In this document: piece after piece, positions 1-64,000 of the stretch
Numbering within the stretch: the stretch's first letter is position 1
How the letters are laid out: each line of letters begins with the position of its first letter
NCBI RefSeq assembly: GCF_028368975.1
Contig: NZ_JAQNDM010000002.1
Location: forward strand, 2,552,007-2,616,006
Length of the DNA: 64,000 bases
Source: Stigmatella ashevillena
GTDB taxonomy: Bacteria > Myxococcota > Myxococcia > Myxococcales > Myxococcaceae
Reading direction: 5' to 3'
The notes under the pieces: model-generated
Seen by the model: only the letters and a program-made list of their open reading frames with translations
The model's database searches: none
Told to the model about the DNA's origin: nothing
Program-made: the position numbers and the translations under genes

Positions 1-502
1 CCACTGCCACCGTGGTGCGCAGGACGGAGGGATACTGGCTGGGAAGATCCCACTCCGCCGCATACGTGGCCGGCTTGCTCGGCTGGTAGAACGCGTTGGA
101 GGGCTGGTCCGCTTGGGACGGAATGATGTACTGCTCCATGTTGGCCCATGCGGCGTTGAAGGGCGCCCAGTTGCCCGTCACATGGCCATACTCCGCCTCC
201 AGCCACAGCCAGTAGCTGTAGGCTTCCGAGGTCGTCTCGTGACCATGGTCCGGGGCCTCGACCATCAGGGTTTCCACGGAGTGGTAGGGCACCCCCTTGG
301 GGCTGAAGTAGCCGTTCGCCGGGTCCTTGATCTTGTTGTATTGCGCAAGGAAGCGCTGCGTATAGGGAGACTCGGCGGCAAGCGCCATGGCCAGGGTGGG
401 CACGGGCTTGTGAGTGGCCGCAACGGCTTGCGCGGGCACCGCCATGGCCACCGACAGGCAAAGCGCTTGGGTCACTGCTGACTGGATCGAACGCAATAAC
501 AT
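1..502 (-). CDS. GH48 cellulase (exo-acting), N-terminal part, cut by window edge
   Basis: This is the first 167 codons of a secreted glycoside hydrolase family 48 enzyme; the rest lies beyond base 1. Residues 1-26 form a signal peptide ending in AQA, so the protein is exported. Residues 50-110 carry the start of the GH48 fold: a [10 protein letters not shown]-type helix, then DPANGYFSP, then [17 protein letters not shown], the stretch that contains the family's catalytic acid glutamate. GH48 enzymes are processive cellobiohydrolases acting on crystalline cellulose outside the cell. The ATG at 502 is preceded by a purine-rich GGAAGGGGAAG site. It diverges from the beta-glucosidase and LacI genes, which suggests a cellulose-to-glucose pathway. 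Family membership is clear; substrate and accessory domains cannot be seen. Confidence 0.9.
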
Positions 503-1475
503 CACTTCCCCTTCCGAGGTTCGTTAAAGGCAAGACATCTGAACGGCTGTCCTTGTCGCTGCTTGTTACAATGAAGTCAGAGCGCATCAGCGCGGAGGGA
601 AGCACTCCCGGCCCAACCGCGGAGCACGTGAGCGATTCCGGTGATGAGAAGACCCGAGGAGATGAGCGCGGCGTGTCTGGCGCGTCTCAGGTCCTCTCTA
701 AACTCTTCTGATACTCCTACGAATGCCTGGATGCAAATGAAAACAGCTTTTTCCTGCTGACGCCTGTGTATGGAAACATTTGGCGTTGAGACAGCCGTCC
801 TCCAACGGCAGCAGCGCTTCGCGCTCCGCGGCCGTCAAACGAGTCGGTGCTGGCTTGGTGTTGTGCAGCGTGTTGTGCAGCCACCTTGGGTTCGCTCGCC
901 CACGGCAGGCGCAGCCAAGCCGACACACGGCCTGGGGCGCTCTGTCTCATCGCGCGGGCTTCTGTCCGGCTGCGATTGGCTGCTTCAAGCATTCTCAATA
1001 CAAACACGCCAAGAGCCACCCGCCCGGGCGTCCGTGACACTCCTGCAAGCGATTGGCAGGACCCACTCCTGGGGATGCGTACCGCCCTCCCCCCGGGCCC
1101 ATCGTGCGGCGCTCGGCGCTTGGCGCTCGGCTACAGGGCGCCAGACATGTAGGTGAAGTGAAGCCCCAGAGAGCACCGGATGGGCAACAGGCACACCTCC
1201 CCGTCCACCCCGCGCTCAGTTCCGGCCACCGAAACCTTGAGCGCTCGCATCACCACCCTCTCCTTTGGTATAGGACTTCGAGTCGTAACGTTTCGGCACT
1301 TTCTTCGTCCCATAGATGCCGTCAGCAGTCAATGCCAAATGACAACGTTACGATTTTCGGCAAAACCCTGTGACGCGGCGCGACAGGAATAGCGGCGCCA
1401 GCAACGCATTGCGGCAGACGACAGGCTTTGTCGCAGTGCACCAAAAACCATTGTAAGAAATCACCGGAGATGACG
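503..1475. other. Long non-coding gap between divergent GH48 and GH1 genes
   Basis: About 970 bases separate the two divergent glycosidase genes. Short open frames occur on both strands, for example on the minus strand at 698-928, but none has a convincing start site, a recognisable domain or myxobacterial codon use. The last 200 bases hold the candidate operator pair listed separately. The leftmost 700 bases show nothing I can name. The gap could hold the GH48 promoter, a degraded gene or an unrecognised RNA. Confidence 0.6.
1284..1352. promoter_or_regulatory. Candidate pair of LacI-family operators before the beta-glucosidase gene
   Basis: CGTAACGTT at 1284-1292 and its exact inverse AACGTTACG at 1344-1352 each contain a central AACGTT palindrome. 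The centres are 57 bp apart and lie about 130 to 185 bp upstream of the glucosidase start. LacI-family operators commonly have a central CG flanked by such half-sites, and a LacI-family gene lies two genes away. The assignment to that regulator is inference. Confidence 0.5.
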
Positions 1476-2807
1476 ATGCGTTTCCCAAAAGACTTTCTGT
1501 GGGGAGTCTCGACTTCCAGCTACCAGATCGAAGGGGGAGCCCCAGGCGATGGGCGTGGGCGGAGTATCTGGGACACCTATTGCGCGACGCCGGGCAGGGT
1601 CGCCCAAGGGGATACCGGCGAGGTGGCCTGCGACCACTACCACCGCTATCCCGAGGACCTCGACCTGCTGCGGAACCTGGGAGCCACCGTCTACCGCTTC
1701 TCCATCATGTGGCCCCGGGTGATTCCCGATGGCATCGGGAGGCTCAACCCCCAGGGACTCGATTTTTACGATCGCATCGTCGACGGGCTGCTCGAGCGCG
1801 GCCTCCGCGCCTGGCCATGCCTCTACCACTGGGACCTGCCGCAGGCGTTGCAGGACCGCGGAGGCTGGGCCAATCGCGACATCGCGAGCTGGTTCGCGGA
1901 GTACACGGCCCTCATCGCCAAGCGGCTCGGCGACCGCGTTGACAACTGGGTCACCTTCAATGAGCCGAGCGTGTCGGCCTGGGTCGGATACGAGGAAGGG
2001 CGCCATGCGCCTGGGCTGACGGATCCGCGCGCGGCCATTCGCGCCGCGCACCACCTCAACCTGGCGCATGGGCGAGCCGTCGCGGTGCTGCGCGACCTGA
2101 CGCCCAAGGCGGGCATCGGGACGGTGATTCCGATCCACAAGGCCCGGCCGCTGCCGCAGTTCCAGGAGCGCGACGGCCACCTGGCCGCGCTCTTCGAAGA
2201 CAAGTGGAACGGCGTCTTCCTGGATCCGATCTACCACGGCCGCTATCCCGCCTCGGTCGCGGAGAAGTTCGCCGAGCACGTGCACCCCGGAGACCTCAAA
2301 GAGATCCATCGGCCGATCGACTTTCTCGGCGTCAACCACTACTTCCCGAGCTACATCCAAGCCGAGGAGAACGGGGCCTGGCCGTTCAAGCACGCCAACC
2401 CACCCCTCTACTTCCGGCGGACCGAGATGAACTGGGCCATCGACGGACACGCGTTCTACGAGGCCCTGATGCTCGTCCGGAAGCACTGGGGCAATCCACC
2501 GGTCTACGTGACCGAAAATGGCGGCGCCTTCATCGACGTGGCCGGGCCCCAGGGCCGGGTTGACGACCAAGACCGCATCGCCTATTACCGGGAGTACTTG
2601 ATCGGATTGCAGCGCGCGATTTCAGAGGGAGCGGACGTCCGCGGCTTCATGCCGTGGTCGCTGCTCGACAACTTCGAATGGGCGCTCGGCTACGGGAAGC
2701 GCTTCGGCCTGGTGCATGTCGATTACCGGACACAGAAGCGGACACCGAAGGCGTCCTACGGCTTCATGCGGGAAGTGATTGCCACCAACGCGCTGCCGGG
2801 CGTTTGA
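1476..2807 (+). CDS. GH1 beta-glucosidase
   Basis: This 443-aa cytoplasmic enzyme hydrolyses terminal beta-linked glucose from cellobiose or related glycosides. It has the full GH1 TIM-barrel pattern: FPKDFLWGVSTSSYQIEG at the N-terminus, the acid/base glutamate E163 in TFNEP and the nucleophile E347 in TENGG. No signal peptide is present. The start at 1476 is chosen because GGAG at 1466-1469 lies six bases upstream; an ATG at 1470 is too close, and an earlier in-frame start at 1428 adds residues not typical of the family. Length fits GH1 (about 440-460 aa). It is followed after 64 bp by a LacI-family regulator, probably in one transcript. With the divergent GH48 gene it suggests intracellular processing of cellulose fragments. 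Confidence 0.95.
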   Translation: MRFPKDFLWGVSTSSYQIEGGAPGDGRGRSIWDTYCATPGRVAQGDTGEVACDHYHRYPEDLDLLRNLGATVYRFSIMWPRVIPDGIGRLNPQGLDFYDRIVDGLLERGLRAWPCLYHWDLPQALQDRGGWANRDIASWFAEYTALIAKRLGDRVDNWVTFNEPSVSAWVGYEEGRHAPGLTDPRAAIRAAHHLNLAHGRAVAVLRDLTPKAGIGTVIPIHKARPLPQFQERDGHLAALFEDKWNGVFLDPIYHGRYPASVAEKFAEHVHPGDLKEIHRPIDFLGVNHYFPSYIQAEENGAWPFKHANPPLYFRRTEMNWAIDGHAFYEALMLVRKHWGNPPVYVTENGGAFIDVAGPQGRVDDQDRIAYYREYLIGLQRAISEGADVRGFMPWSLLDNFEWALGYGKRFGLVHVDYRTQKRTPKASYGFMREVIATNALPGV

Positions 2808-2871
2808 ATCCGGTTCGAACCACGTGAGCACCAAAAGACGCCAGCGTCCGGGGAACGGCAAGGAGCGTGGA

Positions 2872-3939
2872 ATGGCTGGGGCTCGTGCGAACCTCAGGAC
2901 GCTGGCGGAACATCTCGGGCTGTCGATCAGCACCGTTTCCCGGGCGCTGAAGAATGGGCCCGAGGTCAGGCCGGAGACCATCGAGCGGGTGAAACAAGCC
3001 GCGGCCCTGTTCGGCTACGTGCCGAACATCGGCGGCATCCACCTGCGAACTGGCCGGACGCTCAAGGTCTGTTCGATCCTCTATGCGCCCGAAGTGGGCG
3101 ACTATGGAGAGCCGGGTTTCCTCGCCCAGGTCGAGGGCATGTCGAACGGCCTCGAGCCCGCGGGCTACAACCTGATCGTCCTGGCGCAGACAGGCCTTCA
3201 GCCGCCCCTGGAATCGGTCCGCAAGGTCTATGATCAGCGGCTCGCCGACGCCATCGTCTTCTCCCGCACCACGCCCATGGACGAACGGGCGCGGTTTTGC
3301 CTGGAGAAGGAGTTCCCGTTCGTGAGCTTCGGGCGGACCGAGTTGCAGACGCCGCACGCCTTCGTCGACCATGACGACGAGAGCGCGGTCTTCGATGCAG
3401 TGGTCCAGTTGGCCCGGAGTGGGCACCGGAGGATCGTCCTGCTCAACCCGCCCGGTGGGCTCACGTATGTCGGTCTGCGGCTGCGGGGCTACCAACGGGC
3501 GTTGGCCGAAGTGGGACTGCCCTGGACCGAGTCCATGGTGTACCAGGGCGATCTCTCGGTGCGGGCCACCCGGGAGGCCGTCAAGCAACTGCTGCAGCGC
3601 GAGCCATCGACGACAGCGTTCGTCTGTGGCAACCAGATGTCCATCGTGGGCACGCTGGAGGCGCTGATCGAACGGGGAATGGACACTCAGAAGGACGGGC
3701 TGAGTGTCGTCGGTTTCGGCGGCATGCCGTTCCTCACGCTCTCCGAGCAGCGCGTCACCTATTACTACCAGCCGCAAGCGCGCGTCGGCACCGTGCTGGC
3801 CAGCCACCTGACCGCCCTGCTGAATGGCACTCCTCCGGAGACATTGCAGACGGTCCTGCCCTACATGCGGATCGACGACCTGCGGGTGTTCCGCACGCAC
3901 CACGGGTTTGATCCGGCCAAGCTGCCGCAGCCCTCTTGA
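2872..3939 (+). CDS. LacI-family transcriptional regulator
   Basis: This 355-aa sugar-responsive repressor has an N-terminal helix-turn-helix (residues about 5-26, with LAEHLGLSISTVSRAL) and a hinge. A periplasmic-binding-protein-like sensor domain follows and fills the rest of the chain, including GHRRIVLLNPPGG and a typical VVGFGG strand. The start at 2872 is supported by AAGGAG at 2860-2865; a GTG at 2824 is possible but leaves a disordered leader. It sits directly downstream of the GH1 glucosidase and probably controls it, and perhaps the divergent GH48 gene, through the AACGTT sites at 1284-1352. The inducer is likely a cellodextrin or glucoside, but that is inference from context only. 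Confidence 0.93.
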   Translation: MAGARANLRTLAEHLGLSISTVSRALKNGPEVRPETIERVKQAAALFGYVPNIGGIHLRTGRTLKVCSILYAPEVGDYGEPGFLAQVEGMSNGLEPAGYNLIVLAQTGLQPPLESVRKVYDQRLADAIVFSRTTPMDERARFCLEKEFPFVSFGRTELQTPHAFVDHDDESAVFDAVVQLARSGHRRIVLLNPPGGLTYVGLRLRGYQRALAEVGLPWTESMVYQGDLSVRATREAVKQLLQREPSTTAFVCGNQMSIVGTLEALIERGMDTQKDGLSVVGFGGMPFLTLSEQRVTYYYQPQARVGTVLASHLTALLNGTPPETLQTVLPYMRIDDLRVFRTHHGFDPAKLPQPS

Positions 3940-3964
3940 AGCACGAGGCGCCCACCCGCTGGAA

Positions 3965-3989
3965 AGGAGGCGGATGGAGACCGCCTCCT
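3965..3989. terminator. Bidirectional hairpin between convergent genes
   Basis: AGGAGGCGG (3965-3973) pairs perfectly with CCGCCTCCT (3981-3989) around a seven-base loop. It sits between the convergent ends of the LacI gene and the DUF1993 gene. There is no strong T run, so termination efficiency is uncertain. Confidence 0.55.
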
Positions 3990-4018
3990 CGAAGCGCTGA
4001 AAACGCCCGGCTCACCGG

Positions 4019-4525
4019 TCAGATGTTGCCGAGGAAGTCCTGCTTGCCAATGTCCACCCCGTTGTGACGCAGGATGGCGTAGGCCGTGGTGAGGTGGAAA
4101 TAGAAGTTGGGCAGCACGAACGAGAGCAGGTAGGGCTGTCCCAGGAAGCGGGCCTCGCGGCTCCCCATCTTGAGAACGATGTTGCGCTCTTCGCTGCCGT
4201 CGATCTGCGCCGCGCTCACGCTTTGCAAGAACGTGACTGTCTTTGCAATGCGCGCCTTCAGTTCGGGGAAGGACGCCTCGGTGTCCGCAAAACTGGGGGT
4301 CTCGATGCCCGCCAGACGGGCCGCACACCCCTTGGCGGTATCGGTGGCGGTCTGAATTTGGAACGACAGGGGCAGCATGTCGGGCGCCAGCCGGGCCTGG
4401 ACCAACACCGACGGGTTGATCTTCTTCGCCTCGGCATAGGCAGCGGCCTTGTCGAGGATCACCGACAGCTGACCCAGCATGCGGATGAACACGGGAACGG
4501 ACGCCTGGTACATGGACAGGGACAT
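4019..4525 (-). CDS. DUF1993 family protein
   Basis: This 168-aa soluble protein belongs to the DUF1993 family. The family opening MSLSMYQASVPVFIRML is intact, and the length matches full-length members. The sequence is predicted to be mostly helical, with a conserved-looking REARFLGQPYLLSFVLPNFYFHL segment near the C-terminus. No signal peptide or membrane helix is present. The biochemical role of DUF1993 is not established; a distant relation to DinB-like four-helix bundles has been suggested for similar folds, but I cannot verify that here. It stands alone, convergent with the LacI gene, and gives no pathway clue. Confidence 0.85.
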   Translation of the reverse strand: MSLSMYQASVPVFIRMLGQLSVILDKAAAYAEAKKINPSVLVQARLAPDMLPLSFQIQTATDTAKGCAARLAGIETPSFADTEASFPELKARIAKTVTFLQSVSAAQIDGSEERNIVLKMGSREARFLGQPYLLSFVLPNFYFHLTTAYAILRHNGVDIGKQDFLGNI

Positions 4526-4645
4526 GGTGTTCTTTCGTGAGAGGAAGGAGAAAAGGCGCTCACACTGGCCCGCGTGGAGCCCATGAGCCGCCGGTGCGCA
4601 GGTATATGCCCTTCCTCCGGCCCAGGGGAAGCCGCGCCCCTCGCG

Positions 4646-5179
4646 TCAGGGAAGCCGACAGACTCGGAGCGTGCTCCCTGCCACCACCTGGCACGCGCCC
4701 GTCCCACCTCCGGGACACTCCGAATCCGCCTTACAGGGCTGATGGCACTTCTTCTCGCCCCCCGTGCTCACACAGAAACCGCAGCTCGCACACTCCATCG
4801 AGGATTCGCAGTAGAAGCCCAGCGTCTCAGGCGGACCGCGGGTGCACGCCTCCACGCACACCTCCTCCGGGCCACACTGGTAACCGAGGGGGCACCCAAA
4901 GATGCAATTCTGCGCGCAGTAGCCCTTCTCACACGCAGCCAGGGAGGGGCATGACGTGAAGACCGTACACACCTCGGTGAGCCTGAGCCCGGGTTCACAC
5001 CGCGGGTTGGAGCGGGTGTCGCAGCGCTGGTCTTCCGGACACTGCGCGTCTTGCTCACACGCGAGGGGGCACGGTTCTCCGCAGTCCTCGGGAGGAGGAC
5101 GGACATCGATATCGAGAGGGCACCCGGGCCCCCCCAGAAGAACGGCCGACACGAGGAGCAAGAAGGCGCTGGGGCGCAT
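4646..5179 (-). CDS. Cysteine-rich putative lipoprotein
   Basis: The 177-aa product has a hydrophobic N-terminal signal (residues 4-19) ending in GGPGC, a plausible though imperfect lipobox at Cys20. The mature part is packed with cysteines: 24 after the lipobox cysteine, spaced irregularly in pairs and triplets. This is the style of many myxobacterial secreted proteins that fold into small disulfide-bonded knots. No catalytic motif is visible. It is probably exported and either anchored in the envelope or surface-exposed. The neighbouring genes on the same strand (DUF1993, cupin) do not suggest a shared pathway. Function is unknown; a structural or recognition role is conceivable but unproven. 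Confidence 0.75.
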   Translation of the reverse strand: MRPSAFLLLVSAVLLGGPGCPLDIDVRPPPEDCGEPCPLACEQDAQCPEDQRCDTRSNPRCEPGLRLTEVCTVFTSCPSLAACEKGYCAQNCIFGCPLGYQCGPEEVCVEACTRGPPETLGFYCESSMECASCGFCVSTGGEKKCHQPCKADSECPGGGTGACQVVAGSTLRVCRLP

Positions 5180-5238
5180 GGAGCGCCCGAGCGTATCGCA
5201 TCCCGCAGCGTCTTCTCCCTGAACAGGGCCGCCACGGC

Positions 5239-5601
5239 TCAGGCCCGCGCGGGCTTCTGGGACTCCTCGTCGCGGCCATGAACGGTGGCGGGCGGACTGG
5301 TGGCCTCCACCGCGGAGAACGTCTCGAGGATCTTGTAGGTGTGGCTCGCGCCGCGAGGCACCAGCCAGGAGTCTCCGGCGTTGAGCAGAAGCACTTGCCC
5401 CTCGAGGTGCAGTTCGGCCCGGCCCTTCAGCACGTAGCCCACCGTCTCGTAGTCCCGGGTCACCGCAGGGGCAGGCTCACCCGGCTTCTCGTCCTCCCAC
5501 AACCGCATGGACACGCGGATGCCCGAGACGAGGTACTTCTGCCCCATCTCCCCTCGGGGAGAGTGGCGCGCTTCGACCTTCTTCACGCTGGTGTCGCCCA
5601 T
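5239..5601 (-). CDS. Cupin-domain protein
   Basis: This 120-aa single-domain cupin is a small beta-barrel. Residues about 45-100 carry both cupin motifs in divergent form: YETVGYVLKGRAELHLEG, then LNAGDSWLVPRGASHTYKI. One histidine of the usual metal-binding set (SHTY) is clear, but the first motif lacks the usual HxH, so metal binding is doubtful. The ATG at 5601 follows an AAGGAGATGAAG purine stretch. There is no signal peptide, so it is cytoplasmic. Such small cupins act as isomerases, dioxygenases or sensor domains; the sequence does not decide which. It is transcribed toward the Cys-rich lipoprotein gene with a 59-bp gap. Confidence 0.85.
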   Translation of the reverse strand: MGDTSVKKVEARHSPRGEMGQKYLVSGIRVSMRLWEDEKPGEPAPAVTRDYETVGYVLKGRAELHLEGQVLLLNAGDSWLVPRGASHTYKILETFSAVEATSPPATVHGRDEESQKPARA

Positions 5602-5699
5602 GCTTCATCTCCTTCCCATCCGCGGTGTCACCCGCTGAATAACCCTGAGAGGAAGGTAAGGAAGGCATGGGCACAACAACGCCCCTGCATGCCCGTCTG

Positions 5700-5719
5700 C
5701 CCCCTCTCCGAGGAGGGGG
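5700..5719 (-). terminator. Hairpin after the small basic protein gene
   Basis: CCCCCTC (5700-5706) and GAGGGGG (5713-5719) form a seven-pair GC-rich stem about 15 bases past the stop codon of the 62-aa gene. No T tract follows. Confidence 0.45.
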
Positions 5720-5734
5720 AGCAGGGGCGAGGCG

Positions 5735-5923
5735 TCAGAACCCTTCGGGCAGAGGCTGAGGGCCCGGGATGATGCCCGCGATGTCGGGGTCAACCCCTTC
5801 TTCGCCCGGCTGGCGGTCTGCCTTTTCCTTCTTGCGCTGCTCCCGCCGCGAATCCTTCTCCTTGTTCTTCTCTTTGCGCGCCAATTCCTTCTGGCGCTTG
5901 GACATTCCTGGGTGTTGCGGCAC
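5735..5923 (-). CDS. Small highly charged protein (62 aa), unknown function
   Basis: This short gene encodes a very basic, Lys/Arg/Glu-rich peptide. After a short MPQHPG leader comes MSKRQKELARKEKNKEKD and an ERxQRKxEK-type helix, then an acidic tail ending in DPDIAGIIPGPQPLPEGF. The GTG start at 5923 is preferred because AAGGAGG at 5929-5935 sits five bases upstream; the ATG at 5905 has no spaced ribosome site. The helix would be fully charged and probably elongated, perhaps nucleic-acid or ribosome associated, but I do not recognise a named family. It precedes the region of the cold-shock gene on the same strand, separated by a terminator-like hairpin. Confidence 0.65.
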   Translation of the reverse strand: MPQHPGMSKRQKELARKEKNKEKDSRREQRKKEKADRQPGEEGVDPDIAGIIPGPQPLPEGF

Positions 5924-5960
5924 GGTGCCCTCCTTGGCCGTCGCTGCGTATTTTTGGGGG

Positions 5961-6001
5961 AAAACCAAAGGCCCAGCCCCTCATAATGGGCCAGGCCTTG
6001 G
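5961..6001 (-). terminator. Intrinsic terminator of the cold-shock gene
   Basis: Reading the minus strand after the cold-shock stop codon, CCAAGGCC... pairs with ...GGCCTTTGG (arms near 5994-6001 and 5965-5973) and is followed by a GGTTTT run. This has the stem and U tract expected of a Rho-independent terminator. Confidence 0.6.
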
Positions 6002-6024
6002 TCTGGCGAGATGAATGACGCGGG

Positions 6025-6228
6025 TCAGCCGGCTGCGCGCACGTTCTGAGCCTGGAGCCCCTTGGGGCCCCGCGTCACTTCAAACTCCACCTTCTGTCCC
6101 TCGGCCAGCGTCCGGAACCCGTCCATATTGATCGCGGAGTGATGGCAGAACACATCCTCCCCGTTCTCCTGGGCGATGAACCCGAACCCCTTGGCATCAT
6201 TGAACCACTTCACAGTCCCTATAGCCAT
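6025..6228 (-). CDS. CspA-family cold-shock protein
   Basis: This 67-aa single cold-shock domain is the standard size for the family. It opens with [17 protein letters not shown], which contains RNP1 (KGFGFI); RNP2 is DVFCHHSAI. These motifs bind single-stranded RNA and DNA. The protein acts as a cytoplasmic RNA chaperone during cold or stationary growth. The start at 6228 is chosen because it gives the family N-terminus and follows a GAAAGAAGAAGAG purine stretch; an upstream in-frame ATG at 6246 adds six non-family residues. It diverges from the Spy-like gene. The 268-bp divergent gap leaves room for a long cold-responsive leader, though none is demonstrated. Confidence 0.95.
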
Positions 6229-6496
6229 TGCTCTTCTTCTTTCCACAATGTCGCGGCCCTACATCCACCAGCCGCCCGTCGCCAGAGCGGACATCGCTCT
6301 GGCACTCCCCCCTACCACAGGCGGGGCGCCACAGGTGTAACGCCCGCTGCACCCTGTGTCATTCCCCACAGCTCGCCGGGGCTTCACACTTCTTCACCAA
6401 GCCCGGGCACGCCGTTCACACCCTCCCTTTACGTTCTGCTCCACACACACCGGCCTCAAGGCGCCCAGGCGCCCGGCCTTTCTCTGGAGCACGACC

Positions 6497-6976
6497 ATGT
6501 GGGGATTCATTTTTGGTACCGCTTGCCTGACAGGCCTCATCCACACCCTGCGAGGTGGCGGACACTTCGCACGCCACCCGGGGCGTTGGGGCTGGCGCGG
6601 AAGGATGCGTTGGCTCTTCCAGCGGTTGGACACCTCGCCCGGCCAAGAAAAGGTCTTCGTCCAAACCGTCGATGAGGTGTCCGAGGCCTTCGGCAAGCTG
6701 CAAGGCGAGCTGAGCGCTACCCGAGCCGCCGTGGCCCGCGCCCTGCGCGGCGAGCAGTTCGATGCGGCCTCGCTGCGGGAGCTGAACGAGCGCCAGGATG
6801 CCCTCATCGCGGACATGCGCGAGGTGCTCCGCACTTCGGTGGCCCGCATCCACGAAGCGCTGGATCCCCGCCAGCGCCGGGAGTTGGCGGACCTCATCGA
6901 GCACGGAGGGGGCATGGCGTCCCACCCCTACCGGGGCCGCCACGGATGGCGGGGTGGACACCCCCGCTGCGCTTGA
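6497..6976 (+). CDS. Spy/CpxP-like periplasmic stress protein
   Basis: The 159-aa product starts with a short hydrophobic segment (MWGFIFGTACLTGLIH) and a Gly/His/Arg-rich stretch. A long helical domain follows: TVDEVSEAFGKLQGELSATRAAVARAL through to the conserved-type LDPRQRRELADLIEHG near the C-terminus. This layout matches the Spy/CpxP and 'periplasmic heavy-metal sensor' group, helical cradles that bind unfolded proteins or metals at the envelope. GGAG lies seven bases before the ATG at 6497. The gene heads a run with a 58-aa membrane peptide and an OmpR-type two-component pair. In enterobacteria CpxP sits beside cpxRA, so the arrangement suggests an analogous feedback module; that is inference. 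Confidence 0.75.
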   Translation: MWGFIFGTACLTGLIHTLRGGGHFARHPGRWGWRGRMRWLFQRLDTSPGQEKVFVQTVDEVSEAFGKLQGELSATRAAVARALRGEQFDAASLRELNERQDALIADMREVLRTSVARIHEALDPRQRRELADLIEHGGGMASHPYRGRHGWRGGHPRCA

Positions 6977-7009
6977 ACTCCCACCACCGCACGAGCCGAG
7001 GACCCACCC

Positions 7010-7186
7010 ATGCGCCGCCGCACCCTCATCGTCCTGTTCGCCTTGGGCACCGCCGGAGGCTACGCCTCTGGCATCGCCAGCCTGTACCACCGCCCCCCTT
7101 GTCACTCCCATTGGGGCGCGGCCCCTTCCCCTCCCCAGGCACCTCCCGCGGGCCCCGAGGGCGCTCCCCCCGCTCAACCGCGTTAG
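7010..7186 (+). CDS. 58-aa small membrane or exported peptide
   Basis: An ATG at 7010, preceded by GAGG nine bases upstream, opens a 58-codon frame between the Spy-like gene and the response regulator. The product has a basic MRRR start, a hydrophobic stretch (LIVLFALGTAGGYASGIASLY, about residues 5-25), a small His/Cys patch (PPCHSHW) and a Pro/Ala-rich tail. It could be a single-pass inner-membrane peptide or the remnant of an exported one. The stop at 7184-7186 lies 14 bases before the regulator's ATG, so co-transcription and translational coupling are likely. A role as accessory sensor or metal-binding peptide for the adjacent kinase is only a guess. Confidence 0.6.
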   Translation: MRRRTLIVLFALGTAGGYASGIASLYHRPPCHSHWGAAPSPPQAPPAGPEGAPPAQPR

Positions 7187-7200
7187 AGTCCTGCTCCGCC

Positions 7201-7881
7201 ATGCCCACCCGCGTCCTCCTCATCGACGACGACACCCGGATGTACGAGTTGCTCTCGCAATACCTGGGGCAGAACGGCATCTCGGTGGCCCACGCACCCG
7301 ATGGGGGGCGGGGCCTGGCCGCGCTGGAAGGCACCCCTTATGACGCGGTGCTGCTGGACGTGATGATGCCGGGCATGGATGGACTGGAGGTGTGCAAGCG
7401 CATCCGGGCCAAGACCCAGGTTCCCATCCTCATGCTCACAGCCCGCGGCGATGAGACGGACCGCGTGGTGGGCCTGGAGCTGGGCGCGGACGACTACTTG
7501 GCCAAGCCCTTCAGCCCCCGGGAGTTGCTGGCCCGCCTGAGGGCCGTGCTCCGGCGCGCCCAGCCCACGGCGGTGTCGGACCGGATGGAATCCCAAGGCG
7601 TCTCCATCGACGTAGCGGGGCGGGAGGTGAAGGTGAACGGGAAGACCGTGGACCTCACCGGCCTCGAGTTCGAGTTGCTCGTGGCGCTCGTGCGGCGCGC
7701 GGGCCGCGTCATCCCCCGCGATGCCCTCCTGGGAGAGGCCGGCCGCAGCGACACGGTGGTCGGTGAGCGCACCGTGGATGTCCACATCTCCCACCTGCGG
7801 CAGAAGCTTGGAGACGACGGAGGGCGGCTCATCAAGACCGTGCGTGGAGTGGGCTACGTCTTCGCCAAAGAGGGCGGGTGA
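7201..7881 (+). CDS. OmpR/PhoB-family response regulator (CpxR-like position)
   Basis: This 226-aa DNA-binding response regulator has a receiver domain (residues 1-115) with the acidic pair D9-D10, the phosphoacceptor D53 in LLDVMMPGMDG, and the LTAR and K (DDYLAKPF) landmarks. The C-terminal winged helix (about 130-226) carries LTGLEFELLVALVRRAGRVI and TVDVHISHLRQKLGDD with the usual VRGVGYVF ending. It is a phosphorylation-dependent transcription factor. Its TGA overlaps the ATG of the downstream kinase by one base, so the pair is translationally coupled. Together with the upstream Spy-like gene this resembles a Cpx-type envelope-stress circuit. I see no specific operator. Confidence 0.95.
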   Translation: MPTRVLLIDDDTRMYELLSQYLGQNGISVAHAPDGGRGLAALEGTPYDAVLLDVMMPGMDGLEVCKRIRAKTQVPILMLTARGDETDRVVGLELGADDYLAKPFSPRELLARLRAVLRRAQPTAVSDRMESQGVSIDVAGREVKVNGKTVDLTGLEFELLVALVRRAGRVIPRDALLGEAGRSDTVVGERTVDVHISHLRQKLGDDGGRLIKTVRGVGYVFAKEGG

Positions 7882-9251
7882 TGCGATTCCCTCCTCCCCA
7901 TGGCCGTGGGCGCGGCAGGCGCATGGGGGGCCCTCCCAGCCGCTTTCACGGCCCCTGGCGAATGACGCACCTGGGCCACTACATCCGGGCGCGCCTGCAC
8001 CGACGGATCTTCGTGTGGTTCGGGCTGTCCATCCTCGCCACGGGCGTGATGGTGGCCACGGTGATGAACCTGATGGGGGGCTCGTCCTGGAGCCAGGAGG
8101 CGGACCGCGCCCGGCGCTTCGCCAGCAACCGCTTCGCCGAGGTGTGGGACTTGCCCGAACGGCGGGAAGCCCTCGTCCAGGGCATTGCCCAGGACCTGGA
8201 CGTGGACCTGGAGCTGAGAAACACCTCGGGGGAGCTGCTGAGCCGAGCGGGCGAGCCCTGTCCCAAGCCGGACTTCACCATGGAGGTGGTCCGGGAGGGC
8301 GCTCCACTGGGTTCCCTGCAAGCCTGTTACTGGCACTTGCGGCCCCGGAACCCCGCGCGTTTCCTCCCCTTGCTGATTTCCGGGGTGATGTTGTGGATCC
8401 TCTCGGGCGCCATTGCCCGGCGGCTGACGCGTCCCATGGATGACCTGGTCCGAGCCGTGAGCGCCCTGGGGGAAGGGAAGCTGGAGACCCGGGCCCACCT
8501 GGGCCGGGCCGCCACGAGTGAAATCCGCGTGCTCGCGGTCGCCTTCAACGACATGGCCGCCCGCATCGAGCGGCAGATGGCCGATCAGCGCGAGCTCCTC
8601 GCCACGGTGTCCCATGAGCTGCGCACCCCCCTGGCCCACCTGCGGGTCCTCACGGAGATCCTCCGAGAGGGAGGCACCCCCGCAGAGACGCTGGATCAGG
8701 TCGATCGCGAAGTCGTCGAGTTGGATGCGCTGGTGGGCGAGTTGCTCGCCAGCTCCCGGCTGGAGTTCGGCCAGGTGACGCCTCGCCCGCTGGAGGGCAA
8801 GGAGCTGGCGGCACGGGCGCTGGAGCGAACCGGAATGCCGGCAGAGCTGCTGTCCGCGGAGACGGAGGACACCGCCTTGACCGGGGATGCCACGCTGCTC
8901 GGCCGCGCTCTCGCCAACCTGCTGGACAATGCCCGCAAGCATGCAGGGGGCGCGGCGGCGCTGCGGCTCATCGAGCGGGACGGCCTGCTGGCCTTCTGTG
9001 TGGAGGATCAGGGCCTCGGGCTTCAGCCCGGAGAGGAGACGCGCATCTTCGCGCCCTTCTATCGGAAAGACCGGGGCGGCGAGGCGCGTGAGGCAGGTTC
9101 ACTCGGCCTCGGGCTGGCCCTGGTCCAGCGCATCGCCCGGGCCCACGGCGGCGAAGCCTTCGCGGAGAACCGCCTCGAGGGCGGAGCACGCGTGGGGTTC
9201 ACGGTGTCGAGGACAGGACCCGCCGCTCCCCGCCCTTCTCCTCCCGATTGA
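7881..9251 (+). CDS. Membrane sensor histidine kinase (CpxA-like position)
   Basis: This is the 456-aa partner of the preceding response regulator. Two membrane helices (about residues 45-70 and 160-180) bracket a roughly 90-residue periplasmic domain. A HAMP linker, the dimerisation helix with the phosphoacceptor H245 in SHELRTP, and a HATPase domain follow: N box NLLDNARKHA, G1 EDQGLGL, then GSLGLGLALVQRIARAHGG. All catalytic blocks are intact, so it should autophosphorylate. The N-terminus before the first helix is Pro/Arg-rich; a later ATG in MTHLGHYIRARL is an alternative start. The gene ends 21 bp from a convergent lipoprotein gene. The signal is unknown; the Spy-like neighbour points to envelope stress. 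Confidence 0.94.
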   Translation: MRFPPPHGRGRGRRMGGPPSRFHGPWRMTHLGHYIRARLHRRIFVWFGLSILATGVMVATVMNLMGGSSWSQEADRARRFASNRFAEVWDLPERREALVQGIAQDLDVDLELRNTSGELLSRAGEPCPKPDFTMEVVREGAPLGSLQACYWHLRPRNPARFLPLLISGVMLWILSGAIARRLTRPMDDLVRAVSALGEGKLETRAHLGRAATSEIRVLAVAFNDMAARIERQMADQRELLATVSHELRTPLAHLRVLTEILREGGTPAETLDQVDREVVELDALVGELLASSRLEFGQVTPRPLEGKELAARALERTGMPAELLSAETEDTALTGDATLLGRALANLLDNARKHAGGAAALRLIERDGLLAFCVEDQGLGLQPGEETRIFAPFYRKDRGGEAREAGSLGLGLALVQRIARAHGGEAFAENRLEGGARVGFTVSRTGPAAPRPSPPD

Positions 9252-9272
9252 GCCGCGGGGACCCCTGGAGGA

Positions 9273-10079
9273 CTACCCCTTGTCGGCCGCGGAGAAGTCG
9301 AAGGACACCTCCGCGGGGGCGCCCTCTTTCACCGTGACTTCGGCCGTCTTGGTCCCCAACGTCTCATGCCACGCCTCGAGGGTGTACGAGCCGGCCGGCA
9401 CACCCTCCAGCGCGAAGACGCCCTCTTCGCGGGTGGTGACAAAGTACGGATGAGGGCTCACCGCCACGTAGGCCCGCATCCAGGGGTGCACGTCGCACTT
9501 GAGCTGGAGCAGTTCAACCTCCGCAGGCACGGGCTTCGTCACGGGAGGGGCGGATGGCGGCTGGGCCACGTTGAAGAGCGCCTTGGTTCCCAACATGCCC
9601 CGCACGTTGTGCATCGTGCCGTCGCTGTTCTTGATCTGCAGGGGCTGACCGGCCACGGCCCCCTGCACGCGAGGCTGGTAGCTGCACTTCTGCTGATCCA
9701 CGACGACGGGAGCCGTCACCGCCGCGGCGGCGCCCGGCACCGGGCCTCGCACGCGCACCAGCACGTTCTGGAGCTTGCCGTCCTTCACCAGCACGGACTG
9801 ATCCTTCAGGAGCATGCCCTCGCAGGCCGGATCCGCGCTCGGGGCCAGCTCCGCCGCCTCGGGCGGCGCGCCGTTGAACTTCACCACCCCGCGGATCGTC
9901 CCCCGGGAGGTGACGGGTTCTGGCACTGGCGCCGCGGGAGGTGTCGGCGCGGGGGCCGCCGTGCCCGCTCCCGGGGAAGGCGGGCTGGGAGGAGAGGCGG
10001 GCGCCTCGTTCTTGCAGGCGGGAAAAATCGCCAGTCCCGAGACCCCCAGCACCGCGAGGCCAAGCGTGCGCAACGTCAT
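9273..10079 (-). CDS. Lipoprotein with cupredoxin-like/carboxypeptidase-regulatory domain
   Basis: The 268-aa product has a lipoprotein signal (hydrophobic residues 4-20, FPAC at the cleavage point) and a Pro/Ala-rich spacer. Two beta domains follow: a first one with GVVKFNGAPPEA, and a plastocyanin-like segment with LKCDVHPWMRAYVAVSPHPYF leading into a GVPAGSYTLEAWHETLG repeat. The CxxHPWM pattern with nearby histidine is a candidate copper or haem-accessory site. Such proteins are often encoded next to cytochrome oxidase genes. Here the upstream gene, 34 bp away on the same strand, is heme O synthase, so a periplasmic role in oxidase biogenesis or electron transfer is reasonable but inferred. 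The start at 10079 was chosen for the signal peptide. Confidence 0.75.
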   Translation of the reverse strand: MTLRTLGLAVLGVSGLAIFPACKNEAPASPPSPPSPGAGTAAPAPTPPAAPVPEPVTSRGTIRGVVKFNGAPPEAAELAPSADPACEGMLLKDQSVLVKDGKLQNVLVRVRGPVPGAAAAVTAPVVVDQQKCSYQPRVQGAVAGQPLQIKNSDGTMHNVRGMLGTKALFNVAQPPSAPPVTKPVPAEVELLQLKCDVHPWMRAYVAVSPHPYFVTTREEGVFALEGVPAGSYTLEAWHETLGTKTAEVTVKEGAPAEVSFDFSAADKG

Positions 10080-10113
10080 GTGAGAACTCCTCACCCCAGA
10101 GCGGAAAGGTCCG

Positions 10114-11004
10114 CTACTGCCAACCACCGATGCCGGTATCGAGCGCCATCGCGGCAAACAAGCCCGTGAGGTAGAGCAGCGAATAGAAGAAGGTCTGGCG
10201 GGCCCAGGGCTTGCCCATCTGCCGGAAGAAACCCCACGCGCCCAGCGCCATGAACCCCAGTCCGAGCACCACTGCCGCGGCCAGATACCATCCCCCGGCG
10301 ATATGGAGCTGGTACGGCAGGAGCGTCATCGGCACCAGCGCCACCAGGTAGAGGACAATCTGAGCCCGGCTGGACTCGTCCCCATGCTCCAGGGGCACGG
10401 ACTTGAGGCCCGCGGCGGCGTACTCCTCCTTGCGGAAGAGGGCGATGGCCAGGAAGTGGGGAATTTGCCAGAGGAAGAGAATGGAGAAGAGGACGAACCC
10501 TCCCGCATCCACCACCCCCGTGACGGCCGTCCAGCCCATCAACGGAGGCAACGCCCCTGGCACCGCGCCCACCAGCATGGCCGCGGAGGTGCGCGCCTTG
10601 AGCGGTGTGTAGACGAGCACGTAGCTCAGCAACGCCGCCAGCCCGAGCAGGGCGGTGAGCAGGTTGGCCCCCAGGGCCAGGGCTGGCAGCGACACGGCCG
10701 CCAAGGACAACCCGAACCACAGCGCCACCCCAGGCTCCATGCGTCCGGAGGGCAGCGGGCGATTCGTGGTGCGCGCCATGAAGCGGTCACTGTGGCGCTC
10801 GAGGTAGCAGTTGAGGGCGTTGGCGGAGGCCACGGTGCCCGAGGTGGCCAGCAGCGTCACCAGGACGCGCGAGAAGTCCAGATGGCCTGGGGCCAGCCAC
10901 ACGCCCCCCGCGGTGGTGGCGAGCACGAGACTCGACAGCCGAGGCTTGGTGAGGGACAGCAAGTCCGACGCCGTGGTCGACAGGCTCACAGCTGGCGCGC
11001 TCAC
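10114..11004 (-). CDS. ctaB: Protoheme IX farnesyltransferase (heme O synthase)
   Basis: This polytopic UbiA-family prenyltransferase transfers a farnesyl group from FPP to heme B, making heme O for terminal oxidases. About eight or nine membrane helices are visible. The first allylic-diphosphate motif is NCYLERHSDRFMARTTNRPLPSG, where the usual first Asp is replaced by Glu while the second Asp is kept; the TNRPLPSG signature is intact. The GTG at 11004 (GGAG five bases upstream) gives MSAPAVSLSTTASDLLSLTKPRL, the expected N-terminus, and 296 aa; an ATG at 11070 would add an unlikely leader. It leads into the cupredoxin-like lipoprotein gene, consistent with an oxidase-assembly unit; no oxidase subunit gene is in the window. 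Confidence 0.94.
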   Translation of the reverse strand: MSAPAVSLSTTASDLLSLTKPRLSSLVLATTAGGVWLAPGHLDFSRVLVTLLATSGTVASANALNCYLERHSDRFMARTTNRPLPSGRMEPGVALWFGLSLAAVSLPALALGANLLTALLGLAALLSYVLVYTPLKARTSAAMLVGAVPGALPPLMGWTAVTGVVDAGGFVLFSILFLWQIPHFLAIALFRKEEYAAAGLKSVPLEHGDESSRAQIVLYLVALVPMTLLPYQLHIAGGWYLAAAVVLGLGFMALGAWGFFRQMGKPWARQTFFYSLLYLTGLFAAMALDTGIGGWQ

Positions 11005-11161
11005 GCAGACTCCAGGATGGGGGCTCGACAGCCTTGCTGCCGACGCGGTGAACGGAGGGTAGGACAGCACCCCCTACCCTGCACAACCCCTCCCATACAG
11101 CCATCAGCGGCGGCCCGCAAGCGGAGCGCATCAGCCCCGCTTGTGGGGAGCAACGGAAGCG

Positions 11162-13525
11162 CTACCCGCCCGAGGCGAGCCGCTGCGCATCGGTGGCGTA
11201 CTCGCCCTTCGGATCACGCTTGAGGTACTCCTGCGCGAGCGCCCGGGTCTTGTCGCTCTGCTTGCGGTCCTTGCTGAGCGCCGACGCGTAGAAGTAGTAG
11301 GCCGGGCTGTAGTTCTCGTCCGCGTTGAGCGCCTTCTGGTAGGTCTCCTCGGCCTTCGCCGCATCGCCCTTGCCCTGGAAGACACGGCCCAGCTCCGTGA
11401 AGGCCAGCGCGGCCCGGTCGGATTGGCCCACGAACTCCTGGCTGGCCTTCTCGAGCTGCTCCTGGGCCTTGTCCCACTCGGAACGCTCCCGATAGATGCC
11501 GCCCATGGCCAGCCGCGCCTCGGGGTTCTTGGCCTTCGGATCCTTCACCGCGCGCTGGTACTGGGTGATCGCGTCGTCGAGCTTGCCCTGGCGGCGGTAG
11601 GCGTTGCCGAGCATCACCACCAGCTTGGGGCTGTCACCCATCGTCCGCAGGGCGGTGGTGAGCGCCTCGGCGGCCTCTTTCTCGCCTCCCTGCTTGCCCA
11701 TGAGCGCCTTGGCCAGCTCCACGTGGAATTGAGCGCGCGAGCTGTCCATCTTGATGGCCTTGCGCATCTCCTCCGCCGCGGCGTCGATCTGGCCCTCGGC
11801 GAGCAGGCGGCGACCCTTGATGAGCAGCAGTTCCGGGTTGGCCTTGTCGAGCGCGAACCCGTCCTGCTCGGCCTTGAGCATGTCCGCGCGCGCCTTGTCC
11901 TTGTCCACCGGCACGCCGGTCGCCTCGGAGAGCTTCGCCTGAACGTCCGGCTTGAGCGTGGCCATGGACGCGGACACGCGGCTCACCAGCAGCGAGCGCG
12001 CCAGCTGCGCGGCGGCCAGCTGCCGCGGCGACGGCGGCGGGTCGGCCACCAGGAGCTTCTTGAGCATCGTCGACGCCATCTCGAAGTTGGGCTCATCCTG
12101 CTCCAGGATCAACAGCCCCTTGCCCAGCAACGACTCCGGGTGGTCCTTCTCGTAGCGCAGGGCAAAATCATACTTCTGCCAGGCCACGGCATCCTGGCCG
12201 AGACGGCGGTACGCGGCGCCCAGGCTCGCGTAGATGCGCGGGTCGTCCGGAGAGAGCCCCTGGGCCTTCTCCAGGTTGTCGCGTGCGTGCTCCAGGTCAC
12301 CCGCGTTCATCTGCACCAGGCCCAGCGTGAGGTAGAGCAGGGAGCTGGCCTTGCCCTCCGCATCGAACGTCTTCACGCGGGCCTCAAGCTCACCCAGGCC
12401 TTCCTTGCCCTTGCCCCCGTACGTCTTGATGAGGGCCTCGGCGGCATAGAGGTGGGAGCTGACTTCGGTCCCCTTCTTCGCCGCCGCCAGATGCTCCTCG
12501 GCCCGGCGGCGCGCGTCGTCTCCGCCTCCGTGCTCACCCCAGCGGATGGCGTAGGCGTAGGCCAGATAGCCGTGCGCGGCGGTCCCGTCCGGGTACACCT
12601 CGAGCGCCTTGTCGGCGGCCTCGCACGCCTTCTTGTAAGAATCGAAGGAGTCGTGCTTGAGCTGCTCGGTGGCGATGTCCAGGCTCTTCTTGTACTCGAG
12701 GTTGTTCTGCTTCGTCCGGCTCGAGATCACGGAGTAGCTGACGACGGACGCCACGATCACCACGGCCAGCCCCAGCGTGATGTACTTGCTGGAACTGTTC
12801 TGCTTCGAGCGGCGACGCGGGCTGGCATCGTCGTCGTCATCGGTGTCGACGTCATCCTCTTCTACGACGACAGGACGCCGCGGGGTGGGCGCCACCGGGC
12901 GCGCCACATTCTCCGTGCGGACAGGCGTGCCGTTGGGGCGAGCCACCGGCATGCCCGAGGGCACAGGCTGCGCCTGCACGGGCGCGGCGGCCACGGGCGC
13001 AGGGGCCACCGGCACCGCCGCCACGGGCGCGACAGCCACGGGCGCAGGGGCCACAGGCGCCACGGGCGCGGCGACGGGCGCAGGGGCCGCGGGCTTCGGC
13101 AGCTCCACCTTGTATTGCTGGATGAGCGAGAGCGTGTCCGAGTCGTTCGGATCCGCCTGCCAGGCCTTCAGCAGGTTGGCCTTTCCAGGCTCAGGCTCGC
13201 CCGTCTTGAGTTGCAGGGAGCCGGCCATGCGCAGGGCCGCCTTGTCCGCAGGCTGAACCTGAAGGGCGCTGAGGGCTTCCTCCAGCGCCTTCTTGTCCTT
13301 GCCCTGCTCGGCGTAGACGCGGGCCAGCAGCAGGCGGGGGTCGGATGCATTGGGGTGGGCTTTCACGCCCTTCTTGCATACGACCATCGCCTCCATGAAA
13401 CGGCCCATGCCCAGGTATGCCTCGGCAAGGGGCTTGTACGCGTCGGACGACGGATCGGCAGCGAATGCGTGCTCTAGCTTGGCAAGCTCGGCCGGGCTCA
13501 ACGTCTTCGAAAGTGAGGTAGACAT
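11162..13525 (-). CDS. Membrane-anchored TPR protein (787 aa)
   Basis: The N-terminal part (residues 1-130) holds TPR-like helices, followed by a Pro/Ala/Val-rich linker (about 143-215) and an acidic patch (VEEDDVDTDDDDD). One membrane helix (about 248-268, LGLAVVIVASVVSYSVI) is preceded by RRRSKQ, which predicts the N-terminus in the cytoplasm. The remaining 500 residues are many further TPR units, so this is a two-sided scaffold. TPR proteins mediate protein-protein contacts; no enzyme domain is present. The gene diverges from tRNA-Ala. It could organise a complex across the inner membrane, for example in motility or envelope assembly, but nothing in the sequence says which. The ATG at 13525 follows GGAATG-type purines only weakly. 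Confidence 0.85.
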   Translation of the reverse strand: MSTSLSKTLSPAELAKLEHAFAADPSSDAYKPLAEAYLGMGRFMEAMVVCKKGVKAHPNASDPRLLLARVYAEQGKDKKALEEALSALQVQPADKAALRMAGSLQLKTGEPEPGKANLLKAWQADPNDSDTLSLIQQYKVELPKPAAPAPVAAPVAPVAPAPVAVAPVAAVPVAPAPVAAAPVQAQPVPSGMPVARPNGTPVRTENVARPVAPTPRRPVVVEEDDVDTDDDDDASPRRRSKQNSSSKYITLGLAVVIVASVVSYSVISSRTKQNNLEYKKSLDIATEQLKHDSFDSYKKACEAADKALEVYPDGTAAHGYLAYAYAIRWGEHGGGDDARRRAEEHLAAAKKGTEVSSHLYAAEALIKTYGGKGKEGLGELEARVKTFDAEGKASSLLYLTLGLVQMNAGDLEHARDNLEKAQGLSPDDPRIYASLGAAYRRLGQDAVAWQKYDFALRYEKDHPESLLGKGLLILEQDEPNFEMASTMLKKLLVADPPPSPRQLAAAQLARSLLVSRVSASMATLKPDVQAKLSEATGVPVDKDKARADMLKAEQDGFALDKANPELLLIKGRRLLAEGQIDAAAEEMRKAIKMDSSRAQFHVELAKALMGKQGGEKEAAEALTTALRTMGDSPKLVVMLGNAYRRQGKLDDAITQYQRAVKDPKAKNPEARLAMGGIYRERSEWDKAQEQLEKASQEFVGQSDRAALAFTELGRVFQGKGDAAKAEETYQKALNADENYSPAYYFYASALSKDRKQSDKTRALAQEYLKRDPKGEYATDAQRLASGG

Positions 13526-13612
13526 TCCGGGAAATACGCCTGAGAAGGAGAGTTTTTATGACACCCGCCTCGCTGCGCGTCAAATGTAGATAAGAGGTCG
13601 GACACCTGCTGC

Positions 13613-13641
13613 TTGACAGCACCACACGTGTCCGGTATCTC
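13613..13641 (+). promoter_or_regulatory. Sigma-70-type promoter for tRNA-Ala
   Basis: TTGACA at 13613-13618 and TATCTC at 13636-13641 are separated by 17 bp, a perfect -35 box and fair -10 box. The expected start near 13648 would give a leader of about 60 bases before the tRNA. Confidence 0.7.
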
Positions 13642-13706
13642 GCCCCTCACTTCGACAGGCCTTCGCGGGCCTATCGAGGGGTAGCCAACAGTCCCAGTCG
13701 CACTCC

Positions 13707-13779
<73 letters not shown>

Positions 13780-13790
13780 CTCGGTAGACG

Positions 13791-13820
13791 AAGGGCCTCA
13801 CTGGAGACAGTGAGGCCCTT
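13791..13820 (+). terminator. Rho-independent terminator of tRNA-Ala
   Basis: AAGGGCCTCACTG (13791-13803) pairs base for base with CAGTGAGGCCCTT (13808-13820) around a GAGA tetraloop. The arm ends in TT and only a weak T run follows. It starts 11 bases after the tRNA. Confidence 0.85.
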
Positions 13821-13875
13821 TGCATTTGGGCCACAACCGAATTGCAAAGCCCCCCCGCTTTGTTATCCGGGGCCG

Positions 13876-14472
13876 ATGACCGAACAGCCCTCGCTCTCGC
13901 TCCCTGCCCGGCTCTGGCTGGCGTTCCTGTGTTTCTGGCGCGTTCTGGTATCCCGCCCCTTTGCCCAGGCCGTCTGGCCCCTGAGTGAGTCCTACGACTC
14001 GGGCAAGTTGGTCTCGGGCGCTCCGCCCCCCGCCGCCCTTCCCTCGCCCACGCCCCCCAAGGCGGCGCCTCCCGCCCTCCCGCCCGAGCGCGAGCACGCC
14101 TCCGCCCTGGCGCTGCTGTCCATGCTCCAGCGCGAGGGGCGCCTCGTGGACTTCCTTCAGGAGAACGTGGCCGCCTTCTCGGACGCCGAGGTAGGTGCCG
14201 CCGCGCGCATCGTCCATGAGGGTTGCCGCAAGGTGGTGAAGCAGTATCTCACCTTGGAGCCTGTCCTGCCGGAGACGGAAGGCGCCAGCGTCACCGTTCC
14301 CCAGGGCTTCGATGCGCACCGCATCCGCCTCACCGGCAACGTCGCCGGCCAACCCCCCCACGCCGGTGCGCTCAAGCACCACGGCTGGGTGACCAAGGAG
14401 GTGAAGTTCCCCTCGGTCAGCCCCGCGCTGGATCCACGGGTTCTGGCCCCCGCTGAAGTCGAGCTTGCCTGA
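13876..14472 (+). CDS. DUF2760 protein, partner of Hsp70 pair
   Basis: The 198-aa product has an amphipathic N-terminal segment (LPARLWLAFLCFWRVLVSRPFA), a Pro/Ala-rich linker (about 50-75) and a compact C-terminal domain. That domain carries LLSMLQREGRLVDFLQENV, ARIVHEGCRKVV, TVPQGFDAHRIRLTGNV and a PAEVEL ending, the DUF2760 pattern. The biochemical role of this domain is not established. It is followed after 26 bp by two Hsp70-family genes on the same strand, and the co-occurrence suggests a client-recognition or cofactor role for those chaperones. The N-terminal helix might attach it to the membrane. The start at 13876 lacks a strong ribosome site. Confidence 0.8.
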   Translation: MTEQPSLSLPARLWLAFLCFWRVLVSRPFAQAVWPLSESYDSGKLVSGAPPPAALPSPTPPKAAPPALPPEREHASALALLSMLQREGRLVDFLQENVAAFSDAEVGAAARIVHEGCRKVVKQYLTLEPVLPETEGASVTVPQGFDAHRIRLTGNVAGQPPHAGALKHHGWVTKEVKFPSVSPALDPRVLAPAEVELA

Positions 14473-14498
14473 CCCTCGCCAAGGAGCTCCGCCCATCT

Positions 14499-16352
<1,854 letters not shown>

Positions 16353-16373
16353 GAAGCACCGCACGGGAGACTT

Positions 16374-19151
16374 ATGCGCATCGTCGGCATCGATCTGGGC
16401 ACCACTCACTGCGCGGTCGCATCGGTGGACCCCGCTCTCGGGACGGGCGCTCCCATCGAGGACTTCCCCATCCCCCAGCTCGTGAGGCAGGGGGAGGTGG
16501 CCCCGCGCGCCCTGCTCCCCTCCTGCATCTACATCCCCGCGGGCCACGAGCTGGCCGGGGAATCGCTCCAGCTTCCGTGGGGAGACGCAGGCCCCTGCGT
16601 GGTGGGCGAGTTTGCCCGGTGGCAGGGCGCCCGTGTCCCTGGGCGCCTGGTGGCCTCCGCGAAGAGCTGGCTGTGCCACCCGGGGGTGGACCGATCCGCG
16701 CCCATCCTCCCCTGGGGGGCTCCGGCGGACGTGGCCAAGCTCTCCCCCGTGGAGGCCAGCGCCCTGCTGCTGTCCCACATGGCCCAGGCCTGGAACGCCG
16801 CCCACCCCCAGGTGCCCCTCGCCCAGCAGGAAGTCGTCATCACCGTTCCCGCCTCCTTCGATGAGGCGGCACGCGCCCTCACCGTGAGCGCGGCGCGCAA
16901 GGCGGGCCTGGAGAAATTCACCCTCCTGGAGGAGCCCCAGGCGGCCTTCTACGACTACACCGCCCGGCACCGCTCGGACCTGGCCCGCGTGCTGGCGGAC
17001 GTGCGGCTCGTGCTGGTGGTGGACGTGGGGGGCGGCACCACGGACTTCACCCTCGTCCACGCGGGCGTCTCCCCCGAGGGGCCCATGCTCCGGCGTCTGG
17101 CCGTGGGCGAGCACCTGATGCTGGGGGGCGACAACATGGACGCCGCCCTGGCCCGCCGGGTGGAGGAGAAGCTCTTTCCGGAGGGCCGCCGCCTCTCCGC
17201 GACCCAATGGACCCAGGCCATCCAGGCCGCTCGTACCGCCAAGGAAGCCCTGCTCGGCCGGGAGCCCCCGGAGCGCTACGGTGTCTCGCTGGTGGCCGAG
17301 GGCAGCCGACTCCTGGGAGGCGCCCTGTCCACGGAGCTGTCCCGCGCGGAGGCGGAGGCGCTCGTGCTCGATGGCTTCTTCCCCCTGTCCGGCCCCGAGG
17401 AACGGCCCCGCCGCTCCGCGCGCATGGCCTTGCAAGAGCTGGGATTGCCGTACGCGCAAGACGCGGCGGTGACACGCCACCTCGCCGCGTTCCTCCACCA
17501 GCATGCGGCCGCCGGATTCTCGGCGCTGGGTGACAGCCCCGCCTCCCCCACCGCCCTGCCCCGCCCCGATGCGATTCTCCTCAACGGGGGCGTCTTCAAT
17601 TCTCCCCGTCTCTCCGAACGGCTGGTGGACGCTCTCTCCGCGTGGTGGCCCGGCGCCCCCCGCATCCCCCTGCTGCGCCACGATTCGCTGGAGAAGGCCG
17701 TGGCCCGAGGGGCGGCCTACTACGGGCTGGTGCGGCGTGGCCACGGCCTGCGCATCGGCGGTGGGGCGGCGCGCGCCTACTACGTGGGCCTGGAGCGTCC
17801 GGCCGACAGCAGCGAGCAGCCCGTGCTCTGCCTCATCCCCCGGGGCTTCGAGGAAGGGCAGGCGGTGGATCTCGGCGAGCGCCCCTTCACCCTCTCCCTG
17901 GGCAGGCCCGTGCAGTTCGCGCTCTACTCGACGACGAGCGATCGCATCGACAAGCCGGGCGACATCCTCCCCCTGGCCGAGGACCTCAAGCCGCTGCCGC
18001 CCATCCACACGCTTCTCAAGGGGGCCTCGGGCAAGTTGACGGAGGTGCCCGTGCACCTGCGGGCCGCGCTCACGGAGATTGGCACGCTGGAGCTGTTCTG
18101 CGTCTCCAACGTGGCGGACGAGCGCTGGCGGCTGGAGTTCGAGCTGCGGGGCTCGGGAGCTGGCAAGGACGTCACCGTCACCGAGTCCATGCCCGCGCGC
18201 TTCGCCGAGGCCAAGGAGAACGTGGAGCGCGTCTACGGCAACAAGCCGTTGCCCCTGGGTCCCAAGGACGTGAAGCAGCTCTCCAAGACGTTGGAGAAGG
18301 GGCTCGGCCCCCGCGACACCTGGCGCGTGCCCGTGCTGCGCGAACTCTGGAGTTCGCTCTTCGCGGGCGCCAGCAAGCGCCGCCGCTCGGCCGACCACGA
18401 GCGCGTCTTCTACAGCCTCGCCGGCTACACGTTGCGGCCCGGCTTCGGCTATCCGCTGGACCACTGGCGCGCGGAGCAGACCTTCGGACTCTTCGAGCAG
18501 CTCGTGCAGTTCCACACCGAGAAGGCGGTGTGGATCGAATACTGGGTCATGTGGCGGCGCATCGCGGGCGGCCTCACCGAGGCGCAGCAAGCCAAGCTCT
18601 GGGCCTACCTGGAGCCCCACCTGGCGCGCCGGGTGCCCCCCGAAGCGGCCCTCCCCGGCAAGGCCAAGGGCATCCAGCCCGAAGGCCTGGAGGAGATGGT
18701 GCGCGCCGCGGCCTCCCTGGAGCACCTGGAGGCCGCGCAGAAGACGGCGCTCGGGGGCTGGGTGGCCGCGCGTCTGAAAGCCGAGGCGAAATCCGGCGGG
18801 CCCTGGACCTGGGCCCTCGGCCGGTTGGGGGCTCGGGTGCCGCTCTACGGCAGTGGCCACAAGGTGGTGGATGTGGGCACCGCCGAGGCCTGGCTCACGC
18901 TGCTCCTGGAGTTGGATCTGCGCCGCATCGATGGCGCTCCCTTCGCGGCGGCCCAGCTCGCCCGGCTCACGGGAGACCGGACCCGCGACATCGACCCGGC
19001 GCTGCGGGCCCGGACGGCCCAGGCCCTCGCCACGGCCAGTGCCTCCACGACGTGGATCCGCATGGTGAATGAAGTGGTCGCCCTGGAGGCGGCCGATGAG
19101 GCCCGCGCCCTGGGAGACACCCTCCCCGCAGGCCTCAGCCTCTCTCCGTGA
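16374..19151 (+). CDS. Hsp70-family protein with DUF3731-like C-terminal extension (925 aa)
   Basis: The N-terminal half repeats the architecture of the preceding gene: IDLGTTHCAV at residues 5-14, the phosphate-2 loop from D217 (DVGGGTTDF), and LLNGGVFNSPRL. The C-terminal 320 residues are an added all-helical region beginning about LSKTLEKGLGPRDTWRVPVLRELW and containing FGYPLDHWRAEQTFGLFEQL and WVMWRRIAGGL, the style of the DUF3731 region found in some long Hsp70 relatives. Sequence similarity to the upstream Hsp70 (for example SAKSWL-CHPGVDRSAPILPW) shows old duplication. The extension could bind clients or the partner Hsp70. ATP hydrolysis should be possible since both phosphate loops are intact. 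The stop lies inside a small hairpin. Confidence 0.88.
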   Translation: MRIVGIDLGTTHCAVASVDPALGTGAPIEDFPIPQLVRQGEVAPRALLPSCIYIPAGHELAGESLQLPWGDAGPCVVGEFARWQGARVPGRLVASAKSWLCHPGVDRSAPILPWGAPADVAKLSPVEASALLLSHMAQAWNAAHPQVPLAQQEVVITVPASFDEAARALTVSAARKAGLEKFTLLEEPQAAFYDYTARHRSDLARVLADVRLVLVVDVGGGTTDFTLVHAGVSPEGPMLRRLAVGEHLMLGGDNMDAALARRVEEKLFPEGRRLSATQWTQAIQAARTAKEALLGREPPERYGVSLVAEGSRLLGGALSTELSRAEAEALVLDGFFPLSGPEERPRRSARMALQELGLPYAQDAAVTRHLAAFLHQHAAAGFSALGDSPASPTALPRPDAILLNGGVFNSPRLSERLVDALSAWWPGAPRIPLLRHDSLEKAVARGAAYYGLVRRGHGLRIGGGAARAYYVGLERPADSSEQPVLCLIPRGFEEGQAVDLGERPFTLSLGRPVQFALYSTTSDRIDKPGDILPLAEDLKPLPPIHTLLKGASGKLTEVPVHLRAALTEIGTLELFCVSNVADERWRLEFELRGSGAGKDVTVTESMPARFAEAKENVERVYGNKPLPLGPKDVKQLSKTLEKGLGPRDTWRVPVLRELWSSLFAGASKRRRSADHERVFYSLAGYTLRPGFGYPLDHWRAEQTFGLFEQLVQFHTEKAVWIEYWVMWRRIAGGLTEAQQAKLWAYLEPHLARRVPPEAALPGKAKGIQPEGLEEMVRAAASLEHLEAAQKTALGGWVAARLKAEAKSGGPWTWALGRLGARVPLYGSGHKVVDVGTAEAWLTLLLELDLRRIDGAPFAAAQLARLTGDRTRDIDPALRARTAQALATASASTTWIRMVNEVVALEAADEARALGDTLPAGLSLSP

Positions 19152-19166
19152 GCCCCTCCGGGCTCA
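19149..19166 (+). terminator. Hairpin at the end of the Hsp70 operon
   Basis: TGAGCCC (19149-19155) pairs with GGGCTCA (19160-19166) around CTCC, and the arm includes the stop codon. The stem is short with no T tract, but it lies where an operon end is expected, before a convergent gene. Confidence 0.4.
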
Positions 19167-19254
19167 TGGGACGCACCTCAACGGACAAAGCCCTCCTCAC
19201 AGGCCGGAGCCAGGCTCCAGCCGAGGGAAAGGGCTTGCCACTGAACAGCGCGCG

Positions 19255-19746
19255 TCAGGCGTGCGCGGGCTCGAGGGGAGTCTGCGCCCCCTCTACCTGA
19301 GGCTCGAGGACGGGCTCGCTCAGGGCAACCTCCTCGGCCACCGGGGACTCGATGAGCGCAGCCTCGGCCACCACCGGCGACGCCAGGAGGGGGGCCTCGG
19401 CGGCAGCAGCGAGCACGGGCGCAGGGGTCACCACCTGAAGCGCGGGAGAGGACACCGGGCTTGCCGCCACGGCGGCCTCGTCCTTGGGCTTCTTCGTCCC
19501 CGCCCCTGAACGGCACGTCCGGCACCACGGCTGGTTTCGGATGGCGCCATCGGCCATCTTGCGCAACCCGAACTGCGCCAGTGGCTTGAGCGTCCGGCAC
19601 TTGATGCACATCAGCGAGATGAGCACCTCGTTGCCTTCCGCGTCATAGACGGCGGATTTGCGCCGCTTGCGCGGCTGCCCCGACTCTCGCGGATGAGCTT
19701 TCTCAGGCGCAGGAGGCGCCATCATCGGGGTCACCTTGTAAAGCAT
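19255..19746 (-). CDS. Small protein with CxxC...CxxC zinc-finger-like motif
   Basis: The 163-aa product begins MLYKVTPMM and a Lys/Arg-rich stretch. A compact core follows, CIKCRTLKPLAQFGLRKM-DGAIRNQPWCRTC: two CxxC pairs about 27 residues apart, which can bind one zinc ion. The C-terminal 80 residues are Ala/Val/Pro/Glu-rich and probably disordered. The start at 19746 is favoured by GGGAGGG five bases upstream; a longer reading to 19809 is less likely. Such single-zinc proteins may bind nucleic acid or another protein. No family name can be given. The gene is alone, convergent with the Hsp70 operon, and preceded by a 280-bp region with palindromes. Confidence 0.75.
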   Translation of the reverse strand: MLYKVTPMMAPPAPEKAHPRESGQPRKRRKSAVYDAEGNEVLISLMCIKCRTLKPLAQFGLRKMADGAIRNQPWCRTCRSGAGTKKPKDEAAVAASPVSSPALQVVTPAPVLAAAAEAPLLASPVVAEAALIESPVAEEVALSEPVLEPQVEGAQTPLEPAHA

Positions 19747-19860
19747 GTCTTCCCTCCCAGACTCCAGCACACGTCTGTCTCGTAGGTCCCCTGAAGAACC
19801 CTCCGACACTTCGCGGCATGCCCTAGAGTAAGGAGGAATCCGAGAGTTGGAAACTGATCG

Positions 19861-19933
19861 GAGGCCGAAAAATCGGCCTCAAACGTGATTCTCGTGAGAT
19901 CTCGCAGGCTTGCATGTGATCAACGGGATCACA
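19861..19933. promoter_or_regulatory. Two palindromes upstream of the zinc-finger-like gene
   Basis: GAGGCCGA-AAAA-TCGGCCTC (19861-19880) is a perfect eight-pair hairpin, and TGTGATC...GATCACA (19915-19921 and 19927-19933) is a seven-base inverted repeat with a five-base spacer. They lie 115 to 190 bases before the minus-strand ATG at 19746, and also downstream of the phytase gene, so they could be operators, a terminator or an RNA structure. Confidence 0.3.
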
Positions 19934-20027
19934 AAAACCCGGGGGGCCTGAATCATGGGTGTGTGCCTTTTTCAGTGCGCTTGAACCACAACGCACTTCA
20001 GCCCTCTGTCACCCTGTAGCAGGTGCT

Positions 20028-22377
<2,350 letters not shown>

Positions 22378-23325
22378 ATGCGTGTGCTGGTCACGGGAGC
22401 GGATGGCTTCGCGGGACGCCACCTGTGCGCGCTGCTGCGTGCCTCGGGCGACGAGGTAATCGAAGCGCACGGGCCTCGCGCGGAGGGCATGAACAGCAAC
22501 GCGCTGAACTTCGACATCGCGGATGAGGCGGCGGTGCGCGCGGCCGTGGAGAAAGCCCGTCCCGAGGGCGTCATCCACCTGGCCGGCTTTGCCTCCGTGG
22601 CCCGCAGCCATGGCAATCCGGCCCGTGTCTTCGCGGTCAACACCCAGGGCACGGTCAACCTGCTGACCGCGCTGCGGGAAGCCGCGCCCAAGACGCGCGT
22701 GCTGCTCGTCAGCTCGGGCGAGGTGTACGGGCCCGTCACCGAAGGGACCCGGGCCGTGGAGACGTTGCACCTCGTGCCGCTGAGCCCCTATGCGGCCTCG
22801 AAGATCGCCGCGGAGCTGGCGGGCGAGCAATTCTTCCGCAGCTACGGGCTGCCGGTGGTGCTGGCGCGGCCCTTCAACCACCTGGGCGAGGGGCAGGATC
22901 CCACCTTCGTGGTGCCTTCGTTCGCCGTTCAGCTCCGGACCATCGCCCAAGGCAAGGCGAGCCCGGTGCTGCGCACGGGAAACCTGGATGCCATCCGCGA
23001 CTTCTCTCACGTGAAGGACGTGGTGGCCGCCTACCGCCTGCTGCTGACCGCGGGCGTGCCAGGGCAGACCTATAATGTCTGTAGCGGCACGGCCCGCTCC
23101 ATCCGCTCCGTCCTGGAGGAGATGCTGGCGCTCTCGGGCGTGGAGGCCCGCATCGAGCTGGACCCCACACGCTTGCGGCCCTCGGAGATTCCAAGCCTGG
23201 TGGGAGCTCCGGACAAGCTCCGCGCCCTGGGGTGGGAGCCCAAATCCAGTGTCACCGAGGCCTTGCGCGAGGTGCTCGGTCCCGAACTGCGTCCAGCCCC
23301 CGGAGCGCCGCCTCATAAACGGTGA
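22378..23325 (+). CDS. rmd: GDP-4-keto-6-deoxy-D-mannose reductase (GDP-D-rhamnose synthesis)
   Basis: This 315-aa NAD(P)-dependent reductase of the extended SDR family has the nucleotide loop VTGADGFAGRHL, a catalytic serine strand VSSGEVYG, and the YAASKIAAEL YxxxK pair. ARPFNHLGEGQ matches Rmd-type proteins. With the adjacent gmd it should make GDP-D-rhamnose, used in surface polysaccharide; a GDP-fucose-type epimerase/reductase is less likely because of the Rmd-like segments, but the stereochemistry cannot be proved from sequence. The start directly follows gmd's stop. The 3' end overlaps the convergent glycosyltransferase gene by 74 bases. Confidence 0.85.
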   Translation: MRVLVTGADGFAGRHLCALLRASGDEVIEAHGPRAEGMNSNALNFDIADEAAVRAAVEKARPEGVIHLAGFASVARSHGNPARVFAVNTQGTVNLLTALREAAPKTRVLLVSSGEVYGPVTEGTRAVETLHLVPLSPYAASKIAAELAGEQFFRSYGLPVVLARPFNHLGEGQDPTFVVPSFAVQLRTIAQGKASPVLRTGNLDAIRDFSHVKDVVAAYRLLLTAGVPGQTYNVCSGTARSIRSVLEEMLALSGVEARIELDPTRLRPSEIPSLVGAPDKLRALGWEPKSSVTEALREVLGPELRPAPGAPPHKR

Positions 23326-24397
23326 GCGTCTGCTCCGCGGCGCGCTTCCAGGTGAACTCCGCGGCGCGGCGGCGGCCTTTCTCGGACCAGTACCGACGCT
23401 CCGCTGGAGAGTCCAACAGCCGCTCCAGGAGGGCAGCCAGCCCCTCGGCATCCTCGGGGCCCACGGAAGGTGCCGCGTCCGCGCAGACCTCAGGCAGCGA
23501 GCCCGCGTTGGAGACGATGGCCGGCGTGCCCAGGTGCATGGCCTCCAGCGGCGGCAAGCCGAAGCCCTCGCCCCGTGACGGGAAGACGAAGACGGCGGCG
23601 CGGCGCATCAGCTCGTAGAAGACGGGAGCGGACTGATAGCCGAGCGGGCGGATGTCGAAGCCCTTGGCCCGCATGCGTTCGACGCGCAGCTCCACGGGGC
23701 CAGAACCAAACCAGCTCTGCCCCGCGAGCACGAGGGACACCTGCCGCCCACGGGCCCGGAGCCGCTCCAGCGCATCGAGCACCAGCCCCACGTTCTTGCG
23801 CACATCCAGCGAGCCCGCGTACAGCACAAAGTCCCGGGGCAGGGCCAGGGTGTGCATCAACGCCTCGCCCGTCTTGTCCAGGGGCTCGGCCACCACATGG
23901 TCCACCCCATTGTGGACAACCTCCGCCCGGCCCGCGGTCTCGGGAAAGCGGGCCACCAGCGCCTTCCGGGTAGAGGCGCTCACGCACACCACCCGGTCCG
24001 CGAGCATCAGGCTGCGCGTCAGCCACAGGCGGAACTGCCACCGGAAGGCAGCCGACACCGTCTCCGGCATCGTCAGCGGGAGGAGATCATGCACCGTGAG
24101 GACGTAGGCCTTGCCCGGCAGGCGCGTGAGCGGGAGGTTGAAGTTGCCCAGCGCATGGTAGAGCCGCGCCGACGAGCCCCGCAGGTCCACGGGCAAGCGG
24201 GCCATCACGTAACCCGAGCGCCCCAGGGCTCCCCGGGGAAACTCCCCCGAAGTGCGCGCCCCGAAGCGCTCCAGCGAGAGCCCCTGCGCCTCCAGGGCCG
24301 AAGCCAGACAACGGGTGTAGAGGCCGATCCCGGTGGTCGGCTCATCCCAAAGGCTTGCGTCGAAAGCGATGGGGCCGGTGGACACGAGGCGCCTCAT
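23252..24397 (-). CDS. GT4 glycosyltransferase (GT-B fold)
   Basis: This 381-aa retaining glycosyltransferase of family 4 has an N-terminal acceptor domain with VHDLLPLTMPE and a DRVVCVSASTRKAL strand. A linker with VVHNGVD and FVLYAGSLDVRKNVGLVLDAL follows. The sugar-nucleotide domain ends in PSRGEGFGLPPLEAM, the E(x7)E donor motif. It is cytoplasmic or membrane-associated and probably adds a sugar to a surface polysaccharide, possibly rhamnose given the neighbouring gmd-rmd. The ATG at 24397 is 31 bp from the divergent double-GT gene, so a shared promoter is likely. The last 74 bases overlap rmd on the other strand. The sugar and acceptor are unknown. Confidence 0.9.
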   Translation of the reverse strand: MRRLVSTGPIAFDASLWDEPTTGIGLYTRCLASALEAQGLSLERFGARTSGEFPRGALGRSGYVMARLPVDLRGSSARLYHALGNFNLPLTRLPGKAYVLTVHDLLPLTMPETVSAAFRWQFRLWLTRSLMLADRVVCVSASTRKALVARFPETAGRAEVVHNGVDHVVAEPLDKTGEALMHTLALPRDFVLYAGSLDVRKNVGLVLDALERLRARGRQVSLVLAGQSWFGSGPVELRVERMRAKGFDIRPLGYQSAPVFYELMRRAAVFVFPSRGEGFGLPPLEAMHLGTPAIVSNAGSLPEVCADAAPSVGPEDAEGLAALLERLLDSPAERRYWSEKGRRRAAEFTWKRAAEQTLTVYEAALRGLDAVRDRAPRARPR

Positions 24398-24427
24398 ACC
24401 ACGGGCGTGTGATAGGCAAGACAGCCC

Positions 24428-26671
24428 ATGGCGGTCCATCAGTTGATTCCCAGCTTCGTCGCGGGCGACGCCACCGGTCAGGCCGCGCTGCACCTCCAGC
24501 TGCTGCTGCGCCGCATGGGCCACTTCGGTGAAATCCATGCCGCCGAGGTGGGCGCGGGACTGGAATCCCTGGCCCAGCCCCTGGAAGCGCTGAGCCCCGG
24601 CCCCGAGGATCTCGTCCTCTACCACCACGGCATCGCCTCACCGCTGAGCGGCCACCTGATGCACCTGCCCTGCCGCCGGGGCGTCATCTTCCACAACATC
24701 AGCCCCGCGAGGTTCTACGCGGGCACTCCCTTGGCCGAGGCGCTCGTCTCGGGCCGTGCCCAGCTCGCCGCGCTGGCGCCCTGCGTGGACGTGTCCATCG
24801 GTGTCTCGGACTTCAACACGGCGGAGCTGCGCGCCGCGGGCCACTCGAACCTCCACACCGTTCCCCTCTTCATCGAGCCAGAACGCTTCTCCGCGGCTTC
24901 GGCGGACCCCACCTGGCTCAGGGACTTGGAGGGCCCCGCTCCGGCCGTGCTGAGCGTGAGCCGCGTGGCCCCTCACAAGCGCTTCGAGGACCTGATCGCC
25001 CTGCATGCGGAGCTCTTGCGGCTGAGGCCCCAAGCCCGGCTGCTGCTGGTGGGCGGCTATGAACCGGGGAGCCGCTACTTCAAGTCTCTCCAGCGCGCCG
25101 CGCAGGGGCTGACCGGCGTGCACTTCCTGGGGAGGCTGAATCACGCGGCGCTGGTGGCGGCCTACCGCTCCGCGCAGCTCTTCGTCTCCATGAGCGAGCA
25201 CGAGGGGTTCGGCGTTCCGCTCATCGAGGCCATGGCCGCCGAAGTCCCCGTGCTCGCCTTCGGCGCCGCCGCCGTCCCGGAGACGCTGGGGGGCGCGGGC
25301 ATCGCCTTCGACCAGAAGCACTTCTCCTTCCTCGCAGAACTGGTGGTGGAGGTGAGCGAGAACCGCCCCCTGCGAGAGCGGATCCTGAAGGGCCAGGCCC
25401 GGCGCCTCGAGGCCTTCTCGGCCGAGCGCAGCCAACAGGCACTGGAGAAGGCCCTTGCCACGGTGTCCCCCTCGCGCCACGCTCCCCGTCGCGGGACAGC
25501 GAAGCCGAAACGTCCTCGTGTGGCCATCGTGGTCCAGCGCTACGGCGAAGTGACCGGAGGCGCCGAGCGCCACGCCCAACAGGTGGCCGAGCACCTTGCC
25601 CCCCATTGGAACCTCACCCTGCTCACCACCTGCGCGAAGAACCACCTCTCGTGGGAGAACGTCTTCCCCGCCGGAGAGGATCGCGTGGAGGGGCTGCCCG
25701 TGGTGCGCTTCCCGGTGACGCGCACACGCCACATCCGCCCCTTCAATGGCCTGTCACGTCAGGTCTTCGATCGCCCCAACGAGCGGCTGCGCGAGGAACA
25801 CTGGGTGGCCGAGCAGGGCCCCCTCTGCCCAGGGCTGCTGGCGCACCTGGCCTCCACGGCGGGCACTTACGACGGCTACCTCTTCTTCACATATCTGTAC
25901 GCACCCACGGTCTGGGGACTTCCCCTGGTGGCCTCCCGCTCGATGCTGGTGCCCACCGCGCATGACGAGCCCCCGCTGCGCTTCGGCGTCTACGCGGATG
26001 TTTTCGAGCGGCCCCGGGTGCTCATGTGCAACACCCCCGAGGAGGTGGCCCTCATCGGCCGCTTCTACCCGGACCATGCCCGCGCCCGGGTGGTGGGGGT
26101 GGGGGTGGACCGCCCCGCCTCGGAGGCCGCGCGCTTCCGCCAGAAGTACGGCGTGAGCCGCAACTACCTGCTTTACGTGGGGCGGCTGGAGCCGGGCAAA
26201 GGCATCCCCGAGCTGCTCTCGCACCACCGGGCCCTCCAGGAGCGCTACCAGGACGCACCGGACCTGGTGCTCGCGGGCGAGGCGAACATGGAGTTGGGCG
26301 GCAAGGGCGTGCACTACGTGGGCCGGGTAAGCGAGCAGGACAAGCACGACGCCCTGGCCGGAGCCCTCGCGGTGGTGGTGCCCTCGCGCTTCGAGAGCCT
26401 CTCGCTGCTGACCCTGGAGGCCTTCGCGCAGGGCACGCCCGTGCTCGTCAACGGGCACTCGGAAGTGCTGGCTGGCCAGGTGGCTCGCAGCAAGGCGGGC
26501 CGGACCTACACGGACCTGGAGTCCTTCATCACCGGCCTGCGGGAAGTGGGCGAGCAGCACAAGGCCCTGGGACGCAAAGGGCTGGCCTATGCGAAGCGCC
26601 ACGGATGGCCCCAAGTGGTGGAGGCTTACCGGGAAGAGATGGACCTCATCATCCAGGAGAAGCGCCGATGA
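24428..26671 (+). CDS. Fusion of two GT4 glycosyltransferase domains
   Basis: The 747-aa chain contains two complete GT-B units. The first (about residues 1-345) has GVIFHNISPARFY, VLSVSRVAPHKRFEDLI and SEHEGFGVPLIEAM. The second (about 362-747) starts with RVAIVVQRYGEVTGGAERHA, a typical GT4 opening, and carries LLYVGRLEPGKGI and SRFESLSLLTLEAF. Both donor motifs of E(x7)E type are intact, so both halves could be active, which would let one protein add two sugars in sequence. A basic Pro-rich linker (SPSRHAPRRGTAKPKRP) joins them. It overlaps the following gene by ATGA, so the two are coupled. Confidence 0.9.
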   Translation: MAVHQLIPSFVAGDATGQAALHLQLLLRRMGHFGEIHAAEVGAGLESLAQPLEALSPGPEDLVLYHHGIASPLSGHLMHLPCRRGVIFHNISPARFYAGTPLAEALVSGRAQLAALAPCVDVSIGVSDFNTAELRAAGHSNLHTVPLFIEPERFSAASADPTWLRDLEGPAPAVLSVSRVAPHKRFEDLIALHAELLRLRPQARLLLVGGYEPGSRYFKSLQRAAQGLTGVHFLGRLNHAALVAAYRSAQLFVSMSEHEGFGVPLIEAMAAEVPVLAFGAAAVPETLGGAGIAFDQKHFSFLAELVVEVSENRPLRERILKGQARRLEAFSAERSQQALEKALATVSPSRHAPRRGTAKPKRPRVAIVVQRYGEVTGGAERHAQQVAEHLAPHWNLTLLTTCAKNHLSWENVFPAGEDRVEGLPVVRFPVTRTRHIRPFNGLSRQVFDRPNERLREEHWVAEQGPLCPGLLAHLASTAGTYDGYLFFTYLYAPTVWGLPLVASRSMLVPTAHDEPPLRFGVYADVFERPRVLMCNTPEEVALIGRFYPDHARARVVGVGVDRPASEAARFRQKYGVSRNYLLYVGRLEPGKGIPELLSHHRALQERYQDAPDLVLAGEANMELGGKGVHYVGRVSEQDKHDALAGALAVVVPSRFESLSLLTLEAFAQGTPVLVNGHSEVLAGQVARSKAGRTYTDLESFITGLREVGEQHKALGRKGLAYAKRHGWPQVVEAYREEMDLIIQEKRR

Positions 26672-27126
26672 AGCTTTTGGGACGGGACATCCCCGCGCGC
26701 GAGCTGATCGCCCGCATCGAAGAGCGCCTGCGCATCCGCGGCCTCCCCACGTCTGAGCCGTCGGACGTGCCCAGTGAGGGCGTGGAGCCCCGGGTGGAGC
26801 CGCTGTCCTTCAACCTCCAGGCCTTGGAGGCGCACGCGGATCCGACCCAGCCTCTGCCGCTGCACACGCACCGGGGAGGCGCAGGCCAGCTCATCCTGGC
26901 CGCGAAGTGGGCGTTCCGAAAGACGTGCCAGGTGCTCATCAACGAGACACTGGGCCGCCAGCGCCTCTTCAACGGACATGTGCGCGACTCCTACGCACAG
27001 CTCTCCGCCGAAGTCCTCCGGCTGCGACGGGAGCTGGAAGTCCTGAAGGGCCTGGTGCCCCCGCCCGCCGCCCCTTCCGAGCCTCCTGCCGTGCCCCCAA
27101 GGCCCCGCCGTCCCAGGGCCAAATAG
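26668..27126 (+). CDS. Helical accessory protein of glycan cluster, unknown function
   Basis: The 152-aa product begins MKLLGRDIPARELIARIEERLR, a helical opening seen at the front of some glycan-cluster methyltransferases. A spacer follows, then a second helical part with LFNGHVRDSYAQLSAEVLRLRRELEVLKGLV, a probable coiled coil, and a basic Pro tail. No catalytic domain follows, so it looks like the isolated N-terminal region of such enzymes. The ATG at 26668 overlaps the stop of the double glycosyltransferase (ATGA), which points to stoichiometric co-production and a possible scaffold or activator role. It ends nine bases from the convergent MoeB-like gene. No named family is recognised. Confidence 0.7.
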   Translation: MKLLGRDIPARELIARIEERLRIRGLPTSEPSDVPSEGVEPRVEPLSFNLQALEAHADPTQPLPLHTHRGGAGQLILAAKWAFRKTCQVLINETLGRQRLFNGHVRDSYAQLSAEVLRLRRELEVLKGLVPPPAAPSEPPAVPPRPRRPRAK

Positions 27127-27135
27127 CCCCCGGCT

Positions 27136-28296
27136 TCACATCGGGGGCGCGCAGAACTGCTCGTAGTCGATGAGCTCTACCTGAGCCCCTTCGCGGCAGA
27201 CCGGGCACGCCGGGTCACGCCGGAGCTTCAACTGCTGGAAGCGCGTTTCCAAGGCATCGAAGTTGAGCAGCCGCCCCACGAGCGGCTCGCCCACCCCCAA
27301 GATGAGCTTGAGGGCCTCGGTGGCCTGGAGCAGGCCGATGATGCCGGGAAGCACCCCGAGCACCCCCGCTTCGGCGCACGAAGGCGCCAGATCGGGCGGA
27401 GGGGGACGCGGGTACAGGCAGCGGTAGCAAGGCCCCTTGCCCGGAACGAACGACGTCACCTGCCCTTCGAACCGGTAGATGGATCCGTGAATGTTCGGCT
27501 TGCCCAACATCACGCACGCATCGTTGAGCAGGTAGCGGGTGGGAAAGTTGTCTCCGCCATCCAGCACCATCTCGAAGGGCTCGAGGATGCGCAGGACATT
27601 CTCGGACGTCAGCCGTTCCTGGAAGGGAATGACCTTCACGTCCGGGTTGAGGGACCGGATGGCCTCCAGGGCGCTCTCGGTCTTCGGCTGGCCGGCCCGC
27701 TCGCGGGTGTGGATGACCTGACGCTGGAGATTGGAGAGGTCCACCACATCCATGTCGATGATGCCGAGCGTCCCCACGCCGGCCGCCGCCAGATAGAGGG
27801 CCGCTGGGGAGCCCAGTCCGCCGACCCCCATGAGCAGCACCTTCGCCTTCAAGAGGCGGGCCTGCCCCTCTTCCCCCACCTCGGGAATGGCCAGGTGCCG
27901 CCGGTAGCGCTCCTTCTGCTCGGCGGACAGCACGACCGGCTTCTCCACCGGAAAGGACGCGTCATGCCAGCGGCTGTAGCCTCCCGCCATCGAAGAGACG
28001 TGCGTGTAGCCCATGTCCTGCAACGTCTTGGCGGCGAGCGCCGACCGGGTGCCTCCCGCGCAATAGAGCACGAGCTCCTCGTCGCGGCCGACCTTCTCCT
28101 CGATGCGCAGTTCCAGGAAGCCGCGCGGGATGGAGAGGGCGCCCGGCAAGCGCCCGGCGGCGTACTCGTCCCCTTCCCGCACGTCGATGAGCTTGAAGGC
28201 GCGCCTCGCGTCGAGCTGCTGCTTGACGCTCTCGACCTGCACCTCGCGGATCTCCTTCTTCGTGCTGGACAGGATGTCTCGAAATGAGGGCGCCAT
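27136..28296 (-). CDS. moeB: Rhodanese-E1 fusion (MoeB/ThiF-type adenylyltransferase)
   Basis: This 386-aa enzyme has a rhodanese domain first (residues about 20-115, active Cys79 in the CAGGTRS loop) and an E1-like adenylyltransferase second. The second domain has GVGGLGSPAALYLA at 157-170, GDNFPTRYLLND, the zinc pairs CYRC and CPVC, and a candidate catalytic cysteine in PSCAEAG. It should activate the C-terminus of a sulfur-carrier protein (MoaD or ThiS type) and hand on sulfur, for molybdopterin, thiamine or another thio-pathway. Most fusions place rhodanese last, so the order is reversed here. The start at 28296 gives the natural N-terminus. It is an odd guest in the glycan block. Confidence 0.88.
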   Translation of the reverse strand: MAPSFRDILSSTKKEIREVQVESVKQQLDARRAFKLIDVREGDEYAAGRLPGALSIPRGFLELRIEEKVGRDEELVLYCAGGTRSALAAKTLQDMGYTHVSSMAGGYSRWHDASFPVEKPVVLSAEQKERYRRHLAIPEVGEEGQARLLKAKVLLMGVGGLGSPAALYLAAAGVGTLGIIDMDVVDLSNLQRQVIHTRERAGQPKTESALEAIRSLNPDVKVIPFQERLTSENVLRILEPFEMVLDGGDNFPTRYLLNDACVMLGKPNIHGSIYRFEGQVTSFVPGKGPCYRCLYPRPPPPDLAPSCAEAGVLGVLPGIIGLLQATEALKLILGVGEPLVGRLLNFDALETRFQQLKLRRDPACPVCREGAQVELIDYEQFCAPPM

Positions 28297-28313
28297 GGAC
28301 CGTCCTTCTCTCT

Positions 28314-30206
28314 TCACGGAAACCGATAGACCGTGTACCGCGCATCCCGGTGGACGAGCTCTCCTCCCAGCACTTCGGTCACGAACCTGTGCCTCGGAGG
28401 GTAGAAATAGTGCGAGACATACCACCGGAAGTGGTGCTCCTTCAGGTAGGCGCGCATCTGCGCCTGCTCTTCGGGAGTGATGGGCCCCACGAGCCCATCG
28501 AACGCCTCCAAGGCCCGGAAGAGCCGCAGCTTCTGAAGCTCCGCCTCCCGGACCGGCGTCCGGGAGAGCCTCGCGAAGGAGACGGGCTTGCCGTGCACGA
28601 CCTGCTCCCACTGGCCCAGGACATTGTCCGTGAAGACCGCCGCCGGGGCAGGCGCGGTGCGAATCTCCTCGAACACGGGAGGCAGCGTGGGCAGGGGCAC
28701 CATGTTCATGGGCCGGTTGCGGTACTCGAGGTTCGGAACCAGCGCGGTGAGCAGCGCCACCCCCACCCCCAGCCGCACCTCCCTCCGCGCTGCCAGCGCT
28801 CCCAGGTGCGCCGCGGCAAACGCCACCAGCACCGACAGCGACAGCGTGGTGAGCAACTCGAAGCGGACGGGCATCCCGCCCTGCTTGAAGAGCGGCACCA
28901 CGTGCTTGAAGACCACGTAGGGCATGGGCACCTGGACCTTCAGCTCGCGGTTGAACGAGGTGAACGGCTCCAGGAGGGACATCACGGTGAGGTAGCCCAG
29001 CAGCACCAAAACATCCCGCCGCCAGACCCGCTGACGCCAGCCCGGCAGCACCGCCCCAACCACCAGCAGGGCGAGCAGCAGCACGGACACGGGGTGCTGA
29101 CTCACCCCGCCCATCGAGAGCACCGTCCCCATCGACAGCACGGCGAACCCCACGCCCAACCCCGCCCAGCGCCGACCCTCCGGCACACCCCGCCAGAGCG
29201 CGAAAGCAGCAAGCCCCAGCGTCAGGAAGCCCAGGAACGTACCCGCCTCTTCGGCATTGCCCGCCATCTTCTCGCGCAACAACCCGCCCACGAGCGCACG
29301 CGCCTGGGCAGGCGCCGCCTCGAACCATGCCGACAGGGGATCCGGCAGGAAGAAGGCATACAGGTCGGTGAAGTAATCCGAGTCTCCATGGTGGCCCCCA
29401 ATGGGGGCAGGATGGAGGTGGGCCAGGAGCGGAAGGATGGGCGGCACACAGGCGATCCCCGCCGCCGCGGCAGCCCACCCGGCCCGGCGCAACAGCGGGT
29501 CTCTCAGCGAATCGAGCGACAGCAGGGGCCCCCGGCGCCAACGCTCGGCGACGATCCACGCGAAGGACAGCAGCGCGATGTAGAGCAGGTAATAGTAGTC
29601 ACACAGCAGCACGTAGAGCGCACCCAGCGCCAGGCCCACCAACCACCGGCGCTTGCCCTCGTCCAGCCACCGGAAGAAGCACCACAGGTAGAACGGAATC
29701 CCCTCCAGCGCCGAGAGGTTGAGGTGCGCATTCGCGTGGCTGAGGTGATACCGCGAGAAGTCGAAGGCACAGGCCCCCGCGACCGCCGCCGCCGCCGCCA
29801 GCCCCGGGCTGAACCCCGCCCGCCGCAGCAAGTCGTTCAACAACAGCCAGGCCGTGTAGCCCGTCAGGACGAACGTGCCGAAGATGACGAGGTTGTAGGC
29901 CACCTCCGGCCCCATGAAGGGCAGGAGCACCACCCCCCATCCCGTCTTGGCGGGGGACAAGGTGTGCCAGTAGAGCTCGGCCCCCAGCGGCCAGTGCAGC
30001 ACCGGCGAGAAGAAGGGATTCTGGGGGTCCACCCACGCCGCCTGGCGCATCCACCAGAAGTGCCACATGTTCATGAAGCCGTCCTCGCGGCCTCCCAGGA
30101 CAAAACCCTGGAGGTGGCTCAGCAGCGGCCAGGTATGGACGGCGGACAGCAGCGTGAATGCGAGCAGGACGAGCGGATGAAGCACCCGCCGCGAGAGAAG
30201 AGGCAT
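28314..30206 (-). CDS. Polytopic membrane protein, GT-C-like
   Basis: The 630-aa product has roughly a dozen hydrophobic helices and a first periplasmic loop with HWPLGAELYWHTLSPAKTG and GGREDGFMNMWHFWW. Acidic residues in that loop (for example RED) resemble the DD/ED pair of GT-C lipid-sugar transferases. The C-terminal 120 residues form a soluble periplasmic-looking domain with SFARLSRTPVREAELQKL. GT-C enzymes use polyprenyl-phosphate sugars at the outer face of the inner membrane. Its place between the MoeB-like and methyltransferase genes, in a glycan block, supports a role in glycan or lipid modification. Assignment rests on topology and context; the family is not certain. Confidence 0.65.
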   Translation of the reverse strand: MPLLSRRVLHPLVLLAFTLLSAVHTWPLLSHLQGFVLGGREDGFMNMWHFWWMRQAAWVDPQNPFFSPVLHWPLGAELYWHTLSPAKTGWGVVLLPFMGPEVAYNLVIFGTFVLTGYTAWLLLNDLLRRAGFSPGLAAAAAVAGACAFDFSRYHLSHANAHLNLSALEGIPFYLWCFFRWLDEGKRRWLVGLALGALYVLLCDYYYLLYIALLSFAWIVAERWRRGPLLSLDSLRDPLLRRAGWAAAAAGIACVPPILPLLAHLHPAPIGGHHGDSDYFTDLYAFFLPDPLSAWFEAAPAQARALVGGLLREKMAGNAEEAGTFLGFLTLGLAAFALWRGVPEGRRWAGLGVGFAVLSMGTVLSMGGVSQHPVSVLLLALLVVGAVLPGWRQRVWRRDVLVLLGYLTVMSLLEPFTSFNRELKVQVPMPYVVFKHVVPLFKQGGMPVRFELLTTLSLSVLVAFAAAHLGALAARREVRLGVGVALLTALVPNLEYRNRPMNMVPLPTLPPVFEEIRTAPAPAAVFTDNVLGQWEQVVHGKPVSFARLSRTPVREAELQKLRLFRALEAFDGLVGPITPEEQAQMRAYLKEHHFRWYVSHYFYPPRHRFVTEVLGGELVHRDARYTVYRFP

Positions 30207-30217
30207 ACGAGAGGGGC

Positions 30218-31153
30218 TCAGGGCCGCTCAGCGGCCATCAGCATGTTGTCGCCCAGGTTGAAGGGGACCGACCAACGGTGGGGCACCAACCGCCGAAGCC
30301 CCCCCAACACGGGCGCCGCGGGCTGGAAGCTCGCCGCCAGCTTCCGCAACAAGTAGTCGGCGGAGATGATGTGGGTGTAGGTCTTCACCCCTACGACCCG
30401 GAATCCCACTTCCTCCAGGAGCATCGAGAGCGTGGCGCGGCCGAAGTAGAACAGGTGCATGTCCATCAGCCAGGGCCACCGTCCGCCCAGCAGGCGCGCC
30501 ACGAGGCTGCTCACATCAATGGTGGACAGATAGAGGCGACCTCCGGGGCGCACGAGCTGAAAGGCCATGGCGAGCTCCTCGCGGGGATCGGCGAAGTGCT
30601 CCACCACGTCCCAGAGCGTCACCACGTCGTAGGTGCTGCCCCGCGCCACCAGCTCCCTCAGCGGCCGACCGTGCACGGTGAAGCCGAGCGCCCGAGCATG
30701 CTCGGCGGCCCAGCGGGACAGCTCCAGCCCCTCGGGCCGGAAGCCACCCTCCCGGGCCACGTCCAGGAAGTACCCGCAGTAGGCCCCCACATCGAGCAGG
30801 CTCCTTCCCTGCCCAGGCCCCATCTCCTTCAGGACCCGCCGGAACGTCCGGTACCGGTTGTCCTTCTCGGCGACGTAGAGCGGATCCTCGACGTCTCCGT
30901 AGGCCCGCAGTAGCTGCTCCGCGGAGCGCATGGGCCACTGGAAGAGCATCCCGCACTCCTCACACTCCCAAATCGGAGGGTGGGCGCGGTGGCCGAAAGA
31001 GGTACACCGGTAAGCCGCCGCATCCGCTGCCTCTGGCGTGCCCCGGGCGGGATAGCGCAACCGCAACTGCCGTCCCTTGCACAGGTAGCAAGCGTCAGGG
31101 ACCGGGGCCAGGAAGGGCTCTGTCGAGGAGCGAGAGGTGACACCTTGAGGCAT
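30218..31153 (-). CDS. Class I SAM-dependent methyltransferase with N-terminal Cys-pair domain
   Basis: The 311-aa product has an N-terminal metal-binding region (ACYLCKGRQL and ECEECGMLFQ: two CxxC-type pairs). A Rossmann-like methyltransferase domain follows, with the SAM loop LLDVGAYCGYFLDVA, the acidic strand VEGLELS-type and VVTLWDVVEHFADP as the post-motif. The arrangement matches zinc-ribbon methyltransferases common in polysaccharide clusters, which methylate sugars or other acceptors. It is the upstream neighbour of the GT-C-like gene, 11 bp apart, so one transcript is likely. The ATG at 31153 was chosen over a TTG at 31165; neither has a good ribosome site. The acceptor is unknown. 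Confidence 0.85.
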   Translation of the reverse strand: MPQGVTSRSSTEPFLAPVPDACYLCKGRQLRLRYPARGTPEAADAAAYRCTSFGHRAHPPIWECEECGMLFQWPMRSAEQLLRAYGDVEDPLYVAEKDNRYRTFRRVLKEMGPGQGRSLLDVGAYCGYFLDVAREGGFRPEGLELSRWAAEHARALGFTVHGRPLRELVARGSTYDVVTLWDVVEHFADPREELAMAFQLVRPGGRLYLSTIDVSSLVARLLGGRWPWLMDMHLFYFGRATLSMLLEEVGFRVVGVKTYTHIISADYLLRKLAASFQPAAPVLGGLRRLVPHRWSVPFNLGDNMLMAAERP

Positions 31154-31320
31154 TCGGGCCAGCAACGTAGTCCCAACAAAGCAGGAACCTCAATCTCTCA
31201 GAATGCCGGAGCCTCCTCGGGGGCCTTCCGCCCGCTTGCGCTCCAGACAATGGACCGCGAGCCAGAAATCGGTGTAGCGAAGAGTCTGTTATCCCCAGTT
31301 GCCCGTATATCTCCCGCCAC

Positions 31321-34300
31321 ATGCCTTCCTTGACCGCACCCATGACCTCCTCCAGCCCCGCGTTGACCCTGGGCCTCCCTGGGTTCACTTTCGAGGACCT
31401 TTATCGTCCACGGGGGCTGCGTCGGCTCGCGGAGCGCTTCGATACCTGGCTGGCCGAGCGTGAGCCCGAGCTGCGCCAGGCCTTCGACGCCTACCGCGCC
31501 TCCGGCGGAAAGAGCGTCTCGGGCCCCGCCGAGTCCGAGCTCCTCATCCGCGTCTCCCGCCACGTCGGCGCCTTTCTGGCCCGCCTCTTCAACATCGACA
31601 CGGAGACCGAGGGCCTGGCCCGCCGTCTGACGGGGGAGCTGCCCCTGTTCGACTTCAAGCGCGACTTCATCACCCGCCGGGTCTTCAAGAAGGGTGCCCC
31701 GGACCGCCCGACCCTCGCGGAGTACCCCTCGCTGGATGCCCGGATGCGGCTGCTGCTCCAGTTGGGCTTTCCGGAGACCGTGGCGCAGGGAGACCTGGAG
31801 CGGGGACTGGCCGAGTCCATTCTCACGCTGATGGATCTGGAGCGCGTCTTCTCGAAAGCCCTGCCCACCGCGCGGCAGGCCCACGAACCCGAACTGCGGG
31901 CCCGGTGGGCCTCGCTGCGGGCCGCGCTCGTGTCCACGCCCGAGGGGACAGCCGCCTTCGGCTCCAGCCTCGTCACCCAGGGAGAAGACGCGGCGGAGCT
32001 TCAGGCCGTGCGCGCCCTGCTCTCGCTGGCGGACCGCTGGACGTACGCGCGCGCGCTGCACCCGGAACTCAAAGAGCTGTTTCACCTCTGGCCCACGCAC
32101 CGCATCCCCAAGCCCCTCGTCTTCGACCAGCTCGTCTCGCTGCACCGGCCCGATCCCCAGCTTCCCGAGATCGCCGAGAGCCCCGAGCACCACCTGCGCC
32201 ACCGGGATGGGTTCAAGCTCACCGATCGCCGCGGCACCCAACGCGACGTGATGAACGAGGTGGACTACTGCGTCATCTGCCACGAGCGCGAGAAGGACTC
32301 CTGCTCCAAGGGCTTCAAGGCGAAGGACCCGGTGGCCGAGGGGCACACCTACAAGAAGAACCCGCTGGGCATTCCCCTCACTGGCTGTCCTCTGGACGAG
32401 CGCATCTCCGAGGTCCACGCCCTCAAGCGTGAAGGACTCTCGGTCGGAGCGCTGGCCATGGTGATGCTGGACAACCCCATGTGCCCGGGCACCGGTCACC
32501 GCATCTGCAATGACTGCATGAAGGCATGCATCTTCCAGAAGCAGGAGCCGGTGAACATCCCCCTGGCGGAGACCTCGACCCTCACGGACGTGCTGGAGCT
32601 GCCCTGGGGATTCGAAATCTACGGGCTCCTGTCGCGGTGGAATCCGATCAACGTCCGAAGGCCGTATGCGCTGCCCTACATCGGCCGCAACGCGCTGGTG
32701 GTGGGCCTGGGCCCTGCGGGCTACACGCTGGCGCACTACCTGCTCAACGAGGGCTTCGGCGTCACCGGCGTGGACGGCCTGAAGATCGAGCCCTTCCCCG
32801 ATGAGCTGGTGGGCCGCAACGGCAAGACGCTCCAGCCCATCCGGGACTGGCGGGCCCTCACCCGCGAGTTGGACGAGCGGGTGCTGGAGGGCTTCGGCGG
32901 GGTGTCCGAGTACGGGATCACCGTGCGCTGGGACAAAAACTTCCTCACCCTCATCCACCTGACGCTGGCCCGGCGGGAGAACCTGCACATCTACGGCGGC
33001 GTGCGCTTCGGTGGCACCCTCACCATCGATGATGCCTGGGCGCTGGGCTTCGACCACATCGCCATCGCCGCGGGCGCGGGCCGCCCCACCATCATCGGGA
33101 TGAAGAACAACCTCATCCGAGGCATCCGCAAGGCGAGCGACTTCCTGATGGCGCTGCAACTCACGGGCGCGTTCAAGAAGGACTCGCTGGCCAACCTCCA
33201 GGTGCAGCTGCCGGCCATTGTCATCGGCGGAGGCCTGACGGGCATCGACACGGCCACCGAGCTGATGGCGTACTACCCGGTGCAAGTGCAGCGCATCCTG
33301 GAGCGCCACGAGCAGCTGACCGCGGAGCTGAGCGAGGAGACCGTTCTGGCGCGGCTGGACGCGGAGGAGCGCCTCACCTACCAGACGTTCCTGGAGCACG
33401 GCCGCGCGGTGCGCGCCGAGCGCGAGAAGGCGCTCGCGGAAGGCCGGAGCCCGGACTTCATCCAGTTGGTGCGCGGCTGGGGCGGCGTGAGCCTCGTCTA
33501 CCGCCGCAGCCTCACCGAGTCCCCCGCCTACCGCCTCAACCACGAGGAGGTGGTGAAGGCGCTCGAGGAGGGCATCCGCTTCATCGAGCGGATGAGCCCC
33601 ACGGAGGCCCTGCCGGACGCGAGCGGCGCGGTGCGCGCCATCCGCTTCGAGCGCATGGTGACCCAGGACGGCAAGCTCAAGGGCAGCGGCGAGTTCTTCG
33701 AGCTGCCCGCGAAGACCGTTTGTGTGGCCGCGGGCACCTCGCCCAACGTGACCTACGAGAAGGAGTACCCGGGGACCTTCCTGCTCGACAGCAACAAGGA
33801 ATACTTCCAGGGCTTCGAGCTGGAAGAGGCCGGCACCTCCTTCGCGCTGAAGCCCGTCCCCGCCCGCGAGGACCTGGATGCCCCGGTGGGCTTCTTCACC
33901 TCGTACCAGAAGGCGGGCCGCTTCATCTCGTTCTACGGGGACAATCACCCCACCTACGCGGGCAACGTGGTGAAGGCCATGGCGAGCGCCAAGGATGGCT
34001 ATCCACAGGTGGCCCGCCTCTTCGCTTCGGAGGTCGCGGCGTTGGACTTCTCGGACGAGGTGGCCCAGGGCCAGCGCGAGGCACGGCTCTCCGCCCACTT
34101 CGCGAAGCTGGACGAGGCGCTCAGCGCCACCATCGTGGCCGTCAACCGCCTCACCCCCACCATCGTGGAGGTGGTGGTGAAGGCCCCGTTCGCCGCCAGC
34201 CACTTCGAGCCGGGACAGTTCTACCGGCTCCAGAACTTCGAGCGGCTGGCGCCCGTCGTGGACGGAACGCGGCTGACGATGGAGGGCCTTGCCCTCACCG

Positions 34301-35100
34301 GCGCCTGGGTGGACAAGGAGAAGGGGCTGATGGGGACCATCGTGCTGGAGATGGGCTCCTCCTCGCGCCTGTGCGCCGCGCTGCGGCCCGGCGAGTCCGT
34401 GGTGCTCATGGGGCCGACCGGCACGCCCACGGAGATCGCCCACAACGAGACCGTGGTGCTGGTGGGCGGCGGACTGGGCAACGCGGTGCTCTTCTCCATC
34501 GCCCGCTCGCTGAAGGCCGCGGGCTGCCGCGTCGTCTACTTCGCCGGCTACCGGCAGAAGATCGACAGCTTCAAGCAGAATGAGATCGAAGCGGGGACGG
34601 ACCAGATCATCTGGTCCGTGGATGGTGGAGATCTCATCGAGTCCCGGCGTCCGCAGGACTCCAGCTTCCGGGGCAATGTCGTCCAGGCGATGCTCGCCTA
34701 TGCACAGGGGCAACTGGGCCCCCAGCCCGTCATCTCCTTGAACGAGGTGGACCGCATCATCGCCATCGGCTCGGACCGGATGATGCGCGCGGTCCAGGAG
34801 GCCCGCCACGGCGTGCTCCAGCCCTTCCTCAAGCCCGGCCACGAGGCCATCGGCTCCATCAACTCGCCGATGCAGTGCATGATGAAGGAGATCTGCGCCC
34901 AGTGCCTCCAGAAGCACGTGGATCCCCGCACGGGCAAGGAGACTTGGGTCTTCTCCTGCTACAACCAGGACCAGAACCTGGACCAGGTGGACTTCGTCAA
35001 CCTGAACCAGCGCCTGCGCGGCAACACGGTGATGGAGAAGGTATCGGACGTCTTCCTGGCCCGGCTGCTCCAGAAGGCGCCTCAGCTCAAGCGCGTCTGA
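31321..35100 (+). CDS. Single-chain NfnB-NfnA-like flavo-iron-sulfur oxidoreductase (1259 aa)
   Basis: The chain joins three parts. Residues 1-300 are a helical domain without a recognised family. About 310-760 is a GltD/NfnB-like unit: Cys-rich YCVICHEREKDSC (C317, C320, C327), then GCPLDERISEVHALKREG and a second cluster MCPGTGHRICNDCMKAC, the FAD loop GLGPAG at 462-467 and an NAD(P) loop IVIGGGLTGID. About 930-1259 is a PyrK/NfnA-like unit with GQFYRLQNF, LVGGGLGNAV and a likely [2Fe-2S] set C1186, C1192, C1195, C1213. In Nfn complexes these two units are separate proteins that couple NADH, NADPH and ferredoxin by electron bifurcation. Here the fusion may transfer electrons between pyridine nucleotides and an unknown partner; bifurcation is not proven. 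Confidence 0.8.
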   Translation: MPSLTAPMTSSSPALTLGLPGFTFEDLYRPRGLRRLAERFDTWLAEREPELRQAFDAYRASGGKSVSGPAESELLIRVSRHVGAFLARLFNIDTETEGLARRLTGELPLFDFKRDFITRRVFKKGAPDRPTLAEYPSLDARMRLLLQLGFPETVAQGDLERGLAESILTLMDLERVFSKALPTARQAHEPELRARWASLRAALVSTPEGTAAFGSSLVTQGEDAAELQAVRALLSLADRWTYARALHPELKELFHLWPTHRIPKPLVFDQLVSLHRPDPQLPEIAESPEHHLRHRDGFKLTDRRGTQRDVMNEVDYCVICHEREKDSCSKGFKAKDPVAEGHTYKKNPLGIPLTGCPLDERISEVHALKREGLSVGALAMVMLDNPMCPGTGHRICNDCMKACIFQKQEPVNIPLAETSTLTDVLELPWGFEIYGLLSRWNPINVRRPYALPYIGRNALVVGLGPAGYTLAHYLLNEGFGVTGVDGLKIEPFPDELVGRNGKTLQPIRDWRALTRELDERVLEGFGGVSEYGITVRWDKNFLTLIHLTLARRENLHIYGGVRFGGTLTIDDAWALGFDHIAIAAGAGRPTIIGMKNNLIRGIRKASDFLMALQLTGAFKKDSLANLQVQLPAIVIGGGLTGIDTATELMAYYPVQVQRILERHEQLTAELSEETVLARLDAEERLTYQTFLEHGRAVRAEREKALAEGRSPDFIQLVRGWGGVSLVYRRSLTESPAYRLNHEEVVKALEEGIRFIERMSPTEALPDASGAVRAIRFERMVTQDGKLKGSGEFFELPAKTVCVAAGTSPNVTYEKEYPGTFLLDSNKEYFQGFELEEAGTSFALKPVPAREDLDAPVGFFTSYQKAGRFISFYGDNHPTYAGNVVKAMASAKDGYPQVARLFASEVAALDFSDEVAQGQREARLSAHFAKLDEALSATIVAVNRLTPTIVEVVVKAPFAASHFEPGQFYRLQNFERLAPVVDGTRLTMEGLALTGAWVDKEKGLMGTIVLEMGSSSRLCAALRPGESVVLMGPTGTPTEIAHNETVVLVGGGLGNAVLFSIARSLKAAGCRVVYFAGYRQKIDSFKQNEIEAGTDQIIWSVDGGDLIESRRPQDSSFRGNVVQAMLAYAQGQLGPQPVISLNEVDRIIAIGSDRMMRAVQEARHGVLQPFLKPGHEAIGSINSPMQCMMKEICAQCLQKHVDPRTGKETWVFSCYNQDQNLDQVDFVNLNQRLRGNTVMEKVSDVFLARLLQKAPQLKRV

Positions 35101-35110
35101 GGCGGGCGGC

Positions 35111-35797
35111 TCACCGCTTGCCGAAGGTGCTCATCATGTCCTGGTAGTTCTTCGTCAGGTCCGCCTCGCGTGTCAGGACGGCATCCACGTTGGCATCGCC
35201 ATACGTGCGGCGGACCTCAGTGAGCTGCCGGATGGACTCCACGCGCTCGCGCATGGCGTCCAACTGGGGGGCCAGCTCCTTCTGTTGCTCCTGGCTCAGC
35301 TTGGCCTGCATGGCCTCCAGCTTCTTCAGTTCCTCGTCGAACTGGAGCGTCTGCACCATCTGGCGCTGGCCGATGACGGCCGTCACCACGTCGGCCAGCC
35401 CGTTGATGTCCGTTTCGGAGAGCCCGGCCTCCTTGCGCGCCTTCTCTTCCGCCACGGCCTTGCCCTCGATGAACTTCATCGTGGCATTCACCTCGGCCAT
35501 GCTCCCCGCCGTCTCCGGCTTGCCCTTCACCGCGGCCAGCTCCTTCGACAGCGCCGCATAGGCCTCCACCAGCTTGCGCTGGTAGCCCACATAGGCATTG
35601 AGCTTCTCCGGGGTGACCGCATAGCCCCCCGGCGCCCCCTCGGCGCCCCCTGGGGCCTCCACCGGCGCCTGCCCGCCTTGGGGCACGGCAGGCAAGCGGG
35701 GGCCGCCCGTTTCGGAGGGAGGCGCTGGACTCGCCTGTTCTTTCTTGCACGCCGAGCAAGCCAGCGCCGCACACAGCACCCACAACGACCGACGCAT
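35111..35797 (-). CDS. Putative lipoprotein with helical domain
   Basis: The 228-aa product has a lipoprotein signal (MRRSLWVLCAALACSAC, Cys17 as lipid anchor), then a Pro/Gly-rich spacer (about 20-60). An almost entirely helical domain follows, with repeated Lys/Glu/Gln-rich segments such as EELKKLEAMQAKLSQEQQKEL, so a coiled coil is likely. It should sit in the periplasm attached to a membrane. GGGAG lies just before the ATG at 35797. The gene is convergent with the Nfn-like gene, with 10 bp between stops, and divergent from sixA. No domain name can be given; a role in envelope scaffolding is a guess. Confidence 0.75.
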   Translation of the reverse strand: MRRSLWVLCAALACSACKKEQASPAPPSETGGPRLPAVPQGGQAPVEAPGGAEGAPGGYAVTPEKLNAYVGYQRKLVEAYAALSKELAAVKGKPETAGSMAEVNATMKFIEGKAVAEEKARKEAGLSETDINGLADVVTAVIGQRQMVQTLQFDEELKKLEAMQAKLSQEQQKELAPQLDAMRERVESIRQLTEVRRTYGDANVDAVLTREADLTKNYQDMMSTFGKR

Positions 35798-35982
35798 GCC
35801 CACTCCCACTTGGAAACGTGGGGGAAATATAGGCCTCGGAGCCCTGCCAATGGGATTCGATGCTTCCCCGACAACCCACCGGGGTGGGACAGCCTCATTG
35901 AACAATCGCTGCATTACCTTTGACCAACCTGCCCGCGGTCGTGTACGAACCGCGATTCGTTGTCGAGAGCGGTGGAGGGACT

Positions 35983-36477
35983 TTGAGGATTTTCCTGGTA
36001 AGGCACGGCGATGCGGACGCAGAGATCCCCGAGGGACTCGGCGACGAGGCGCGCGCGCTGACCGCAAAGGCCCGCGCCAACACTGCCCTGCACTTCGCGT
36101 CGCTGGCGGAGCGCATGGGCCCCATCTCCCTCATTCTGACGAGCCCGCTGGTCCGAACGGTCCAGACCTCGCAAATCCTCTCGGCCGCGACGAAGCACGA
36201 GGGCCTGCTCCGGGTGCACCGGTGCCTGCTGCCCGACATGCCCGTGGGCGCCGTGGAGCCTGTCCTCGCCGAGCACGCGGACCAGAACCTCGTGCTCGTG
36301 GGGCACCAGCCCTCCATGGGGGCCTTGGCGGCGCACCTGCTGGGCATGCAGTCCTTCCCCAAGCAGGTCAACCCCGGCACGGTCATCGCCCTGGAGCGCT
36401 CCGAGGAAGCAGGCGCCCCGCTGAAGTTCCTGTTCTACGCGGCCCCCGGCCACCCGGTTCTCGACGTCATCCAGTGA
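35983..36477 (+). CDS. sixA: SixA-type phosphohistidine phosphatase
   Basis: This 164-aa histidine phosphatase has the RHG signature at residues 7-9 (H8 is the phospho-acceptor) and a second histidine in VGHQPSMGALAAHLLG. The size matches E. coli SixA (161 aa), which removes phosphate from histidine phosphotransfer proteins. The TTG at 35983, preceded by GGAGGG, gives the family N-terminus MRIFLVRHGDAD; a longer reading from 35920 would add an unusual leader. In E. coli the target is the HPt domain of ArcB; in an organism rich in phosphorelays a similar role is plausible, but the target is unknown. The gene is followed after 25 bp by cyaY. Confidence 0.85.
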   Translation: MRIFLVRHGDADAEIPEGLGDEARALTAKARANTALHFASLAERMGPISLILTSPLVRTVQTSQILSAATKHEGLLRVHRCLLPDMPVGAVEPVLAEHADQNLVLVGHQPSMGALAAHLLGMQSFPKQVNPGTVIALERSEEAGAPLKFLFYAAPGHPVLDVIQ

Positions 36478-36502
36478 GCGGCCCTTCGGCCGGAGCCGTT
36501 CG

Positions 36503-36835
36503 ATGATGGACGAAGCCCGCTACAATCAGCTCGTCGCGGCCGTCTTCAAGCGGATGCTCTCCGCCGCGGATGGCATTGATCCCGATGTCCTCGAGGCGGA
36601 TGTCACCGGGGACATGCTCACCCTCACCGCGTCCTCGCGGGAGAAGTGCATCGTCAACACCCAGCGCGCTGTCCGGCAGATGTGGGTGGCGGGCAAGAGC
36701 CAGGGCATCCACTTCTCTTATGAAGAGGGCACCGGCACCTGGAAGGACGACAAGGGCCGGGGGTTGGAGCTCTTCTCCTTCGTCGCCGAGGTGGTCCGCG
36801 ACATCAGCGGCGCGGACTTCACCTATCCCTCCTGA
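36503..36835 (+). CDS. cyaY: CyaY/frataxin-family iron donor
   Basis: This 110-aa frataxin-like protein has an acidic first helix (MMDEARYNQLVAAVFKRMLSAAD), followed by the beta-sheet strands DMLTLTASSREKCIVNT and RQMWVAGKSQGIHFSY. The ending is ELFSFVAEVVRDISGADF, all matching CyaY. Frataxins bind iron on the acidic ridge and modulate IscS-dependent iron-sulfur cluster assembly in the cytoplasm. The helix here carries fewer acidic residues than the E. coli protein. The upstream neighbour is sixA, 25 bp away, and the stop overlaps the convergent receiver/GGDEF-like gene by 13 bases. No isc gene is in the window. Confidence 0.85.
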   Translation: MMDEARYNQLVAAVFKRMLSAADGIDPDVLEADVTGDMLTLTASSREKCIVNTQRAVRQMWVAGKSQGIHFSYEEGTGTWKDDKGRGLELFSFVAEVVRDISGADFTYPS

Positions 36836-37776
36836 GGCTTGTCCCGGGGCTCCAGCTTGGCCCGTTCGCTGAACTCCACCCGGTCCCCGCCCGCGGCCTG
36901 GGCCTTGCGAAGCGCCTCGCTGGCATCCCTCATCAAGTTGCCGAAGCTGACCTGGGTCTGCCCCCGGGCCGCCGTGGGCTCGAACACGGACAACCCCATG
37001 GACAGGGTCAGGTCCGGCAAGGGCGCCAGCGTCTTCACCCGCTGGCGAAGCCGCTCGGCCACCATCAAGGCGCCGTCCTTCGCCGTATGAGGCATGAAGG
37101 AGACGAACCGGCCCTCGGAAATGGGGACGGTGACGTCGATATCGCGCATCGCCTCGACGAACAGCGCCAGAATCTCCGCGAGCACCGCGGTGCGCCGTGA
37201 GGGGCCGAGCGGGGCCAGGTGCTCGGACAGGCGGTCCATCTCCAGCAACAGCAGGGAGATGGGATAGCGGTAGCGCCGACTGCGCTTCACCTCCATCAGC
37301 AGCAGCCGCTTGAGGAACTCGAAGTCCGGTGAGCTGGCCGCGTCCGTGCGCCGGTTCGGGGCCTCTGCTTCTTCTGGAGCCTCCCCGGGGGGAGTGGCCT
37401 GAACGGCGGCCCGTGCCTCGAAGAGCTGGAACAGCAGCCCCACGCACATCACCACCGTGGTGCGCTTGAGCGGCCCCACCAGGAAGGCGTCCGCGCCCGC
37501 GCCGACTGAGCGCTGCTCGGGGTGCTCCTCCTCCGGCATGTACAGCAGGAGCACCGGAATGTCCGGCGACTCCTCCTTCACCTGGCGGCAGAGCGCTTCC
37601 CCGTCGAGAGAGGCGCTCTGGGAGGCCAGCAGAATCCCGGGTGAGCGCGCGCGGAACTCGCGCAGCGCCTCGCCCGAGGTGCTGACGATGCCCACTTCAT
37701 AGCCCGCGCTCTCCAGGAACTTTCGAAGCGCCGTGGAGACCGGGGGCGAGGGCTCGGCAATGAGTGCGGAGCGCAT
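36823..37776 (-). CDS. Degenerate receiver-GGDEF protein
   Basis: The 317-aa chain has an N-terminal receiver-like fold and a C-terminal GGDEF-like fold (about 140-300). In the receiver the phosphoacceptor position is A51 instead of Asp (LLASQSASLDG) and only one acidic residue (E8) remains at the metal site, so it is unlikely to be phosphorylated in the usual way. In the GGDEF part the catalytic loop is S220-E-G-R-F, so cyclic-di-GMP synthesis is very unlikely, although nucleotide or protein binding is possible. It is the last gene after rpsB-tsf-pyrH-frr, 21 bp downstream of frr, and may be co-expressed with translation genes. The start at 37776 is preferred over 37794. Confidence 0.85.
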   Translation of the reverse strand: MRSALIAEPSPPVSTALRKFLESAGYEVGIVSTSGEALREFRARSPGILLASQSASLDGEALCRQVKEESPDIPVLLLYMPEEEHPEQRSVGAGADAFLVGPLKRTTVVMCVGLLFQLFEARAAVQATPPGEAPEEAEAPNRRTDAASSPDFEFLKRLLLMEVKRSRRYRYPISLLLLEMDRLSEHLAPLGPSRRTAVLAEILALFVEAMRDIDVTVPISEGRFVSFMPHTAKDGALMVAERLRQRVKTLAPLPDLTLSMGLSVFEPTAARGQTQVSFGNLMRDASEALRKAQAAGGDRVEFSERAKLEPRDKPQEG

Positions 37777-37797
37777 GGGGCCATTAAGCCCCATTTT

Positions 37798-38358
37798 TCA
37801 GACGGACATGACCTCCTTTTCCTTGGCCGCGATGATTTCGTCGACCTTGGTCACGCCCGCGTCGGTCTCTTTCTGGACCTTCTCCGACGTCCGCTTGTTC
37901 TCGTCCTCGGTGAGGGTCTTCGCCTTCAGCTTCTCCTTGAGCACCTCGTTGGCGTCCCGGCGGATGTTGCGGATGGCGACCTTGTGCTCTTCACCCTTGG
38001 ACTTCACCTGCTTGGCGATGTCCTTGCGGCGCTCTTCGGTGAGCGGAGGGAACGGGAGGCGAATCATCTCCCCATCATTCATGGGGTTGATGCCCAGGTT
38101 GGCCTCCCGGATGGCCTTCTCGATGTCCTTGAGGACGCTCTTGTCAAAAGGCTTGATGGTGATGAGGCGAGGCTCCGGGGCATTCACGTTGGCCACGCCC
38201 GCCAGAGGCGTCGGCGTGCCATAGTAATCCACCCGGATGCCGTCCAGGATGGCGGTGCTGGCCCGCCCGGTGCGCACCTTGGACAGTTCGCGCTTGAGGT
38301 CATCGAGCGTCTTGTCGATCCGGCCCTTCAACTCCTTCAGCACGTCTTCATTCGCCAT
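37798..38358 (-). CDS. frr: Ribosome recycling factor
   Basis: This 186-aa protein splits the post-termination ribosome together with EF-G. The sequence is typical: LKELKGRIDKTLDDLKRELSKVRTGRAS near the start, YYGTPTPLAGVANVN in the middle and NKRTSEKVQKETDAGVTKVD near the end. It follows pyrH by 24 bp and precedes the degenerate receiver/GGDEF gene by 21 bp. Gene order rpsB-tsf-pyrH-frr is the conserved bacterial arrangement, so its identity is doubly supported. No unusual feature was seen. Confidence 0.98.
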   Translation of the reverse strand: MANEDVLKELKGRIDKTLDDLKRELSKVRTGRASTAILDGIRVDYYGTPTPLAGVANVNAPEPRLITIKPFDKSVLKDIEKAIREANLGINPMNDGEMIRLPFPPLTEERRKDIAKQVKSKGEEHKVAIRNIRRDANEVLKEKLKAKTLTEDENKRTSEKVQKETDAGVTKVDEIIAAKEKEVMSV

Positions 38359-38382
38359 TGTGAGCTCCCAGGTAAGAAGAGA

Positions 38383-39132
38383 TCAGGCCCAGACTGTCTC
38401 GGAGGCCCCCACCACGGTTCCGATATCGCCGTTGCCCAGCACCGCACGGCCGATGTTGCCACGCACCGTGAGATCGAACACCAGGATGGGCAGCTTGTTG
38501 TCCCGGCACAGGGAGATGGCCGTGGAATCCATCACGTTCAGGTCCTGCTTGAGCACATCCAAATACGTGAGGGACCGGTAGCGCCGCGCCTCGGGGACCT
38601 TTTTCGGGTCCGCGTTGTACACGCCATCCACCTTGGTCGCCTTGAGGATGACCTCGGCGTTGATTTCCATGGCGCGCAGGGAGGCGGCCGTGTCGGTGGT
38701 GAAGTACGGGTTGCCCGTGCCCGCGGCGAAGATGACCACGCGCCCCTTCTCCAGGTGGCGCACGGCGCGGCGGCGGATGTAGGGCTCGGCGATCTGCTCC
38801 ATCTTGATGGCCGACAACACGCGCGTGTGGACCCCCTGCTTCTCCAGCGAGTCCTGCATCGCCATGGAGTTGATGCAGGTGGCGAGCATGCCCATGTAGT
38901 CGGCGCTCGCCCGGTCCATGCCCTCGGTGGCCCCGGCCACCCCCCGGAAGATGTTGCCGCCACCGATGACGAGGGCCACCTCCACGGACGCCTCGGTCAG
39001 CTCCTTCACCTCAGAGGCAATGCGCGAGAGCGTGGGCGGGTGGATGCCATACTTCCCATCCCCCATCAGGGCTTCGCCCGAGAGCTTGAGAAGAATGCGC
39101 TTGTAGCGGCCAGAACGGGTCGGGTCGGACAT
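38383..39132 (-). CDS. pyrH: Uridylate kinase
   Basis: This 249-aa UMP kinase catalyses ATP + UMP to ADP + UDP, the first dedicated step to UTP. It has the amino-acid kinase fold with [15 protein letters not shown] at the start, IGGGNIFRG for phosphate binding and a [13 protein letters not shown] segment. The ATG at 39132 gives the family N-terminus; an in-frame reading up to 39306 runs through the terminator-like hairpin and is rejected. It is separated from tsf by 185 bp with a hairpin, so part of its transcription may come from an internal promoter. Bacterial UMP kinases are feedback-regulated by UTP and GTP; nothing here alters that. Confidence 0.97.
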
Positions 39133-39240
39133 GTGGCCCCGCTTGTATCCCCCACCCTGGCCACGATCAACGTTCGAGTCGAAGGGGCCCCTGGGACCGT
39201 CGCCTGCGAACCCTTTGGCCCGCCGTCCCGCCAAACCGTG

Positions 39241-39298
39241 AAAAGCAGAGGGGCCGCCGTCCGGACGCCCTGGAGGGCTTCCGGACCCGCGGCCCCTC
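39241..39298 (-). terminator. Terminator between tsf and pyrH
   Basis: On the minus strand GAGGGGCCGC (39298-39289) pairs with GCGGCCCCTC (39257-39248), and an inner GTCCGGA/TCCGGAC arm extends the fold. The hairpin is followed by TGCTTTT. It is a strong candidate intrinsic terminator or attenuator 20 bases after the tsf stop. Confidence 0.75.
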
Positions 39299-39317
39299 AC
39301 CGGCAAACCCGGTGGCC

Positions 39318-39977
39318 TCAGGCCTGGGCGGTGCCCAGCGTCTTGGCGACCTCGGCGGCCAGGTCATCCTTCTTCTTCTCGATGCCCTCGCCCACCACGA
39401 ACCGGGCGAAGCGGCGCACGGAGACCTTCTCGCCAATCTTCGCGGCACGCTCGGTGATCATCTCGTGCAGGCGCTTCTTGTCGTCCTTCACCCAGAACTG
39501 GTCCACCAGGCAGACCGTCTCGTAGTACTTCTCGATCTTGCCCACGAGGATCTTCTCCCACATGGCCTCGGGCTTGCCCGCCTCCTTCAGCTGGGCGCGC
39601 TGGATCTCCTTCTCCTTCTCCAGCACGTCGGCGGGGATCTCCTCCCGGCGCACGAACTGGGGAGAAGCCGCCGCGATGTGCATCGCGACATCCTTGGCCA
39701 GGGCCTGGAAGTCCTCGTTGCGAGCCACGAAGTCCGTCTCGCAGTTGACCTCCACCATCACCCCGATACGGCCGCTGTGGACGTAGGTGGAGATGATGCC
39801 TTCGGCCGCGACACGGCCTTCCTTGCTGCCAGCCTTGGCGATGCCCTTCTTGCGCAGCCACTCCGCGGCCTTGGTGAAGTCGCCGCCGTTCTCGGCCAGC
39901 GCCTTCTTGCAGTCCATCATGCCCGCGCCCGTCTGCTCGCGGAGCTCCTTCACCATCGCGGCGCTTACCTCAGCCAT
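39318..39977 (-). CDS. tsf: Elongation factor Ts
   Basis: This 219-aa protein regenerates EF-Tu-GTP during translation. The N-terminal UBA-like domain ([19 protein letters not shown]) and the core motif [11 protein letters not shown] are intact. It is shorter than E. coli EF-Ts (283 aa), lacking most of the second core subdomain, as in Thermus-like short forms. GGAGAAG lies just upstream of the ATG at 39977; an earlier ATG at 40010 is not favoured. It follows rpsB by 139 bp and a hairpin lies between the two. Confidence 0.97.
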
Positions 39978-40060
39978 GTTCTTCTCCAGGCCCCGCGTGT
40001 CCGGCGCCATGCGCTGGTGGGGGGGAATTGAGATTCAATGCTTCACTTGGGAAATGGAAC

Positions 40061-40090
40061 GGCCGGACGGCGGGAAACCACCGCCCGGCC
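40061..40090 (-). terminator. Imperfect hairpin between rpsB and tsf
   Basis: GGCCGG...GCGG and CCGC...CCGGCC arms (minus strand, 40090 to 40061) form a GC-rich stem with a small bulge, followed by a T-poor GTTCCATTT. It could attenuate read-through from rpsB into tsf. Confidence 0.4.
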
Positions 40091-40116
40091 AGACTTCATG
40101 CTCACACCGCGCGGAA

Positions 40117-41073
40117 CTACTCGGCGGTGGGGGCCTCGCCGCCACCCTCGGGGGCAGCGTCGGAGGAGGCCGGAGCCCCCTTCATCTCCACGAGGGGACC
40201 ACGGCGCTCGCCACCACCGCCCCGGCGATCACGATCGCCACGGCGCGGGCCCCGGCGGTCATCGCGGTCATTGCGGCGGTCGTCACGGCCATCCCGCTCT
40301 TCCTGCTCATCGCGGTCGGCGGCGCCCGAAGCGCGGTAGCGCGCCGCACCCTCGAGGCACGCGTCGGCGATCTTCGAGGTGAAGAGCTTGATGGAGCGGA
40401 TGGCGTCATCGTTGCCCGGAATGACGAAGTCGATGCCATCCGGATCGCAGTTGGTGTCCACCACGCCGATGACCGGGATGCCCAGACGGGTCGCCTCGTG
40501 GATGGCGATGTGCTCCTTCTTCGGGTCGATGACGAACACGCAGCGGGGCAGCTTCGCCATCTCCTTCACGCCACCGAGGTTCTTCTCGAGCTTCTCGCGC
40601 TCACGCTCCAGCGAGGCCACTTCCTTCTTGGGCAGGCGCTCGAAGGTGCCATCCTCGGCCATCTTCTCCAGCGTCTTCAGCCGGTCGATGCCCTGCTTGA
40701 TGGTCTTGAAGTTGGTCAGCGTGCCACCCAGCCAGCGGCTGGTGACGAAGAACTGACCCGCGCGCGCCGCCTCCTCGCGGATGACGTCCTGCGCCTGCTT
40801 CTTGGTGCCCACGAAGAGCACCGAGCCACCGCGCGAGGTGATGTCCGCCACGAAGCGGAAGGCCGAGCGGGCCATGACCACGGTCTTCTGCAGGTCGATG
40901 ATGTAGATGCCGTTGCGAGCACCGAAGATGTACGGCTTCATCTTCGGGTTCCAGCGCTTGGTCTGGTGGCCGAAGTGAACACCGGCCTCCAGCAGCTGCT
41001 TCATCGTGATGCCGCTCGCGGCGGCCATGGCTTGCGCCTGCGTCTGCGTGTCCTGCGTTCCTTCAATCGACAT
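40117..41073 (-). CDS. rpsB: Ribosomal protein S2 with Arg/Asp-rich C-terminal extension
   Basis: This is the 318-aa S2 protein of the small ribosomal subunit. The core (residues about 20-245) is standard: [42 protein letters not shown] and [25 protein letters not shown]. From Y246 a 73-residue tail follows with [20 protein letters not shown], an RRG/GGGG stretch and a small Ala/Glu ending, not present in the 241-residue E. coli protein. The tail is likely disordered and may bind RNA or protein. GGAGAGAAGAAC precedes the ATG at 41073. It is the first gene of the rpsB-tsf-pyrH-frr cluster. Confidence 0.97.
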
Positions 41074-41244
41074 GTTCTTCTCTCCGGTTGGTCCGCCACA
41101 CCCGAGCGATACACCGGCCATCTCTCCTGCTTCGGAATGCCTCGGAGGAGGACATTCTTCGCGGGAGCACCAGGGCCGGAACGGGCGTGTGTGAAATGGG
41201 TACTGCCTGCCATCCACCCCCAGCGGAAGCCAGGGGCGGGCGGT

Positions 41245-41273
41245 TCCTAACAAAACCTCTCTGGCGTGTGCAA
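41245..41273 (-). promoter_or_regulatory. Candidate sigma-70 promoter of rpsB
   Basis: On the minus strand TTGCAC (41273-41268) and TTAGGA (41250-41245) are 17 bp apart. The predicted start near 41238 leaves a leader of about 165 bases before the rpsB ATG, long enough for the S2 autoregulation known for other bacteria. Confidence 0.5.
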
Positions 41274-41358
41274 GCTTCGCGTCAACTTCCCCTACATCTT
41301 CCCACCCTTGCCTGCCCGGCCGCCGGGGCGAAGCGCCCCCCGAGCCCTTGAAAGCCAC

Positions 41359-41400
41359 TGGCGCGGCCCCCCTCCCAGCGAGGGAGGAAGCACCGCGCCA
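41359..41400 (-). terminator. Terminator after secA
   Basis: TGGCGCGG (41400-41393 on the minus strand) pairs with CCGCGCCA (41366-41359), with an inner CTCCC/GGGAG arm. A GTGGCTTTCAAGG tail follows. A second smaller hairpin, GGGGCG-AAG-CGCCCC, lies at 41325-41339. Together they can end the secA transcript before the rpsB promoter. Confidence 0.6.
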
Positions 41401-41429
41401 GGAGGGCAGCCGAGGGAGCCCGCGAGCGC

Positions 41430-44237
<2,808 letters not shown>

Positions 44238-44559
44238 GAATTCTGGCTCTCTCGCGCCGGGAGAATCCCCGAATGACGGCAGCGAGTGAAGGGAAATCCC
44301 AGGAGATGTAAGAGGCAACCTCGGGAGAACCCCACGCGATCCCGAGGCATTCCTCTTGGCCGTCTGCTCTGCGCGCGGTCAGGACACAGTAAATCGGAAC
44401 CGAGCCCACGCAATGTCCCCACGTCGAAATCCCCCTCCTCGCTCCGGCCGCAGCCCTGGGACGCGCCCTGCCCGCCCTCACGGACGGGCCCCCGAGCGTC
44501 CCTCGCCCACCCCCTCGGGCCCTCGGATCCCCCCCCGGGTACGCGTCCCCCACACACCC
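44238..44559. other. Gap between secA and rlmM
   Basis: This 322-base divergent stretch should hold both promoters. The plus strand can be read in frame with RlmM from an ATG at 44413, giving a Pro/Arg-rich segment without homology to the enzyme's start. I regard it as non-coding. No clear promoter boxes or structured RNA were found. Confidence 0.5.
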
Positions 44560-45570
44560 GTGCAGACCCTAGCGCCTTCGCCTGGAAGGTGGCTATGGAC
44601 CTGCCGTGCAGGCTTCGAGCCGCACCTCTATGAGGAGCTGGCCTGGGCGGACGCCGCCCCCCGGCTGCTGGGAGAGGCCCTGGTGGAGAGCACCCGAGCC
44701 CCCCCCCTGGCGCCCGCCTTCGCCCGCCAGGGCATGCGGGTGTTGGCCAGCTTTCCGCTGCCCTCGCCTGGGCTTTCGGCGGATGCCCTGGCCCGGCTCG
44801 TGGCGGCGCAGCCTCTCGCTTCGCCCCTGGTCCTTCAAGCCTTCACCCCAGACACCCCCAGCGGAAATACGCTTGCTCCTCAAGCAGACGCACTCGTCGA
44901 GGCCCTGCGCTCCCTGCTGCCCGCAGAGCGGTTGCTCGAGGACGCGGGCCGCGCCCGGGAGGCAGGGGCACGTTTGATCTCCTTGTGCCTTGCCCCAGGG
45001 CTCGCCGTGCTGGGCGAGGTGCTGGCCCGAGAGGCCCTGTCCTTGGCCCCGGGGGGCAGACGGCGCATGCGGCGGGAGGCCGATGCCCCTTCGCGCGCGG
45101 CGATGAAGCTGGAAGAGGCGCTCGATGGCCTGCCGTTCGAGCCCGGCCGCGGAGAGGTGTGCGTGGACCTCGGTGCCGCCCCGGGGGGATGGACCCAGCG
45201 GTTGGTGGCCCGCGGTGCACGGGTCATCGCCGTGGATCCCGCGAAGCTGATGCCGGAGCTGGCCGCTCACCCGCGCGTCCGTCACATCCAGGAGAGCGCC
45301 TTTGCCTTCGCCCCAGAGGAGCCTGTGGACTGGCTCTTCTGCGACATGGCCTGGCGTCCCCTGGAGGTGGCCCAGTTGCTGGCCAAGTGGGGACGGCGCG
45401 GGTGGGTCTCCTACCTGGTGGCCAACATCAAGCTGCCCATGAAGGACAAGAACCCCCTGTTGGTCCGTGTGCGTCACATCCTGACCGAGGACGGAGGATG
45501 GAAGGGGTTGACCGTGCGCCAGCTCTACCACGACCGGGATGAAGTCACGGTGACGGCGCACCGCCGCTGA
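44560..45570 (+). CDS. rlmM: 23S rRNA 2'-O-ribose methyltransferase RlmM-like
   Basis: This 336-aa FtsJ-type methyltransferase carries the Rossmann SAM loop VDLGAAPGGWTQRLV, SRAAMKLEEAL, LFCDMAWRP, NIKLPMKDKN and QLYHDRDEVTV. These supply the K-D-K-E tetrad of RrmJ/RlmM enzymes, which methylate the ribose of C2498 in 23S rRNA. The N-terminal half (about residues 1-190) is the THUMP-like region and begins WTCRAGFEPHLYEELA, matching the start of E. coli RlmM. The GTG at 44560 is chosen so that this region begins the protein; no strong ribosome site is seen there. Position next to ribosomal and secA genes fits a housekeeping role. Confidence 0.85.
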   Translation: MQTLAPSPGRWLWTCRAGFEPHLYEELAWADAAPRLLGEALVESTRAPPLAPAFARQGMRVLASFPLPSPGLSADALARLVAAQPLASPLVLQAFTPDTPSGNTLAPQADALVEALRSLLPAERLLEDAGRAREAGARLISLCLAPGLAVLGEVLAREALSLAPGGRRRMRREADAPSRAAMKLEEALDGLPFEPGRGEVCVDLGAAPGGWTQRLVARGARVIAVDPAKLMPELAAHPRVRHIQESAFAFAPEEPVDWLFCDMAWRPLEVAQLLAKWGRRGWVSYLVANIKLPMKDKNPLLVRVRHILTEDGGWKGLTVRQLYHDRDEVTVTAHRR

Positions 45571-45616
45571 GCGGCCTGGCTGCGCCTCAAGAGGCCTTCG
45601 CGTTACAAGGGCGGCG

Positions 45617-46309
45617 ATGCCCTACCCCATCGATGACGCCACCGCCACCGCCCTCATCGCCCTCCACCCCTGGGCTGTTGCCCGGAGTTCCCAGCCGGTC
45701 CAGCTCGCCGTGGAGACCCTGCTGGAGGCGGAGCACGCCCGGCGGGGCCAGCCCGACCAGACGGGGGCGTTCTCAGCGCTCGCGCTCACCCAGGGCTCCC
45801 TCCTCAAAGAAGAGTTCGATCTGTCCACCCACGCCCACCATGATGGCTGGCGCGTGGGCGCCGTCATCGCGGATGTGCAGGCGATGATCTCCGTCAACGC
45901 GCGCTTCGGCTTCACGGTGGGAGACAGGGTGCTCCAAGCCACGGTGAGTTCCCTGGCCGCGCAGTTCCCCGGTGCCAAGGTGGTCCGCATCCACTCGGAT
46001 GCCTTCGCCGCCTTGCTCACGCCCACTTCCCAGCTCTCGGTGCACGCCGATCAGCGCGAGGCCACCCGGGTGCGCCTCACCGGGGACATGGCCAGGCTGC
46101 TGCCGGAGGACACCCCGCCCGAGCATTTGCCCCACCACACGGTGACGTTGATGGAACTCACCGTGGACCAACCGTCTCACTGGCAAGTGCTGGGCCCGCT
46201 GCTGTGGGCCGAGTTGGAGCGCGCCCACGTCCTCGAACGGCTGGGCCGCACCCAGGACGTCCTCCAGCGGCGGCGCCTCCGCCTCGATGGCTTCGTCCCC
46301 GCGGGGTGA
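45617..46309 (+). CDS. GGDEF-like protein with degenerate active site
   Basis: The 230-aa product is a small protein with a GGDEF-like fold: AVIADVQAMISVNARFGFTVGDRVLQATVSSLAAQF matches the first strand and helix of diguanylate cyclases. The catalytic loop, however, is H126-S-D-A-F, so neither the Gly-Gly turn nor the Glu is present and cyclase activity is unlikely. No transmembrane helix, receiver or other domain is attached. It starts 46 bp after rlmM on the same strand and ends 14 bp from the convergent M23 gene. It may bind a nucleotide or act as a protein-interaction module. The family call is from fold pattern; certainty is moderate. Confidence 0.65.
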   Translation: MPYPIDDATATALIALHPWAVARSSQPVQLAVETLLEAEHARRGQPDQTGAFSALALTQGSLLKEEFDLSTHAHHDGWRVGAVIADVQAMISVNARFGFTVGDRVLQATVSSLAAQFPGAKVVRIHSDAFAALLTPTSQLSVHADQREATRVRLTGDMARLLPEDTPPEHLPHHTVTLMELTVDQPSHWQVLGPLLWAELERAHVLERLGRTQDVLQRRRLRLDGFVPAG

Positions 46310-46323
46310 AGCCCTCGGGAGAC

Positions 46324-47235
46324 CTACTCCTCGAGGATGAACTTGCGCGGGTTCTGGGGGATGCCGTTCACGCGGACTTCGTAATGCAGGTGCGGTCCCG
46401 TGGAGCGGCCCGTGTTGCCCACCGCCGCGATGAGCGCCCCGCGCTTCACCTTGTCACCGGCCTTCACCAGCATCTTCGCCAGGTGGCCGTAGCGCGTCTT
46501 GATGCCGTAGCCGTGGTCGATGACGATCACGTTGCCGTAGCCGCCCTCGAGCCCCGCGAACACCACCGTGCCATCCGACGGTGCGTGGATCTCCTTGCCG
46601 TGGGGGGCCGCGATGTCCAGACCCGCGTGCGTCACGCGCTCCGCCGTGTACGGATCCAACCGCTGCCCGAAGTCGCTCGTCACCCATCCGCGGGCAGGCC
46701 ACACCGAGGGCGTGGAGGCCAGGAGCGACTTCTGGTCCTGGAAGTATGCCTGCAACTCCTGGAGGCTCTGCTCCTGCCGGGTGGCCTCCGCCGAGAGCTT
46801 GTCCAGCTTGCCCAGCAGCACGCCCGGGACTTCCGAGTGCGACAGCTGGGTGAACTGCGTGTCCGTCGTGGGCGCCGTGTTGCCGGGCTCCGTGGGGCCC
46901 ATGGCCAGGTTGCGCTGCGGATCCGACAGCAGCGTCATCGCGCGCAGCTTCTGATCAAACCGCTCCACCCGATCCAGCGTGGAACCGATGTGCTCGATGC
47001 GCTCACGCACCGACTTGAGCTGGCCGCGCAGCGTGAGGTTCTCTTCCCTCAGGATGCGGTTCTCCGCGGCGTCCTTCGCGACCTGGAAGTAGTGGGCCGT
47101 CGCCCCCAGCGCCACGCCGCCCACCAGCACCAGCCCCATGCCCAGCTGGATCAGAAAGGATCTCTGGATGTGGAAGCGCTTGACTGGAGAGTTGTGGTCC
47201 GAGACCACCATGAGGGTGTAGGACTTTTTTGCCAC
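46324..47235 (-). CDS. M23 (LytM-type) membrane-anchored endopeptidase
   Basis: This 303-aa protein has one N-terminal membrane helix (about residues 28-50) and a coiled coil (residues 55-100 and 150-180). The C-terminal M23 domain has the zinc ligands H203 and D207 (HAGLDIAAP) and the catalytic HLH (H282, H284 in GPHLHYEV), all present. It should cleave peptidoglycan cross-bridges in the periplasm, for example in cell elongation or division; the coiled coil may dock on a partner such as a divisome protein. The GTG at 47235 follows GGAG eight bases upstream. A promoter-like TTGACA lies about 170 bases upstream. Confidence 0.92.
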   Translation of the reverse strand: MAKKSYTLMVVSDHNSPVKRFHIQRSFLIQLGMGLVLVGGVALGATAHYFQVAKDAAENRILREENLTLRGQLKSVRERIEHIGSTLDRVERFDQKLRAMTLLSDPQRNLAMGPTEPGNTAPTTDTQFTQLSHSEVPGVLLGKLDKLSAEATRQEQSLQELQAYFQDQKSLLASTPSVWPARGWVTSDFGQRLDPYTAERVTHAGLDIAAPHGKEIHAPSDGTVVFAGLEGGYGNVIVIDHGYGIKTRYGHLAKMLVKAGDKVKRGALIAAVGNTGRSTGPHLHYEVRVNGIPQNPRKFILEE

Positions 47236-47379
47236 GAACAGCTCTCCTGTTGACGCTCGGCATGGGCATTACGGCGCGGAAACCTAAGATGTCCCTCCCC
47301 GCGCCACACCTGTTCCGCCCGCCTGCATCGTCGCGCCCGTCCGCCATGGGCATTTCGCTGCAGTTGGAACAGTTTGCGC

Positions 47380-47408
47380 AGCTATCATCCGGTTTTTCAA
47401 CGTGTCAA
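47380..47408 (-). promoter_or_regulatory. Possible promoter of the M23 gene
   Basis: On the minus strand TTGACA (47408-47403) is followed after 16 bp by GATAGC (47386-47381), a good -35 box with a poor -10 box. It lies about 145 bases upstream of the GTG at 47235. Confidence 0.35.
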
Positions 47409-47461
47409 GCTGAACAGTCCGGGTCCCCCTCCCTGCACGTGCTGGCAGCCTGGAAACTCCA

Positions 47462-48259
47462 TCAGGCCTGAACTTGTACAACGATGACGGTGATGTTGTC
47501 GTCGCCGCCCCGCTCGTTGGCGAGATCAATCAGCTTCTGCGGCACATCCTGGAAGCGGGCCGTCTGGAGCACCAGCTCGTGGATCTCCTTGTCCTCCAGC
47601 ATGTTCGCCAGGCCGTCGGAGCACAGCAGGAAGACGTCGCTGGGCTCGGAGATGACGCCCATCACATCCACCTGGACCTCCTCTTCGAAGCCCACCGAGC
47701 GGGTGATGATGTTCTTGTACCGGGAGTGCTTGGCCTCCTCGGGGGTGATCATCCCTGCTTTGATCTGCTCGTTGACCAGGGAGTGATCCTCGCTGATCTG
47801 CTGAATGAGCTCGCCCCGGATGAGGTAGGCGCGGCTGTCGCCCACGTGGGCGAAGAAGGCTTGGTCGTCCTTCACCACCAGGGAGATGACGGTGGTGCCC
47901 ATGCCGGACAGGCGCGAGTCCTCTTGCGCCGCGGTGTAGATGGCCAGGCACGCCTTCTCGACGGCGGTGCGCAGGGCCTCGGGAATGAGCGCGTCCTGAA
48001 GGTTGCTGGTGGAGATGAACGGGTTGTCCCGGCTCTCTCGCGCCCGGCGCAGCTCTTTGTCGATGGTCTCGACGGCGATGCGGGAGGCAGTGCCTCCCCC
48101 GGCATGGCCTCCCATGCCATCAGCCACGACGTAGAGCTGCAGCTCCTCGTCGATGAGGAAGCTGTCCTCGTTGTGGTTCCGCTTCCGGCCGACGTCGGTG
48201 AGACCCGCCGAGACGACCTTCAGCCGCGGAGAAGCGGTCTGTCCTGCTGTTTTGGACAC
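47462..48259 (-). CDS. PP2C-type Ser/Thr protein phosphatase
   Basis: This 265-aa metal-dependent phosphatase has all sequence blocks of the bacterial Stp family: RNHNEDSF, VVADGMGGHAGG, GMGTTVISLVV, AHVGDSRAYLIRG, EDHSLVNEQI, CSDGLANML and GGDDNITVIVV. These supply the aspartates that bind the two metal ions. It acts in the cytoplasm and usually reverses phosphorylation by Hanks-type kinases, which are abundant in myxobacteria; the partial PEGA/TPR gene at the window end may encode one. The GTG at 48259 is the start with no strong ribosome site. It lies 58 bp downstream of recN on the same strand, so co-transcription is possible. Confidence 0.95.
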   Translation of the reverse strand: MSKTAGQTASPRLKVVSAGLTDVGRKRNHNEDSFLIDEELQLYVVADGMGGHAGGGTASRIAVETIDKELRRARESRDNPFISTSNLQDALIPEALRTAVEKACLAIYTAAQEDSRLSGMGTTVISLVVKDDQAFFAHVGDSRAYLIRGELIQQISEDHSLVNEQIKAGMITPEEAKHSRYKNIITRSVGFEEEVQVDVMGVISEPSDVFLLCSDGLANMLEDKEIHELVLQTARFQDVPQKLIDLANERGGDDNITVIVVQVQA

Positions 48260-48317
48260 AGCCGGATGCTATGTGACGGCTTGGACCGGAGCAAGGACGT
48301 GAATCTTCCGTCTGATA

Positions 48318-50060
48318 TCAAGCGCTCCGCCGGAGCCGCCCCCGGCTCCCCCCCCCGGGCGCGGGATCTCTCCGCGGACGGAGGCCCCCCCCCATGGCGC
48401 GGTGAGCCGAACGGACCAGGGCCTCGGCCGCCCCCAGCGCCTCGCGCGTCACCTCCACGCCCGACAGCATGCGCGCCAGTTCCCGCGTGCGCTCGTCCCC
48501 AGCAGCCAGCGGCACCACCTCGGACACGGTGCGCTCCGCCTTGAGCCCCTTGCGGATGAGCAGGTGGGCGTCCGCATAGGCCGCCACCTGGGGCAGATGG
48601 GTGATGCAAAGCACCTGACGGTGGCCGCTCACCTCTTTGATCATCCGGCCCACCACATCCGCGATGGCGCCGCTCACCCCGGAATCCGCTTCGTCCAGGA
48701 CATACGAGCCACACCCATCGCTGTCAGCGAGCGCCCGCTTGAGGGCGAGCAGGAGCCGGCTGGCCTCTCCCCCCGAGGCCACCTTCGCGAGGGCGCGCGG
48801 GGGCTCGCCCGGGTTGGCGCTGAAGAAGAACTCCACCTCGTCCGTCCCGTCTGGCCGAAGCGCGCCCCCCGGCGTGATGCGGACCTCGAAGGCCGCCTTT
48901 CCCAGGGCCAGCCCGGCCAGCCCCTCGCGCACCTGGGCCGAGAATTCCCCCGCGCACGCAGCCCGGGCGCGCGACAGACCTGTAGCACTCTCTCTCGCAC
49001 GCACCTCGGCCGCCTGACGCTCCCGCGCGAGCTCCTCAAGAATCTCCGTCCGGTTCTCCAGCGTGGACAGCTCCGACTCCAGCTCCCCGCGCTTCTTGAG
49101 CACGCCCTCCAGCGAGGCGCCATGCTTGCGGCACAGCCGCTTGACGGCATCCAGCCGCTCCTCCACCTCCGCGAGCCGGGACGGATCCGATTCGAGCCCT
49201 TCCGCATAGCGGTTGAGCCGGCGCTGCGCCTCCTCCAGCTCCGCCAGGGCCGAGCCCAGCGACTGGACAATGGGCCCGAGCGTCGAGTCGTATCGCACCG
49301 CGTCGTTGATGAGCCCCAGCGCCCGCCCCACCGTCTCCAAGGCGGAACTCTCGTCCCCCGCGACGAGCACTTCGGCCTCGGCGGCCTGGCGCTTGAGCTT
49401 CTCCGCGCCGGCCAGCCGACGCCGCTCCACATCCAGCGCCACGTCCTCGCCCGGCCCGGGGTTGAGCCGGTCGATCTCATCGCGCTGGAAGCGCAGGAAC
49501 TCGGCCCGCTCGCGCACCCGGGCTTCATCGCCGCCCAGCGATTCCATCCGCCCCTCGACCTCCCGGAAGGCCGCGTAGTGCTGGCCATAGGTGGCCAGGG
49601 CTTCGGTCAGGTGGCCGTAACGGTCCAGCAGGGCCCGGTGCAGTCCGGCGTCGAAAAGGCTCACATGCTCGTGCTGGCCGGCGATGTCGACCAGCCCCCG
49701 CGTCAAGCGGGCCAGCACCCCCACCGTCACCAGCGAGCCGTTGACGTAGGCCTTGCCGCGCCCGTTGCGGCCCACCACCCGGCGCACCAGCACCTCGTCC
49801 CCCAGGTTGGGCAGTCCCAGCTCTTCCAGGCGCGCGGCCAGGGCGGGGGTGCACGCATAGACACCTTCCACGGAGGCCTCATCACACCCCGCGCGAATGA
49901 CGTCCGCATCCGCCCGGCTCCCGAGCAGCAGTCCCAACGCATCCACCAAGATGGACTTGCCTGCTCCCGTCTCCCCCGTGAGCACGGTCAAACCGGCTCC
50001 GAACCCCACCTCCACCTCTTCAATCACCGCCACGTTCGAAATCCGCAGTCCGAGCAGCAC
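48318..50060 (-). CDS. recN: DNA repair ATPase RecN
   Basis: This 580-aa SMC-like protein of double-strand-break repair has Walker A in residues 29-36 (GETGAGKS) and the long coiled-coil middle with several Glu/Arg-rich helices. The ABC signature KVASGGEASRLLLALK and Walker B VLDEADSGVSGAIA lie near the C-terminus, followed by HLPQVAAYAD. All motifs are intact. RecN acts early at breaks and holds ends together. The GTG at 50060 follows GGAGG. The last 30 residues are Arg/Gly/Pro-rich, probably an unstructured tail. A PP2C phosphatase gene follows on the same strand. Confidence 0.96.
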   Translation of the reverse strand: MLLGLRISNVAVIEEVEVGFGAGLTVLTGETGAGKSILVDALGLLLGSRADADVIRAGCDEASVEGVYACTPALAARLEELGLPNLGDEVLVRRVVGRNGRGKAYVNGSLVTVGVLARLTRGLVDIAGQHEHVSLFDAGLHRALLDRYGHLTEALATYGQHYAAFREVEGRMESLGGDEARVRERAEFLRFQRDEIDRLNPGPGEDVALDVERRRLAGAEKLKRQAAEAEVLVAGDESSALETVGRALGLINDAVRYDSTLGPIVQSLGSALAELEEAQRRLNRYAEGLESDPSRLAEVEERLDAVKRLCRKHGASLEGVLKKRGELESELSTLENRTEILEELARERQAAEVRARESATGLSRARAACAGEFSAQVREGLAGLALGKAAFEVRITPGGALRPDGTDEVEFFFSANPGEPPRALAKVASGGEASRLLLALKRALADSDGCGSYVLDEADSGVSGAIADVVGRMIKEVSGHRQVLCITHLPQVAAYADAHLLIRKGLKAERTVSEVVPLAAGDERTRELARMLSGVEVTREALGAAEALVRSAHRAMGGGLRPRRDPAPGGGSRGRLRRSA

Positions 50061-50170
50061 ACACCCTCCGAAATCCGCTTACGGCCCTGGTACTGAACAC
50101 CCTAGCAGGTAACTCCGACACTGCACAGGCGTTCCGTTCGAGCGCATGCCCGGCGGACGGGGGAGGGACA

Positions 50171-50188
50171 GAGCCTCCTTTGAGGCTC
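50171..50188 (-). terminator. Hairpin at the end of the SNF2 gene
   Basis: GAGCCTC (50171-50177) pairs with GAGGCTC (50182-50188) around CTTT and overlaps the stop codon. It is short, without a T tract. It lies between the SNF2 gene and recN. Confidence 0.4.
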
Positions 50189-53100
50189 AAGTTTCCGTGA
50201 ACAAGTCGGCGATGTCCTGCTCGGTCAGCAACCTGCCGAAGTCGCCTTCGGTTCCCAGCACCCCGGCGGCGAGCTCCTTCTTGCGCCGCTGGAGGGAGAG
50301 GATCTTCTCCTCGACGGTGCCCCGGGTAATGAGCTTGTAGCTGATGACGGCCCGGGTCTGGCCGATGCGATGGGTCCGGTCCGTGGCCTGGTCCTCCACG
50401 GCGGGGTTCCACCAGGGATCATAGTGGATGACGTAGTCGGCGGCAGTGAGGTTGAGGCCGGTGCCGCCCGCCTTGAGGCTGATGAAGAACAGCGGCGGGC
50501 CGTCCGGGCGGTTGAAGTCGTCCACCTTGGCCATGCGATCCTTGGTGCGGCCATCCAGGTAGAGGTAGCTCAGGCCCCGCTTGTCGGCCTCGGTCTTGAG
50601 CAGCTCCAGCATCTCGGTGAACTGGCTGAAGACAAGGGCGCGGTGCCCCTCGGCCACCAGATCGTCCACGAGCTGGCCGAAGCGCTCCAGCTTGGCGCTG
50701 GCGGGCAACAGCGTGTTGGGCGGCAGCTTGAGCAGACGCGGATCACAGCACACCTGCCGCAGGCGCATCAGCGCGGCGAGGATGGACACCCGGCTGCGCT
50801 TGAACCCCACCTTCTCGATGCTCTCGCTGACCTTGCGGCGGCTCTCCTCCAATACCTCGCGGTAGAGGGCAGCCTGGCCCGGCTCCATCTCGCACCAGGC
50901 CACGCTCTCCGTCTTGGGCGGCAAGTCGCTGGCCACCTCCGTCTTGAGGCGGCGCAGGATGAACGGCTGGATGCGGCGGCGCAGCCGGTCCCGCGCGGTG
51001 ACGTCATTGGCCACCTGGATGGGCTGCTCATAGCGGTCGCTGAAGCCCTCGGCGCTGCCGAGAAAGCCCGGCATGAGGAAGTCGAAGAGGCTCCACAGCT
51101 CGCTGAGGCGGTTCTCCAGCGGCGTACCGGTGAGCGCCAGCCGGGAGTCGCTGGGCAACGTCTTGCACGACTGCGCGGTGGCGCTGTCGGCGTTCTTGAT
51201 GTTCTGCGCCTCGTCGAGGATGACGTAGCGGAAGCCCACCTGGGAGAGCTGATCCAGATCCCTTCGCACCAGGGCGTAGGAGGTCAGCACCAGGTCCATG
51301 TCCTTGAGATCCTCGGCGCGCTCCTTGCGGTCCTGGCCGTGCCACACCATGACCTTGAGGTTGGGGGTGAAACGCTCGGCCTCGCGCTCCCAGTTGGCCA
51401 GCACGCTGGTGGGGGCCACGACGAGCGAAGGCTTGCGGCCCTCCTCGTTGGCCACCTTCTGCAAGAGGCTCAGGGATTGGACCGTCTTTCCAAGGCCCAT
51501 GTCGTCCGCGAGGATGCCGGACAGGCCGTGGCGGTGCAGGAACCAGAGCCAGGACAGGCCCGACTCCTGGTAGTGGCGCAGCGTGGCGGTGAGCCCCTCG
51601 GGCAAGGCCACCTTGGGCACGCCCGCGGTGTCGCGCAGCTCCATCATCGCCTGGCGCGCCTTGGCCTCCACCTCGGTGAACTCGCCCAGGTCCGCCAGCA
51701 GATCCAGCGCCACGGACTGGTGCAAGGGCAGCCGGGTCCGCGTCCGGCCCGGCAAGGCCCCCGCCTCTTCCAGGATGTCCGCCACGCGCTTGAGCTCGGC
51801 GGGATCCGCCTCCGCGAAGCTGCCGTCCTTGAGGGGCACGAAGCGCCGTCCCGAGTCCAGCCACATCCGCACCGCGCCCAGGTCCACCGCCTGATCGTCG
51901 GTGACGAACTCCGCGTCGAGATCGAACCAGTTCACCCCGCTCATCCCTACCCGGATGCGCGGCTTGATTTTCGGGCGCAGCCGCACCTTGGGAGCCTGGA
52001 CCCCGAAGCGCTCCCAGGCAGCAGGCAACGATGCAAGTCCACGGGCCCAGAACTCGAGCGCGGAATCCCCATTGGTTTCGTACACCTGGGCCGCCCCATC
52101 GAAGCGCAGGCCCATCTCCAGCAACTGCTTGCCCGCGCCGCGCTCCAACTCCTCGCGCCGGCGGTAGAGCTTGCGGCTCTCGTTGCCTACGCCGCTGGCG
52201 TAGCCCAGATGAGAGGCCGTGGGGGACACCGGCACCGTGGTCTGCCCGTAGCGCGCGGCGAGCTGGACCTTCACGCGCTCCGCGGTGCCTTCCAAGGTGA
52301 GCAAGAAGTGGGGCTCCACCGACTCGTCCACGTCGATGTTGTCCGCCTTCAGCACCATGCGGAAGCGCGGCAGGTGCGCGGCGAAGAACGTCAGCACGCG
52401 ATCAAGCTGGGGGGCCGGGAAGGCCATGACCGGCTCCAGCAGCCACTTGCGCAGCAACCGGGGCGGAAAATCTGGCTCCACCGCGAACAGCGATTGGGCT
52501 TGGACGACCCAGGTGCGCTGGCCCGCAAGGAGGATGACGTCCTTGATCTGGGCGCCCACGCCATCCGGAAAGAGCAGCTCGATGCGGGCCGTGGCGCCAT
52601 CGGGCCGGGATTCCAGGTGGATCTGCGGACGCACCGGCTCTTCCGAGAAGATGAGCGGCGTGCCCCGGTAGATGACCCGGCGGTGGCGCAGCAACTCGAG
52701 CACCTCGGCCAGATCCTCATCGGACAGGACGATGCGCGAGTCGTACCGGTGCTCGTGCCGGGCCAGGACCACGAAGACCCGCTCATCGGCCGGCGAGATG
52801 CGCAGGCCGGCCTGAAGCAGGCGCTTGACGTGCACGGGGCCCTTCATCTGGGCGTCCTGGCGGCGCACGTCCACCACCCAGTGGCGTCCCCCCGGCCCCG
52901 TGGTGGACGACGTCAACCGGTAGAAGAACTCATAGTCCGCCTGAGAGGAGAGGCCCAGCCAGCTCTCCACCTTGGCCAGCGCCGGCAGGCTCACCCCATC
53001 CCCTGGGGGCTGGTCCGGAGCCGGCACCTCCTCTTCCTCGGGCTCTGGGCTGGGCGGCTCGCGCGGGGCCACGGGCGCGGGGGGCGGGGCGGCCTGCGTG

Positions 53101-53474
53101 GGCGGAGGCAGGGGACGGAAACGCGCGGCATAGATGAGCGCCGCGGCCACCACGTGCTTGCAATGGGGCCCTTCGGTATTCCAGGACGCGCAGGTGCAGG
53201 ACGAGTTGACCTTGCCCTCCTTGGGCTCCAGCGCCACCTCGTAGCGCTCGCCCGTGGAACCCGCGACCTGTGCGCGGATGCGGCCCCCATCACGCTGAAG
53301 CCCGAAAACGCGGCGGGTCTCCGCGTACTCGCGGCCTTTCTTGAAAGTAGCGGGCGGGACCTCGGCCTTCAGGGCGCGCAACCACTGGCCGTCCTGCGGG
53401 GAGAGGGGGTCTCGGGTGTCGACGGGAGATTGCACGAGTCGCGATGAACCCAGGCGAAGGGAATCTCTTCGCAT
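50187..53474 (-). CDS. SWIM-SNF2 family DEAD-like helicase (1095 aa)
   Basis: A SWIM zinc finger comes first (C93, C95, C105, H107 in CTCASWNTEGPHCKH), then a Pro/Glu-rich linker (about 115-150). A roughly 430-residue region resembling the bacterial SNF2 N-terminal extension follows. The C-terminal SNF2 core has Walker A DDMGLGKT, motif II LDEAQNIKN, motif III LTGTPLENRLSELWS and motif VI DRTHRIGQTRAVI. It is a DNA translocase; in bacteria such RapA/HepA-like enzymes remodel stalled RNA polymerase or other DNA-bound complexes. The ATG at 53474 is chosen over 53582 because the leader there is non-conserved. It diverges from apt across a 257-bp gap. The specific target is unknown. Confidence 0.92.
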   Translation of the reverse strand: MRRDSLRLGSSRLVQSPVDTRDPLSPQDGQWLRALKAEVPPATFKKGREYAETRRVFGLQRDGGRIRAQVAGSTGERYEVALEPKEGKVNSSCTCASWNTEGPHCKHVVAAALIYAARFRPLPPPTQAAPPPAPVAPREPPSPEPEEEEVPAPDQPPGDGVSLPALAKVESWLGLSSQADYEFFYRLTSSTTGPGGRHWVVDVRRQDAQMKGPVHVKRLLQAGLRISPADERVFVVLARHEHRYDSRIVLSDEDLAEVLELLRHRRVIYRGTPLIFSEEPVRPQIHLESRPDGATARIELLFPDGVGAQIKDVILLAGQRTWVVQAQSLFAVEPDFPPRLLRKWLLEPVMAFPAPQLDRVLTFFAAHLPRFRMVLKADNIDVDESVEPHFLLTLEGTAERVKVQLAARYGQTTVPVSPTASHLGYASGVGNESRKLYRRREELERGAGKQLLEMGLRFDGAAQVYETNGDSALEFWARGLASLPAAWERFGVQAPKVRLRPKIKPRIRVGMSGVNWFDLDAEFVTDDQAVDLGAVRMWLDSGRRFVPLKDGSFAEADPAELKRVADILEEAGALPGRTRTRLPLHQSVALDLLADLGEFTEVEAKARQAMMELRDTAGVPKVALPEGLTATLRHYQESGLSWLWFLHRHGLSGILADDMGLGKTVQSLSLLQKVANEEGRKPSLVVAPTSVLANWEREAERFTPNLKVMVWHGQDRKERAEDLKDMDLVLTSYALVRRDLDQLSQVGFRYVILDEAQNIKNADSATAQSCKTLPSDSRLALTGTPLENRLSELWSLFDFLMPGFLGSAEGFSDRYEQPIQVANDVTARDRLRRRIQPFILRRLKTEVASDLPPKTESVAWCEMEPGQAALYREVLEESRRKVSESIEKVGFKRSRVSILAALMRLRQVCCDPRLLKLPPNTLLPASAKLERFGQLVDDLVAEGHRALVFSQFTEMLELLKTEADKRGLSYLYLDGRTKDRMAKVDDFNRPDGPPLFFISLKAGGTGLNLTAADYVIHYDPWWNPAVEDQATDRTHRIGQTRAVISYKLITRGTVEEKILSLQRRKKELAAGVLGTEGDFGRLLTEQDIADLFTET

Positions 53475-53675
53475 ACCACAGACAAGGCGTTTCGCGTCGA
53501 CGGGAAAACGAGAACCCGTTCGGAACGGTGCAGGAGGCCCCCCCGCCTGGTCCACGGGTGTGAGAGCATCAACGCTTCCCATGGCCGCCCCCTTGCGCCC
53601 CCGTGTCTTCGCCGCCCCACCTCTTGCTCGAAGGGTCCTCCCCTTGTTGGGCTGCCAGGCCGCACGGCGTGTGTG

Positions 53676-53705
53676 GGTAGAAGATCTACCTCCCCCTCAA
53701 GGGGG
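53676..53705 (+). promoter_or_regulatory. Two small inverted repeats before apt
   Basis: GGTAGA-AGA-TCTACC (53676-53690) and CCCCC-TCAA-GGGGG (53692-53705) lie 27 to 56 bases before the apt ATG. They could form hairpins in the apt leader or be an operator. Nothing links them to a known regulator. Confidence 0.25.
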
Positions 53706-53731
53706 CAAGACATGACTCCGGAGAGTGCCTC

Positions 53732-54268
53732 ATGAGCGCTGAAACCCCTCTTGCAACCGAACTCCAGGCCCGCATGCGCGACGTGCCTGACTTCCCCCGC
53801 CCGGGCATCGTCTTCAAGGACATCACCCCGGTGCTCGCCGATCCCCTGCTCTTCCACCGCCTCGTCCATGCCCTGGCGGAGCCCTTCCGGGACCAGCGCA
53901 TCACCAAGGTGATCGGCGTGGAGGCCCGAGGCTTCATCCTCGGGGCGCCCGTGGCGCTCGCGTTGAATGCGGGTTTTGTCCCCGCGCGGAAACCCGGGAA
54001 GCTGCCCCACCGCACCGTCGCCGAGCGCTACTCGCTGGAGTACGGCTCCGATGGCCTGGAGATGCACCAGGATGCGGTGTTGAGCGGCGAGCGGGCCATC
54101 ATCGTGGATGACGTCCTGGCCACCGGAGGCACCGCCGAGGCCACCGCGAAGCTCCTCGCCCAGGTGGGCGGCGAACTGGTGGGCTTCAGCTTCCTCATCG
54201 CGCTGGGCTTTCTCGAAGGCGTGAAGCGGCTGGGCCCCCAGCGCGTGCACAGCCTCATCACCCTGTAG
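53732..54268 (+). CDS. apt: Adenine phosphoribosyltransferase
   Basis: This 178-aa type I phosphoribosyltransferase makes AMP from adenine and PRPP, a purine salvage step. It has the standard order: MRDVPDFPRPGIVFKDITPVL at the N-terminus, the GVEARGFILG loop, the KPGKLPH segment and the PRPP motif around D126-D127 (VDDVLATGGTA). Length and motifs match the family exactly. The ATG at 53732 has AGAGTG upstream as a weak ribosome site. It is followed after 18 bp by a TetR-family gene, so co-transcription is likely, though no functional link is apparent. Confidence 0.97.
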   Translation: MSAETPLATELQARMRDVPDFPRPGIVFKDITPVLADPLLFHRLVHALAEPFRDQRITKVIGVEARGFILGAPVALALNAGFVPARKPGKLPHRTVAERYSLEYGSDGLEMHQDAVLSGERAIIVDDVLATGGTAEATAKLLAQVGGELVGFSFLIALGFLEGVKRLGPQRVHSLITL

Positions 54269-54286
54269 CCTTTCGCGGACTCTGCC

Positions 54287-54880
54287 TTGGGACGTCCCTC
54301 CAACACCGACGAGCGCCGCCAGCAGATCGTCGCCGGGCTGCTCCGGGTCATGTCCGAGCGAGGCTACGAGCGGGCCTCGGTGGCCGAGATCGCCAAGGCA
54401 GCAGGCCTGAGTCCTGGGCTGGTGCACTACCACTTCCACGACAAGCAGGAGATCCTCCTAAGCCTGGTGGAGCAACTGGCCCGGGGCGTGCGCGAGCGGG
54501 TGGCGGCGGGGCTCGCGCGGGTGGAGGGAGACAATCCCCGGGCCCGGGTGGATGCGTTCCTGGATGCCTATCTCGCCACGGGCGAGGACGCGAACCCCGC
54601 GGCGGTCGCCAGTTGGGTCACCATCAGCGCCGAAGCCATCCGGCAACCCGAGGTCCGTGCCATCTATGAATCGGTGGTACGGGCGGACCTCCAACACCTG
54701 GAGGATCTGGTGGACGCCCTCACCGGACGGCGGCGGGCCCAGGCGATTGCCGCCGGGCTCTTCGCCGCCATTCAGGGCTACTTCGTGCTCGCCGCCTCCG
54801 TGCCCGGCGTGGTGCCGCCCGGCTCAGCGGCCAGCACCGTGAGGCGCATGGCCTCGGGGCTGCTCGACACGGAGCCCTAG
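54287..54880 (+). CDS. TetR-family transcriptional regulator
   Basis: This 197-aa regulator has the N-terminal HTH (residues 10-55: RRQQIVAGLLRVMSERGYERASVAEIAKAAGLSPG with the LVHYHFHDKQEILL recognition segment) and a ligand-binding helical domain. It starts with TTG at 54287 (LGRPSN read as Met), with a GGA eight bases before. The C-terminal domain has AIAAGLFAAIQGYFVLAASVPG, a typical dimer face. It sits between apt and the COG0523 GTPase gene and could control either; the palindromes in front of the latter are possible targets. The ligand is unknown. Confidence 0.9.
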   Translation: MGRPSNTDERRQQIVAGLLRVMSERGYERASVAEIAKAAGLSPGLVHYHFHDKQEILLSLVEQLARGVRERVAAGLARVEGDNPRARVDAFLDAYLATGEDANPAAVASWVTISAEAIRQPEVRAIYESVVRADLQHLEDLVDALTGRRRAQAIAAGLFAAIQGYFVLAASVPGVVPPGSAASTVRRMASGLLDTEP

Positions 54881-54892
54881 AAAAGCACCTAT

Positions 54893-54949
54893 TGCAATCC
54901 AGTTGCACTGAAGGATATGAGCGTCTCCATTAAATGCAACCAAGTTGCA
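54893..54949. promoter_or_regulatory. Two TGCAA-N5-TTGCA palindromes, 42 bp apart
   Basis: TGCAA-N5-TTGCA occurs at 54893-54907 and again at 54935-54949, the second extended to ATGCAAC-CAA-GTTGCAT (54934-54950). The centres are 42 bp apart (four helical turns), and the second ends 18 bases before the COG0523 start. Genes for COG0523 GTPases are commonly under Zur control, so Zur or the adjacent TetR protein may bind here. The regulator's identity is inference. Confidence 0.5.
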
Positions 54950-54967
54950 TCTTCTGGGGAGATGCCC

Positions 54968-56209
54968 ATGACGAAGCCTGGAGTGGATCGCCGACTGCCC
55001 GTGACCGTGCTGTCGGGTTTCCTGGGAGCGGGGAAGACGACCCTGCTCAACCATGTGCTCGCCAACCGCGAGGGGCGCAAGGTCGCCGTCATCGTCAATG
55101 ACATGAGCGAGGTGAACATCGACGCCCGGCTGGTCCAGGGCGGCAGATCAGCGCTCTCCCGCGTGGACGAGAAGCTGGTGGAGATGCAGAACGGGTGCAT
55201 TTGCTGCACCCTGCGCGAGGATCTGTTGCTGGAGGTAACGAGGCTCGCGCGGCAGAAACGCTTCGACTATCTGCTCATCGAGTCCACCGGCATCTCCGAG
55301 CCACTGCCCGTGGCCGAGACCTTCACCTTCGAAGACGAGGGTGGAAAGAGCCTCTCCCACGTGGCCCGGTTGGACACGATGGTCACGGTCGTCGATGCCA
55401 AGCACTTCCTTCAGGACTGGGAGAGCGAAGACGACCTACAAGCCCGCAAGCTGAGCTTGGGCACGGAGGATGAGCGCACCGTGGCGGACCTGCTGGTGGA
55501 GCAGGTGGAGTTCGCCAACGTGCTGGTGCTCTCCAAGCTGGACCTGATCTCCCGTGAAGAGGCGAGCCGCCTGGAGGCGATGCTGCGGCACCTCAACCCC
55601 GAGGCCCGGCTCGTCCGGGCAGAGCGGGGCCACTTGCCGCTGGAGGCCATCCTCGACACCCATCTCTTCGACATGGAGAAGGCGGCCCTGGCCCCGGGAT
55701 GGCTCAAGGAGCTGCGGGGGGAACATGTCCCCGAGACGCAGGAGTACGGCATCTCCAGCTTCGTGTACCGCGCCCGCCGACCGTTCCACCCGGGCCGGTT
55801 CTGGGAACTCCTCTATGGAGGAGCCCAGGCATGGAAGCCCGTGCTGCGCTCCAAGGGCTTCTTCTGGCTGGCGACGCGCATGGACGACACGGGCCTCTGG
55901 TCACACGCGGGCAGTTCGGCGAGCGCCGAGTACGCAGGCACCTGGTACGCGGCCCTCCCCCACGAGACGTGGGCGGAAGATCCGGAGGTGAAGGCCCAGG
56001 TAGCGCAAGAGTGGCAGGAGCCATGGGGAGACCGTCGCCAGGAGATCGTCTTCATCGGCGCCGGGCTGAACGAGCAGTCTCTCCGAGGGAAGCTGGACGC
56101 CGCGCTCCTGACGGACCAGGAGTTCGCCCGGGGCCCCCTGGCGTGGAAGCGCTTCCGGGATCCCTTTCCCGCCTGGCTCGAACCCATGACCCCCCTCAAG
56201 GGAGGCTAG
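54968..56209 (+). CDS. COG0523 (CobW/ZNG1-type) metallochaperone GTPase
   Basis: This 413-aa GTPase has the Walker A loop at residues 17-25 (GFLGAGKTT), the metal-binding GCICC at 76-80, the [11 protein letters not shown]-type switch and the SKLD base motif. It continues into the CobW C-terminal domain with [25 protein letters not shown]. Such proteins deliver zinc, cobalt or iron to target enzymes, often under zinc starvation. The ATG at 54968, six bases after GGGGAG, is preferred over 54962 and 54917. It follows a TetR gene by 87 bp and two palindromes lie in that gap, so regulation by zinc or the TetR ligand is plausible. Confidence 0.92.
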
Positions 56210-56243
56210 GGCTCCAGAGGGCGGCTTGGTAGCGTCACCGCCC

Positions 56244-57401
<1,158 letters not shown>

Positions 57402-57419
57402 GCACCTCCGGGAGCCTTC

Positions 57420-58166
57420 ATGAGCCTGTCGTTCCTCACCCTGGGCGTCGGCGATGCCTTCTCCGCGCTGCGCTATTCCTCCTGCCTCGCCGTGGAAGCC
57501 GAAGGCCAAGTGCTCCTCATCGACTGCCCCCACCCCATCCGCAAGATGATGCGCGAAGCCTCGGAGTCCTCCGGCGTTCCCCTCGACGCGGACCGGGTGG
57601 CGGGCGTGGCCCTTACCCACCTGCACGCCGACCACAGCTCGGGGTTGGAGGGACTGAGCTACTTCTCGTTCTTCCTGCTGAAACAGAAGCTGTCACTGCT
57701 CTGCCACCCCGAGGTGGCCCGGAGACTCTGGGACGGGCACCTCGCGGCCGGTATGGAGTGCCTCATCGAGAAGCACGGCGAGGCCCCCCATCCCAAGCAC
57801 TTCGAGGACTACTTCGCCCACACCCCGCTCTCCACCGAGTCCGCCGTCCGCTTCGGCCCCTTTTCCATCGAGTGCCGCTTCACCTACCACCACCTGCCCA
57901 CGACGGCTTTGCGCATCCGGGCAGGGGGCAGGTGCCTGGGCTACAGCGCGGACACGTCCTTTGACGAGGGGCTGATCTCCTGGCTGGCGGAGGCGGATCT
58001 CGTGGTGCACGAGACAAACTACGGTGTCCACACGCCGTACGCGAAGCTTGCGGCGTTGCCTGCTGAACTCCGAGCCCGGATGCGGCTCATCCATTATCCC
58101 GACGACTTCGACACAGAGGGCAGTGTCATCGAACCGCTCGCCCAGGGGCGCCGCTACACGGTATGA
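57420..58166 (+). CDS. Metallo-beta-lactamase-fold hydrolase
   Basis: The 248-aa protein has the MBL motif THLHADHSSG (HxHxDH) with further metal ligands in YHHLPTTALRI and a late VHETNYG strand. It has no signal peptide. The fold is used by lactamases, RNases, glyoxalases and phosphodiesterases; the second-site histidine and the short 248-residue chain fit an RNase Z- or phosphodiesterase-like cytoplasmic hydrolase, but the substrate is not decided. It starts 18 bp after thrC and is followed by a TTG-started ABC gene 43 bp later, so these may be one transcript. Confidence 0.9.
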   Translation: MSLSFLTLGVGDAFSALRYSSCLAVEAEGQVLLIDCPHPIRKMMREASESSGVPLDADRVAGVALTHLHADHSSGLEGLSYFSFFLLKQKLSLLCHPEVARRLWDGHLAAGMECLIEKHGEAPHPKHFEDYFAHTPLSTESAVRFGPFSIECRFTYHHLPTTALRIRAGGRCLGYSADTSFDEGLISWLAEADLVVHETNYGVHTPYAKLAALPAELRARMRLIHYPDDFDTEGSVIEPLAQGRRYTV

Positions 58167-58209
58167 GAGGGCGCGCTCCCCCTGGGGAGTTCTTCGGAGG
58201 CTGCGCCCG

Positions 58210-59169
58210 TTGGAACCATCCCTTCCGCCCTCTCGCCCCTCCCCGCTCGCCATCGAGGTGAAGGGGCTCGTCAAACGCTTCGAGGACACCGTGGCGGTGG
58301 CGGGCATCGATCTGGAAGTGCCCGTGGGCCAGTGCATCGGGCTGCTCGGGCCCAACGGCGCGGGGAAGACCACGACGGTGGAAATCCTCGAAGGGCTGCA
58401 AGAGCCCACGGCCGGAAAGGTCCAGCTTCTGGGCCGGGGCTGGGCCCATGACGCCAAGGAAATCCGGGAACGCATCGGCATCGCGCTCCAGGAGACCCGC
58501 TTCGCCGAGCGGCTCACGGTCGAGGAGACCGTGCGGCTCTTCCGCTCCTTCTACGCCAAGGGACTGGCCGTGGAGGAAGCCATCGCCCTGGTCCAGTTGC
58601 AGGAGAAGCGCAGGACGTACTCGGTGAAGCTGTCGGGAGGCCAACGGCAGCGGCTCGCGCTGGCGGTAGCGCTGGTGGCCGACCCGGAGATTCTCTTCCT
58701 GGATGAGCCCACCACGGGGTTGGACCCCCAGTCCCGGCGCGCGTTGTGGGACGTCATCGAAGTCCTCAAGGGCAAGGGCCGCACGGTGGTGCTCACCACG
58801 CACTACATGGAAGAGGCCCAGGTGTTGTGCGATCAGGTGGTCATCATGGACCACGGCCGCATCGTGGCCCGGGGCACGCCCTCGGAGCTCATCGCCTCCA
58901 TTGGCGCCGAGCAGATCATCGAATTTGCCTCCACCCCGGACATCCCGGCCGAGGCGCTCGCGGACATCCCCACCTTCGTGTCCGCCCGCACCCGGGGCGA
59001 CGGCCATACCCTGTCCGTGAAGGAGCTGCACACGGCACTGCCCGGACTGCTCTCGGTGGTGGCCGCGCGCGGGGCCCGGCTGAGACACCTGTCCACGCGG
59101 CAGGCCACGCTCGACGATGTCTTCCTCACCCTCACGGGCCGGGCCCTTCGCGAGGGCGATTCCCAATGA
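58210..59169 (+). CDS. ABC-2 exporter ATPase
   Basis: This 319-aa ATPase of an ABC-2 type exporter has Walker A GPNGAGKTTTVEI, signature LSGGQRQRLALAVAL, Walker B ILFLDEPTTGLD, and the C-terminal DVFLTLTGRAL tail typical of drug or polysaccharide exporters. The TTG at 58210 is chosen because GGAGG lies nine bases upstream; the longer reading from 58024 would run over the preceding gene. The stop overlaps the permease start (ATGA), so both are coupled. The substrate is unknown. Confidence 0.93.
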   Translation: MEPSLPPSRPSPLAIEVKGLVKRFEDTVAVAGIDLEVPVGQCIGLLGPNGAGKTTTVEILEGLQEPTAGKVQLLGRGWAHDAKEIRERIGIALQETRFAERLTVEETVRLFRSFYAKGLAVEEAIALVQLQEKRRTYSVKLSGGQRQRLALAVALVADPEILFLDEPTTGLDPQSRRALWDVIEVLKGKGRTVVLTTHYMEEAQVLCDQVVIMDHGRIVARGTPSELIASIGAEQIIEFASTPDIPAEALADIPTFVSARTRGDGHTLSVKELHTALPGLLSVVAARGARLRHLSTRQATLDDVFLTLTGRALREGDSQ

Positions 59170-60200
59170 ACTCCGGACATCCGCTCTGGCAACTGGTGCT
59201 CTTCCGCATCCGGGGATTCCTCCGGGAGCCCGAGGCACTCTTCTGGGTTTTCGCCTTTCCCCTGCTCACCTCGCTGGCGCTCGGCATTGCCTTCCGAAAC
59301 CAGGAGCTGCCCGAGCTGGCGGTGGCGGTGGCGGACGGGCCCGAAGCGGAGCGGCTCGCCGCCTCACTCGAGGCGGTGGAGGGGCTGACGGCCTCCCGGA
59401 TGTCCGAAGCCGAGGGGCGGGACGCGATGCGCCGCGGCAAGGTCTCGCTGGTGCTCCTGCCCGGCCCCCCGCCCCAGCTCGTCGTCGATCCCAAGCGCGA
59501 GGATGGCCGCACCGCCCGGCTGATGACCGTGGATGCCATCAACCGGCTGCAAGGCCGCGTGGACCCGGTGGCTCCCCGGCTTCAAGAGGTGACAGAGCCC
59601 GGCTCCCGCTACATCGATTTCCTCATCCCCGGCCTGCTGGGCTTCGGACTGCTGTCTTCCAGCCTGTGGGGGCTGGGATGGGCGTTGGTGCAGATGCGCA
59701 CGGGCAAGCTGCTCAAACGGCTCATCGCCACCCCCATGAAGCGCACCCACTTCCTGCTGTCGTTCCTGCTGAGCCGCAGCCTCCTGTCGCTGGTGGAGAT
59801 CCTGTTCTTCGTCCTCTTCGCCCGGCTCTTGTTCGATGTGCGCATGGTCGGCAGCCACCTGTCATTCGTCGCGCTGGGGCTCTTTGGCTCGCTGTCTTTC
59901 GGGGGGATTGCGCTCCTGACCGTCAGTCGGGCCAAGACGTCGGAGGCAGCCAGCGGGCTGATGAACCTTGTCAGCATGCCGATGCTGCTGCTCTCCGGGG
60001 TATTTTTTTCCGCGAATAACTTTCCCGAATGGATGCAGCCGCTGATTCAGTTTCTCCCACTCACCGCCCTCAACGATGGCCTGCGCGCCATCATGATCGA
60101 CGGAGCCTCCCTGTTCGCCCTCTGGCGGCAAGGCTTGGTACTGGGTGGGTGGGGGTTCCTCTCCTTCTTGATTGCACTGCGTTACTTCAAGTGGCTCTAG
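59166..60200 (+). CDS. ABC-2 exporter permease
   Basis: The 344-aa integral membrane partner of the preceding ATPase has one N-terminal helix (about 20-42, ALFWVFAFPLLTSLALGIAF). A 120-residue periplasmic loop with AVADGPEAERLAASLEAVEGL follows, then five helices in the C-terminal half, including SLLSLVEILFFVLFARLLF and SFGGIALLTVSRAKTSEAA. This is the ABC-2 type architecture of drug and lipid exporters. Start and stop positions are supported by the ATGA overlap. The 5'-nucleotidase gene starts 44 bp downstream and may belong to the same transcript. Confidence 0.92.
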   Translation: MNSGHPLWQLVLFRIRGFLREPEALFWVFAFPLLTSLALGIAFRNQELPELAVAVADGPEAERLAASLEAVEGLTASRMSEAEGRDAMRRGKVSLVLLPGPPPQLVVDPKREDGRTARLMTVDAINRLQGRVDPVAPRLQEVTEPGSRYIDFLIPGLLGFGLLSSSLWGLGWALVQMRTGKLLKRLIATPMKRTHFLLSFLLSRSLLSLVEILFFVLFARLLFDVRMVGSHLSFVALGLFGSLSFGGIALLTVSRAKTSEAASGLMNLVSMPMLLLSGVFFSANNFPEWMQPLIQFLPLTALNDGLRAIMIDGASLFALWRQGLVLGGWGFLSFLIALRYFKWL

Positions 60201-60243
60201 CCTTCACGCCCGGGAGGGTAAGCTCCAGACCTCCCTGGAGGTG

Positions 60244-61857
60244 ATGTCCTTGAACGCAGCACGCCGCCTGCCCGCCCGCCATGTGATGCTGACGCTGTCC
60301 CTGCTCCTGGCGACGGGCTGTCCCTCGACGGCGCGGACCGTGTCCCCCTCTGAGACGGTGCACATCACCCTGCTGCACCTCAATGATGTGTACCAATTCA
60401 CCCCGCTGGAGCACGGCCGCGTGGGAGGGCTCGCGCGCGTCGCCACGCTTCGCAAGCAAACCCTCGCGGAGTCTCCCAACACGCTGACGCTCTTCGCCGG
60501 GGACACGCTCGGCCCTTCGGTGGAGTCGCTCCTCGAGGTGAACGGCAAGGCGCTCCACGGCCGACAGATGATCGACGCCTGGAACGCCGTCGGGGTGGAC
60601 TATGCCGTCCCTGGCAACCACGAGTTCGACTACGGGGACACCGCGCTGAAGGAGAACATCCGGGCCTCGCGCTTTCCCTGGCTCGCCGCGAACATCTTCG
60701 ACAACCACACGGGCCAGCCCTTCGAGGGCGTCGTCCCCTATGCCCTCCGGGAGATCGCCGGGGTGAAGGTGGGCCTCTTCGGCGTGCTGGTGCCGGACAC
60801 CGAGGTGACCTCCAGCGTCTCCCAGGACACGAACATCCGGGATGTCTGCTCCACGGCCCGTCCCATTGTCTCCCGGCTGCGCACCCAGGGCGCCACCCTC
60901 ATCATTGCCCTCACCCACCTGGATCTCGCGCTGGACCAGGAGCTGGCGCGCTGCGTCTCGGTGGACCTCATCATCGGAGGGCACGAGCACTACCGCATCG
61001 AGGACCGGTCCACGGGCACCCCCATCTTCAAGGTCGAGGCCGACGCGCGGGAGCTCGGGCGCCTCGACCTGGATGTCGATGGACAGACCGGCACGTTGCG
61101 GAAGCTCGACTGGAAGGTGTTTCCGGTGACGGACGCCATCCCGGACGACCCCGCTTTCGCCGAGGCCATGCGGCCCTACGACGCCATCGTCGCCGAGCTG
61201 TCCCAGCCCGTGGGAAGCACCCCTGTCCCGCTCGATGCGCGCAAGACGGCCGTCCGCAGCCAGGAGACGAACCTGGCCTCACTCGTGACGGACACCTTCC
61301 GCCAAGCTACCGGCACGGAAGTGGTCCTCGTCAACGCCGGCGCCATCCGAGGCGATATCGTCTTCCCGGCAGGTCCCCTCACACGGAGGGATCTGCTCGC
61401 CATCTTCCCGTTCCGGGATGAGCTGGTCCGCCTGGACGTGACGGGAGCCACCCTGCTGGCGGCGCTGGAGAACGGGGTCAGCAAGAGCGCGGAGGATCCG
61501 GAGCCAGGACGGTTCCCCCAGGTCTCCGGGCTGCGCTTCTCCTTTGATCCGAGCCTGCCCCGAGGACAGCGCATCCTCTGCGCGACGGTGGGCGGCAAGG
61601 CGGTGTCCCCCTCCACCACGTACAGCCTCGCCGTCACGCGCTTCATCTCCGGGGGCAAGGATGGCTACGAGATGCTCCGCGGCATTCCCGCCGCGCCCAT
61701 CCTCCCAGAAGGCCGGACACCCCGGGACATCGTGGGAGAGGCCCTGCGGACCGGAAAGCCCCGGCCCCGGAGCCAGGGCGACGGGCGCATCCAGCGCATC
61801 GCACGTGCCGACCTGCGGCCCGGGGAGTGCGCACCGCCGCCGACCGCCAGCCACTGA
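60244..61857 (+). CDS. 5'-nucleotidase/2',3'-cyclic phosphodiesterase lipoprotein
   Basis: The 537-aa product has a hydrophobic signal ending in LLLATGC (lipoprotein anchor). The metallophosphoesterase domain (about residues 40-270) has the motifs LLHLNDVYQF, GDTLGPS, GNHEFDYGD, and GGHEHYRIED. The C-terminal 5'-nucleotidase domain has ETNLASLVTDTFRQATG and NAGAIRGDIVFPAGPLTRRDLLAIFPF. Such enzymes dephosphorylate nucleotides in the periplasm for salvage. The ATG at 60244 follows GGAGGTG closely; a later start at the TTG at 60250 is possible. It is convergent with the YdcF-like gene with eight bases between stops. Confidence 0.93.
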   Translation: MSLNAARRLPARHVMLTLSLLLATGCPSTARTVSPSETVHITLLHLNDVYQFTPLEHGRVGGLARVATLRKQTLAESPNTLTLFAGDTLGPSVESLLEVNGKALHGRQMIDAWNAVGVDYAVPGNHEFDYGDTALKENIRASRFPWLAANIFDNHTGQPFEGVVPYALREIAGVKVGLFGVLVPDTEVTSSVSQDTNIRDVCSTARPIVSRLRTQGATLIIALTHLDLALDQELARCVSVDLIIGGHEHYRIEDRSTGTPIFKVEADARELGRLDLDVDGQTGTLRKLDWKVFPVTDAIPDDPAFAEAMRPYDAIVAELSQPVGSTPVPLDARKTAVRSQETNLASLVTDTFRQATGTEVVLVNAGAIRGDIVFPAGPLTRRDLLAIFPFRDELVRLDVTGATLLAALENGVSKSAEDPEPGRFPQVSGLRFSFDPSLPRGQRILCATVGGKAVSPSTTYSLAVTRFISGGKDGYEMLRGIPAAPILPEGRTPRDIVGEALRTGKPRPRSQGDGRIQRIARADLRPGECAPPPTASH

Positions 61858-61864
61858 GCGTGGC

Positions 61865-62635
61865 CTACGCCTCGGTCCACCCTCTGAGCCGGTACACCAC
61901 CCGTCCCGCCATCTCCCGGAGCGCGTCCGTGCTCGCATTGAGATGGTTGGCGCGGGGAAGCCAGCTCGGCGGGCGCTTCCCGTTCGAAGCCCGCACATCC
62001 GCGGCCAGGGTGTCGGGGCGGAGGCCCACCGCGGCAAAGCACCCGTAGGCCCGGGGAAGGTGGGCGGCACTGGTGATGAGGAGCAGCGTCTTCCACCCTC
62101 GCTCCTCGATGAGCTTCTTCGAGTCCAGCGCGTTCTCCCGGGTGTTGCGGCTGTGGCCCTCGACCACGATGCGCTCGGGCTCAATGCCCCACGCGAGGAG
62201 CTGGCGCTGGAGCACGGTGGCCTCGATGACCGCCTCCGGGCGGGTGTCCAAGGAGCCCCCCGACAGGAGCACCTGGCGGGCCTTGCCCTCACGGAGCAGC
62301 TCATAGCCGCGCAGGATGCGCTCGACGGCGGCGTTGTACTCAGGGCGTCCCGAGCGCTCGACGGCATCGGGATCCAGCCCCCCTCCCAGCACGATGACCG
62401 CGTCGTAGACCACCTCTGACCGGTAGGTCTCCTTCGCGCCGGACTCCACCCACCGCATGAGCCCTCCGGCCACCGGCTCGATGGAGAAGGTGTAGAGCAC
62501 CGCCAACCCCAGCACCTGGAGCCCGGCGGCCAGCCGCCCCTTCCGGCGCATCAGGAGCCCCAGCACGATGAACAGCACGCCCCAGGTGAGCGGGCCCAGC
62601 AAGAGATCCAGGATCTTGGAGAGGATCAGAAACAT
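61865..62635 (-). CDS. YdcF/ElyC-type (DUF218) membrane protein
   Basis: This 256-aa protein has two N-terminal membrane helices (about residues 3-30 and 38-58), then the DUF218 domain with VIVLGGGLDPDAVE, LLSGGSLDT, EGHSRNTRENAL and LITSAAHLPRA, the pattern of YdcF/ElyC. ElyC of E. coli works in envelope and peptidoglycan precursor metabolism at the inner membrane; the exact reaction is not settled. The ATG at 62635 is chosen for the family-like start; 62647 is possible. It ends close to the convergent 5'-nucleotidase gene, and the next gene upstream on the same strand is 27 bp away. Confidence 0.9.
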   Translation of the reverse strand: MFLILSKILDLLLGPLTWGVLFIVLGLLMRRKGRLAAGLQVLGLAVLYTFSIEPVAGGLMRWVESGAKETYRSEVVYDAVIVLGGGLDPDAVERSGRPEYNAAVERILRGYELLREGKARQVLLSGGSLDTRPEAVIEATVLQRQLLAWGIEPERIVVEGHSRNTRENALDSKKLIEERGWKTLLLITSAAHLPRAYGCFAAVGLRPDTLAADVRASNGKRPPSWLPRANHLNASTDALREMAGRVVYRLRGWTEA

Positions 62636-62662
62636 GGCGCATTCCACCCACCGGCCCGGACG

Positions 62663-64000
62663 CTAACCATCCTGACTGCCACGGTGGATCGTGATGTAAT
62701 CACGCGCTTCCTGAGCCTTCAGAGAGTCCGGCGCAAGCTCCAGGAAGCGGCCGTAGTACTCGATGGCTTCCTTGGCATTGCCCAACTGCACCGAGACCTC
62801 CCCCAGCCCGTGGAAACACTGGGCCGCGGAAGAATCATTCGCCAGGCATTCCCAGAACAGCTCCTTGGCCTTCTGGAACTGCCTCTTGGCGAGCTTCTCC
62901 CGGGCCTGCTTGTACTTCTCCGCCGCGGTGGCCGGAGAGGGGTTTGCCGCAGCCGTGACGCGGAGGCTGGGCTTCGAGGTGGGGGGGCTCACCCAGGAGA
63001 CACTCACGTCGAGCTCCGACGTGCCATCCTCCTTCCACCGGGGGAGTGCGAACCACAGCTCCCTGGCCCCCGTCACCGTATAGGAGCCAGGGGCCAGCGT
63101 GTGGAGAACCTCCCCTCCTGGCTGCGACGACACCTGCACGGTGTCATCCTCTCCTGCCAGGGCCACCAAGGCCACGGAACCCGAGGGAGTTCCCTGCCGT
63201 GACCGGATGCTCAGTTGGTAACGGCGCTTGGGCTCGAGCTGGCGCACCGTGTACCGCCCCTCCAGGGCGATCTGATTGGCGAACCTGCGAGGGTTCAGCT
63301 CGGTGCGAAAGACCTTCTCCGTCGTCCCCTCGCGCACGTTCAGAAAGAAGCCCACGTCCTCGGTGTTCTCCACGGAGTCGCCGAACAGAACGAAGGCATT
63401 CAGCGCGCTGGCCCCTGTCACGAAGCGAGGGGTCGAAGAGACGGGCAACAGCCGCGCGGAGGACGGGAGGTCCGGTCCCTCCAAGAACAGAGAGGCCTGC
63501 CGGAAGGACTGCGCTCGGTACAACTGACCGCGTCCCTCCCGGATGATGTACCTGCCCGTGGTCCAGACCGCATAGGTCCGGCGGGGGTTGAGCTCGACGC
63601 GCAGGGAGCGCAGCCCAGGGCCGAAGGAGTGCAACGCTTCGTTCACCGTGAAGGACGCCGGCAGCTGCCTTGTCCCGAAGCGATCCACCTCCTCCTCGAC
63701 AGGAGCCTGCGGCGACGAGGGCTCCTGCCCCTGCGGCTCCATGTCTTTCAGGGAGACCTCCAGGTGGGACGCCAGCGCCCCTGCCTCGAACTCCTGTTCC
63801 CAGGGGACCCGTCCCAGCAAGAAGAGCTCTACCCGGTGGGGCTCATCCCGCTCGAGGCTGTCCACCACCACCGGGGTGACGCCCCGAATCTCCCCGTTGA
63901 TGCGCACCTGGGCACCGGGGGGCTCGGAGCGAATCTCCAAGGGCTCGGGCTGGTTGCGCTCGTGCCACAGGAGCCCTGCGAGCACCACCCCCACCACCCC
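62663..64000 (-). CDS. PEGA-TPR protein, probable C-terminal part of a Ser/Thr kinase (cut by window edge)
   Basis: The 445 codons here are open to the right edge, so the gene starts beyond the window. Near the edge is a membrane helix (VVGVVLAGLLWH), then a PEGA-like unit (RSEPPGAQVRINGEIRGVTPVVVDSL) and a beta-rich region with repeated AEVEL-type strands, and finally TPR units (YKQAREKLAKRQFQKAKELF). In myxobacteria, Hanks-type kinases often carry exactly this extracytoplasmic tail after the membrane helix. The kinase domain itself is not visible, so the identification is inferred. It ends 27 bp before the YdcF-like gene on the same strand. Confidence 0.65.
   Translation of the reverse strand, partial: GVVGVVLAGLLWHERNQPEPLEIRSEPPGAQVRINGEIRGVTPVVVDSLERDEPHRVELFLLGRVPWEQEFEAGALASHLEVSLKDMEPQGQEPSSPQAPVEEEVDRFGTRQLPASFTVNEALHSFGPGLRSLRVELNPRRTYAVWTTGRYIIREGRGQLYRAQSFRQASLFLEGPDLPSSARLLPVSSTPRFVTGASALNAFVLFGDSVENTEDVGFFLNVREGTTEKVFRTELNPRRFANQIALEGRYTVRQLEPKRRYQLSIRSRQGTPSGSVALVALAGEDDTVQVSSQPGGEVLHTLAPGSYTVTGARELWFALPRWKEDGTSELDVSVSWVSPPTSKPSLRVTAAANPSPATAAEKYKQAREKLAKRQFQKAKELFWECLANDSSAAQCFHGLGEVSVQLGNAKEAIEYYGRFLELAPDSLKAQEARDYITIHRGSQDG

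Follow-up and report, generated by a model that had tools for sequence, protein, structure and literature searches.

Is a long protein of Stigmatella ashevillena, in which a GltD/NfnB-like unit is joined to a PyrK/NfnA-like unit, an Nfn-type oxidoreductase of an aerobic bacterium? We addressed this question in a 64-kb window (the whole stretch of DNA analysed, 64,000 nucleotides). The 1259-aa open reading frame (ORF) claimed by the initial annotation is present on the plus strand (31321-35100). GC at its codon positions 1, 2 and 3 is 0.669, 0.438 and 0.925, and pairwise comparison with four relatives, three from the same genus and one from the same family (locus L008 left out), gave dN/dS of 0.10-0.22; the reading frame is therefore a real, constrained gene under purifying selection. 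We took the overlapping antisense ORF of 1239 aa (31198-34917, minus strand) to be a by-product of high GC.

Domain layout and known relatives

NCBIfam and PDB sequence searches placed the GltD/NfnB-like half first and the PyrK/NfnA-like half second, and in a Pfam search Pyr_redox_2 was the sole match above the cut-off. Residues were counted in 122 aligned sequences, of which 121 extend to the C-terminal Cys motif. The alignment was built on the S. ashevillena protein and, in one collection step, 68 of the 80 loci used; in the other 12 the gene was passed over during ORF picking, with antisense ORFs picked in several. The features are as follows.

31321..35100, plus strand: single-chain Nfn-like oxidoreductase, 1259 aa, ATG start (ORF list, NCBIfam, dN/dS)
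31363..32091, plus strand: N-terminal all-alpha domain, about residues 15-257, without a Pfam match or a clear PDB fold match
32269..32388, plus strand: predicted first [4Fe-4S] motif, C317-x2-C320-x7-C328-x27-C356, containing an insert that NfnB lacks (Cys in 122/122 rows)
32506..32571, plus strand: predicted second [4Fe-4S] motif, C396-x2-C399-x3-C403 plus E417, aligned with the NfnB motif ending ER (122/122 rows)
32683..34035, plus strand: NfnB/GltD-like FAD and NADP domains, spanning roughly residues 455-905 (Pfam, PDB searches, alignment, fold)
32779..32892, plus strand: family insertion 1, about residues 487-524, from FAD strand 2 to the GGV motif (alignment)
33262..33480, plus strand: family insertion 2, within about residues 648-720, long helices N-terminal to the VYRR NADP motif (alignment, model)
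34108..35097, plus strand: NfnA/PyrK-like half, about residues 930-1259 (PDB search, alignment, Foldseek)
34282..34299, plus strand: EGLALT (988-993), where NfnA has the FAD motif ERIPLT (alignment)
34465..34482, plus strand: GGGLGN nucleotide loop (1049-1054; GGGxGN in 112/122 rows)
34876..34959, plus strand: [2Fe-2S]-type motif, C1186-x5-C1192-x2-C1195-x17-C1213 (Cys in 121/121 rows)

The size of the extra N-terminal stretch (about 300 residues) and the FAD loop at 462-467 agree with the initial annotation; the NfnB/GltD-like half also carries an NADP loop (636-640) and the NADP residue Arg728, kept in 120 of the 122 rows. In an AlphaFold model (pLDDT 89.6), the S (NfnA-like) half retained its fold at high confidence. 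The six best Foldseek matches in the PDB were all Nfn/Xfn-type chains, with TM scores on the target of 0.79-0.82 for NfnL/Xfn and 0.86-0.87 for NfnS/NfnA. PDB sequence search, [4Fe-4S] ligand alignment and predicted fold thus all bear out the annotated Nfn-type architecture. The N-terminal domain of the S. ashevillena sequence had no Pfam match, a best Foldseek E-value of 1.2 against the PDB and a best Z of 4.6 by VIA structure comparison, which does not establish a new fold.

Similar to NfnAB/NfnSL (comparison structures: P. furiosus NfnI, 5jca/5jfc; T. maritima, 4ylf; Xfn/NfnII, 5vj7), the protein appears, from sequence and model, to have both halves, an FAD/NADP domain and an FNR-like half, and is predicted to hold two [4Fe-4S] clusters on seven Cys and one Glu. 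Unlike these enzymes, it is one chain ordered L then S, with an N-terminal helical domain and two insertions in L. The fusion itself is not new: fused Nfn homologues are published, including 'Pattern C' (Mobiluncus curtisii type), described in the excerpted text of Liang et al. 2019 (PMC6405883). As described there, 'Pattern C' is likewise one chain with the GltD-like part first and the a-FAD/NAD/[2Fe-2S] part C-terminal, a likeness in domain order drawn from the published description. A sequence labelled Pattern C was absent from the 30 records listed of 36 plasmid records. NCBIfam also has a 1031-position model of a fused kind, NF005128 (PRK06567.1), which was the best family match and has the same domain order. 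At 595.6 bits, the S. ashevillena protein, about 230 aa longer, falls below the curated cut-off of 1072 bits, which none of 66 matching genomes of a probable alphaproteobacterial class reached either. PRK12779, which may represent the 'Pattern C' kind, scored only 100.9 bits.

Predicted cofactor sites and placement in trees

The first annotated Cys cluster exists, but its range had been given as C317-C327, whereas the putative ligand set is C317, C320, C328 and C356. The cluster near MCPGTGHRICNDCMKAC is also present, but its first Cys is unconserved in alignment A1, and the candidate ligands in this region are C396, C399, C403 and E417. Across the 122 rows, these predicted ligands of two [4Fe-4S] clusters, seven Cys and Glu417, are invariant. 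At the C terminus, C1186/C1192/C1195/C1213 and the C-x5-C-x2-C spacing, one residue longer than the C-x4-C-x2-C of PyrK, are as annotated.

By contrast, two features of Nfn were missing from the alignment. Cys1186 occupies the position of the [2Fe-2S] Asp ligand of Nfn, for which an excerpt of PMC6405883 gives the NfnA motif DGTGMCGxC, and residue 989, at the position of the Arg in the NfnA FAD motif, is not Arg in any of the 122 rows. Arg1016 was rejected as a general substitute for the lost Arg because Asp is commonest at 1016 in probable Alphaproteobacteria. With Cys in every row and the Glu ligand kept, the family is a natural test of the Nfn Asp ligand; in one study the Glu ligand alone was mutated (PMC9503767).

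The suggestion of a different electron partner gains from these data hints of change on the C-terminal side. One possible explanation is a non-bifurcating NADPH-dependent reductase whose exit would be the C-terminal [2Fe-2S] cluster, delivering to a protein partner while the NAD and flavin sites of that half decay. Loss of the FAD Arg throughout is consistent with this explanation, as is a nucleotide loop that deviates in 10 of the 122 rows, 6 of them strongly, with no loss among the four Cys; P. furiosus NfnII has NAD-independent activity, according to part of PMC6405883. However, most rows keep the GGGxGN loop and the modelled S half keeps its fold with high confidence, and we consider such a reductase improbable.

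In trees of both halves, the family formed its own clade with support of 100. Nfn fell on one side of a branch supported at 83 and 50 in these unrooted trees, from which four long rows (L tree) and three (S tree) were left out; alignments A2 and A3 held 62 and 58, respectively, of 63 non-redundant rows. The annotated kinship thus holds in part, as an apparent third clade beside the sampled Nfn and GltD/PyrK sequences and inside neither. The NfnA/PyrK-like half resembles PyrK (DHODB) in its FNR-like fold and four-Cys [2Fe-2S]-type motif (Foldseek TM 0.75-0.77; PyrK tied with NfnA in VIA Z), but it has C-x5-C where PyrK has C-x4-C and is fused to an NfnB-like half, and PyrK-like rows form a separate clade. 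Similarly, GltD and its relatives AegA and YgfT share the FAD/NADP half and [4Fe-4S] motifs (VIA Z of 26.6 for GltD versus 28.3 for NfnL), but the family again stands apart from them as a clade. Given the third clade and the missing Asp ligand and FAD Arg, the protein has the layout of Nfn, yet its identity as Nfn is not established.

Occurrence in oxidase-bearing bacteria

The family occurs in about eight phylum-level groups of bacteria. A haem-copper oxidase was found in 49 of 50 carrier genomes tested (from 50 of the 80 loci of the family search), upholding the annotated aerobic setting. In one order, three of three genomes with recorded sizes of 0.9-1.5 Mb retain the gene; a phage search gave one partial match. 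In the portions of two surveys consulted here (PMC6085437, PMC6405883), one aerobe is named with Nfn, and bifurcating enzymes other than Fix are described as near absent from aerobic cells. A family of Nfn-like proteins this large and conserved, in bacteria that carry the oxidase, would revise that single-aerobe picture, as far as these portions convey it, and could supply reduced ferredoxin in many aerobes. Literature searches for PRK06567, for the double annotation phrase and for 'NADH-dependent ferredoxin NADP' with Myxococcus returned nothing, and the literature found on Nfn, myxobacteria and electron bifurcation did not mention myxobacteria. What is unusual about the family is its third clade, Cys for Asp, the lost flavin-site Arg and the wide occurrence beside haem-copper oxidase.

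We then compared 103 Myxococcota carriers with 90 non-carriers by profile search, a contrast that tracks family lines and is phylogenetically non-independent. The 2-oxoacid:acceptor oxidoreductase TIGR03710 was found in 22/103 carriers versus 69/90 non-carriers, and a classical NfnA-type gene over the cut-off in 4/103 versus 36/90 (5/103 versus 43/90 for all matches at E 1e-30). A link to PntAB was rejected, as PNTB matches showed no contrast (52/103 versus 47/90).

These counts bear on whether the protein is a true electron-bifurcating Nfn, acting mainly as a transhydrogenase that balances NADH, NADPH and ferredoxin and runs toward NADPH. Layout, predicted fold and the kept GGGxGN loop are as this role would have them, and 51 of the 103 carriers, including S. 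ashevillena, have no PNTB match. However, the NfnA Asp ligand and FAD Arg are missing in every row compared, PNTB is equally common in carriers and non-carriers, and 81/103 carriers lack TIGR03710, a possible ferredoxin source for the NADPH-forming direction. We regard this role as unlikely.

Gene neighbourhood and proposed function

No operon conserved across phyla was recognised; neighbours group within lineages (ORF picking retained the Nfn-like gene at 81 of the 96 loci surveyed). In one class of Pseudomonadota, probably Alphaproteobacteria, we read the flanks in 44 of the 66 matching genomes. Genes for cys functions or sirohaem synthase lay close by in 8/44 loci, with a query set taken from one of these eight (L153), and in seven they were directly upstream on the same strand, for example as cysI-cysG-cysH-cysD-cysNC-gene. 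Haem A synthase (ctaA) lay near the gene in 10/44 loci; by chance, about 0.3 such cases would be expected for each single-copy gene. Both linkages may go back to a single ancestral gene order that this class has retained, and neither was seen at the S. ashevillena locus.

This arrangement raises the alternative of a diaphorase devoted to assimilatory sulfite reductase (SiR), taking the place of CysJ. A cysJ-like match at E 1e-60 was absent from all ten cys-linked genomes (the eight plus L151 and L160), but also from 12/12 non-carriers of the class, where CysJ absence is the rule. A NirA/SiR-like gene adjoins the gene in a Planctomycetota MAG (L083). By contrast, S. ashevillena has cysJ and NIR_SIR matches about 0.5 kb apart, 45/103 Myxococcota carriers have no NIR_SIR (PF01077) match, and the gene persists in the three 0.9-1.5 Mb genomes, a count that leaves SiR status aside. 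Sulfite reduction is thus not the common role: profile search rejected it as a general one for Myxococcota, where a diaphorase role is already unlikely, as is any sulfite-reductase role in S. ashevillena. For the family, we hold a dedicated diaphorase to be very improbable.

Our preferred reading, to which we give slightly less than an even chance, is that aerobic bacteria use this protein of Nfn layout, a soluble flavin/iron-sulfur enzyme oxidising NADPH, to produce reduced ferredoxin for biosynthesis. In its favour are the invariant [4Fe-4S] ligands, the kept Arg728, the Foldseek matches, the cys and ctaA linkage, a plasmid copy of the gene in A. caldus that follows fdxA, and the rarity of TIGR03710 and classical NfnA-type genes among Myxococcota carriers. 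Against it, NADPH on its own reduces low-potential ferredoxin poorly if the reaction is not coupled. Judging from the conserved sites, NADPH would reduce the FAD of the GltD-like half; by analogy with Nfn, electrons would then travel singly by way of two [4Fe-4S] clusters, one ligated by Cys3Glu and one by Cys4, and so reach ferredoxin. The second electron would enter the C-terminal half, where the flavin site is altered, and leave for NAD+ or another acceptor by way of a [2Fe-2S] cluster with Cys ligands only. Clients of the reduced ferredoxin could be haem A synthase and sulfite reductase in the probable alphaproteobacterial class, and others in Myxococcota. In Ruegeria pomeroyi, a ferredoxin-dependent SiR (SPO2634) was assayed together with ferredoxin and an FNR, SPO2637 (excerpt of PMC13188885); the locus tags suggest neighbouring genes, and by analogy the Nfn-like gene may fill that slot. 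Yeast Cox15 works with ferredoxin and ferredoxin reductase, according to part of PMC7140478. The N-terminal helical domain may, speculatively, dock ferredoxin or a client.

A bolder form, which we find rather doubtful, is a widespread O2-tolerant bifurcating enzyme of aerobes. Of the two electrons from NADPH, one would yield low-potential ferredoxin to serve biosynthesis (radical-SAM enzymes and Fe-S assembly as well as sulfite reductase and haem A synthase), and the other would take a [2Fe-2S] branch with Cys ligands only, towards NAD+ or a new acceptor. On this view bacteria would have, in an enzyme of Nfn design, their counterpart of mitochondrial adrenodoxin reductase.

Sequence, cofactor sites and predicted fold of the window protein

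The window ORF (31321-35100, plus strand) encodes 1259 amino acids and has a third-position GC of 0.925 and a dN/dS of 0.10-0.22 against four relatives. Its closest named matches, among those listed, are from Myxococcus and Corallococcus (82-84% identity), which suggests a host related to Myxococcaceae. Searching the PDB by sequence, we found the NfnI subunits 5jca_S (E 9.3e-15, residues 938-1103) and 5jca_L (E 9.5e-14), as well as PyrK 1ep3_B (E 9.4e-7). Pyr_redox_2 was the sole Pfam domain over cut-off, and the top NCBIfam model was PRK06567 (NF005128; 595.6 bits versus a cut-off of 1072), followed by fused GltD/PyrK-type models. As the curated NF005128 cut-off was reached by neither the window protein nor any of 66 matching genomes of one Pseudomonadota class (the G585 class), automatic naming of the family by this model fails.

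All eight ligand positions for two [4Fe-4S] clusters align with those of NfnB, GltD and relatives, and across the 122 sequences aligned, the window protein among them, the eight predicted ligands do not change. In 112 of 122 rows the GGGxGN nucleotide loop is kept; ten deviate, six of them strongly, including the A. caldus plasmid copy and the copies of three 0.9-1.5 Mb genomes. Where NfnA has the FAD motif ERIPLT, the window protein has EGLALT, and the Arg of this motif, which presumably touches the FAD phosphate, is in none of the 122 aligned family rows. In the C-terminal NfnA/PyrK-like part (S half), C1186-x5-C1192-x2-C1195-x17-C1213 is invariant in all 121 rows reaching that far. Excerpts of one survey give the Nfn [2Fe-2S] motif as DGTGMCGxC (PMC6405883); Nfn thus has Asp where the family has Cys1186. 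According to part of another study, a Glu ligates the proximal [4Fe-4S] cluster of Nfn, and in the NfnL E126C variant the half reactions run uncoupled, with full activity on all three substrates unchanged (PMC9503767). By alignment, Glu417 is the predicted counterpart of the Glu in the NfnB ER pair, which we read as that ligand. Because Cys replaces Asp, the other site-differentiated ligand of Nfn besides Glu, coupling in the family may be looser or differently tuned.

An AlphaFold2 model of residues 60-1259 (62 sequences) had a pLDDT of 89.6 and a pTM of 0.89. With Foldseek, the NfnB/GltD-like part (L half) matched Xfn 5vj7_A, NfnI 5jfc_L and GltD 6s6s_E (TM on target 0.82, 0.79 and 0.74), and the S half matched 5jca_S, 4ylf_A and PyrK 5ksw_B (0.87, 0.86 and 0.77). 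VIA gave Z 28.3 for the L half with 5jfc_L (2.5 A, 444 residues) and 26.6 with GltD 7mfm_I (2.7 A, 440 residues); for the S half, PyrK 5ksw_B (Z 14.2) and NfnA 4yry_C (Z 13.9) tied. The L half carries two family insertions, one of about 40 residues and another of about 60-70, which is modelled as long helices. Modelled alone, the N-terminal 340 residues include a helical domain (pLDDT 86.9), for which fold searches gave no clear structural match.

Trees and distribution of the family

In both half-trees the family forms a single clade with support of 100, and none of the Nfn or GltD/PyrK rows sampled falls within it. With long rows removed, the branch with Nfn alone on one side had support of 83 for the L half and 50 for the S half. 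The trees thus make the family a third clade beside Nfn and GltD/PyrK, in a three-way split that they do not order.

Scanning one genome per species with a sequence pattern yielded at least 562 confirmed stretches, in which one gene may be counted twice, and 80 loci were retained. Their titles cover Myxococcota, Acidobacteriota, Planctomycetota, Nitrospirota, Chlorobiota/Ignavibacteria, Pseudomonadota (mostly Methylococcales), Armatimonadetes and Actinomycetota (Acidimicrobiia), although single phylum labels may be wrong because many loci are MAGs and some phyla are represented by one MAG. The gene is present in 103 of 193 Myxococcota genomes, 17 of 398 from the phylum of a Methylomonas MAG and 66 of 289 of the G585 class. 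This class is probably Alphaproteobacteria, since the haem A synthases tested from it (2/2) match the alphaproteobacterial model only, below its cut-off. Haem-copper oxidase (PF00115) was found in 49 of 50 genomes tested, all carriers; in the excerpts consulted, surveys mention a single aerobe that has Nfn (PMC6085437, PMC6405883).

In one order, three of three genomes in the 0.9-1.5 Mb range retain the gene (L148, L255, L256), although their copies have a missing or degenerate nucleotide loop in the C-terminal half. One copy has an in-frame TAG (L035, 5229-8951), in a 2.7-Mb genome of the same family as the window; two more genomes of its genus (2.1-2.3 Mb) hold the gene without the stop.

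Across the same 193 Myxococcota genomes, classical NfnA exceeded its cut-off in 4/103 carriers versus 36/90 non-carriers, and the 2-oxoacid:acceptor oxidoreductase TIGR03710 was found in 22/103 versus 69/90. The corresponding counts were 52/103 and 47/90 for PNTB, 58/103 and 43/90 for NIR_SIR, and 49/103 and 4/90 for CysJ. The exclusion of classical Nfn and TIGR03710 is descriptive and tracks taxonomic families. In the 10.95-Mb genome holding the window, the profile search found no PNTB, TIGR03710 or classical Nfn match; its CysJ and NIR_SIR matches lie on one strand, about 0.5 kb apart.

Gene neighbourhoods and proposed electron flow

The mechanism we propose builds on the observed conserved sites, linkage and distribution of the family and on its modelled fold: NADPH would be the electron donor, ferredoxin would be reduced, and reduced ferredoxin would serve client enzymes.

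The window gene looks monocistronic, as the plausible flanking genes on both sides are on the minus strand. A Rhodanese/ThiF-MoeB-like protein (27136-28345, minus strand) was recognized by eye in translation. Most loci read had no recognizable operon partner. One operon was found on A. caldus plasmid pTcM1:

L048 (NC_010600.1), 6522-13414: FrdA-like/4Fe-4S/HEAT/fdxA/family gene operon

The order is GntR, FrdA-like (PRK08275), 4Fe-4S, HEAT, fdxA and the family gene. The FrdA-like and HEAT proteins match the two parts of PRK13800 and are a possible electron partner complex. In L156 and L157, genes for KOR (2-oxoacid:acceptor oxidoreductase) subunits adjoin the family gene convergently, with the alpha subunit identified in L156.

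Other loci place sulfur genes nearby: cys genes in L151 and L160, and a divergent NirA/SiR-like gene in a Planctomycetota MAG (L083). Of 44 loci from the G585 class, 8 have cys or sirohaem genes close to the family gene and 10 have haem A synthase there. Ignoring relatedness, chance would give about 0.34 per single-copy gene in 44 loci, and none of 1,000,000 simulated sets with one or two copies reached 8. The orders include cysI-cysG-cysH-cysD-cysNC-gene, cysH-cysD-cysNC-gene, cysI-cysG-gene and cysI-cysH-gene, which could have arisen by gene loss from a single ancestral arrangement in which ctaA was divergent. A CysJ-like gene was found in 4/68 carriers, 0/10 cys-linked genomes and 0/12 non-carriers, so genomes of this class generally lack it in any case. 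Plasmid records H23-H26 hold AsrB of anaerobic sulfite reductase, a relative of NfnA. AsrB is another case of an NfnA-like half feeding a sulfite reductase.
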